Source of the DNA: Mariniphaga sp.
GTDB taxonomy: Bacteria; Bacteroidota; Bacteroidia; Bacteroidales; Prolixibacteraceae
Length of the DNA stretch: 36,683 bases
Direction: 5' to 3'
Assembly (NCBI GenBank): GCA_025355585.1
Contig: JANXZJ010000146.1
Location: 1-36,683, forward strand
The notes under the pieces are model-generated. The model was not told the origin of the DNA. It worked only from the letters and a program-made list of their open reading frames with translations, and ran no database searches. Shown here piece by piece: positions 1 to 36,683 of the stretch. The stretch's first letter is position 1. The number at the start of each line of letters is the position of its first letter. The position numbers were made by a program, and so were the translations under genes.

Positions 1-176
1 TATTAAACAGGTTCCGTTTAGTATTAAACTACCTGCATTTAATATTAAATGTAATGCGTTTAATATTAAATGGAATATGTTTAGTATTAAAGTTACTTTG
101 TTTAATAGTAAACGGCATGCATTTAATATTAAACTTACCAGGTTAAACATTAAACATCCACAGTTAAACATTAAAC
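1..176. repeat. Array of AT-rich palindromes, exact 21-bp period
   Basis: Eight complete 14-bp units begin at 16, 37, 58, 79, 100, 121, 142 and 163, and a partial unit occupies 1-8, so the start-to-start distance is 21 bp every time. The consensus is (G/A)TTTAATATTAAA(C/T), a near-perfect palindrome; the last two units drift to GTTAAACATTAAAC. The seven bases between units vary freely (for example AGGTTCC, TACCTGC, GGCATGC). Because 21 bp is seven codons, one frame stays open and reads as FNIK-type heptads, but I take this as a by-product of the period. The array runs off the left edge of the window. Two helical turns per unit would put every site on one face of the DNA. Function unknown. Confidence 0.93.
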
Positions 177-237
177 AAGTCGATTCATGCATTCAACAAG
201 CTGTTTTATACCGTAAATACTCCGCTACCCACAACGT

Positions 238-375
238 CCCGATCCTACTTGTTTGTGACGAGGAGTTAGTTGTCTGTCGTTTGTAACGATAAAGCAAAAT
301 TTCCGAATTAGGAAAGCTGATGCGAAAGCTCTCAATACCATCAACATTTTCGAAATTTACTAAGCGGGATTTCAT
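238..375 (+). repeat. Dispersed intergenic repeat, copy 1 (no promoter half)
   Basis: This 138-bp unit is followed directly by a second copy starting at 376 with the same CCCGATCC beginning, so the two are tandem direct repeats. Recognisable blocks in order are an inverted repeat around GTTTGTGACG, the block TCGTTTGTAACGATAAAGC, then TTTCCGAATTAGGAAAGCTG, then CATCAACATTTTCGAAA and AAGCGGGATTTC. The promoter/leader half seen in copies 2, 3, 5 and 6 is missing here. A long minus-strand frame crosses both units only because 138 is a multiple of three. Bases 177-237, between the 21-bp array and this repeat, show nothing recognisable. Confidence 0.85.
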
Positions 376-585
376 CCCGATCCTCCTCGTTTGTAACGAG
401 GAGTTAGTTGTCTGTCGTTTGCAACGATAAAGCAAAATTTCCGAATTTGGAAAGCTGATACGAAAGCTCTCAAGTCCATCAGTATTTTCAAAATTTACAT
501 CGCGGTATTTCGTCACTTTTTAAATCGAAATACGTATATTTGAAGTAAAACTCTTTATGGGAAGTAAAGTGGTTAAATCTTGTCC
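376..585 (+). repeat. Dispersed intergenic repeat, copy 2 (with promoter and leader)
   Basis: This is a full copy. It opens with a perfect inverted repeat of nine-base arms (CTCCTCGTT - TGT - AACGAGGAG). Next come TCGTTTGCAACGATAAAGC, TTTCCGAATTTGGAAAGCTG, the TTTTCAAAATTTAC block and CTTTTTAAA. It ends with TATATTTGAAG and the leader block ATGGGAAGTAAAGTGG-TTAAATC. Copies 3, 5 and 6 show the same order of blocks in front of unrelated genes. The remainder up to the gene at 669 is AT-rich leader that is not conserved. Confidence 0.88.
516..585 (+). promoter_or_regulatory. Promoter and conserved 5' leader of the 88-aa gene
   Basis: TATATTTG at 535-542 fits the Bacteroidota -7 element TAnnTTTG. 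It is preceded by the conserved ACTTTTTAAA block but not by a clear TTTG at -33. Transcription would start near 548, leaving a leader of about 120 bases before the start codon at 669. The first 35 bases of the leader are conserved between copies and include a purine-rich GGGAAGT (GGGAGGT in other copies) and GGTTAAATC. Confidence 0.6.
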
Positions 586-668
586 TTTAGGTGCTGAACG
601 TTATAATGTGTAGTAAGATTCGCAGTAAGATGAAAATAGACTTACAATAATAACTAATAAAAATAACT

Positions 669-935
669 ATGGAACACGAACTGACAAACGAAGAAATATC
701 ACACGTTTGTATGTATATGCGAGTGATCGATTTAATGCGAAACAATCAGAAGATATTAGATGAAAATGAAGCGATCAGGATACAATATGACAAACTTTGT
801 CTATTAGTAAATCAATTAATGGAAAATTTAACCGATGAACAACGGGACGAGGTATTAGAGGAACATAAAATACAATTAGAAGAATTAGCAAAGAAAGCAG
901 CCAAAAAGCAACGCAAAAAAAATAGAAAACTATAG
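669..935 (+). CDS. Small charged protein, paralogue A
   Basis: I do not recognise the family. The 88-residue product has no signal peptide or membrane segment. It begins MEHELTNEEIS, has a hydrophobic/charged middle likely to be helical, an acidic stretch around residues 57-70 (TDEQRDEVLEEHKIQLEEL), and a Lys/Arg-rich tail (KKAAKKQRKKNRK). The heptad-like spacing of Leu/Ile suggests a coiled coil. The gene 322 bp downstream encodes a close paralogue in which the start, the CMYMRVID segment and the EEQRDEVLEEHKIQLEE segment are nearly unchanged, so purifying selection on a real protein is likely. The basic tail could bind nucleic acid, but this is only inference. It is transcribed from the repeat-borne promoter at 535-542. 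The encoding DNA is A-rich at the 3' end. Confidence 0.75.
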   Translation: MEHELTNEEISHVCMYMRVIDLMRNNQKILDENEAIRIQYDKLCLLVNQLMENLTDEQRDEVLEEHKIQLEELAKKAAKKQRKKNRKL

Positions 936-962
936 TTGAATAAATAAACAGCGTCTCAACGC

Positions 963-1170
963 TCCTCCTCGTTTGCAACAAGGAGTTATCTGTCTATCGT
1001 TTGCAACGATAAAAAGCCATCTATCCGGCTTTAAAAAACCAAGGCGACCGATCTAAAACCCATCAACATTTTCGAAACTCACGAAGCGGGCCTTCAGAAC
1101 TTTTTAAACAGGAATGCGTATATTTGAAGTGCAACTCTTCATGGGAGGTACAGCGGTTAAATCACGCCCA
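963..1170 (+). repeat. Dispersed intergenic repeat, copy 3 (with promoter and leader)
   Basis: Full copy between the two paralogous small genes. It starts with the palindrome CTCCTCGTT-TGC-AACAAGGAG (one arm changed). It continues with TCGTTTGCAACGATAAAAAG, a diverged middle, CATCAACATTTTCGAAAC, ACGAAGCGGG, ACTTTTTAAACAGGAATGCG, TATATTTGAAG and the leader block ATGGGAGGTACAGCGG-TTAAATC. The rest of the 936-1256 gap shows nothing else. Confidence 0.88.
1102..1170 (+). promoter_or_regulatory. Promoter and conserved 5' leader of the 91-aa gene
   Basis: TATATTTG at 1119-1126 matches the Bacteroidota -7 box. It is followed by GAAGTGCAACTCTTC, whose GAAG/CTTC ends could pair as a small hairpin, and then by GGGAGGT, which looks like a strong ribosome-binding site. 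An open reading frame starting at the ATG at 1141 would encode a 37-residue peptide ending just before the gene at 1257; whether it is translated is unknown. Confidence 0.6.
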
Positions 1171-1256
1171 TTAGTTGCAAATCGTTTTAATGAGTACAGG
1201 AAGATTCGCCCTAAGATAAAAATGGAACAAATAAACATAAATAATAAGAAATAATT

Positions 1257-1532
1257 ATGGAACGCGATCTGACAAACGAAGAAATCTCACAGCTTTGTAT
1301 GTATATGCGTGTGATCGATTTTATGAGAAAGAATCAAAAGGTATTAGACGAAAATGCAGAGATGAAGAAGAATTATGACAAACTTTGTCTGACAGTAAAT
1401 GAATTAATGGAAAATATTTCGGAAGAACAACGGGACGAAGTATTAGAAGAACATAAAATACAATTAGAAGAAATAGCAAAGGAAGAAGCAAAAAAGCAAC
1501 GCAAAAAAAATAACCGAACATTAAATAAATAA
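1257..1532 (+). CDS. Small charged protein, paralogue B
   Basis: This 91-residue product is a tandem paralogue of the protein encoded at 669-935. Long identical blocks occur at the N terminus (LTNEEIS), in CMYMRVID, in YDKLCL and in EEQRDEVLEEHKIQLEE, and both end in a Lys/Arg-rich tail. There is no signal peptide and no cysteine pair or catalytic motif. The overall pattern is a cytosolic helical or coiled-coil protein with an acidic middle and basic end. The upstream repeat was duplicated together with the gene, so the pair probably arose by tandem duplication. Function not recognised. Expression is expected from the box at 1119-1126. Confidence 0.75.
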   Translation: MERDLTNEEISQLCMYMRVIDFMRKNQKVLDENAEMKKNYDKLCLTVNELMENISEEQRDEVLEEHKIQLEEIAKEEAKKQRKKNNRTLNK

Positions 1533-1591
1533 GCAACCTCTTCCTGACTGTCAAAATAAGATTGAAGCAATTTAAAATGGCATAAAGTCGA

Positions 1592-1710
1592 GCTCCTCCC
1601 CGTTTGCAATTCCGAAGCATCGGCAACACTTTTTTTCGGGGATGCGTTAATTGTCAGTCTTTTAAAACGACAAAAGTAATACTTCCCTATTTGTAAGCTA
1701 ATGTGACAGA
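1592..1710 (+). repeat. Dispersed intergenic repeat, diverged copy 4
   Basis: Only the upstream half is recognisable. CTCCTCCCCGTTTGCAA corresponds to the opening palindrome, and GACAAAAGTAATACTTCC then TTTGTAAGCTAATGTGACAG corresponds to the GATAAAAGCAATCCTTCC and TTTGGAAAGCTGATGCGACAG of the best copy. An insertion of about 40 bp containing GCATC...GATGC arms splits the first two blocks. The TATATTTG promoter half is not present; the nearest match to a -7 box before the next gene is a weak TGTCTTTG near 1767. Confidence 0.65.
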
Positions 1711-1810
1711 TGGTATCGTCCTGAAAAAGGATAGGATGGTGCAGAAGTTACGCAACTGTTAGTTGTCTTTGATGCATCTATCAATTAACCAATCTAAAAG
1801 TAATGCAATT

Positions 1811-2332
1811 ATGCGAAAAATACAATGCTTTTATGTCCTGTTGCTGATCGGAATACTGCTAACTTCTTGTGAAAAAAGCAATTTAAACTATGAGAACAGT
1901 TTTGAGAGTAGTTATCAGGAATGGTTAAATTTTAAACAAACCTCAGGTAATTCTTACCACTATGTAGTAACAGGAGGTAGTGTGTTTGGACCTGCATGGC
2001 AAACGGATATTACAGTCACCAATGGAAAAGTCACACAACGTCATTTTAAATATACGACCGTAACCGGAATGGTAAATGTTTCTGCAGAAGTGCTGGAGTG
2101 GACTGAAAATGAGAACGAAATTAATTCACACATCAATTCCGGAGCTGCTGCTTTAACTTTAGACGAGGTTTACGGGAAAGCCCGTACCGAATGGCTGATA
2201 AAGAGAAAAGATGCCAGTGTGTATTTTGAAGCAAACAACAATGGATTGATATCATCCTGCGGGTATGTTCCGGATGGTTGTATGGATGATTGCTTTAGAG
2301 GAATTAATATTTCTTCTGTCGGGTTATTGTAA
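1811..2332 (+). CDS. Secreted lipoprotein, DUF6174-like
   Basis: I place the start at 1811 rather than 1763 because MRKIQCFYVLLLIGILLTSC is a complete lipoprotein signal with the lipobox LLTSC (Cys20). The mature protein of about 150 residues contains SYHYVVTGG, a Tyr/Val-rich strand, and the segment DITVTNGKVTQRHF. These resemble the repeated strand-plus-NGKV pattern of DUF6174-type periplasmic lipoproteins; this is resemblance by eye only. Three Cys near the C terminus (CGYVPDGCMDDC) could form disulfides. It probably sits on the inner leaflet of the outer membrane or at the cell surface. It is followed by a strong hairpin terminator at 2440-2480 and so is likely a single-gene unit. Confidence 0.8.
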   Translation: MRKIQCFYVLLLIGILLTSCEKSNLNYENSFESSYQEWLNFKQTSGNSYHYVVTGGSVFGPAWQTDITVTNGKVTQRHFKYTTVTGMVNVSAEVLEWTENENEINSHINSGAAALTLDEVYGKARTEWLIKRKDASVYFEANNNGLISSCGYVPDGCMDDCFRGINISSVGLL

Positions 2333-2439
2333 GCAAATTTTACCTGTGATAATTTGTTTTTAAAGGCCAGACGGAATCAAAGATCAGCGATGACAAGAGC
2401 AATATTTCCGGTTTTAAAAAGTTCATTCAATGCAACACC

Positions 2440-2480
2440 AGGCCCTCATTGTTTTCAAAACTCTGAGGGCCTTACTTTTT
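2440..2480 (+). terminator. Rho-independent terminator after the lipoprotein gene
   Basis: AGGCCCTCA (2440-2448) and TGAGGGCCT (2464-2472) are perfectly complementary. The loop contains a further GTTTT/AAAAC pairing, and the tail reads TACTTTTT. Stem and tail fit an intrinsic terminator for the gene ending at 2332. Confidence 0.75.
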
Positions 2481-2545
2481 AAACGATAAAGTGTATATTT
2501 GAAGTGCAGCTCTTCGCCGGAGATTCAGTGGTTAAAATCCCTGCT
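2476..2545 (+). promoter_or_regulatory. Promoter and leader of the esterase/MBL fusion gene
   Basis: TATATTTG at 2494-2501, 100 bases before the start at 2601. The conserved leader GAAGTGCAGCTCTTC (GAAG/CTTC ends can pair) and GGAGATTCAGTGGTTAAAATCC follow directly. Confidence 0.6.
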
Positions 2546-2600
2546 TCTGTCAGCTGCAAGACAATGCAAATCACACCCTTAAAACTTAATTTTCAAACTA

Positions 2601-4523
2601 ATGATGAGAAAAAACTACTTTCGGTATTTACCGGTACAATTGCCGATATTGATTTTATTGGCTTTAGGGTTTGCTTATGCCTTCAAACCTGTTAATTCGT
2701 TGAAGAATATTAGTTTGGCAGCATCAGAAATTGCGCCATTGTTTAAATCAGGAAAATACGAGGATGCCAGCGGAAATGTTTTGCGTTATCGCTTTTTTGA
2801 ACCATCACCGGCAGCTAAATCTGATAAGAAATTACCTGTTATTTTGTATTTACACGGCGAAAGTGAATGCGGAACAGACAATGAAATTCAACTGGTTGCA
2901 ACCGAATGTGCCACGATTTGGGTCGAACCCGATCATTTGGCCAAAAACCCGGTCTATGTGCTTGCGCCGCAAATTCCCAAAGGAAGTGATTGGAAAACCA
3001 AAGCTGTTTACAGCAATGTGCTTCTTTTATTAAAACAATTTATTGCAAAACACCCCGATATCGATTCCGAACGCATTTATGTTATTGGTTTTTCAATGGG
3101 AGGAACCGGGGTTTGGAATATGATTCTCAAAAACCCTGCACTGTTTGCTGCTGCAATGCCGATCAGTGGTAATGCAGATGCTTACCTTGGAAACACCTCA
3201 GCCTTCGAAAGGCTTAAAAACCTCCCTGTACTTGTTGTTCATTCCATCGATGACCCTGTTAGTCCCGTAAGTGGCGCTAACAATGCAATGGCAGCTTTAA
3301 CGGCCGCAGGTAACAAGTGTGTCGGTAACAATTCGAGCATATGGGGAATGGGTAGTGTGATCCCTGCTCACAATGCCTGGTTTCCTGCCTTCCACAACTA
3401 TGAAGTGATCTATAACTGGCTTTTTGAGCAGAGCCTTGCACGGACAGATCACGGAACGATTTCACCCAATACCCTTTTTACAACCCGGAATTTAGCCAAT
3501 GATATCAAAGAGGTTTGGGATTATTCGTTAGGAACCGCATATATCATTGAACGATCTGAAAAGGCAATTATTATTGATGCGGGTGCCGGAGATGGGAAGA
3601 TCTGGCAGTTTATAAAAGATAAAGTACTTGTAAATAAAAATAAAGACATAGAATTGATTGTCACCCATAATCACTTTGACCATATTGTTGGTCTGGCTAG
3701 CTTTGTAGGAGCGTCGCAGGTAAAGAAGGTCTATGTTCACAAAGAAGATAGCGAGGCGGTTAAAATGATGTTGGGCGCAGATGCGGGAAAGATTCAGTAT
3801 ATAACTGACGGCGACAAGATTCCGTTGGATGGTAAAGACATTGAAGTAATTAGTGTACCTGGTCACACATGGGGATCGATCGTGTTGGAGTATGGAAATA
3901 CATTGTTTACAGGTGATGCAATTGGTTCCGGCGGCGTATGGCTGTTCGGATCAGCGTTATCAATTGAAGAATACATTCAGTCGGTTCAACACCTGCTGGA
4001 TAAAACCGGAAATATTAAACTCACGGTATTGCCCGGACACACAGGCGAAAATCGTTTACCGGTTTCGGACGAATACATCCGGCAAATGCTCGCATGCGCC
4101 AAAGGTTTAGTGGACAGTTCAATTACAGGGACACCCTTCTGCCGGACATTTGCCGGTATGGTAACACTGGGAAACATCGCTACAGTTGGCCAGGCATCGG
4201 TCATTTACAACCTCAACAATATCCATCAAATTAAAGGGGCATTACGAAGTCTGACAATCAGTTCCGGCAACATAACGCCAAGGTTTGCACCTTATACAGC
4301 CTATTATGCTGCATCAGTTGATGCCGGTTTGACGAATATTTCAATTACACCTGCTGTTGTGCCTGATAGTTACCAAAGTATCACCATTAACGGAGACAAA
4401 ATAGCATCAGGAACTGCTTATACTGCAAGTCTGCCAAAGGCCGATAACCAATTTTCGATTGTAATAACAGCCGCTGATAAAACAACCCGGACTTACAATC
4501 TGACGATTACAAAAGGTAAATAA
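2601..4523 (+). CDS. Secreted esterase-metallo-beta-lactamase fusion
   Basis: The 640-residue protein begins with a hydrophobic export segment (about residues 8-28). Residues 50-285 form an alpha/beta hydrolase of the phospholipase/carboxylesterase or PHB-depolymerase-like kind: LYLHGESECG oxyanion region, nucleophile elbow GFSMGG with Ser165, acid Asp217 or Asp218 in HSIDDPVSP, and His257. Residues 305-500 form a metallo-beta-lactamase fold with HNHFDH (356-361), His422 in GHTWGS, Asp439 in TGD and His480, so the two-metal site looks complete. The last 90 residues end in FSIVITAADKTTRTYNL, typical of the cadherin-like beta-sandwich domain (PF12733). Both enzymes appear intact and should act in the periplasm or outside the cell. 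The substrate is unknown; an ester or lactone whose product is the MBL substrate is an inference from the fusion. It probably shares a transcript with the gene 13 bp downstream. Confidence 0.88.
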   Translation: MMRKNYFRYLPVQLPILILLALGFAYAFKPVNSLKNISLAASEIAPLFKSGKYEDASGNVLRYRFFEPSPAAKSDKKLPVILYLHGESECGTDNEIQLVATECATIWVEPDHLAKNPVYVLAPQIPKGSDWKTKAVYSNVLLLLKQFIAKHPDIDSERIYVIGFSMGGTGVWNMILKNPALFAAAMPISGNADAYLGNTSAFERLKNLPVLVVHSIDDPVSPVSGANNAMAALTAAGNKCVGNNSSIWGMGSVIPAHNAWFPAFHNYEVIYNWLFEQSLARTDHGTISPNTLFTTRNLANDIKEVWDYSLGTAYIIERSEKAIIIDAGAGDGKIWQFIKDKVLVNKNKDIELIVTHNHFDHIVGLASFVGASQVKKVYVHKEDSEAVKMMLGADAGKIQYITDGDKIPLDGKDIEVISVPGHTWGSIVLEYGNTLFTGDAIGSGGVWLFGSALSIEEYIQSVQHLLDKTGNIKLTVLPGHTGENRLPVSDEYIRQMLACAKGLVDSSITGTPFCRTFAGMVTLGNIATVGQASVIYNLNNIHQIKGALRSLTISSGNITPRFAPYTAYYAASVDAGLTNISITPAVVPDSYQSITINGDKIASGTAYTASLPKADNQFSIVITAADKTTRTYNLTITKGK

Positions 4524-4536
4524 TCATGAAATAGCC

Positions 4537-4938
4537 ATGATACGAATGGAAACAAAAGTTGTATTTGATTTTGCGGATGCGATTAATAACGCCAATGTGG
4601 ATAAAATTTATAGCTTAATGGCAGATGATCATCTGTTTATTGATTCTCAAGGCAATAAAATGGAAGGGAAAGAAAAGATAAAACAAGCGTGGGCTGAATA
4701 TTTTCGATTGTTTCCTGATTACAAAATAGAAATTGAAGAGATCTTCGAAAAGGATTCATCTGTTTGTGCTTTAGGCCATGCAAGCGGGACTTATAAAAAC
4801 CTGCACAACAATGAAAATAGCAATTACTGGCGAATCCCTGCTGCATGGAAAGCGATCATTAAGGACAACCAGGTAAAACATTGGCAGGTTTATGCCGACA
4901 ATCTTGTTGTGATGGACATACTAAACAGAAATAAATAG
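4537..4938 (+). CDS. NTF2-like / SnoaL-like protein
   Basis: The 133-residue product has the length and pattern of the NTF2-like superfamily. It has an N-terminal helix (FADAINNANVDKIYSLMADD), then HLFIDSQGNKMEGKEKIKQAW with the ring of aromatic residues around YFRLFPDY, and beta strands ending in WQVYADN. There is no signal peptide, so it is probably cytosolic. Members act as small enzymes or ligand-binding domains, and the activity cannot be told from sequence. An alternative start is the METK at 4546. The 13-bp gap after the esterase/MBL gene suggests co-transcription from the promoter at 2494. No terminator is evident before the next repeat. Confidence 0.8.
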   Translation: MIRMETKVVFDFADAINNANVDKIYSLMADDHLFIDSQGNKMEGKEKIKQAWAEYFRLFPDYKIEIEEIFEKDSSVCALGHASGTYKNLHNNENSNYWRIPAAWKAIIKDNQVKHWQVYADNLVVMDILNRNK

Positions 4939-4946
4939 AAAACTTC

Positions 4947-5125
4947 GATCATCCTCATTTGCAACGATAAAAGCAATCCTTCCGGTTTTGGAAAGCTGAT
5001 GCGACAGCTATAAAGTCGACAACAGTTTCGAACCACACAAAGCGGAGAATCGGAGTTTCTTTACCAGGAAGTGTATTTTTGAAGGCAATACCCCGTGGGA
5101 GGTTCAATGGTTAAAATCCCGCTCT
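4947..5125 (+). repeat. Dispersed intergenic repeat, copy 6 (with promoter and leader)
   Basis: The two opening palindromes are merged here into ATCCTCATTTGCAACGATAA. The copy continues AAGCAATCCTTCCGG, TTTTGGAAAGCTGATGCGAC, ACAGTTTCGAACCACACAAA, GCGGAGAATCGG, TATTTTTGAAGG and the leader GTGGGAGGTTCAATGG-TTAAAATCCCGC. This is the best match for the middle blocks outside copies 1 and 2. Confidence 0.85.
5074..5125 (+). promoter_or_regulatory. Promoter and leader of the deacetylase-like gene
   Basis: TATTTTTG at 5074-5081 fits TAnnTTTG. GGGAGGTTCAATG follows, with ribosome-binding-site-like spacing to an ATG at 5107-5109 that opens a short frame (MVKIPLCL...). Choosing 5213 as the real gene start gives a distance from the -7 box (131 bases) close to that of copies 2 and 3. 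Confidence 0.55.
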
Positions 5126-5212
5126 GTTTATCGTTGAAGAACGTTAAAGCAATACATACTGAAGATGGCTTCATCAGAAAAAGTTAAATTCAGGTTTAAA
5201 ATAAATATTGAA

Positions 5213-6214
5213 ATGTGCATTTTTCCAAAACGCAGATCCAACATTATAAAAGGATTACTATTTATTGTTTTTTTAATTTCAGGTAATTTTTCTTTGATCG
5301 CCGAGGAAGCAATCAGTAATTACAAAGTATATTTTGCAGTCGGCAATTTTAAAAATAAAACCATTTTTGTAATCAGGCAATTTGAACAGGCAGGAAAAAA
5401 ATTCTACCTGGGAGTTGATCCTGATAATTTGGAAACACTCATTATTCCATCGGATCTAATTTCACCGGAGACAACAGGTTGGCCGCAAATACTTATCAGG
5501 TATAACAATACATCATATGAAAGAGCGATAGAGGCGGCAAATAAACAATCATTCTCATTACAGAACTCGGGTATTATTCATGGTTTTCCGAAAGCAAAAG
5601 GGATAACGCTGACAATAGATCTTTGTCCTTCAAATAAACCGTTGGATCGGATTATTTTCACAAAATTGATCACTGAATTTCAAAAATCAGAAAAGCCGGT
5701 TCCAATCGCATTGTCCATTACAGGTAGGTTTATTCTCAATCATTTGGATGACATCAACTGGCTCAGGGATTTAATTGCATCTGATGATATTTCAGTAACA
5801 TGGATTAATCACACTTATAATCATCACTTTAATCCCAAATTACCGCTAAAGGAGAATTTCTTGTTAGCACCTGGTACTGATCTTAATTTTGAAATACTCG
5901 AAACCGAAATAGCATTGCTTCAACATGGATTTCTTCCGTCCGTATTTTTTCGTTTTCCCGGATTAGTATCTGACCATAAGGCCGTTGTTAAAGTGATCGA
6001 ATATGGTCTGATTCCTATTGGAAGCGATGCATGGCTTGCGAAAGGACAGCCAATACACGGAGGAAGTATCGTGCTGATTCATGGCAATGGAAATGAACCA
6101 TTAGGGGTGCACGATTTTATTCGATTATTGCAAAGTGAAAAATCATCAATTGTGAAAAAGGAATGGCTGTTGTATGATTTAAGGGAAAGCGTTGGGAATG
6201 AATTTCAATTGTAA
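5213..6214 (+). CDS. Secreted polysaccharide-deacetylase-like (NodB fold) protein
   Basis: From 5213 the product (333 residues) starts MCIFPKRRSNIIKG followed by a hydrophobic stretch ending SLIAEE, a good signal peptide. The in-frame start at 5165 would add 16 charged residues in front and is less likely. Counting from 5165, the C-terminal 205 residues carry the NodB motifs: Asp152 in TIDLCPS (motif 1), NHTYNH with His216 and His220 (metal ligands, motif 2), RFP at 263-265 (motif 3), SDAW 287-290 (motif 4) and LIHG with His306 (motif 5). The metal triad and catalytic base therefore appear present. Motif 1 lacks the usual second Asp (TFDDG), being IDLCPS. The family removes N- or O-acetyl groups from cell-wall or capsular sugars. 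The 110 residues before the domain are unassigned. Confidence 0.83.
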   Translation: MCIFPKRRSNIIKGLLFIVFLISGNFSLIAEEAISNYKVYFAVGNFKNKTIFVIRQFEQAGKKFYLGVDPDNLETLIIPSDLISPETTGWPQILIRYNNTSYERAIEAANKQSFSLQNSGIIHGFPKAKGITLTIDLCPSNKPLDRIIFTKLITEFQKSEKPVPIALSITGRFILNHLDDINWLRDLIASDDISVTWINHTYNHHFNPKLPLKENFLLAPGTDLNFEILETEIALLQHGFLPSVFFRFPGLVSDHKAVVKVIEYGLIPIGSDAWLAKGQPIHGGSIVLIHGNGNEPLGVHDFIRLLQSEKSSIVKKEWLLYDLRESVGNEFQL

Positions 6215-6216
6215 AT

Positions 6217-6250
6217 GCAATACCAATTTTGAAAACTGATGCGATAGTTC
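6217..6250 (+). repeat. Fragment of the dispersed intergenic repeat
   Basis: GCAATACCAATTTTG then AAAACTGATGCGATAG aligns with GCAATCCTTCCGGTTTTG and GAAAGCTGATGCGACAG of copy 6. Only this short middle block is left, directly after the stop codon of the deacetylase-like gene. No promoter half follows. From 6286 to 6394 I see nothing else. Confidence 0.55.
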
Positions 6251-6254
6251 CCAG

Positions 6255-6285
6255 GAACCTCAAGGTTCTCGAAACCTTGAGGTTC
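6255..6285. terminator. Bidirectional hairpin between convergent genes
   Basis: GAACCTCAAGGTT (6255-6267) and AACCTTGAGGTTC (6273-6285) are perfect inverted repeats around CTCGA. It lies between a + strand gene ending at 6214 and a - strand gene ending at 6395, where a shared terminator is expected. Neither side has a long U tract, so efficiency is uncertain. Confidence 0.6.
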
Positions 6286-6394
6286 TTAAAGAAATAAACC
6301 AGCGATTGCCAAATTCCGGCGTCGGTATCAACAACTCGCTGATCGCCATATGAAACAATGAATACAAGCCAATTGCCTGATGAAACCTGACTGA

Positions 6395-6715
6395 TTACAT
6401 CTTCATTTGAACTTTACCCTTGCCAATTATATCATTCATCATTTTATTCTGATGATGCTTCATCGTAGAGTCAGGCATACTTTTCATGTTGCCTGCAGGT
6501 GTCACCTTTTTTTCAACCAGTTTCATACCACATTTTGGACATTTGCCGGGTTTATCTACAATGACTTCAGGATGCATCGGACAAGTGTATGTTACAGATT
6601 TTACTGTTTCGGTTTTCTTTTCTGTTGTTTGTCCATAAACACTGGTAGCTGATAAATTCAACAGCAGCAATCCTGCAACGAGGATGGCCGGAAATAAAAA
6701 TTTGCCTTTCATCAC
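6395..6715 (-). CDS. Exported heavy-metal-binding domain protein
   Basis: The product has 106 residues: an N-terminal signal peptide (hydrophobic core about 8-25, ending VYGQ), then the heavy-metal-binding domain (HMBD) signature YTCPMHPEV...PGKCPKCGMKL, in which Cys, Met and His offer soft-metal ligands. A Met/His-rich tail follows (NMKSMPDSTMKHHQNKMM). The same YxCPMHP domain opens the adaptor encoded next and the lipoprotein at 13767. It is the last gene of the copper cluster, 100 bp after the adaptor gene; that gap shows no clear promoter. Likely role: periplasmic copper/silver binding or hand-over to the efflux system. Specific function is inference. Confidence 0.85.
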   Translation of the reverse strand: MMKGKFLFPAILVAGLLLLNLSATSVYGQTTEKKTETVKSVTYTCPMHPEVIVDKPGKCPKCGMKLVEKKVTPAGNMKSMPDSTMKHHQNKMMNDIIGKGKVQMKM

Positions 6716-6815
6716 TTTTACTTTTTAAATTAATAAAAATAAATCATCAAACATATTCATTTTATAACAAGTTCATGAACCACTCAATAACTCACATTTG
6801 ATCAGCAGTTTATTT

Positions 6816-8450
6816 TCATTTCCGATACAAGCAACACTCGGGAAGTTGTTTATAAACTTCATCCGGAGCCTTGAATTTTTCCGTATCGTGACCGACTTTG
6901 GCAATTGCTTTCTGAATGGCATCGGGATTCGTAGCCATCGTATTAAATTCAATCTTGATTTTCTTTGTAGCTACTTCCCAAGTTGCAGACGAAACACCGC
7001 TAACCGATTTTGCAGCAGTTTCAATGCGTTCTTTGCACTGCTCGCAATTACCCGAAACACCAAATGTAGCATGCTGCAGCGTTTGAGATTTGGCATTTCC
7101 CGATGGCGAAGCATTTGAAGCTGGTTTAGAATCAGCAGGCATATCCATTCCAGGCATACTTTTGCTATCCTTTGATTTGTCACCAGGCATGTCCATTCCA
7201 GGCATTGAGGAGGTTTCACCACCTTGCGGATTCATCATACTGGGTTTTCCTTCGAGTTGTGCCGAAGCATCGACACCAAAAGCACCTTCCGTAACGATTT
7301 CCTCGCCATCGTTCAATCCATTCATAACCACATAGCTGTTACCCAGCATCGGACCGAGTTCTATTTCCCTGATTTTGAAAATGGATTCAGTGGTTTTCGC
7401 TTGTTTTACATACACAACAGAACGTTTTCCCGTCCATAAAACTGCGGTGCGCGGAATAATCAGTTTGTCCTTGTACTCATTTAAGTTTGCCTGAACAATG
7501 CCGGTTGCAAACATCTCTGGTTTTAATTTTCCACCCGGGTTATTGATTTCAATCCGGACCCTGGCAATGCGTGTATTCGGATCGAGAACAGGATCAATAA
7601 AGGTAATGTTACCGGAATAACTGGTTCCGGGTAAAGCCTGGATGGTGTAGGTTACTTTTTGTCCCATTGTCAGGTATGGCAAGTCGCTTTCGTAAGCATC
7701 GAACATGATCCAGACATGTGAGAGATCGGCAATGTCGAATAATACGGAACCGGGTGAAATATAATCGCCTGTGTTGACCCTCCTTGCTGATACAATTCCA
7801 GCGGCGCTGGCAAAGACTTCAAACTCCGTTTTTACTTTGCCCGAAGTTTCGATGGCTGCTACCTGTTTCTCAGTCAGTTTCCATTGACGGAGCTTATCTT
7901 TCGACGCGTCGTAAAGTGCTGGCTGAGATGCCTTTGTTGACGCGGTTTCAAGTAATTCCTGTTGGGCTGTCACCAGATCCGGAGAATAAATAACCGCCAA
8001 AGTCTGACCTTTCCGGACCACTTCGCCGGTGAAGTTTACAAGCAATTTTTCGATGCGCCCCGGAAGATAAGATACCTGGCTTTGCAGAAGCCGTTCATCA
8101 GCCTGTACTTTGCCATAAAGCCGCAACTCCTTCACCGGACTTTGTTTTGAAACTTTGGATGTCAAAACATTGGCCAACTGAGCGGCTTCCTTTGTCATAT
8201 GAATCGCGCCCGGGTCGGTTGTTATACCACCCTGACTAAGTGGAATTAATTCCATAGCGCATATGGGACATTTACCTGGCTCGTGCATTCTGATCTGGGG
8301 ATGCATCGCACATGTCCAGATCGTTTCTTTGGTTGTTTCTGCAGCGTGGTTATGCGTCTCTTCTTTGGCAGGTGACGAATGAAAAAATACCCAGCCTAAG
8401 AATATGCCTGTTATCAATGTGATGCTTAAAAATATAGTTTGTCGTCTCAT
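6816..8450 (-). CDS. cusB: CusB-type efflux adaptor with N-terminal HMBD and C-terminal HMA domain
   Basis: The product is a 544-residue membrane-fusion protein of a heavy-metal RND efflux system. Order: membrane anchor (residues 4-24), HMBD motif WTCAMHPQI...PGKCPICAMEL (about 45-70), adaptor core with barrel-sandwich and alpha-hairpin (LPGRIEKLLVNFTGEVVRKGQ; DLVTAQQELLE) and beta-barrel (GSVLFDIADLSHVWIMFDAYESDL) to about residue 400, then a Met-rich linker (PGMDMPGDK, PGMDMPADS). An HMA domain with NCEQCKERIE as CxxC metal site makes the C terminus, which ends in CC. It links the RND pump and the outer-membrane channel and probably loads Cu(I)/Ag(I). The extra domains at both ends are longer than E. 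coli CusB (about 400 residues). Stop of the channel gene is 6 bp upstream, so they are co-transcribed. Confidence 0.93.
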   Translation of the reverse strand: MRRQTIFLSITLITGIFLGWVFFHSSPAKEETHNHAAETTKETIWTCAMHPQIRMHEPGKCPICAMELIPLSQGGITTDPGAIHMTKEAAQLANVLTSKVSKQSPVKELRLYGKVQADERLLQSQVSYLPGRIEKLLVNFTGEVVRKGQTLAVIYSPDLVTAQQELLETASTKASQPALYDASKDKLRQWKLTEKQVAAIETSGKVKTEFEVFASAAGIVSARRVNTGDYISPGSVLFDIADLSHVWIMFDAYESDLPYLTMGQKVTYTIQALPGTSYSGNITFIDPVLDPNTRIARVRIEINNPGGKLKPEMFATGIVQANLNEYKDKLIIPRTAVLWTGKRSVVYVKQAKTTESIFKIREIELGPMLGNSYVVMNGLNDGEEIVTEGAFGVDASAQLEGKPSMMNPQGGETSSMPGMDMPGDKSKDSKSMPGMDMPADSKPASNASPSGNAKSQTLQHATFGVSGNCEQCKERIETAAKSVSGVSSATWEVATKKIKIEFNTMATNPDAIQKAIAKVGHDTEKFKAPDEVYKQLPECCLYRK

Positions 8451-8456
8451 GATATT

Positions 8457-9896
8457 TCAATTTACTTCAATGCAATTTAACTTTTTCAACCAGGCAATTG
8501 CCGTATTGTAATCAACTACTGCCTCTACCTGTCTGTATTCATAATCGAGGGTTTGTTGGCGGACACGCAGGATATCTGTAAGATCCGTGCCAGCGGAGGC
8601 AAAACTTTTAAACATGATATCGAGTGATTTTGAAGCTAACTGATATTGATCAGCATATAGTTTCATCCGGCGCTGCGCATCCTGGTACAATTGCATAGCC
8701 TGATAATATTCAGTGTGTAGTGAATTAACAGTGGCCTTGTAATTTTGCAAATTTGCTGATTTCAAAAACTCGGCTTCGGCTTGCATGGCTTTGTATTTTT
8801 TCCTGTAAATAGGCAACGTAACCGTTACCATTGGCATAATCATGTCCTTCCCATTCATAGCCGATGTTGACATTTCACTTTTATTGATGAGCGAATAATT
8901 CAATCCCAAACCTACCATCGGGTAACTCATCCGTGTAACCATTTGCTTACGTGCTTCGAGCGATTGTTGCTCAAACTGAAGCATCCCAAGCATTGGGTTC
9001 TTAGTGAACGAGCTGTCTGACAATGCTGATAACGACGGTTGAAATTCAACGGAAACTAACGTATCAGGAATTGTAACTACCAGGACTGGAGATCTGTTCA
9101 GGTAACTATTGAATTGCGCGGTAATTGTTTTTAACTGGCTCTTTAATAATTCAATGTTGTTCTGAAGATCACCGATTTCAATTTGAATTCTGTAAACATC
9201 TGTAAGTCCTGAACTACCGGAAGAGGTACCCATTGGGCTACCAGGCATTGGTGAACCGGATTGATTGGAACTGGTGTTGCCCGAATTTCCTCCCATGGCA
9301 TTCATACCTGATGAACCGGTAGAAGAACTTTGGAAAGACGTAGGGGAAACGGTTCTGTTAGGAGGTGGCGTCGCACTGTTTCCTGCCGGAACTGCTTTGA
9401 ACCGGACAATGGCCAATCTTTCGATCGTACGAAGCAGTTCAATGTTCTTCTCCGAAATTCGGATATTCTGCTTCACCTTGTACAGTTCGTACCAGGTGCG
9501 TTGTACATCGTAAAACACCTGCAACCTGGCATCACGGAACAATTCATATTTGGCTTTAGCCATCAGGCTCATTTCATCTTTCGCATTTTTAAGCACCCCG
9601 AACCATGGAAACATTTGCATCAGCCTGATATCAGCCACCTGGTTACCTCCCAATAGTTCCATTGGAGTTAGAAACACACCCACGTTTAGCTCCGGGTCAG
9701 GTAAACTGCCCACTTGCGGTATTTTCTGCAATGCTGCCTCATATTCAGCAAATTTCTGCAATACAGTGGGATTGTTTTTTGCTGCAATTTCGAGGTAGTT
9801 GAACAAAGAATCAGGTTGTTCCTGACCATTACCAACAACCCAACCGCATAGAATTAGCATCGAAAACAATATTTTTTTAAATGCCGGATTTCTCAT
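8457..9896 (-). CDS. cusC: TolC-family outer-membrane channel of the copper efflux system
   Basis: I take the start at 9896 (MRNPAFKKILFSMLILCGWV), which gives a signal peptide and a 20-bp overlap with the pump gene. The longer frame to 9989 would run far into that gene. The mature protein shows the TolC/OEP pattern: PQVGSLPDPELNVGV, long amphipathic helices, and the ITAQFNSYLNRSP and ELYKVKQNIRISEKNIELL repeats. Unusual is a low-complexity insert of about 60 residues between two helical halves, rich in Ser, Gly, Pro, Met and Asn (GSSGMNAMGGNSGN, SGSPMPGSPMG). Role: exit duct for copper/silver across the outer membrane. The symbol is by analogy. Confidence 0.88.
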   Translation of the reverse strand: MRNPAFKKILFSMLILCGWVVGNGQEQPDSLFNYLEIAAKNNPTVLQKFAEYEAALQKIPQVGSLPDPELNVGVFLTPMELLGGNQVADIRLMQMFPWFGVLKNAKDEMSLMAKAKYELFRDARLQVFYDVQRTWYELYKVKQNIRISEKNIELLRTIERLAIVRFKAVPAGNSATPPPNRTVSPTSFQSSSTGSSGMNAMGGNSGNTSSNQSGSPMPGSPMGTSSGSSGLTDVYRIQIEIGDLQNNIELLKSQLKTITAQFNSYLNRSPVLVVTIPDTLVSVEFQPSLSALSDSSFTKNPMLGMLQFEQQSLEARKQMVTRMSYPMVGLGLNYSLINKSEMSTSAMNGKDMIMPMVTVTLPIYRKKYKAMQAEAEFLKSANLQNYKATVNSLHTEYYQAMQLYQDAQRRMKLYADQYQLASKSLDIMFKSFASAGTDLTDILRVRQQTLDYEYRQVEAVVDYNTAIAWLKKLNCIEVN

Positions 9897-12800
9897 CGTT
9901 AAATTGATTATTAATGGATTGAATTTCTGAATGACGATATCTGGATACAGCTCTTTCTCTCCACATTGCCTGAAACAATGGAACGACAAATACAGTCATT
10001 ACCTGGATAACCATACCACCAAACATGGGTATTGCCATCGGGATCATGATATCGGAGCCTTTACCTGTGGATGACAAAACGGGTAGCAATGCGATAACCG
10101 CAACAGCCGTTGTCATCATGGCTGGCCGTACACGTTTCAGTCCGGCTGATACCACCGCCTCACGCACATCGTGAACAGTAGCGGGATGCCGGGCTTCAAA
10201 TACCTGGTGAATATAGGTTCCCATAATAACACCATCGTTCGTGGCAATACCAAACAAGGCAATAAACCCGACCCAGACAGCCACACTCAGGTTAATCGGA
10301 TGCATCTGGAATAGTTCCCTGAGATTGATTCCTGCCACAGAAAAATTCATAAACCAATCCTGTCCGTATAGCCATAGCATGATGAATCCACCTGCAAAGG
10401 CGACAAAGACACCCGAGAAGTGGATAAATGAAGCGGTCACAGTGCGGAACTGGAAAAAGAGCAACAACAATATCAGCAGCAGACTTATCGGAATGACGAT
10501 CATCAATCTCTTTGTAGCCCTCATCTGATGTTCGTAATTGCCTGCAAATTTATAGGATACGCCGGGTGCCAAAACAAGTGCACCTGAGTTCAGTTTCTGT
10601 TGTAAGACTTTAGTTGCTTCTTCAACCACATCAACTTCAGCTTTGCCTTCGTTCTTATCGAAAATTACATACCCGTTCAGGAACGTATTTTCGCTTCGGA
10701 TCATCTGGGCACCACGTGTGTAATCGATATCGGCAATTTCGCCCAGTGGAACCTGAACCCCGGTTGCTGCCGGAATAAGTATCCGTTTGAGATCATCCGG
10801 GTTATCGCGCAACTCACGTGCGTAACGAACCCTGATCGGGAAACGCTCACGACCTTCAACGGAATTGCTGAGCGCCATACCCCCGACAGCCACCTGCAAA
10901 ACCTCCTGCACATCACTGACAGTCATACCATAGCGGGCCATCGCTTCACGGTTTAGCTTTATTTCGAGATAGGGAGCACCTACTGCACGGTCGTAGAACA
11001 CGGCAGATGCTTTGATGGATGGTACATCTTTCAAAGCCTGTTCAAGTTGCATCCCTGCCTTTTCGATCGCTTCCAGATCTGGTCCATATACTTTCAGTCC
11101 CATCGGTGCCCGCATGCCGGTTGAAAGCATTACCAAGCGGGTTTCGATGGGTTGTAACTTAGGAGCGGAAGTCAGGCCCGGAATATTCGTCACTTTCACG
11201 ATCTCGTTCCAGATATCATTGGGACTTTTTATTTCGGGTCGCCACTGACGGAAATACTCACCATTGTCTGTTTGAACCAGACTATCTGCCGGAATAGCCA
11301 TGAAGCCTTCCTTTTTAAGATTGTATTTTGATCCGTTTTTAAAGAGATAACTACCTTCCTTATCCACTTTAAATTGCATCCGTTGCCCGTTTTCGTCGAG
11401 GATATATTCTGAACGATAATTGATTGTATTCTCGAACATTTGTACCGGTGCCGGATCAAGCGCTGAATTTACACGCCCCCACTTGCCAACTGCAACCTCC
11501 ACTTCGGGAATTGCAGACAATCGTTTATCAAGTGTTTCAATGTATTGAAGATTCTTTTCAATGCTTGAATGTGGCATACTGGTAGGCATTAGCAGGAAAG
11601 AACCTTCATTCAGCGAAGGCATAAACTCCTTCCCGGTACCCGGAAACGTCCTTGAAGGCGCTTGCCAGAAAGCTGTTTGCCGGAAACTTTTCCATCCCAT
11701 CTTTTCAGCCCCGGTAGCAATAAATCCGAATGATCTATCGAAGCCCAGCCAGACCAACAGTCCGAATAACAATGTGACGGCAGGGATAATCAGAAACTTG
11801 CGTTTGTTAGCCAGCGCCCATCGGATGATATCTTCATAGAAATGAACCATCGACATTAAAGCAGCAAGAATGATAGCTATAATTCCACCCACAAATATAA
11901 AGTTGGTCAGAATACTATTGTGAGCACCCAGCGGAAGCCACTCAATGGTTAGATACCAGGCAGCTACAAGCACCGTAATCCCGATATTGATATAGTTGGG
12001 ATATTCCTTTCTGCTCTCAGGCCAGCGGTCATCGAGCAAATTATTGATACCAATTGCAATTAAAGCCAACGCAGGCCACGCGTTCCAGAAGACGACAAAC
12101 AGGATGCCAGCAACAAATAACCCTCCATTCCAGACTTTACGAATCTTCTTTGTATCGATGCGTATCGAAAAGAAAATATGTGTTAAAGTTGGTAAGACTA
12201 CAATTCCAAGTATAAATGCAGATATTAAAGCAAAGGTTTTGGTGAATGCCAGCGGGTGAAATAATTTTCCTTCGGCAGCCTGCATTGCAAAAACCGGGAG
12301 GAAGCTAACGATGGTGGTCGCAATTGAAGTTACCACTGCATCACGTACTTCGGTTGTTGCGTTGTAGATCACGGACATTAACTTTTTACCGCGAATGCCT
12401 TTATTTTCGGGCATTTCGAGGTGCCGGAGAATGTTTTCCACATCCACAATTCCAATATCGACCATTACGCCAATCGCAATCGCGATACCCGACAAAGCAA
12501 CGATATTGGCCTCAACGCCGAAAAGACGCATAAGAATAAAGGTCATTAATACACCAATCGGTAATAATCCTGCAACAATAAGGGATGCCCTCAGATTCAT
12601 TACAAGGATAATAATGACGATGATACTGATCAGAATTTCGTGCGACAGGGCAGATTCGAGTGTTCCGATCGTTTCTTTGATCAGTCCCGTACGATCGTAA
12701 AAAGGGACAATCGTTACTTTTGAAACCGTACCATCGGGCAATGTTTTCTGAGGAAGTCCGGCTTCAATTTCCTTTATTTTATCTTTTACATTGTTGATCA

Positions 12801-13749
12801 CATCCATCGGATTTGACCCATAACGAGCCACCACTACTGCACCAACAGCTTCTGAACCAGCCTTATCAAGTCCTCCGCGGCGTGTGGCCGGACCAAAAGC
12901 AATGCGTGCCACATCTTTAATACGTACCGGTACATTATTCCGGGCAGCAACTACTGATATTTCAAGATCATCCAGGTTTTTCACATACCCCAAACCGCGA
13001 ATGATGTACTCCACGTTATTCAACTCCATCGTTTCGGCACCAATGTCAAGGTTGCTTTTACGCACGGCATTCATCACGTCCATTACTGTGACCTTAAATG
13101 CCTTAAGTGCCTCCGGGTTTAAGTCGATCTGGTATTCCTTGATAAAACCACCCACGGATGCCACTTCCGAAACACCTTCAGCAGTTGATAATCCATATTT
13201 TACGTAAAAGTCCTGAATTGTACGAAGTTCTTGTGGATCCCACCCTCCATTTGGCAGGCCGGTTTTGGGATTACGTCCTTCCAGTGTGTACCAGTAGATT
13301 TGCCCCAAAGCAGTTGCATCGGGTCCCAGTGTTGGTTGTACCCCGACAGGCAATGTTCCGGAAGGTAATGAATTGAGCTTTTCCAGAATACGTGAGCGGC
13401 TCCAATAAAACTCGATGTTATCTTTAAAGATGATATAGATAAAAGACATACCAAACATGGAGGTGCTTCGGACTGTTTGCACACCAGGAATTCCCAGCAA
13501 TGCAGTCGTCAACGGATAAGTAACCTGATCCTGCATATCTTTTGGAGAGCGCCCCATCCATTCGGTCGCTACAATTTGCTGATTTTCCCCTATATCGGGG
13601 ATTGCATCCACCGCAATCGGGTCGCGTGGAAAGAAATCTGATTTCCAGTTGAAAGGCATAAACACCATACCCAGAACCACGAAAGTGATCAGGAAAATAA
13701 ACGTAATCAGCCTGTTCTCGAGGAAGTATTTAACAAGTCGGTTGAACAT
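9877..13749 (-). CDS. cusA: CusA/CzcA-family heavy-metal RND efflux pump
   Basis: The 1290-residue inner-membrane proton antiporter has the HME-RND hallmarks: TM1 (about 12-30), a periplasmic loop with VATEWMGRSPKDMQDQVTYPL, TM4 region AIAIGVMVDIGIVDVEN with its acidic relay residue, and a second half ending in NDGVIMGTYIHQVFEARHP. Met721 (LLMPTSMP), Met771 (PVQMFENT) and Met874 (LVMLSTGM) correspond by eye to the three Cu(I)/Ag(I) methionines of E. coli CusA (573, 623, 672). The 721-771 spacing equals 573-623, which favours Cu/Ag over Zn/Co/Ni. The protein is some 240 residues longer than E. coli CusA. An insertion of about 54 residues lies between the second and third Met, and extra hydrophobic segments lie around residues 525-650. 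It is first of the pump genes, 17 bp after the lipoprotein gene. Confidence 0.95.
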   Translation of the reverse strand: MFNRLVKYFLENRLITFIFLITFVVLGMVFMPFNWKSDFFPRDPIAVDAIPDIGENQQIVATEWMGRSPKDMQDQVTYPLTTALLGIPGVQTVRSTSMFGMSFIYIIFKDNIEFYWSRSRILEKLNSLPSGTLPVGVQPTLGPDATALGQIYWYTLEGRNPKTGLPNGGWDPQELRTIQDFYVKYGLSTAEGVSEVASVGGFIKEYQIDLNPEALKAFKVTVMDVMNAVRKSNLDIGAETMELNNVEYIIRGLGYVKNLDDLEISVVAARNNVPVRIKDVARIAFGPATRRGGLDKAGSEAVGAVVVARYGSNPMDVINNVKDKIKEIEAGLPQKTLPDGTVSKVTIVPFYDRTGLIKETIGTLESALSHEILISIIVIIILVMNLRASLIVAGLLPIGVLMTFILMRLFGVEANIVALSGIAIAIGVMVDIGIVDVENILRHLEMPENKGIRGKKLMSVIYNATTEVRDAVVTSIATTIVSFLPVFAMQAAEGKLFHPLAFTKTFALISAFILGIVVLPTLTHIFFSIRIDTKKIRKVWNGGLFVAGILFVVFWNAWPALALIAIGINNLLDDRWPESRKEYPNYINIGITVLVAAWYLTIEWLPLGAHNSILTNFIFVGGIIAIILAALMSMVHFYEDIIRWALANKRKFLIIPAVTLLFGLLVWLGFDRSFGFIATGAEKMGWKSFRQTAFWQAPSRTFPGTGKEFMPSLNEGSFLLMPTSMPHSSIEKNLQYIETLDKRLSAIPEVEVAVGKWGRVNSALDPAPVQMFENTINYRSEYILDENGQRMQFKVDKEGSYLFKNGSKYNLKKEGFMAIPADSLVQTDNGEYFRQWRPEIKSPNDIWNEIVKVTNIPGLTSAPKLQPIETRLVMLSTGMRAPMGLKVYGPDLEAIEKAGMQLEQALKDVPSIKASAVFYDRAVGAPYLEIKLNREAMARYGMTVSDVQEVLQVAVGGMALSNSVEGRERFPIRVRYARELRDNPDDLKRILIPAATGVQVPLGEIADIDYTRGAQMIRSENTFLNGYVIFDKNEGKAEVDVVEEATKVLQQKLNSGALVLAPGVSYKFAGNYEHQMRATKRLMIVIPISLLLILLLLFFQFRTVTASFIHFSGVFVAFAGGFIMLWLYGQDWFMNFSVAGINLRELFQMHPINLSVAVWVGFIALFGIATNDGVIMGTYIHQVFEARHPATVHDVREAVVSAGLKRVRPAMMTTAVAVIALLPVLSSTGKGSDIMIPMAIPMFGGMVIQVMTVFVVPLFQAMWRERAVSRYRHSEIQSINNQFNDEKSGI

Positions 13750-13766
13750 GGGAATTTCTTTTAGTA

Positions 13767-14057
13767 TTAATGATGACCTGCATGACCACTGCTACTTCCC
13801 GCCATTCCTGTATGACTATCCGGCATTTTGTCTTGAGTCGGATTACCTGACTTTGAATTTCGGTAATCATCGTAAGATACCAGTGACATCCCGCATTTTG
13901 GACATTTACCAGGCTCAGATGAAATATACTCCTTGTGCATAGGACAAAGATAAATCATATGTTGATCAAGGGGTCTGGATTGAGCAATATGACTTCCACA
14001 TGCTGTGAATGCTACTACAATAGTTAACATCAGCAGAAATATACAGAGTTTTTTCAT
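13767..14057 (-). CDS. HMBD lipoprotein preceding the pump genes
   Basis: The start at 14057 (MKKLCIFLLMLTIVVAFTAC) gives a typical lipoprotein signal with lipobox ending at Cys20; the longer frame to 14102 passes through a hairpin and is unlikely. The 96-residue protein contains YLCPMHKEYISSEPGKCPKCGMSL, the heavy-metal-binding domain signature, and a His/Gly/Met-rich tail (SHTGMAGSSSGHAGHH). Probably a membrane-anchored periplasmic copper-binding protein feeding the CusA pump. Its start codon lies 25 bp from a strong stem-loop (14082-14129) that may control the downstream genes. Confidence 0.85.
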   Translation of the reverse strand: MKKLCIFLLMLTIVVAFTACGSHIAQSRPLDQHMIYLCPMHKEYISSEPGKCPKCGMSLVSYDDYRNSKSGNPTQDKMPDSHTGMAGSSSGHAGHH

Positions 14058-14081
14058 TTTATGTCGTTTGTTTAAAGAAAA

Positions 14082-14129
14082 AGCGACTGCCATTTTTGTC
14101 ACTGCAATCTTTTACACAAGGCAGTCGCT
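14082..14129 (-). terminator. Intrinsic terminator or attenuator before the efflux operon
   Basis: On the minus strand AGCGACTGCC (14129-14120) and GGCAGTCGCT (14091-14082) are perfect ten-base arms around a 28-base loop. They are followed by a TTTTTCTTT run, then 25 bp to the start codon at 14057. The shape is that of a rho-independent terminator for the upstream lipoprotein gene. Because it lies so close to the next gene, with no obvious promoter in between, partial read-through (attenuation) is possible. Confidence 0.65.
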
Positions 14130-14157
14130 CTATTAACAGTATCTTTTAATAAAATAA

Positions 14158-14637
14158 TTAATTGTATATCCCGTTATGATAGGGTTGATGTTTAATATTT
14201 AATTGATGCATATTTCTGTAATAGCCACCTACAGTTGCCGTATCACCCATCATCTGCTTCAGATCCATAGTGCCACTATTCATCATACCGCCCTGCATCA
14301 TTCCTGTAGAAGGAGAATAATTGCTCATCATCATCCCGTTTTTGTACATTTCGTCGCCAAACATATGATAATGAACCGTAAACATTGAATCATTTTTATG
14401 ATACAACTTATCATACTTAATACAGTATTTATTGAACCTGGTGATTTTTGCAGTATCATAAACCATTTTTAACGTATCACCATATGCATTTGAAAGAAGC
14501 AATGCACTCTTAACATGAGCCGTCTCATTGTTGATTATGGAATTATCGGCATTATTATCCTTCGAACAACCTGCAAAAAACAGGATAAGGACTAAAATAC
14601 TCAATACTAAATTTCTGATATTTTTCATATACTTCAA
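14158..14637 (-). CDS. Met/His-rich lipoprotein of the copper cluster
   Basis: The product has 159 residues. MKYMKNIRNLVLSILVLILF then FAGCSKDN is a lipoprotein signal with lipobox FAGC. The mature part has a helix-like region with YCIKYDKLYHKNDSMFTVHYHMF and a segment very rich in Met (GMMMSNYSPSTGMMQGGMMN, GTMDLKQMMGD), then a His-rich end (MHQLNIKHQPYHNG). Such Met/His clusters bind Cu(I)/Ag(I) in periplasmic proteins. I do not recognise a named family, and copper sequestration is inferred from composition and neighbours. A shorter start (MKNIRN, 14628) is possible. It lies between two hairpins, so it may be made as a single-gene message. Confidence 0.8.
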   Translation of the reverse strand: MKYMKNIRNLVLSILVLILFFAGCSKDNNADNSIINNETAHVKSALLLSNAYGDTLKMVYDTAKITRFNKYCIKYDKLYHKNDSMFTVHYHMFGDEMYKNGMMMSNYSPSTGMMQGGMMNSGTMDLKQMMGDTATVGGYYRNMHQLNIKHQPYHNGIYN

Positions 14638-14677
14638 TTTTAAAATTTCAACTTTATTTTTAATCTTCGATTTTTAA

Positions 14678-14702
14678 GGGACAGGAGATAATCCCCTGTC
14701 CC
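14678..14702. terminator. Hairpin downstream of the 195-aa gene
   Basis: GGGACAGG (14678-14685) and CCTGTCCC (14695-14702) are perfect inverted repeats with a 9-base loop. It lies 104 bp past the stop of the minus-strand gene ending at 14807. On that strand only TTAAAAA follows, so the U tract is poor. I call it a likely terminator or mRNA-end stabiliser. Confidence 0.5.
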
Positions 14703-14806
14703 TGGCATTAAAACTAAAACTACCCTAACCAACTATTTGAATAAAAATATGCGGAAATCCGAGGATCAATGACATTATGCTGAATGTTGGGATGTGTAGC
14801 AACAAA

Positions 14807-15394
14807 TTACTTAATTCCTTGGCTTTCGAGAAAATGATTGATTTTATAATGTTTGTGGAATTGGTCGTATTCGCCAAGTGATGCATCATTTTTGAATTGG
14901 CCATCAATCGCATCATGCAGTTTATGATTTCCGGGAAAAGCAGCTTTGAGAGTTAATAGAGTTAATTCTAAAATCCCGTCTCCTCCACTTCTGCTAAAAT
15001 AATATGTCGTAATAGACTGAACACCCGCTAGATGAGACGCACCCTTAATTACTTCTTTGGTGTAAATCCAAAGGGTTCCTTTGTCTGCAAGTGGATAGTG
15101 CTCATTGCTCTGAAAACGAACAACTTTTTCATCGCAAAGTTGGTAGCCCCATGTTTCAGCCTTTTTAAGGTCGTAGGACTTGCCTTCGTGAACAACTGTT
15201 ATAAAATCTTTGCCAAGAAAATTGTTAAGTTTTATTTTGTGTTTTTCAGTGGCACAATCTATGCCATATTCCATTTTACCAGATGTGTAGTCGGAAAATG
15301 TTTTAAAAACACCGCTCTTTTGCGCAAAAGAAGAAACAGAACTTAAGATAAGGGTTGCGAAAACAGCACTCTTAATAAAGAATATTGATTTCAT
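14807..15394 (-). CDS. Exported protein of unknown function in the copper cluster
   Basis: The 195-residue product begins MKSIFFIKSAVFATLILSSV and has a signal-peptide cleavage region SSFAQ. The mature protein has no Cys pair resembling a metal site (two Cys only: DCATEKHK and QLCDEKV). It has alternating strand-like segments (FLGKDFITVVHEGKSYDLKKAETWGYQL), an aromatic segment LWIYTKEV, and a C-terminal helix region with FHKHYKINHFLESQG. I do not recognise the family. The position between copper-binding genes on the same strand suggests a role in the copper response. It lies 71 bp downstream of the HMA-protein gene with no terminator between, so co-transcription is likely. Confidence 0.8.
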   Translation of the reverse strand: MKSIFFIKSAVFATLILSSVSSFAQKSGVFKTFSDYTSGKMEYGIDCATEKHKIKLNNFLGKDFITVVHEGKSYDLKKAETWGYQLCDEKVVRFQSNEHYPLADKGTLWIYTKEVIKGASHLAGVQSITTYYFSRSGGDGILELTLLTLKAAFPGNHKLHDAIDGQFKNDASLGEYDQFHKHYKINHFLESQGIK

Positions 15395-15465
15395 AATAAA
15401 TATTTTTAATGATTTTAAAAACCTTAGCGAATAAATATGATCTGAAACAGTATTTGACTTAGTAC

Positions 15466-15867
15466 TTACTTCATCCTGTCATACTTGCAGCAATCATCTA
15501 AAGCATTGTATGCTTTGTCATCGGCTTTTACTCTACTGTTATCGTGACCGACGGCTGCGACATTTTTCGCGATCATGTCCATATTTGTTTTGGCAGAATC
15601 GAATGTTACTGTGAGGAGCTTATTTTTTAAATTCCATTCAGCTTTAGAAACGCCATCAAGCTTTGCTGCTTTTTCAATACGGGCCTTGCACATATTGCAT
15701 TTACCTGAAACCTGGAGTGTTTCGGTTTTTGCTGAAGCCATATCCATTTTGGAATCTGTTTTAGATTTGGACATGTCCATTTTTGAGTGATCTTGCATTT
15801 GGGCAAAGGAGTTAGTACCCAAAGCGATTGCCAATAAGGCAACTATAATGATTTTTACAGTTTTCAT
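15466..15867 (-). CDS. Secreted HMA-domain copper-binding protein
   Basis: The 133-residue protein has a signal peptide (MKTVKIIIVALLAIALGTNS, cleavage near FAQ). A Met-rich linker follows (HSKMDMSKSKTDSKMDM), then one heavy-metal-associated ferredoxin-like domain. The metal site is GKCNMCKARIE (CxxC), with LDGVSKAEWNLKNKLLTVTFD as the following helix/strand, and the protein ends in LDDCCKYDRMK. The domain closely resembles the C-terminal HMA domain of the CusB-type adaptor here (GNCEQCKERIE; ending ECCLYRK), so the two probably share ancestry. Unlike classic cytosolic CopZ, it is exported, so it should act as a periplasmic copper carrier for the efflux pump. Confidence 0.87.
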   Translation of the reverse strand: MKTVKIIIVALLAIALGTNSFAQMQDHSKMDMSKSKTDSKMDMASAKTETLQVSGKCNMCKARIEKAAKLDGVSKAEWNLKNKLLTVTFDSAKTNMDMIAKNVAAVGHDNSRVKADDKAYNALDDCCKYDRMK

Positions 15868-15920
15868 GATTTTAAATATTTGATGTTAATGTCTTGAATA
15901 ATAGAAACAAATAATTGATT

Positions 15921-15950
15921 AGAAGAAAAAGTTCACTTAACTTTCCTTCT
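15921..15950. terminator. Imperfect hairpin between the HYC_CC_PP and HMA genes
   Basis: AGAAG-AA-AAAGTT and AACTTT-C-CTTCT pair around CACTT in the 106-bp gap 15868-15973. It could end the message of the upstream minus-strand gene, but it is weak and AT-rich and lacks a clean U tract. Confidence 0.35.
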
Positions 15951-15973
15951 AAATATTAGTGAAGACAAAAAAA

Positions 15974-16393
15974 TCAAATACGGAAAACACAAATGCCGGG
16001 CAAGCTCACAGCGCTCACCATAAAATTGCCTGGTGGACTGACATTTGTGCTATAAAGACTTAAAACCGATAAAGCGTTAATCTGATAACTTACAGGGACA
16101 TCGAAAACCTGCAGAATATTTTGAGAAGGTGCTTTATATTCAAAAAATGAGGGAGTATAATTGTTCGCAACTGTAAAAACCGAAATCTTATCGGTGCAAC
16201 AGTGTGATTTGATATGCTTACCGGGTAATTGGCACTGATCGACAGAACTTTCCATACCACATGAAGCTACCTTACCTGTAAAGGATACTTTCGAAGCTGC
16301 GAATACACCACCACAATAATGAGTGGAAATGGTAAGATGCATCACTGAAAGCAGGATGATCGCTGAAAATGATATGGATAAAAACTTTTTCAT
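15974..16393 (-). CDS. HYC_CC_PP family protein
   Basis: I choose the start at 16393 (MKKFLSISFSAIILLSVMHL), which gives a signal peptide and places the -7 box 38 bp upstream; the frame to 16444 overlaps that box. The 139-residue product shows the three marks of this Bacteroidota family: HYCGG near the N terminus of the mature part, a Cys-rich segment with SHCCTDK, and PPG near the end (NVSPPGNFM). CGMESSVDQCQLPGKH adds Cys and Met ligands. The family has no experimentally assigned role known to me; here it heads the copper cluster, which suggests a link to metal handling. Exported, probably periplasmic. Confidence 0.85.
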   Translation of the reverse strand: MKKFLSISFSAIILLSVMHLTISTHYCGGVFAASKVSFTGKVASCGMESSVDQCQLPGKHIKSHCCTDKISVFTVANNYTPSFFEYKAPSQNILQVFDVPVSYQINALSVLSLYSTNVSPPGNFMVSAVSLPGICVFRI

Positions 16394-16430
16394 TCTAAAA
16401 TAGAACCGAATATCCAATAAAATAGTTGTG

Positions 16431-16438
16431 CAAATATA
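16431..16438 (-). promoter_or_regulatory. -7 promoter box of the HYC_CC_PP gene
   Basis: On the minus strand TATATTTG fits TAnnTTTG, 38 bp before the start codon. No clear TTTG stands 19-21 bp further upstream. The remaining space to 16578 is AT-rich and shows nothing else. Confidence 0.55.
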
Positions 16439-16578
16439 TATCAAAAAATCTCTAAAAGTTGTACCAAATTTATTTTGTCTTTAAAAATAAATACGAAGCC
16501 ATTTATTAATAGTCACATACCAATATTTATATTTAGGTATTTTAAATGAATTTGCTGTTAGAATTAGCCTGAAAATCC

Positions 16579-19164
16579 TTAGCGGATGACATTCCTAACG
16601 ACTGATTCAACTTTGGAAGGAAGGGTAAAATAAAATGTTGATCCTTTCCCCGGTTCACTTTCCACCCATATTTCTCCATCAAGTTTAGCCGCAAACTCCT
16701 TGCACAGCAACAATCCTATTCCGGTACTTGGCTCACCTTCAGTGCCTAATCTATTGGTCTGTACATCAAGCCTGAACAAATCATTTACCATCTTACTGCT
16801 CATGCCGATACCGGAGTCCTTAACCGATATTTCTACGCTTTTCTCCGAAGTGACTTTAGTCAAAATACTAATTTCTCCGCCTTTACCGGTAAATTTTACA
16901 GCATTTGAAACCAGGTTCCGGATAATTGTTTGAAGCAGTTTACCATCAGCAAACACCATCAGATGATCCGGAATATTGAAATCAATTTTAATTCCTTTAA
17001 TTCTGGCTGATTCATGAATCATATCAACGCATTCATTCACAACTGAAAGCAATTGAATCGACTTCGGATTATAAGGGATTAATCCTTGTTGCATTCTGGC
17101 CCATTCAAGCAAGTTCTCGAGCAAAGAGAAAAGATTGTTAGCTGAATTCCTCATTCTCACAGAAATATCTTGTATCTCGCCCATCGTCAAGCTTGACAGC
17201 TCTTCTGCCATTATTTGCGTTAGACCAAGGAAACCCGTGAAAGGGCTTCGCAGATCATGGGCGATGATTGAGAAAAATTTGTCCTTTTCACTGTTCAGTT
17301 TTTGAAGTTGCTCGTTTTTAAGATTGATTTCTTCCTCCGCTTTTTTGCGTTCGGTGATGTCAGTTACAAAGTTCATCGTGGCTGACAGACCTTCCCATTC
17401 TATTTTAACGCCACTCATTTCTACCCATTTAATACTTTTATCTTTTCTCAGAATTCTTAAATGATACCTGACGTCAGCTCCTTCCCCGCTAATTCGTTTT
17501 AACTGATTGCTTAATACCAATTCCCAATCATCTTCACAAACAAACTCCAAAAATGAAAGCGAGAAAATTTCTTCTTTAGAATAACCTATCAGTTCAATCA
17601 TTGCCGGATTCACAAACACCAACCGTCTGCCTTGTGCAACCAAAATACCTTCATTGGCTGTTTCGAACAGAAGACGATATCGCTGTTCACTTTCAAACAG
17701 TTCTTTTTCAGCACGCTTACGTTTGGAAATATCAATAAATGAGGTTAAAATTTTCCCATTGCTCTGAAGCATGGAAACCGACATCAGCGAATGTTTAATT
17801 TCGCCGCTTTTATGGAAAAAAGTAAACTCATATTTATCAGGGGCATCATGCGGATTTATAAGTCTGCGGCGGTTATATTCTTTTAACCGTTCAAGATCCT
17901 GTTGCGGAATTTGTTGCGTCCAACTCGTACCGATGACCTCTTCTGCTGTGAAGCCGGACATTTGACAATAGGCTTCATTTACCATCGAGACCGTGGTATC
18001 AGTTTCAATAATAGCCATGGCGGCTGAATTATTTTCAAAGATTGCCCGGTATTGCTCCTCACTTTCTAATAATATCTTTTCGGTATTAAGCCGATTACTG
18101 ATTTCATTTTTAAGTTTTCTGGAACTATTGTAAAAGAAATAGGCCACCGATCCTATCATCAGAATGCCAAATAAAAGCAGTAAAATCAAATTCCACGGGA
18201 TACTCAGCTTTGTTTTCGCAAAATCGGAATAAAACAGATCGTTGATTGTGAAAGAAGAATCAAGCATTTTCAACTTTTTGTAAGTATCTGAAATTGATCT
18301 CCATCTGCCAGGATTTGTGTATCCTATTTCAACCAAATCGTCCATAATAAGACTGTTCATCCGCTCTGCTTCAAATCTCAGGTGCGGTATGCTATGACGA
18401 TTGCTATATTTGTTATAGATCAAATCTATGATCTCTTCCGTATGATCCATCGCATACTGCCAGCCTTTAAGCGAAGCGTTTCGGAAGTTATCAGCAATTT
18501 CAGGATTCTTTTGAATGAACGATTTGGTGGTAAACAACATATCACCATAAAAATCAATGCCACCCATTGAAGGCAAGATAATTGTATAAGGGAAATCTGC
18601 TTCCTGTAAATTAAATGGTTGATCGGTCGAATAGGCTGAGATGGCATCGATTTCCCCGTTAATCAGTTTATTAACATCGAAAGCGTGCTGATCGATGATA
18701 CATTTATCCAACGAAATCCTTTCGTCATTCATAAACGCAATAATGTCAGCAGAATTGGGTCCCAGCGCAATTCTTTTTCCAACAAGATCATGCACATTTT
18801 CAATACCCGATTTCTTTGATGCAAGAAGAATCTGTGAAGAATGCTGAAATATCGTTGCCAAAATAACCGGCTCCTTATTCTCCGAACGCGACAGCAGAAT
18901 ATCTGTGTTACAAACCCCGAATTCTGCGCTCCCATTAAATACGGCTTCGGATGGATTCTGACCCTCAACCGCCTCCACTAATTTCACCTCAAGCCCAACT
19001 TCGCTGAAATATCCTTTCTCAATTGCAGCGTAATAGCCAGCAAACTGGAACTGGTGTTTCCAGGTCAACTGCAAGGTGACATTTTGGGTTTTCTGTGCCA
19101 CCAACGAATTAACAATCAATCCAATTGCAAGCAGAGTAAGTATATATTTTAATCGAAATTGCAT
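16579..19164 (-). CDS. NMT1/THI5-like sensor histidine kinase with two PAS domains
   Basis: The 861-residue membrane sensor kinase begins with a signal peptide (residues 1-23, ending LVAQ). A periplasmic NMT1/THI5-like solute-binding domain follows (about 25-310), with VTLQLTWKHQFQFAGYYAAIEKGYF and GVCNTDILLSRS typical of the pyrimidine/thiamine-precursor binders. A transmembrane helix spans about 323-345, then two PAS domains (about 370-485 and 495-615). The HisKA domain has His636 in IIAHDLRSPF, and the ATPase domain has NLVSNAVKF (N box), DSGIGM (G1) and GTEGEPSTGIGL (G2). There is no receiver domain, so the partner regulator lies elsewhere. Such fusions probably sense a small molecule by the binding-protein fold; the ligand is unknown. 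The transmitter closely matches that of the kinase at 23199. Confidence 0.92.
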   Translation of the reverse strand: MQFRLKYILTLLAIGLIVNSLVAQKTQNVTLQLTWKHQFQFAGYYAAIEKGYFSEVGLEVKLVEAVEGQNPSEAVFNGSAEFGVCNTDILLSRSENKEPVILATIFQHSSQILLASKKSGIENVHDLVGKRIALGPNSADIIAFMNDERISLDKCIIDQHAFDVNKLINGEIDAISAYSTDQPFNLQEADFPYTIILPSMGGIDFYGDMLFTTKSFIQKNPEIADNFRNASLKGWQYAMDHTEEIIDLIYNKYSNRHSIPHLRFEAERMNSLIMDDLVEIGYTNPGRWRSISDTYKKLKMLDSSFTINDLFYSDFAKTKLSIPWNLILLLLFGILMIGSVAYFFYNSSRKLKNEISNRLNTEKILLESEEQYRAIFENNSAAMAIIETDTTVSMVNEAYCQMSGFTAEEVIGTSWTQQIPQQDLERLKEYNRRRLINPHDAPDKYEFTFFHKSGEIKHSLMSVSMLQSNGKILTSFIDISKRKRAEKELFESEQRYRLLFETANEGILVAQGRRLVFVNPAMIELIGYSKEEIFSLSFLEFVCEDDWELVLSNQLKRISGEGADVRYHLRILRKDKSIKWVEMSGVKIEWEGLSATMNFVTDITERKKAEEEINLKNEQLQKLNSEKDKFFSIIAHDLRSPFTGFLGLTQIMAEELSSLTMGEIQDISVRMRNSANNLFSLLENLLEWARMQQGLIPYNPKSIQLLSVVNECVDMIHESARIKGIKIDFNIPDHLMVFADGKLLQTIIRNLVSNAVKFTGKGGEISILTKVTSEKSVEISVKDSGIGMSSKMVNDLFRLDVQTNRLGTEGEPSTGIGLLLCKEFAAKLDGEIWVESEPGKGSTFYFTLPSKVESVVRNVIR

Positions 19165-19189
19165 ATAAACTACTTTTGGACTTCTATTT

Positions 19190-19197
19190 CAAAAATA
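19190..19197 (-). promoter_or_regulatory. -7 promoter box of the NMT1/THI5-like kinase gene
   Basis: TATTTTTG on the minus strand, 25 bp before the start codon at 19164, fits TAnnTTTG. It lies in the 96-bp gap between two same-strand kinase genes, so this kinase likely has its own transcript. Confidence 0.45.
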
Positions 19198-19260
19198 AAG
19201 CTGACTCACATAGAACGGAAATTGTAAAATAAGCCATAAAATTCCGGTTTTTCGCGGTGA

Positions 19261-22200
19261 TTATCGCTTAAAATATTTTTCTATCAACACCAAAAACTGA
19301 TCTTTATGTATGGGTTTTGAGATATAATCGTTGCAGCCTGTCAATATCGTTTTCTCACGGTCACCCGTCAGTGCATAAGCAGTTTGCGCAATAACAATCA
19401 CATCCTGGTTAAATTGACGAATTTGCCTGGTAGCCTCAAATCCATCCATTTCAGGCATTTTAATATCCATTAGTATCAAATCGATATCCGGATTATTTCT
19501 ACAAGCTTCAACAGCTTCGATCCCAGTTCTTACTTTCAGAATAGCTTTACTAAACCCCCTGATGGCCATTGCAATAAGCATTGCCGATCCTTCATCATCT
19601 TCAGCAATTAAGACCTTAAGATCTCTGATTTGAGGCTTTTTAACATCTATTTTAGCAATATTATAATCGACATTTTGTTCTTTTGCTTCACCATTGTAAG
19701 GAAGGGTAAAATAAAATACAGAACCTTTTTGCTCTTCGCTTTCAACCCATATTTTGCCCCCCAACATCTCTACATATGCTTTCGAAATGGCTAATCCCAA
19801 TCCTGCACCTTCATAATTTCGGGACAGCGATTCGCTACCTTGTCTGAAACGGTCAAAAATGAAACTTTTTTGTTCTTCCGCGATACCCATGCCCGTATCT
19901 TTCACGAAGAATTCCAGTTCGTTCTGCTCATTTCCGGATTTTAAACAATATCCGAACTCAATACTACCTGAATGAGTGAATTTTATAGCATTTTTAACGA
20001 GATTGGTGAGGATTGCATAGACTTTTTCTTTGTCAGTTTTTATAACAGCATCTTTCGCGGGTAAGGAGTTCTTAATAAAAAGCTTCATTCCTTTACCCTC
20101 GACTTCCGGCCTGAAGAAGGTATATAGGTATTTAATCTGGTCGTTTATATTTGTCTCCGAAATTGTAATTTCCATCTGACCCGATTCAACCTTGGAAATG
20201 CTCATTATATCATTGATAATACTGAGCATACGTGCACCGCTGTTCTCGATAATCTGGATATACTCGACCTGTTCTTCTTCCGTGAGATCCGGCTCCTTTA
20301 ATAATCCGGCAAAACCGAGTATTCCATTCATCGGAGTTCTGATCTCATGACTCATATTGGCGAGAAAAGCAGACTTTAAACGGTCGGACTCCTGGGCTTT
20401 TAGAATTGCCTCCTTTAATTCCTGTTCCGCTTTTTTACGTTCGATAGAAATGCCAATCTGATGGGAAATAAATTCGAGCATCAGTTGGTCTTTTTCGGTA
20501 TAAGCATCTGCGTTATCGTAACTCTGAACAACAATTGCTCCAATCACCTTTTTCTTTGCCCAAAGCGGGACACCCAACCAAACCTTTGAAGGGGCTCCAA
20601 CTATTTCGATCTCTCCTTCTTCAGACAATTTAACCACATCTGCTTCCCTGGCAAGAAGTGATTTCTGGTACTTTACGACATAACCTGTTGCCGACTTTTC
20701 GGCGGGCCAGCTTGTAATTTTGTCTTGCTCGTCATTTAAGAAATGAGTCGACAGCATCCCATTTGTCTCATCATAAAAAGCGATGTAGAAATTGACGGTA
20801 TTGAGCAATTTACCAAGCTCAAAACTGATGATTTCTGTCAGTTCATCCATGTCCTTTGATGAAAGGGCAGCATTGGAAATGGAATAGAGCACTTGCTGAA
20901 TACGATCGGACCGAACCTTTTCGGTGATATCGATCTGTGTACCCCACACCCTGACAAGATGATTGTTCTCTATGATACCCAATGAATTATTACTTATATA
21001 CATCACCTGTCCGGCTGCATTCTTTTCTTCGGTAATTCCGTTTTGAATACTGTAACCGTTGTTGATGAATTCTTTCAGCAAACCCCGGTTCACCACATTG
21101 TGACGTCCGCCATGAAAATCAAGATGACCTTTACCAATAACATCATTCCGGCTGATGGTTCCATACATCTTTAGAAATGCATTGTTACATTCAGCAATAA
21201 ACAGATGATCATAGATATAATCAACCTGTTCTTCGATGGGTAAACTTATGTCCATCGGCACATCACTTTCGAACCTGTAAACGCCTTCCGAAACCTGCGA
21301 TATAAAACCCCGATACCTGTCTTCACTCTCTTTTAATGCAAGAACTGCCAGTTTTCTTTCTGTAATATCCCTTATTGCACCTACTATATGACCTGGCCGG
21401 CCATCTGCATCTAAAATTAAGCGCGCATTAACCGATCCGTATTTTATTTCTCCATTATGCGTTTTTAGCTTTAATTCATAATCCTTTATTTCACCATTTT
21501 TCAAAATGGTATCAAGCACGTTAATTCTATCATTCAGATCATAATAAAAATCATTAACGTTTGATCCAACTATCTCATCGTGTCTGAATCCCGTAAAATG
21601 TTTAATTGATGGGCTTACCTCCAGAAATATCCCGTCCATGTTCGTCTTATAAAAAACGTCCTGAACATTTTCGAAAATAGTCCGGTATTTTTCTTCACTT
21701 CTTAATAACTTCTCCTCCGTTTTTTTGCGCTCGGTAATGTCGTTTGATACCCCAATCACCTTTACTACTTTTCCATCCTGGTCAAAAACAGGGGAATAAT
21801 AGACATCGAACTCAATACCCTGAACCGTCACCTCATTTCGTTGATGGATACCTGAAAGTGCTTTTTTCATGGCGTCTAAGATGGTTGGCGAATCACGATA
21901 CACATCAAAGACCGAGCGTCCGACAACCTGTCCGGGTTTTAATCCTAGTTTTGCCAATCCCATTCCTTCCGAGAGACTGAAAATACCTTTTTCGTCTGTC
22001 ACGAAAGTAACAACGGGCGTATTAGAAACCACTGTACGATAACGCTCTTCGCTTTCAAGAAGCGCCTCTTCGGTCCTTTTACGCTCAGTGATATCCTGTA
22101 AAATACAGTGCGTTTGCTTAAAATTGCCGTCTAAGTCATACCCGATCTTTCCTTCGAAGGCAATAAATAACTTTTGTCCATCTTTATGAATCATTTCAAA

Positions 22201-23040
22201 TTCGCTATGAATCTGGCCCTGTGCTTTAAAGAGCGGAAATCGCTTACGGAATCCCTCCTGGTACGCCGGAGAAAGGAAGTCGCCAAACCACTTTCCAATT
22301 ACTTCATTACTGGTATAACCAAGTGAATCTAACCACTTTTGATTTACCTCAATAAAATTGCCATCACCGTCAAGCGACTGATAACCGAGCGGGGCTTTAT
22401 TAAACAATGAATGGAACCGTTTCTCACTTTCCTGTAGTAACTTTGTAGCCTTTTCATTCTCCACAATCTGCATTTTGAATTGAAAATTATTATAGGCTTT
22501 TTCGGAGAGTTCGTTGGCAAATACAAACAACAGTTTAGCTACACTGTTAAATCTTTCATACGACATTGCCGGCACTTCGTGCAATGCATCCAAAAAATCT
22601 GCCCGGTTTGCACCAATCGCAGCGGCATAACGCAGCATAGATGACTCATCTATTTCTTCGTTTCGTACCTGACCGATCAGCCAATTGGCAACATGTTTGC
22701 CACCAACAGTAATGCTGGCGCCTGCATCCCATAAACCACAGCTCAGACATGGCGATACAATTGGTCCGGAAACATTCATCATGCCAATTGCAGCATCCGA
22801 TTTAATACAGTCCGATCGACCTTTCTCTGTCTTCCGGATGATATTACTGCATAACCTGGTGAAGTTACTTGGTTTGGTAATTAGCTCACCTTCAGGGGTT
22901 GTTATAACCGAAGCAATACAATGGGCATCAGCAAACAAATCCTGTAATTGCTGGATATCCTCAAGAACAAAGAGGTCGCAAAATTGAATATCGTTTAAGG
23001 CTTCAAAAGATGAATTTTGAATGTCAGGATTAGTCGTCAT
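19261..23040 (-). CDS. PocR/PAS/GAF hybrid histidine kinase with receiver domain
   Basis: The 1259-residue cytosolic hybrid kinase has no membrane segment. Order: PocR ligand-binding domain (about 20-190) with CSNIIRKTEKGRSDCIKSD and SPCLSCGLWDAGASI; four PAS domains starting near 205, 330, 450 and 575 (SEKRFHSLF, SEERYRTVV, SEEKYRTIF, SEDRYRGFI); a GAF domain (about 715-870). Then come HisKA with His898 in MSHEIRTPMNG, the ATPase domain (NLVKNAIKF, DTGMGI, YEGAGLGLAI) and a C-terminal receiver with phospho-acceptor Asp1192 in LILMDIKMPEMDGF and the KPI switch near the end. PocR domains are thought to bind small hydrocarbon-type ligands, and the Cys-rich part could hold a metal. The output regulator is not in the window. 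A -7 box lies 23 bp ahead of the start. Confidence 0.93.
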   Translation of the reverse strand: MTTNPDIQNSSFEALNDIQFCDLFVLEDIQQLQDLFADAHCIASVITTPEGELITKPSNFTRLCSNIIRKTEKGRSDCIKSDAAIGMMNVSGPIVSPCLSCGLWDAGASITVGGKHVANWLIGQVRNEEIDESSMLRYAAAIGANRADFLDALHEVPAMSYERFNSVAKLLFVFANELSEKAYNNFQFKMQIVENEKATKLLQESEKRFHSLFNKAPLGYQSLDGDGNFIEVNQKWLDSLGYTSNEVIGKWFGDFLSPAYQEGFRKRFPLFKAQGQIHSEFEMIHKDGQKLFIAFEGKIGYDLDGNFKQTHCILQDITERKRTEEALLESEERYRTVVSNTPVVTFVTDEKGIFSLSEGMGLAKLGLKPGQVVGRSVFDVYRDSPTILDAMKKALSGIHQRNEVTVQGIEFDVYYSPVFDQDGKVVKVIGVSNDITERKKTEEKLLRSEEKYRTIFENVQDVFYKTNMDGIFLEVSPSIKHFTGFRHDEIVGSNVNDFYYDLNDRINVLDTILKNGEIKDYELKLKTHNGEIKYGSVNARLILDADGRPGHIVGAIRDITERKLAVLALKESEDRYRGFISQVSEGVYRFESDVPMDISLPIEEQVDYIYDHLFIAECNNAFLKMYGTISRNDVIGKGHLDFHGGRHNVVNRGLLKEFINNGYSIQNGITEEKNAAGQVMYISNNSLGIIENNHLVRVWGTQIDITEKVRSDRIQQVLYSISNAALSSKDMDELTEIISFELGKLLNTVNFYIAFYDETNGMLSTHFLNDEQDKITSWPAEKSATGYVVKYQKSLLAREADVVKLSEEGEIEIVGAPSKVWLGVPLWAKKKVIGAIVVQSYDNADAYTEKDQLMLEFISHQIGISIERKKAEQELKEAILKAQESDRLKSAFLANMSHEIRTPMNGILGFAGLLKEPDLTEEEQVEYIQIIENSGARMLSIINDIMSISKVESGQMEITISETNINDQIKYLYTFFRPEVEGKGMKLFIKNSLPAKDAVIKTDKEKVYAILTNLVKNAIKFTHSGSIEFGYCLKSGNEQNELEFFVKDTGMGIAEEQKSFIFDRFRQGSESLSRNYEGAGLGLAISKAYVEMLGGKIWVESEEQKGSVFYFTLPYNGEAKEQNVDYNIAKIDVKKPQIRDLKVLIAEDDEGSAMLIAMAIRGFSKAILKVRTGIEAVEACRNNPDIDLILMDIKMPEMDGFEATRQIRQFNQDVIVIAQTAYALTGDREKTILTGCNDYISKPIHKDQFLVLIEKYFKR

Positions 23041-23063
23041 CTTAGTATGCTGAGTTTATGCTG

Positions 23064-23071
23064 CAAATATA
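23064..23071 (-). promoter_or_regulatory. -7 promoter box of the PocR kinase gene
   Basis: TATATTTG on the minus strand, in CTATATTTGCAGC, 23 bp upstream of the start codon at 23040. The rest of the 158-bp gap (23041-23198) is AT-rich with short dyads but no further identifiable site. Confidence 0.55.
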
Positions 23072-23198
23072 GCTTTTATATCAGATAAGTTATACCATCA
23101 GTTCAATATGATACGATATAATTGTCCCAAAATGTTTTTAAACAGATAAAATCTGTAAACTAAAATACAAATTGCCGTTAATTAACTTACTATATACG

Positions 23199-25457
23199 TC
23201 AAACATCTTTCTGTCGGGCATGGTAAAGTGACACTTCTTTACCATTTTCAAAAGGAATTGTAAAATAAAACGTTGATCCATTTCCTGTTTTACTTTTCAC
23301 CCCTATTTTTCCACCGTGTTTTTCAACGAACTCTTTGCAAAGCATCAATCCCAACCCGGTACTTGGTTCGCCTTCTGTACCTAATCTATTGGTCTTTATG
23401 TCCAGTCTGAATAAATTATCAACCATTTTGCGACTCATTCCAATACCTGAATCCACCACCGATATTTCAACACTTTTTTCAGCTGTTACTTTGCTGAAGA
23501 TATCTATCCTTCCACCTTTGGGTGTAAATTTTACAGCGTTTGAAACAAGGTTCCGGATGACCGTTTGAAGCATATTCTTGTCAGCAAGAACAGCAACACT
23601 TTCCGGGATAGTATAATTTATTTCAATCTCTTTACGCTTAGCCGGTTCATGAATCATTTTAATACTGTCCTCCATCAAAGGAAGCAATTGAATCAATTTC
23701 GGATTAAAAGGGATGAGTCCTTGCCGCATTCTGGCCCATTCAAGCAGGTTTTCGAGCAAACTAAAAAGGTTTGTGGCTGAATTTTTCATACTCAATGAAA
23801 GATCCTTTATCTCTTCCATGGTCAATTCCGGTAAATCTTCAACCATTATCTCTGTCAATCCCAGAAATCCACTGAAAGGGCCACGCAGGTCATGGGCAAT
23901 AATGGAAAAAAATTTATCTTTTTCGGCATCAATCCTCAATAAATTTTCCTCACTCTTCAGTAACTGTTCCAACGCCGCAGTTTTCTCATTTTCAAGCTGT
24001 TTTGTATGCGTGACATCCCGGGCAGTTCCAACGATACCTATTTGATTCCCCCGCTCATCCCATATCGGAGCTTTATAAACATCGAGGAAAAGAAATTTCC
24101 CCTGCACATTTCCGGATAAATCGTATTGTTTTGAGTTCCTTTCGCTGAGGTTAAGTGAATCGGTGGATTTATAATTGTTATTAAATGTATGCCAGTCGGG
24201 GTTTTCCGGATGAGCCTCTCTTTCCCGCCTTGCGAAAAATTCAAAGGCTTTTCCAATAGGTTCATCAACGCTGTTTGCAATCAGGAGCCTGTCGCACATC
24301 GCTTTATTGACGAAAGTATAGTTGTCGTCCATATCCTTTGCCCACAGAAAGTCATCTGTATTGTCAGACATTAGCCGGAACATCGAAAACATCTGGTGAT
24401 AACGTTCTTCCCCTGCCCTGATTTCCCTGATTGAAGCAGTCAGATCGGTAATATCCTGTATTACAATCAGACGGCTGCCCGGTTGGTTTTTGATCGCATG
24501 TTTAATAATACGGAACGTTTTAATTTCAATCTTATTTCGGATATCGATCTCTTCAATAGTTTCACTATTAATTACAGCATCCATCAGCAAAGTTGCACTG
24601 GCATCTGCATTCAGGGCAGGAAATCCGATGATGTATTTACTCCCGATTCCCAGAAAAGTTAATGCGGCTCCATTGATATCCTGTATCCTGTTTTGCCCGT
24701 CAAGCGCCAGAATGCCATCTGGCAACGTTTCAACAAGCATCTCCCTGGCGACAGGTACCAGGTCGAGGAAACGAATGTTTAAAATGGCATATGCCACGAG
24801 GACACCGCTAAAAATAATGCTGATAGGTGTAATATCCAGCCCAACCACCGGATTGCTTCCGGTGAGATACAACACACTTGCGATCCATGGACATAAACCT
24901 GAAATTAAAACAATCAACCCCTGAAAACGAAATGGTTTATTTTGCCGGATAATAAAACTAAAAAGGCATATCGTAGCGACAAAAAGCATCAGATAAGTAT
25001 AGCAGATATAACCTGTCCAGAATACGATCCCATGATAATATTCCATCAGATTAGTTTGATCAGAAATTGCAGAAAAACCTGTCCATACAAGGTGATGATG
25101 TTCATTGGTGATTACGAACGCAAAGGTGATGACCGGAATAATAAATAATAATAAGATATATTTGGGGGTGATAAATCTGTCTTTCCCGGTGAAGCGCAAA
25201 ACAAAAATCAGATAAAGCACAGGAGTAGGAATCCCTCCGATGAATTCGAGCTTTGACCAGAATATTTTTTCCATCACAGCAGGCGCCGCAGTCTCGAATA
25301 TAAGCCAGAGTGCACCAATGCCTGCAGCTATCATCAACAGGGTGAGCTCTCTGGCTCCTTTTACAAACCTGCGCTGCCAGGCAAGGAAAGCAACGAAAAA
25401 CGAGACCAGTGCCGTAGCAAGGAAGAAAACGGAATATATTGTAAAAATCAGGTTCAT
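23199..25457 (-). CDS. 7TM-PAS sensor histidine kinase
   Basis: The 752-residue product has about seven hydrophobic segments in its first 230 residues, matching the N-terminal 7TM domain found in some bacterial kinases (motifs PTPVLYLIFVLRFTGKD, FVITNEHHHLVWTGF). PAS domains follow at about 235-345 (LPDGILALDGQNRIQDINGAA) and 355-490 (MFRLMSDNTDDFLWAKDM; ends IVGTARDVTHTK). The transmitter has His522 in IIAHDLRGPFSGF, then NLVSNAVKFTPKGG, VDSGIGMSRKM and GTEGEPSTGLGLMLC. It has no receiver domain. From the HisKA onward it is highly similar to the kinase at 16579, while the sensor parts are unrelated, which points to domain shuffling. The sensor is probably membrane-embedded. The three kinase genes lie in a row on one strand but each seems to have its own -7 box. 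Confidence 0.92.
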   Translation of the reverse strand: MNLIFTIYSVFFLATALVSFFVAFLAWQRRFVKGARELTLLMIAAGIGALWLIFETAAPAVMEKIFWSKLEFIGGIPTPVLYLIFVLRFTGKDRFITPKYILLLFIIPVITFAFVITNEHHHLVWTGFSAISDQTNLMEYYHGIVFWTGYICYTYLMLFVATICLFSFIIRQNKPFRFQGLIVLISGLCPWIASVLYLTGSNPVVGLDITPISIIFSGVLVAYAILNIRFLDLVPVAREMLVETLPDGILALDGQNRIQDINGAALTFLGIGSKYIIGFPALNADASATLLMDAVINSETIEEIDIRNKIEIKTFRIIKHAIKNQPGSRLIVIQDITDLTASIREIRAGEERYHQMFSMFRLMSDNTDDFLWAKDMDDNYTFVNKAMCDRLLIANSVDEPIGKAFEFFARREREAHPENPDWHTFNNNYKSTDSLNLSERNSKQYDLSGNVQGKFLFLDVYKAPIWDERGNQIGIVGTARDVTHTKQLENEKTAALEQLLKSEENLLRIDAEKDKFFSIIAHDLRGPFSGFLGLTEIMVEDLPELTMEEIKDLSLSMKNSATNLFSLLENLLEWARMRQGLIPFNPKLIQLLPLMEDSIKMIHEPAKRKEIEINYTIPESVAVLADKNMLQTVIRNLVSNAVKFTPKGGRIDIFSKVTAEKSVEISVVDSGIGMSRKMVDNLFRLDIKTNRLGTEGEPSTGLGLMLCKEFVEKHGGKIGVKSKTGNGSTFYFTIPFENGKEVSLYHARQKDV

Positions 25458-25503
25458 CAGGCCACCAGCATATTAATGATATTTTGCCTATTTAATCAGG
25501 ACG

Positions 25504-25511
25504 CAAATATA
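25504..25511 (-). promoter_or_regulatory. -7 promoter box of the 7TM kinase gene
   Basis: TATATTTG on the minus strand, in GTTATATTTGCGTCC, 46 bp before the start codon at 25457. No good -33 element at the usual distance. Confidence 0.55.
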
Positions 25512-25688
25512 ACTTTTCAGGCAGGCAATTTTACGAATCTATCCGATAAAAAAATCATTTTAAACAATATATTTAACATGTTATCAAACAAACTTAATAT
25601 ACAACCGCTCTTTTTCCAATTAAAGGATCATCATTTCTTTTGAAACTGCGTTAAAACGTTCTTTCTGTTTTTTCATGAATTTTAATTG

Positions 25689-25711
25689 GCACCAACCACC
25701 GTGATTGGTGC
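25689..25711. promoter_or_regulatory. Operator-like 23-bp palindrome upstream of the GntP gene
   Basis: The arms GCACCAACCAC (25689-25699) and GTGATTGGTGC (25701-25711) are complementary at 10 of 11 positions around a central C. It stands 106 bp before the start at 25818 and about 50 bp upstream of the likely -33 region. No T run follows on either side, so a terminator is unlikely; a binding site for a dimeric regulator fits better. The remainder of 25458-25817 shows only the two promoters. Confidence 0.6.
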
Positions 25712-25760
25712 AAATCAACAAATAAAACGTGCAGGTTCTCTTTAATTTTCAATCGGGACA

Positions 25761-25792
25761 TTTCATTAAAGTGCCAAAATAGTTTACTTTCG
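25761..25792 (+). promoter_or_regulatory. Possible promoter of the GntP gene
   Basis: TTTC (25761-25764), 20 bp, TACTTTCG (25785-25792) is a two-mismatch version of TTTG-N19-21-TAnnTTTG, ending 25 bp before the start codon. Weak match. Confidence 0.4.
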
Positions 25793-25817
25793 TCCGGTAT
25801 TGACTAATTGAACAACT

Positions 25818-27134
25818 ATGCCGCTGATTATTATTGTTGCCGGAATCATACTCCTTTTCGTACTGATAAGTGTTTATAAAATCAGCGCTTTCCTTGCACT
25901 GTTAATTACCTCTTTTGCGGTGGGCTTGCTCAACAGCATGGAGCCACTTACAATTTTGCAATCGATTACTTCAGGACTTGGAAGTACAATGGGCAGCCTG
26001 GCACTGATCATCGTTTTCGGAGCAATGCTGGGGAAAATGCTCGAAGAAAGTGGCGCTGCCTACCAGATCACAAATAAATTGGTTGATCTTTTCGGGATTG
26101 GAAAGATACAGATCGCGATCATGATCACAGGTTTTCTTGTTGGATTGCCAATGATTTACAATGCCGGATTTCTTGTGTTAATACCGCTGATTTATGCACT
26201 TGCAGCCTCAACCAGATTACCGCTGATCTACCTGGGACTCCCTTTGTGTGCGGCACTTTCTGTTACACACGGGTTCCTTCCTCCCCACCCCGCTCCTACT
26301 TCTATCGCATTTATATTTCATGCAAATCCAAATTTAACTTTGTTGTATGGAATGCTGGTTGCAATACCCAGTATTATAATTGCCGGTCCATTGCTTTCAA
26401 GATTCTATACCAACTGGAAGCTCACACCTCCGAAAGAATTGTTTGTTGCACGTGAATTCACGCCCGAAGAATTACCTTCACTTTCGGCAAGTCTGTTCAC
26501 TGCAGTAAGCCCGATTATTTTGATGTTATCAGGTGCAGTTATTCAGATGGTTCTTCCGGCAGAAAACAGCAATGTCAAAATACTGAAGTTTATCAGCGAT
26601 CCTACTGTTGCACTTTTCTTTGCTGTTTTTATCGGGGTTTACCTGCTGGGTATCCGGAAAAAACGAAAGATGTCGGACCTGATGAAAACATTATCCGAAT
26701 CAGCGTCGGGAGTGGCGATGATCCTCCTTATCATTGCCTCAGGTGGTGCTTTCAAGCAAGTACTTGTTGACAGTGGAACTGCCGATTATATTAAAGTGAT
26801 TGCAGGAGGATTCAACATGTCGCCGCTTGTGCTTACCTGGAGCGTAGCTGCATTGATACGATTTGCGATTGGCTCTGCAACGGTCTCGTGTATAACTGCA
26901 GCTGGTTTAACTTTGCCATTGATAGCAGGAACCGGCGTTTCACCTGAACTGATGGTGATTGCAACGGGTGCCGGAAGCCTTATGCTCTCTCATTTTAACG
27001 ATATCGGCTTCTGGATGTTCAAGGAGTACTTCAACACAACGATTAAACAAACCTTCCTTGTCTGGACCGTGATGGAGACATTGATAGGTATTATAGGACT
27101 AATCGGAGTATTGATACTAAATCAGTTCATTTAA
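25818..27134 (+). CDS. GntP-family gluconate/organic-acid:H+ symporter
   Basis: The 438-residue inner-membrane protein has 12-14 hydrophobic segments and matches GntP/GntT transporters in length. Family marks are AMLGKMLEESGAAYQITNKL (gluconate permease signature region), GFLVGLPMIYNAGFLVLIPL, VTHGFLPPHPAP, ALIRFAIGSATVSCITAAG and LSHFNDIGFWMFKEYF. Members take up gluconate or related sugar acids (including idonate, fructuronate and glycerate) with protons; which one cannot be told. No kinase or dehydratase gene for gluconate lies next to it. The upstream 23-bp palindrome suggests regulated expression. Confidence 0.93.
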   Translation: MPLIIIVAGIILLFVLISVYKISAFLALLITSFAVGLLNSMEPLTILQSITSGLGSTMGSLALIIVFGAMLGKMLEESGAAYQITNKLVDLFGIGKIQIAIMITGFLVGLPMIYNAGFLVLIPLIYALAASTRLPLIYLGLPLCAALSVTHGFLPPHPAPTSIAFIFHANPNLTLLYGMLVAIPSIIIAGPLLSRFYTNWKLTPPKELFVAREFTPEELPSLSASLFTAVSPIILMLSGAVIQMVLPAENSNVKILKFISDPTVALFFAVFIGVYLLGIRKKRKMSDLMKTLSESASGVAMILLIIASGGAFKQVLVDSGTADYIKVIAGGFNMSPLVLTWSVAALIRFAIGSATVSCITAAGLTLPLIAGTGVSPELMVIATGAGSLMLSHFNDIGFWMFKEYFNTTIKQTFLVWTVMETLIGIIGLIGVLILNQFI

Positions 27135-27189
27135 ACCACCAATTACTGAATCGATAAAAGAGTTGTTACATTTGTTGAAAATTGATATC

Positions 27190-27279
27190 ATGTGGGATCA
27201 ACTCAAAATACTCAGAGAACAATACATTAATCAACGAATAATGGATTCGATTGATTATGAGAAATTCTGCATGATTTAA
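27190..27279 (+). CDS. Possible 29-residue peptide
   Basis: A short frame of 30 codons (MWDQLKILREQYINQRIMDS...) follows TACATTTG at 27167-27174, a fit to the -7 box, by 15 bp. Composition is ordinary for a coding helix. The last four codons lie in the first unit of the 21-bp array. There is no homologue in the window and no strong ribosome-binding site, so it may be chance or the remnant of a longer gene. Confidence 0.22.
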   Translation: MWDQLKILREQYINQRIMDSIDYEKFCMI

Positions 27280-27581
27280 CCACAATATTGCGTATTTTTC
27301 AAATCCCATTGCAGAATATTTAAAAAGTGTTGCACATTTTTTAATTGTCGTTGCGTATTTTTTCAGTTACATTTCTGCACTTAACAACTTTCTTGCGTAT
27401 CTTTTCAGTTGCATTTCTATATTTAACAACTTCCTTGCGCATTTTTTCAGTTACATTTCTACATTTAACAACTTACTTGCGTATTTTTTCAGTTACATTT
27501 TTACATTTAACAACTTCCTTGCGCATTTTTTCGATTGCATTGCAATATATTACCTTTTTATTACGCTATATTTGTATTGCA
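27267..27581. repeat. Second 21-bp-period array, upstream of the HTH gene
   Basis: Fifteen units, each exactly 21 bp, start at 27267, 27288, 27309 and so on to 27561. From 27351 the units alternate between two types, giving a 42-bp higher-order repeat: type A begins TTGCGTATTTTTTCAG and type B reads TTTCTACATTTAACAACTTC with small changes. The outer units keep the leading TTGC or TTAC and an AT core but are more diverged. There are no gaps or unique spacers. The frame in phase reads as LRIFSVT/FLHLTT heptads only because 21 bp is seven codons. The -7 box of the downstream gene lies inside the last unit. The sequence differs from the array at 1-176 but the period is identical. Confidence 0.92.
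27567..27574 (+). promoter_or_regulatory. -7 promoter box of the HTH gene inside the array
   Basis: TATATTTG within GCTATATTTGTATTGC, 29 bp before the start codon at 27604. A TTG at 27540-27542 lies 24 bp upstream, slightly too far for the usual -33 spacing. A regulator bound to the array would touch this promoter directly. Confidence 0.6.
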
Positions 27582-27603
27582 AAACAATATTTAATCAAAT
27601 CAC

Positions 27604-27981
27604 ATGTTACAATTAGACCTTTACCGAATATTTGAAGACAAGGGCATCGATAACCCACACTACTTTTTAAGAAAGAATGGGTTTACTACTCATACCACGA
27701 GCCGACTTCTAAACAATAAGGTGGACAGTATTAGTTTCAGGCACCTGGAACAAATTTGTTTGCTCCTTAACTGCTCAATCGACGACCTTTTTTCCTGGAC
27801 GAACGAAGATAAAACTGGAATGTACAAAGACCATGTTTTTCAAAAACTCAAACGTGGCCAGCGAAAAGGGAATATTACAAATTCATTAAAAAATCTTCCC
27901 CTTGACAAGTTAAATGAAGTCCGAAACTATATCGATCAGATTGCAATGACCGAAAAGCAAAATGGAAAATCTTTGGATTAG
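27604..27981 (+). CDS. Small Cro/C1-type HTH regulator
   Basis: The 125-residue protein has a helix-turn-helix of the XRE (Cro/C1, HTH_26-like) kind in its first 65 residues: HYFLRKNGFTTHTTSRLLNN as the DNA-binding helices and FRHLEQICLLLNCSIDDLF as the closing helices. The remaining 60 residues are charged and helical (GQRKGNITNSLKNLPLDKLNEV), with no known effector domain. It has no signal peptide. The promoter sits in the last unit of the 21-bp array, so autoregulation through the array is a reasonable guess. The GH13 gene begins 55 bp after its stop, and the two could be one operon. The target genes are unknown. Confidence 0.85.
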   Translation: MLQLDLYRIFEDKGIDNPHYFLRKNGFTTHTTSRLLNNKVDSISFRHLEQICLLLNCSIDDLFSWTNEDKTGMYKDHVFQKLKRGQRKGNITNSLKNLPLDKLNEVRNYIDQIAMTEKQNGKSLD

Positions 27982-28036
27982 TAATTCCGGTCGTTTATTA
28001 ATACCTTTAACGGGAAGTAACATTTTTAAAAATATC

Positions 28037-29419
28037 ATGGCACACTACAAAATCAAGATCATTACCCTGTTGGCAATAACAATCCTGTTTTCGGGGTGCG
28101 ATTTCTCCAAAAAAGAAGCTCCCAAAGCAATTCCATATCCCGACTGGGTAAAAAATAGTGTGATTTACGAGATCAACACGCGTCAATATTCACCTGAAGG
28201 GACCTTTAAAGCATTGGAAACTGACCTTCCCCGGATAAAAGCACTTGGGATCGACATCCTTTGGCTGATGCCCATCTACCCAATCGGGGAAAAAGACCGT
28301 AAAGTACCTGAAGGAGCTAAATCAAGTCTGGGAAGTTACTATTCAATCAGGGATTACCAGGCGGTCAATCCGGAATTCGGTACAGCAGATGATTTTAAAA
28401 ATCTTGTAGATAAAGCACATGAGATGGGTTTTAAAGTAATCCTCGATTGGGTAACCAACCATACCGCACGCGACCACAAATGGATTACAGAACATCCCGA
28501 TTGGTATAAGAAAGATGCCAAAGGTAATATTGCAACGCCAAATGACTGGACCGATTGTGCACAACTCGATTATACAAATAAAGAATTGCGGAAGGAAATG
28601 GTCGGTTCGATGAAGTTCTGGGTGAAGAATTTTGACATTGACGGATTCAGATGTGATATGGCAGGACTGGTTCCCCTCGATTTCTGGGAAGATGCACATG
28701 CTGAACTACAGCAAATCAAGCCGCTTTACATGCTTGCCGAGAATCAGGACAACCCCGAACTTTGCAAGATTGCTTTCGACTCGAATTATGGATGGGAGAT
28801 GCATCACCTGATGAGTGCAATCACACAGGGAAAGAAATCGGCTGGTGAAATACTAAAGTTGCAGACAAAGATCGATTCAGTATTGCCGCAAAGGGCTTTC
28901 AAGCTGAATTTCATCACCAATCATGACGAAAACTCATGGAATGGTACAGCAAAAGAGAAATTTGGGAAAGGTGAAAAAAGTTGTGCCGTACTTACTTACA
29001 CACTTCCAGGCATGCCATTGATTTATAACGGACAGGAAGCAGGAATGACAAAACGTCTTCGGTTTTTCGCAAAAGATACAATCAATTGGAGCGACACATT
29101 GATGATTCCGTTCTACAAAACGTTGAACAGTCTGAAACATCGCAATCAGTCGCTTTGGAATCCTCCCTATGGTGGTAAGCTGGTTCCGCTCACCAATTCG
29201 GCTCCCGGTAAAATTGTTTCGTTCCTTCGGTCATCAACAAATGCACATGTAATGGTATTGATAAACATGAGTCCCGACACGATCACAACAACAATTACAA
29301 CCGCCATTGCAGACGGAAAGTATATCAATACATTCAATCAGAACAAGATCAATTTCAATGTCGATAACCGGAAATGTTACTTCGAACCGTGGGAATATTT
29401 AGTTTTGGAAGGAGAATAA
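28037..29419 (+). CDS. GH13 alpha-amylase-family lipoprotein
   Basis: The start at 28037 (MAHYKIKIITLLAITILF) yields a lipoprotein signal with lipobox FSGC (Cys21); the longer frame to 27962 overlaps the regulator gene. The 460-residue enzyme has the (beta/alpha)8 barrel motifs of GH13: DWVTNH (137-142), FRCDMAG with nucleophile Asp207, LAENQD with acid/base Glu235 and TNHDE with Asp297, so all catalytic residues are present. The YEINTRQYSPEGTF opening is typical of Bacteroidota members. It should cut or transfer alpha-glucosidic bonds of maltodextrin-like glycans at the cell surface or in the periplasm. It has no carbohydrate-binding module and no SusC/SusD partner in the window. Confidence 0.92.
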   Translation: MAHYKIKIITLLAITILFSGCDFSKKEAPKAIPYPDWVKNSVIYEINTRQYSPEGTFKALETDLPRIKALGIDILWLMPIYPIGEKDRKVPEGAKSSLGSYYSIRDYQAVNPEFGTADDFKNLVDKAHEMGFKVILDWVTNHTARDHKWITEHPDWYKKDAKGNIATPNDWTDCAQLDYTNKELRKEMVGSMKFWVKNFDIDGFRCDMAGLVPLDFWEDAHAELQQIKPLYMLAENQDNPELCKIAFDSNYGWEMHHLMSAITQGKKSAGEILKLQTKIDSVLPQRAFKLNFITNHDENSWNGTAKEKFGKGEKSCAVLTYTLPGMPLIYNGQEAGMTKRLRFFAKDTINWSDTLMIPFYKTLNSLKHRNQSLWNPPYGGKLVPLTNSAPGKIVSFLRSSTNAHVMVLINMSPDTITTTITTAIADGKYINTFNQNKINFNVDNRKCYFEPWEYLVLEGE

Positions 29420-29466
29420 AAGCAGTGAAGAGGGAAGGATGATTGCTCCTGGTATGAAGGGTTCAG

Positions 29467-30480
29467 TTAAATATGATCAAGAACATGGTTTCCGCATTGG
29501 GTGCAATTACCCAGCTTATCGAGACCAGTAATTGTTGTTTTGCCGGGTTCTCTCACAATCAGGGAATTGTGGCATTGATCACAATAGGTTGTGTCTCTTT
29601 CCACATCGAAAACATTACCAAGATAGACGTATTTAAGATGTTTTTTCGCGATCGCGTAAAGGTCGATCAGAATATTAATCGGTGTGCTTGCGATCTGCAT
29701 TTGAAAATTAGGAAAATACCTCGAAATATGCAGGACAGTCCGGTCACCTGTTTCGCCGGCAATCCAGCGTACCATTTCTTCAAACTCTGAATAATTGTCG
29801 TTCATTCCGGGAATGACAAGGTTGGTAATTTCAAGGTGTTTTTTCGACGATGAAAGCCGGCTGATTGTTTTCTTGACTGGTGCCAGTCTTGAGTTTGTAA
29901 TCGATTTATAGAAACTTTCCGAAAATGCTTTCAGGTCAACATTGAAGGCGTCAATAAACGGAATAATCTCCTCAAGCGGTTCCCTGTTGATATAACCATT
30001 GGTAACCATCACCGTTTTAAGTCCGGTAGGTTTGGCAAGTTTTGCAACGCTGATCATGTACTCATAAAAAGTGCCCGGTTCGTTGTAAGTAAAAGCAATC
30101 CCGATATTATTCTCCTGTTCACTTGCCATTTTCACAATCGCCTTTACTGTGAATAAGTTGGAGTCATCATAGCTCTGTGGTGTCGGGTGCGATATGCGGT
30201 AATTCTGGCAAAAGAGGCATCGCATCGTACATCCAAGGGAGCCTACTGAAAGAATGGTTGATCCGGGATAAAAATGGTAGAGGGGCTTTTTTTCAATCGG
30301 ATCAAGTCCGATAGCGGTCACCTTTTCAAAAAACTCGCTGTAAAGTTCGCCTTCCTTATTGACGCGGACATTGCACAACCCATGCTCATTGTCTCCTATC
30401 AAACAATAATGTGGGCAGAGTTTGCATTTCACCACGCCGTTTTCAAGTGTCTTATAGTAAAGAGCCTTCATCATCTTCAA
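29467..30480 (-). CDS. amrS: AmrS-type radical SAM enzyme (AmmeMemoRadiSam system)
   Basis: The 337-residue product carries the radical-SAM cluster motif CTMRCLFC (Cys84, 88, 91). An N-terminal CKLCPHYC / GLCNVR segment and the LDPIEKKPLYHFYPGS block are typical of the pyruvate-formate-lyase-activase-like AmrS family; IAFTYNEPGTFYEYM and VMVTNGYINREPL also fit. A C-terminal zinc-ribbon-like segment has CDQC and CTQC pairs. The family is usually encoded with AMMECR1 and MEMO1 domains, neither of which is here. Its substrate is unsettled as far as I know. It is divergent to hydE, 107 bp apart. The -7 box at 30491-30498 is so near that the true start may be the Met at 30471 (MKALYYKTLENG). Confidence 0.9.
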   Translation of the reverse strand: MKMMKALYYKTLENGVVKCKLCPHYCLIGDNEHGLCNVRVNKEGELYSEFFEKVTAIGLDPIEKKPLYHFYPGSTILSVGSLGCTMRCLFCQNYRISHPTPQSYDDSNLFTVKAIVKMASEQENNIGIAFTYNEPGTFYEYMISVAKLAKPTGLKTVMVTNGYINREPLEEIIPFIDAFNVDLKAFSESFYKSITNSRLAPVKKTISRLSSSKKHLEITNLVIPGMNDNYSEFEEMVRWIAGETGDRTVLHISRYFPNFQMQIASTPINILIDLYAIAKKHLKYVYLGNVFDVERDTTYCDQCHNSLIVREPGKTTITGLDKLGNCTQCGNHVLDHI

Positions 30481-30490
30481 ATGCTTTGCA

Positions 30491-30523
30491 CAAATTTACG
30501 AAATCTGCAATACTAATTCCAAA
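30491..30523 (-). promoter_or_regulatory. Promoter of the AmrS gene
   Basis: On the minus strand TTTG (30523-30520), 21 bp, TAAATTTG (30498-30491) fits both Bacteroidota promoter elements and their spacing, the best match in the window. Transcription would start about 5 bp before the annotated start codon. For the divergent hydE gene only a weak TATTTTTA near 30557 is visible. Confidence 0.65.
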
Positions 30524-30587
30524 AAATTAGCCGGGCTGTGTTTAAAAAGAATATGGTATTTTTACTTCATTAATATGAATTCTGACA

Positions 30588-31667
30588 ATGAGCAATATCT
30601 CCGCAATTTTAGAACAATCCTCTTTTTCCCAATCCGATCTGGAGCAACTCCTGAAATGTGACGGGGATGAGAAAAGGCTATTGTTTAAAAAAAGTGGTGA
30701 AGTAAAGGATTTATTTGTCGGCAATAAGGTTTATTTCAGAGGATTAATTGAGTTTTCAAATGTTTGTGAAAAGGATTGCTACTATTGCGGGATAAGGAAC
30801 TCAAATCATGCTGTTCGTCGCTATAATTTGACCGACAGTGAAATACTCGATGCCGCCCGTTTTGCAGATGATAACAGGTTCGGTTCGGTAGTCCTTCAGT
30901 CGGGTGAAAATAGTTCGCCTGCTTTTGCCGACAGGATCACCAGTTTGGTCAGTCAGATCAAACAACTAAGTAATGGGAAGCTTGGTATTACTTTATCAGT
31001 TGGCGAACAGTCCGAATCGGTTTACCGTCGTTGGTTTGAAGCAGGAGCTCACCGGTATCTCTTACGCATCGAAACATCCAATCAATCGCTTTACCACAAA
31101 ATTCATCCCGATGATCAGCATCATGATTTTAACCGCCGTTTGGAATGTCTTCAGGCATTGAAAGCGACCGGTTACCAGACTGGCACGGGTGTAATAATCG
31201 GATTGCCGTTTCAGACAATTTCGGATCTGGCACACGACCTTCTCTTTTTTCAGGAATCTGGAATCGATATGGTTGGAATGGGACCATATATCGGGCACTC
31301 CGATACACCGCTTTATGCTTTTCGTGATGAACTTTTACCCATTCAGGAGAGGTTCGATCTTTCGCTAAAGATGATTGCTGTTCTTCGTATAATGATGAAT
31401 GATATCAATATCGCTGCTGCTACGGCGTTACAGGCAATCGATCCGCTTGGCAGGGAAAAAGGAATAAAAGTCGGGGCAAACATTATTATGCCCAATATCA
31501 CCCCCGGTTTATATCGAAACGATTATAGTCTTTACGAGAATAAACCTTGTATTGATGAAGAGCCGGCCCAGTGTAAAGGGTGTCTGGATGCCCGTATTGC
31601 ATTGGCTGACGGTGAAATTGGTTATGGAGAGTGGGGCGACTCCAAACACTTTTTAAAGAAGAAATAG
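30588..31667 (+). CDS. hydE: [FeFe]-hydrogenase maturase HydE
   Basis: The 359-residue radical SAM enzyme has the cluster motif CEKDCYYCGIR (Cys60, 64, 67) and the BioB-like barrel sequence features VVLQSGENSS, ITLSVGEQSES, YLLRIETSNQ, GTGVIIGLPFQ and VGMGPYIGHSDTPL, all typical of HydE. C-terminal CIDEEPAQC/CKGC (Cys spaced 8 and 3) matches the optional second cluster site of Thermotoga HydE. HydE makes part of the dithiolate-bridged H-cluster with HydG and HydF. None of the other maturases or the hydrogenase lies in this window, so they must be elsewhere. An anaerobic, H2-metabolising life is implied. Confidence 0.93.
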   Translation: MSNISAILEQSSFSQSDLEQLLKCDGDEKRLLFKKSGEVKDLFVGNKVYFRGLIEFSNVCEKDCYYCGIRNSNHAVRRYNLTDSEILDAARFADDNRFGSVVLQSGENSSPAFADRITSLVSQIKQLSNGKLGITLSVGEQSESVYRRWFEAGAHRYLLRIETSNQSLYHKIHPDDQHHDFNRRLECLQALKATGYQTGTGVIIGLPFQTISDLAHDLLFFQESGIDMVGMGPYIGHSDTPLYAFRDELLPIQERFDLSLKMIAVLRIMMNDINIAAATALQAIDPLGREKGIKVGANIIMPNITPGLYRNDYSLYENKPCIDEEPAQCKGCLDARIALADGEIGYGEWGDSKHFLKKK

Positions 31668-31746
31668 AAGGGCAGATGAGTGGATAGATTTTAGCTCTAC
31701 AACGTTTTTTGGGAGTTTTTACTATCTTGCAAAATATTTCTAAAAA

Positions 31747-32067
31747 ATGATTGACTCTAACAAAATTAATGAAGTTGTCACAAAGATTGCAACCAGATTC
31801 AATCCGGATAAAATTATTCTGTTTGGCTCGTATGCTTACGGAATGCCAAATGATGATAGCGACTTAGACTTATTGATCGTACAAGATTCGGATCTACCAA
31901 TACAAAAAAGAGGGCTTGATATTCGTTTGTCATTGATAGGATCGATGATTCCAATTGATCTTTTGATATATACCAGATCTGAATTTGATCAGGAAAAGAA
32001 TAAGCGTTTTTCTTTTTTAAATGCTGCCATCAAAAACTCGAAAGTATTATATGAACGAGCAGATTGA
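31747..32067 (+). CDS. MNT-type nucleotidyltransferase (antitoxin-like)
   Basis: The 106-residue minimal nucleotidyltransferase has the polymerase-beta-type site FGSYAYG (Gly27-Ser28), SDLDLL with Asp39 and Asp41, and a third carboxylate at Asp71 in PIDLLIY, so the catalytic triad is complete. Its stop overlaps the downstream HEPN gene by 17 bp, the usual arrangement of MNT/HEPN (MntA-HepT-like) modules. In characterised pairs the nucleotidyltransferase adds AMP to the HEPN protein and silences it; that role here is from family knowledge. It is preceded by 79 bp without a clear promoter. Confidence 0.88.
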   Translation: MIDSNKINEVVTKIATRFNPDKIILFGSYAYGMPNDDSDLDLLIVQDSDLPIQKRGLDIRLSLIGSMIPIDLLIYTRSEFDQEKNKRFSFLNAAIKNSKVLYERAD

Positions 32068-32446
32068 AGACATAAAAGACTGGATTGAGAAGGCTGACCA
32101 TGATTTAGGTTCGGCAAAAATTATCTATCTACATCTTCCTGATTATTTTGATACGATTGCATTTCATTGCCAACAAGCTGTGGAGAAATATTTAAAAGCT
32201 TTGTTGGTTTATTACCATATCGAATTCTCGCGTTCGCATGATTTGGTTTATCTGCTGGAATTACTTACTAACAAGGTTGATATCGACGATTCTAAATTCG
32301 GAAAAGCATTCTCACTAAATAATGTTGGTGTTCAGATCAGGTATCCAAATAAGATTATCAACCTGACTAAAGAAGAAATAGAGTCTGCCCTTGAGATTTC
32401 TCAGGAATTCAGAGATTTTGTTGTATTTATAATTGGAATATATTAG
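32051..32446 (+). CDS. HEPN-domain protein (toxin-like partner of MNT)
   Basis: I prefer the start at 32051 (MNEQIEDIKDWIEK), which overlaps the MNT gene by 17 bp; a start at 32021 would add ten residues. The 131-residue all-helical product has the HEPN hallmarks WIEKADHDLGSAK, YFDTIAFHCQQAVEKYLKALL and SRSHDLVYLLE of the PF05168 group. The RX4HXY motif of RNase HepT toxins (catalytic Arg/His and the modified Tyr) is not visible. This pair may therefore belong to the HEPN subset without obvious RNase activity, or use a different site. Confidence 0.85.
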   Translation: MNEQIEDIKDWIEKADHDLGSAKIIYLHLPDYFDTIAFHCQQAVEKYLKALLVYYHIEFSRSHDLVYLLELLTNKVDIDDSKFGKAFSLNNVGVQIRYPNKIINLTKEEIESALEISQEFRDFVVFIIGIY

Positions 32447-32454
32447 AATATAGT

Positions 32455-32486
32455 CGGTTAGCAGGAGGAAGTTGATCGCCTGACCG
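32455..32486. terminator. Possible terminator between convergent genes
   Basis: CGGTTAG (32455-32461) and CTGACCG (32480-32486) pair with one G-T wobble around an 18-base loop, in the 56-bp gap between the HEPN gene and the convergent helicase gene. T-rich sequence follows on the plus side. Confidence 0.35.
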
Positions 32487-32502
32487 TCTCTACTTCTATT
32501 TT

Positions 32503-35500
32503 CTACCCAAAAATCTCCCTCAGTTCTTTATTGCTGAATTTGCCAATCCAGTTTTCGCCGGTTGCAACAGTCATATCGGCAAGGTGTTTTTTCTTCTGAA
32601 TCATCTCATCAATACGTTCTTCAAAGGTGTTTTTGGTAATAAAGCGGTGAACCTGCACATTCTTCTTTTGCCCGATACGATAGGCGCGGTCAGTAGCCTG
32701 GGCTTCTACCGCAGGGTTCCACCACAAATCGTAATGAATCACTTGTGTAGCCGCAGTAAGGTTTAATCCGGTACCGGCAGCTTTGAGTGATAACAGAAAT
32801 ATTTTATCTGCCCGGTTATTTTGAAACCGGTCAACCATTTCCTGCCGTTGCCTGATGTTGCAGCCACCGTGTAAAAACATGGCTTCTTCACCAAATCTTT
32901 CACAGATAAACTGTTGAAGTAAAGTACCCATTTCACGGAATTGGGTAAAAATCAATACTTTTTCTCCGCTATCGATGATCGATTCGAGCATATCGAGCAA
33001 AAGGATTGTCTTGCCAGATAGTGCCGCATCAATCTTTCCGTTTTTGAGAAATTGTGTAGGATGATTACAGATCTGTTTGAGCGCGAGGATCATCTGAAGG
33101 ACCAATCCCTGTCGTTTAAACAACGATTGGTGGTCAGAGTCACTGATTCCTTCAATCTCTTCCATCGCAATTTGCAATGTTTTTTCATACAAGGCCGCCT
33201 GCGGTTTGGTTAATGTATTGTACTCGTTTTGCTCGATTTTATCGGGCAAATCCGAAATAATACTTTTATCCGATTTCAACCGGCGCATCAAAAACGGAGC
33301 AGTTACCTTGCGGAAACGCGATATCGCATGTTCGTCATTGAACAGCTGAATAGGTGAGGCAAAATCTTCTTTAAATGATTTCTCATTACCCAAATATCCT
33401 TTATTGGTGAAATCCATGATCGACCAAAACTCTGAAAGGCGGTTTTCGACAGGTGTTCCACTCATCGCAATCCGGGTGTTCGATGACAGACTTTTAACCA
33501 TCTTACTTTGAGCAGTATCGTTGTTTTTAATATTCTGGGCTTCGTCGATCACGAGAATCTGCCACTTCTTTTTCTTCAGAAGATCGGTATCACTTCTCAC
33601 GACTCCATAAGTACTGATCATGATATCAGCATCAAAATCCTTTAAATCGCGGGTTGTGCCATGATAAATATGCGTAGAAAGCGAAGGTGCAAATTTTTCA
33701 ATTTCTGCCTGCCAGTTGTTCAGTAAACCGGTAGGGACCACAATCAATGCTTTTTGCTTTACGTTGATCGCCCCTTCTTCTTTCATTTTCATCAGTATGG
33801 CAATTACCTGCACCGTTTTTCCGAGACCCATATCGTCAGCGAGGATGCTCCCAAATCCGATTTTCATATTTCGGTACATCCAGGAGAAACCGCGATGTTG
33901 ATAAGGCCGAAGTTTTGCCTGTAAGCCCTTAGGCAGCAGGATATCTTTATCGGAGGTCAGCTCTTTGATCATTTTTTTCACTTCATTCGTAAGAATTACC
34001 GGAGTACCTTCGTATTCTTCCATTAAGGCCGATTGCAGCAACTGATAGGACGACAGCGGTTTGGAATTTGTAAAGTGTTTGTGTAACTTCTCCAGATCGC
34101 TCTCATCGACATAAATGTACTGCTCTTTGAATTTCATTAATCCTGAGGCGTTGCGAATCAGTTTCTTATATTCTTCCGGAGTCATCACCTGATCTCCAAT
34201 GGCAATCTGCCAGTCGAAAGTAAGCAAATCATCGAGCCGGATAAAACTACCTTCGGTGGCAGATTTGCTTTTAAGCTTCACCGACGCTTTGGGACGCAAC
34301 AACTCCTGCAAAGATTTGGGCAAAAAGGTTTTGATATCGAGCAGACGAATAGCCGGCAACATATTCATCAAAAACGGAGCAAATTCTTTAAAATCAAATA
34401 AGATCGATTTTTTAGCCTGTTGGTTAATGTGTTGATCAAGTCCTTTTATAAATGGAGAAAGCAAGGAAAGTGATTGCAATATTTTGAAACGATAGTTCTG
34501 GTGCTCCTTTTGGGTGAGAATGTCATTCAGTGAAATGGGAAGTTGGTCAGGATGAGCCATGTCTTCGATACTGATGCTCACTTCGAAAGTATTTTCGGGT
34601 TGTTCTGTGACGGTAATAACCGGTTTGAAATTTTCGGAAGTCAGAAAAAACCGGTCAAGCCACACTTTGATTCCACCGCTAAGTGCATTTTCGCCAACGC
34701 CTGTAAAACTATAGGGGTGGTTTTTAAAGAACATGACCATGATCTCGTCAATCATCACATTGCCTGAAAAACGTGAGATAAGGAGCGTAAGAAACAAAGA
34801 CAACAGGTTAATTACGGGATCACCAACTGGAGCAGTGGTCTCTTTTTTACGCAGGATCTGCTGTGAAAGAAGCAGATCAGGCGGTAAAATGGTCTTTAGC
34901 TTATTGCAGAGAATCTTTACCCGATTGTCAATCAATGCCGGAAGCCAGCGGACATAGAATTTCTTATTTTCGAGTTGAACAATCTGCGGAACAACAGCCC
35001 CATTAGCCAATAAATGTAATGATGCGAAAATAAATTTATGAAATGCGGCCACCGATGGCTGATAATCAATTAGGTGATCCGGGTTAAGCTGCCAAAGTTG
35101 AAGCAATAATTCTTCGTTCTTTGTTGCTTTTTGTTGTTCGTTCACCACTTCCCAATCGCCATTATAATTGGCCATGATTTTTATTTCGGAGTGATAACTC
35201 AAGGGTGAAATGATTTTCGAAGACGGAAAGTAATCGCTTAATTTAAGATTCTTCTTGAAAATTCGTCCTGCCTCTTTCGTGATTTTCTGAATAACAGAAG
35301 CATACTGATTACGGAAATTGCCCTGGTTGTAAAATGGAGGATTATCAGGAAGAATTTGTATAAGTGATTCTGCAATTGGCTGCAATTGCGAAAAATCTAC
35401 GCGCTGATAAGCTTGATCAGCATCAAAATCTGTTGTATCGTTATTAACATCGCCCTTTAGCAAAACTGCCAACTGCCCTATTTCGGTATTCTTATTCGAC

Positions 35501-36021
35501 TCGATGTTAATACCTCTCTTGCATAGCTCTTCAATAAGATTTACTTTGTGTATCTGAAACACCAGGAACGGGTTGTTGTCAATTTCCTGGCTTACCATGT
35601 AAATTACAGATGCCAGGTGTTTGCAAGGGACAGCCCAGTCGGGACATGAACATTGCATTTTAAAATCAGTCCATTGCCGGGGGAAAACTTTCAATCCAAC
35701 TTTCTCCGCTATCTCCAGAATTTCAGGATCTAATTCACGATTTAATAATCGTGATATTAGCATTGGACGATCGACAATTTGCATCATTAACAGATCAATC
35801 TTTTCCTGGAAAAACGGAGGTACAATGATGGTAACTTTGTATGGTTTTGGCCTGCTGCCAGCAACTTTTGCTGTAATCTGGTTTTCATTAATTTTTACCT
35901 CCTCGACGTGGCCATTGCGGGCATATGTAGCTCCTCTCGGTAACCGGTTATCATAGTCGATGTTATCCAGCGATTTAAGCCAGTGTGCTCCCCACCAGGT
36001 GTTTCCAAATTGTTTTGCCAT
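32503..36021 (-). CDS. SWIM zinc-finger SNF2-family helicase
   Basis: The 1172-residue protein opens with a SWIM zinc finger (MQCSCPDWAVPCKHLASVIY, CxCx(n)CxH, residues about 122-142). A long middle region typical of bacterial SNF2 proteins follows, then the SNF2 ATPase: ADDMGLGKT with Lys735 (Walker A), VIDEAQNIKN (DEAQ box), AMSGTPVENRL (motif III), HGGCNIRQRQEMVDRFQ and SLKAAGTGLNL with QATDRAYRIGQ (motifs V and VI). All helicase motifs look intact. These proteins are DNA translocases with nucleic-acid remodelling roles that are poorly known in bacteria. No methylase, nuclease or other defence partner lies beside it. It is preceded by a decayed IS element, so its own promoter must lie within 36022-36069 or in the IS. 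Confidence 0.93.
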   Translation of the reverse strand: MAKQFGNTWWGAHWLKSLDNIDYDNRLPRGATYARNGHVEEVKINENQITAKVAGSRPKPYKVTIIVPPFFQEKIDLLMMQIVDRPMLISRLLNRELDPEILEIAEKVGLKVFPRQWTDFKMQCSCPDWAVPCKHLASVIYMVSQEIDNNPFLVFQIHKVNLIEELCKRGINIESNKNTEIGQLAVLLKGDVNNDTTDFDADQAYQRVDFSQLQPIAESLIQILPDNPPFYNQGNFRNQYASVIQKITKEAGRIFKKNLKLSDYFPSSKIISPLSYHSEIKIMANYNGDWEVVNEQQKATKNEELLLQLWQLNPDHLIDYQPSVAAFHKFIFASLHLLANGAVVPQIVQLENKKFYVRWLPALIDNRVKILCNKLKTILPPDLLLSQQILRKKETTAPVGDPVINLLSLFLTLLISRFSGNVMIDEIMVMFFKNHPYSFTGVGENALSGGIKVWLDRFFLTSENFKPVITVTEQPENTFEVSISIEDMAHPDQLPISLNDILTQKEHQNYRFKILQSLSLLSPFIKGLDQHINQQAKKSILFDFKEFAPFLMNMLPAIRLLDIKTFLPKSLQELLRPKASVKLKSKSATEGSFIRLDDLLTFDWQIAIGDQVMTPEEYKKLIRNASGLMKFKEQYIYVDESDLEKLHKHFTNSKPLSSYQLLQSALMEEYEGTPVILTNEVKKMIKELTSDKDILLPKGLQAKLRPYQHRGFSWMYRNMKIGFGSILADDMGLGKTVQVIAILMKMKEEGAINVKQKALIVVPTGLLNNWQAEIEKFAPSLSTHIYHGTTRDLKDFDADIMISTYGVVRSDTDLLKKKKWQILVIDEAQNIKNNDTAQSKMVKSLSSNTRIAMSGTPVENRLSEFWSIMDFTNKGYLGNEKSFKEDFASPIQLFNDEHAISRFRKVTAPFLMRRLKSDKSIISDLPDKIEQNEYNTLTKPQAALYEKTLQIAMEEIEGISDSDHQSLFKRQGLVLQMILALKQICNHPTQFLKNGKIDAALSGKTILLLDMLESIIDSGEKVLIFTQFREMGTLLQQFICERFGEEAMFLHGGCNIRQRQEMVDRFQNNRADKIFLLSLKAAGTGLNLTAATQVIHYDLWWNPAVEAQATDRAYRIGQKKNVQVHRFITKNTFEERIDEMIQKKKHLADMTVATGENWIGKFSNKELREIFG

Positions 36022-36069
36022 CGGTCAATTATGGTTAAAAATCTATGCTGGTAAAATTATAATTTTCTG

Positions 36070-36683
36070 CTAAGTACATGACAAAAATTTACAACATTGA
36101 CTAAATCTATCTATATCGTTAAAGTACAGCACATTTGCCAGATATGTTAATCCGTATTTGAATAAACTTTGAGCTCTTCGCCCGTGCTTTTTGATCTTGA
36201 TCGGGCGAAGAGAATCTAAGAATATTCCAACTTTGTAGGCCCAAACAAAAGCAATCAATACTAATGCGAAGAGCTTATCAATTCTGTCAACATCCGTCAA
36301 ATGCGTATTTTCAATATTGAAACCGCTTGTTTTAAGTGCTTTAAATACAGTTTCTATTTGCCAACGTTCTTTGTATATTGACTGAGCTTCATCTGGTTTG
36401 TTGAATGAAACAATGATCTGGAGTTCTGGCACACCTTGTTTATTTTTGACTTTCGAAGCCGATAAATAACACAGTTGTCCATTGACATAAACGATTCCAT
36501 GGCGAACCTCATATTGATTGGTCTTTAAATGATTAAATAACCATGAAGCCTTTACGAGATGTCCATTTTTTGGAATAATGACTCAAAAATTTTCTCAAAT
36601 TCTGATGTGGTATCTAATCTTATTGAAATTGAGATAGGCCAACCAGTGATTGCCAATAAACTCTCTGTCAGCCAGCAAACAAT
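36070..36683 (-). pseudogene. IS4-family transposase remnant with two in-frame TGA codons
   Basis: Read on the minus strand, one frame stays open in sense from the window edge to the stop at 36070, apart from two TGA codons at 36597-36595 and 36585-36583. LLADREFIGNHWLAYL holds the second DDE aspartate. After the TGAs comes VRHGIVYVNGQL and then the YREK motif of IS4 elements (Y-x2-R-x3-E-x6-K in YKERWQIETVFKALK). The sequences around the stops (RI-TGA-ENF-TGA-VIIPKNG) suggest RENFW in the parent, each TGA one base from CGA or TGG. The 5' part is beyond the window. Ends and target duplication were not found. Confidence 0.85.

Follow-up and report, generated by a model that had tools for sequence, protein, structure and literature searches.

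A probably horizontally spreading HTH regulator gene and its phased array of 21-bp repeats, a possible portable genetic switch

The stretch of DNA analyzed here, referred to as the window, comprises the 36,683 nucleotides at positions 1 to 36,683 of contig JANXZJ010000146.1 of Mariniphaga sp. (assembly GCA_025355585.1; 4.09 Mb, 197 contigs, 84.3% complete). It contains a gene for a 125-aa Cro/C1-type regulator (HTH_26, PF13443) which is preceded by an array of about 15 units of 21 bp ending in the likely promoter of the gene. Together the array and gene form a cassette of about 0.7 kb. The features of the window and of other loci mentioned below are collected in Table 1, in which L numbers denote individual loci examined with their flanking DNA (G numbers are used in the text for genomes).

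Table 1. Features of the window and of related loci, with the evidence for each
Location	Strand	Feature	Evidence or remarks
Window 27278..27993	+	Cassette of 21-bp array plus regulator gene, in place of the body of a fic gene	DNA homology to the nearest relative (L245, genome G008) covers window 27132-27277 and resumes at 27994-28040; between them L245 has a fic gene and no array or regulator
Window 27278..27594	+	Array of about 15 units of 21 bp	Lag-21/42 identity; period run
Window 27351..27539	+	Regular part of the array, alternating A (TTGCGTATTTTTTCAGTTACA) and B (TTTCTACATTTAACAACTTCC) units	TRF 27351-27532, period 42, 4.3 copies, 89% matches; unit listing
Window 27567..27574	+	TATATTTG, candidate -7 box of the Bacteroidota type (consensus TAnnTTTG)	Sequence; position of the motif over all loci (see text)
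Window 27604..27981	+	Gene of the 125-aa Cro/C1-type HTH regulator	PF13443, E 3.6e-11, 43.6 bits against a curated cut-off of 22; AlphaFold2 mean pLDDT 86.7; Foldseek matches to Cro/C1-fold proteins, best E 3.4e-3, none at E<=0.001
Window 27190..27279	+	Remnant of a fic gene: 29 codons, then a stop at the junction with the array	Homologous to the start of the 261-aa fic gene of L245 (PF02661, E 4.8e-17)
Window 27994..28040	+	Right flank; homology to the relative resumes 13 bp after the regulator's stop codon	blastn of the intergenic region against L245
Window 1-233		Second 21-bp array, at the start of the contig; units with a GTTTAATATTAAAC-like palindrome	Weak relative at L049 9730-9968
Window 237-498		Direct duplication of about 138 bp	91% matches
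Window 36070-36432		IS4-type transposase fragment near the end of the window	
L017 12004-12750, L043 13516-14259, L303 2061-2804, L182 1446-2210		Family B: proteins of about 248 aa, with a 21-bp array 3' of the gene in 4 of 4 members among the examined loci	No Pfam match (two tested) or NCBIfam match (three tested); array weak in L182
L016 51-737, L030 1653-2339		Family A: 228-aa proteins, 73% identical to each other, each with a tandem array about 270-460 bp 5' of the gene	62-bp period at L016, in the window's genome; 21/42 at L030
L207 3549-3869 and 3906-4571		Crp/Fnr-type regulator gene with its own 21-bp array ending 37 bp before it	HTH_26 regulator of the same locus lacks an adjacent array
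L036 1-193 and 17970-18283, L041 11848-12048		Tandem arrays of 41-bp period in the window's genome	
L002 about 1500-1560		Start region of a gene that looks by eye like a glycogen synthase	20-of-21 match, TTGCAGAATATTTAAxAAGTG, to one degenerate unit of the window's array

The periodicity of the array was assessed by self-comparison at fixed lags. Over 27267-27602, identity was 0.70 at lag 42 and 0.48 at lag 21, against 0.31 +/- 0.025 at lag 21 for 500 dinucleotide shuffles. A run detector placed the periodic stretch at 27268-27594, while comparison with the nearest relative placed its left junction at 27277/27278. The 42-bp alternation of A and B units is clean only within the regular part, with the units on either side being degenerate. 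The observation of an earlier note, of a 21-bp array with A/B alternation, was confirmed, the array ending in the likely promoter of an HTH regulator gene, as was its statement that the array at the start of the contig has the same period and an unrelated unit. The candidate -7 box lies 37 bp before the ATG. The note also suggested that several units could be decoy or weak RNA polymerase sites, but this was not supported: over all loci, TAnnTTTG was counted 16 times against 25 for the reversed control from -325 to -76. Its largest excess was in the bin -50 to -26 from the ATG (10 against 3), with two other bins, -125 and -75, showing small excesses (4 against 1 and 3 against 0).

To determine whether such an array is a rule of the regulator family, the note having named the lack of arrays in homologues as a rule among what would refute its interpretation, homologues of the regulator were collected in successive searches. 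Homologues at 28-33% identity were found in 6 of 60 relatives, and a second search found 21 places in 17 of 140 family genomes, the window's own genome included. Of these, L099 has no upstream sequence and L108 is a fragment; among the 19 usable loci, TRF detected a period-21 or -42 array within 340 bp upstream in 16, and lag 21 or 42 was the highest of the lag spectrum in 19 of 19. A profile scan of GTDB genomes gave 145 relatives, of which the best 80 were analyzed, three being set aside for having less than 150 bp upstream. Lag 21 was highest in 44 and lag 42 in 23 of the remaining 77, 67 in all, and z at lag 21 (z21) exceeded 4 in 56. Mean z was 6.09 at lag 21, 5.76 at lag 42 and at most 1.05 at other lags. 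One of the 77 upstream regions (L208) holds two masked letters, without which lag 21 is still on top. Neither lag was on top in ten loci (L155, L157, L165, L170, L187, L189, L190, L199, L200, and L207). It should be noted that the 19 family-level loci overlap in part with the 77, because several genomes are the same records. In a phylum sample of 392 genomes the gene was found at E up to 1e-10 in seven, the own genome included, and the seven new loci in the other six, which possibly overlap with the earlier sets too, all had lag 21 on top. The carriers include Bacteroidetes of several orders and records labeled Acidobacteriota and Ignavibacteria (L144, L170, L186, L196, and L205), although these labels are from MAGs and may be wrong, and L170 shows no array signal.

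Other regions of the same loci served as controls. Among 429 upstream regions of other ORFs of 150 aa or more in the 80 loci, lag 21 or 42 was on top in 47 and z21 exceeded 4 in 3. One of these three is a masked N stretch (L163), and the other two are arrays in L155 and L207, loci whose regulator lacks an adjacent array. Downstream of the regulator, lag 21 or 42 was on top in 11 of 79 and z21 exceeded 4 in 1 of 79. Match density at lag 21 over 71 loci rose from about 0.27 at -640 to 0.51 at -200 and fell to 0.39 at -80. An array at any HTH_26 gene was not supported: of four other candidates of the own genome (L211, L213, L215, and L216; a fifth, L214, could not be placed) none reached a z21 of 3, although lag 21 was weakly on top in L211 (2.1) and L215 (2.9), and only L211 had its start codon placed. 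A regulator of a fixed neighbor was likewise not indicated. In a clustering of ORFs from 81 loci, the largest cluster apart from the regulator covered 15 loci at scattered distances on both sides and was not identified, and no cluster sat at a fixed place. The interpretation of the note, a phased multi-site operator possibly bound by the encoded regulator, was thus partly supported: homologues have 21-bp arrays as a rule and other upstream regions do not, and a phased multi-site element read by the encoded regulator fits the data, but the units are not palindromic, the decoy-promoter idea was not supported, and the mobile cassette and the same-motif arrays in trans described below, not all of them at promoters, go beyond it.

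The possibility that the array works as RNA or is translated was considered, as 21 bp corresponds to seven codons and 13 of 59 arrays have at least one stop-free frame. However, 46 of 59 have stops in all six frames, the frame of the regulator is open in only 1 of 59, and the candidate promoter lies at the downstream end of the array, so that a coding array was rejected and this explanation is considered very unlikely. Nor were a palindromic operator or RNA hairpins supported, with 1 of 59 arrays giving p<0.05 for a palindromic unit profile (combined p 0.087) and units not being self-complementary. This is unlike most operators of Cro/C1 dimers, and a classical dimer operator is not indicated.

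The unit sequence differs from locus to locus whereas the period does not. Similarity between the units of two loci rises only when the proteins share more than about 55%, and much less as reverse complement (Spearman 0.257 for the same strand and 0.084 for the reverse; permutation sd 0.05 and 0.04). In a regression over 59 arrays with permutation, unit similarity depended on identity in HTH helix 2 (p 0.002), the N-terminus (0.030), helices 4-5 (0.044) and the recognition helix (0.048), and not on the C-terminus (0.25). Among 258 pairs at 50-80% identity, the partial correlations given total identity were 0.33 (helix 2), 0.26 (recognition helix), 0.08, 0.01 and -0.10 (C-terminus). This is what reading of DNA by the HTH predicts, although kinship of the sequences is only partly controlled and the N-terminus and helices 4-5 reach p values similar to that of the recognition helix.

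Four loci from different assemblies (L182, L183, L184, and L188) encode proteins that are 97-100% identical, and each has 10 units which abut the ATG. The columns forming TTTTAA (TT-TTAA) are 0.90-1.00 conserved between orthologous units and 0.80-1.00 between units of one array, while variable columns fall to 0.65 between orthologues. Orthologous units are 0.85 identical and different units of one array 0.60. Over the six pairs there are 90 synonymous codon changes against 9 amino-acid changes. Unit number and core are kept while the rest drifts, and the protein looks to be under purifying selection. In other pairs the array changes more, with L178/L180 and L150/L152 (proteins about 90% identical) having genes 84-87% identical but upstream identities of 0.67 and 0.63. 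Such pairs, together with the 21-bp arrays that occur in the window's genome without the regulator, could suggest a neutral minisatellite which expands by slippage and merely travels with the gene. This is thought unlikely given the fixed period across Bacteroidota and the records labeled Acidobacteriota, the constant 10 units and conserved core columns in four hosts, and the upstream position.

The borders of the cassette were examined by comparing flanking DNA. The near-identical cassettes of the L182 group sit in different contexts in four genomes: L182 and L183 share DNA from -219/-220, the first unit, to +365 just after the stop codon, and L182, L184 and L188 from -212/-214 to between +604 and +762, beyond which the flanks differ apart from dispersed repeats shared at other distances. 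L131/L132 share -164 to +357 and L134/L136 share -333 to +340. Within the window's own genus, the nearest relative by the flanking genes (L245 of G008; GntP 95% and amylase 87% identical) retains the fic gene, so that array plus gene and nothing else stands in place of the fic body. G008 carries a distant homologue of the regulator elsewhere (contig C436, 28% identical), and four other congeners (L248, L250, L251, and L254) carry a different gene, on the opposite strand, at this place. No transposase was found in the cassette, 3' ends differed between loci by eye with no common end seen, no relative was found in viral contigs, only one partial match was found among 72,556 plasmid records, and one partial match, covering 40% of the query, was found in phages.

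The coincidence of the cassette borders with the array start and the end of the gene could also mean that the array is the mobile part, a recombination or integration site with the HTH gene as passenger or helper and no task in expression control. Other small gene families also lie beside arrays, namely families A and B, neither of which gave a Pfam or NCBIfam match. It should be noted that all members but L182 were noticed because of their arrays. That no common 3' end was seen, that no transposase was found in the cassette and no full-length relative in viral contigs, plasmids or phages, and the correlation of the unit sequence with the HTH helices, speak against this explanation, which is considered improbable. 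No match to PADLOC models of known anti-phage defense systems at E up to 0.01 was found for any of five proteins (two regulators, two of family B and one of family A).

Arrays with the same core motif were found elsewhere in three of four other genomes tested. In Pedobacter chitinilyticus, the unit pattern with up to 3 mismatches hit only the array of the regulator (7) and one other (8), with 3 hits for the reversed control. This second array has 20 units and ends about 85 bp before a gene that is read as ECF-sigma-like, its Sigma70_r2 match (23 bits) being just below the cut-off of 24. A genome-wide pattern of two cores 21 bp apart gave 49 hits, 47 of which lie in four arrays and 2 of which are stray, against 0 for the reversed pattern. 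The third array (L275) and the fourth (L303; 24 units, 55 bp past the stop of a 247-aa gene) share the core AACTGCG. Draconibacterium aestuarii has a second array between convergent genes, and Taibaiella lutea has one 5' of a tRNA_bind gene. Profile similarity to the array of the regulator was 0.87, 0.66 (L275) and 0.70 in Pedobacter, 0.74 in Draconibacterium and 0.82 in Taibaiella, against 348 null values with a mean of 0.31 and a maximum of 0.55. With the exception of L275, which was found by its period alone, these arrays were found by searching for the motif, and their similarity is not an independent test. No second array was found in the genome of L173, a MAG, and BLAST of the window's own genome showed only a 47-bp match at the start of another gene.

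The trans arrays sit in mixed positions, upstream of an ECF-sigma-like gene, between convergent genes and 3' of a 247-aa gene, of which the latter two are poor places for a promoter operator, and arrays of 15-24 units exceed what a promoter needs. It is possible that the array is a chromosome-organizing or silencing site on which the HTH protein nucleates, with the arrays in trans as further anchoring sites and control of its own gene being secondary. However, carriers are rare in the phylum sample, which excludes a general chromosome function, and the array lies upstream of the gene, not downstream, and ends near its promoter. This explanation is also considered unlikely.

The explanation favored here, with moderate confidence, is that array and HTH gene are one inherited unit, a small, horizontally spreading regulatory cassette. 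In this view the protein reads a 6-7-bp core recurring once every 21 bp, two turns of B-DNA, so that all sites face the same side and point the same way. Copies would probably assemble head to tail, one protein per unit, up to the promoter at the end of the array, and so set the level of the protein by cooperative autoregulation, while the same core at other loci would let the protein act there too. The predicted structure resembles Stl, CylR2 and SinR over about the first 65 residues, and the C-terminal helices could serve contacts between neighbors. The analysis itself demonstrates the conserved array and its upstream place, the fixed period with a variable unit, the conserved core columns in one group, the cassette borders, the same-motif arrays in trans and the correlation of the unit with the HTH helices; physical binding, head-to-tail assembly, autoregulation, an effect on the trans loci and the means of transfer are inferred from these. 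Confidence was slightly reduced by the weak lag-21 signals at other HTH_26 genes and by the way members of families A and B were noticed.

Several known systems share parts of this arrangement. Plasmid iterons with their Rep protein (R6K, F, P1, RK2) are oriented direct repeats about two helical turns apart beside the gene of the protein that binds them, with autoregulation. Here, direct repeats in helical phase likewise lie beside the gene of the presumed binding protein, but no Rep domain was found. HTH_26 is the main domain: 15 of 15 members of an alignment of the family match it at E up to 0.01, with 3 of 15 also matching HTH_31 and 1 BetR weakly. BldC of Streptomyces is reported to be a small HTH protein binding DNA direct repeats as cooperative multimers (PMC5859096). 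BldC is MerR-like, its repeats are shorter, and it is not known to form a mobile array-gene pair. The BrickBuilt minisatellite MITE of Porphyromonas gingivalis consists of intergenic tandem repeats of similar unit length (23 nt) with promoter elements in a Bacteroidota genome, but it is one repeated sequence found 19 times in one genome, with inverted-repeat ends, leader and tail (PMC4596501), whereas here the period is 21, the unit differs per locus and the array is tied to one gene family. The TAACTGA heptamer direct repeats of Beggiatoaceae, Cyanobacteria and some Bacteroidetes are intergenic, near start codons and possibly spread horizontally, but have one fixed 7-bp unit, are proposed to act after transcription and have no linked regulator gene named in the parts consulted (PMC4679880). 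Phage-type Cro/C1 repressors with multiple operators, SaPI2 Stl, CylR2 and SinR share the protein fold; their operators are few and mostly palindromic, in contrast to up to about 24 non-palindromic oriented units at one exact spacing. In searches of a library of open-access literature, no description linking 21-bp arrays with such a regulator was found. HTH regulators and phased direct repeats are each known; a mobile pair with fixed period and drifting letters, plus same-motif arrays in trans, has not to our knowledge been described.

If this explanation is right, a family of small HTH genes of Bacteroidota is half of a two-part portable element, the other half being DNA that annotation ignores. 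It would provide dozens of natural protein-array pairs with fixed geometry and drifting recognition, a ready data set for how a Cro/C1 HTH reads oriented direct repeats, and possible orthogonal regulator-operator pairs for engineering, as well as a lead on what the 21-bp arrays scattered over such genomes are for. A bolder reading, which is doubtful though not excluded, is a new kind of portable gene circuit. The letters of the array would drift with the HTH of the protein, and same-letter arrays in trans, in Pedobacter beside the ECF-sigma-like gene and beside family B, would form a private address code shared by all parts of one network in a genome. Renewal by co-drift would then allow several such networks to coexist without cross-talk.

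Arrays in general were also surveyed in parts of five genomes. In 674 kb of the window's own genome (G000), 12 runs at lag 21 stood out against 1-2 at other lags, one all-N contig (L033), a heptamer-like repeat (L018) and a coding-like repeat (L019) having been left out of 15 rows. A second carrier (G555) had 2 in 409 kb, one of them chosen because of its motif, and three non-carriers (G004, G028, and G013) had none in 294, 400 and 215 kb, their runs being N stretches; with two carriers against three non-carriers this is only suggestive. The common period of the two arrays of the window, which the earlier note took as a sign of a common principle, does reflect a class found over this genome, but the array at the start of the contig shares no motif with that of the regulator, and no HTH_26 gene was found beside it. 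The regulator's array has no clear partner among the arrays of the genome (best similarity 0.49). These arrays form motif families, with window 1-176 and L049 weakly related (0.58) and L028 and L046 sharing a unit (0.91).
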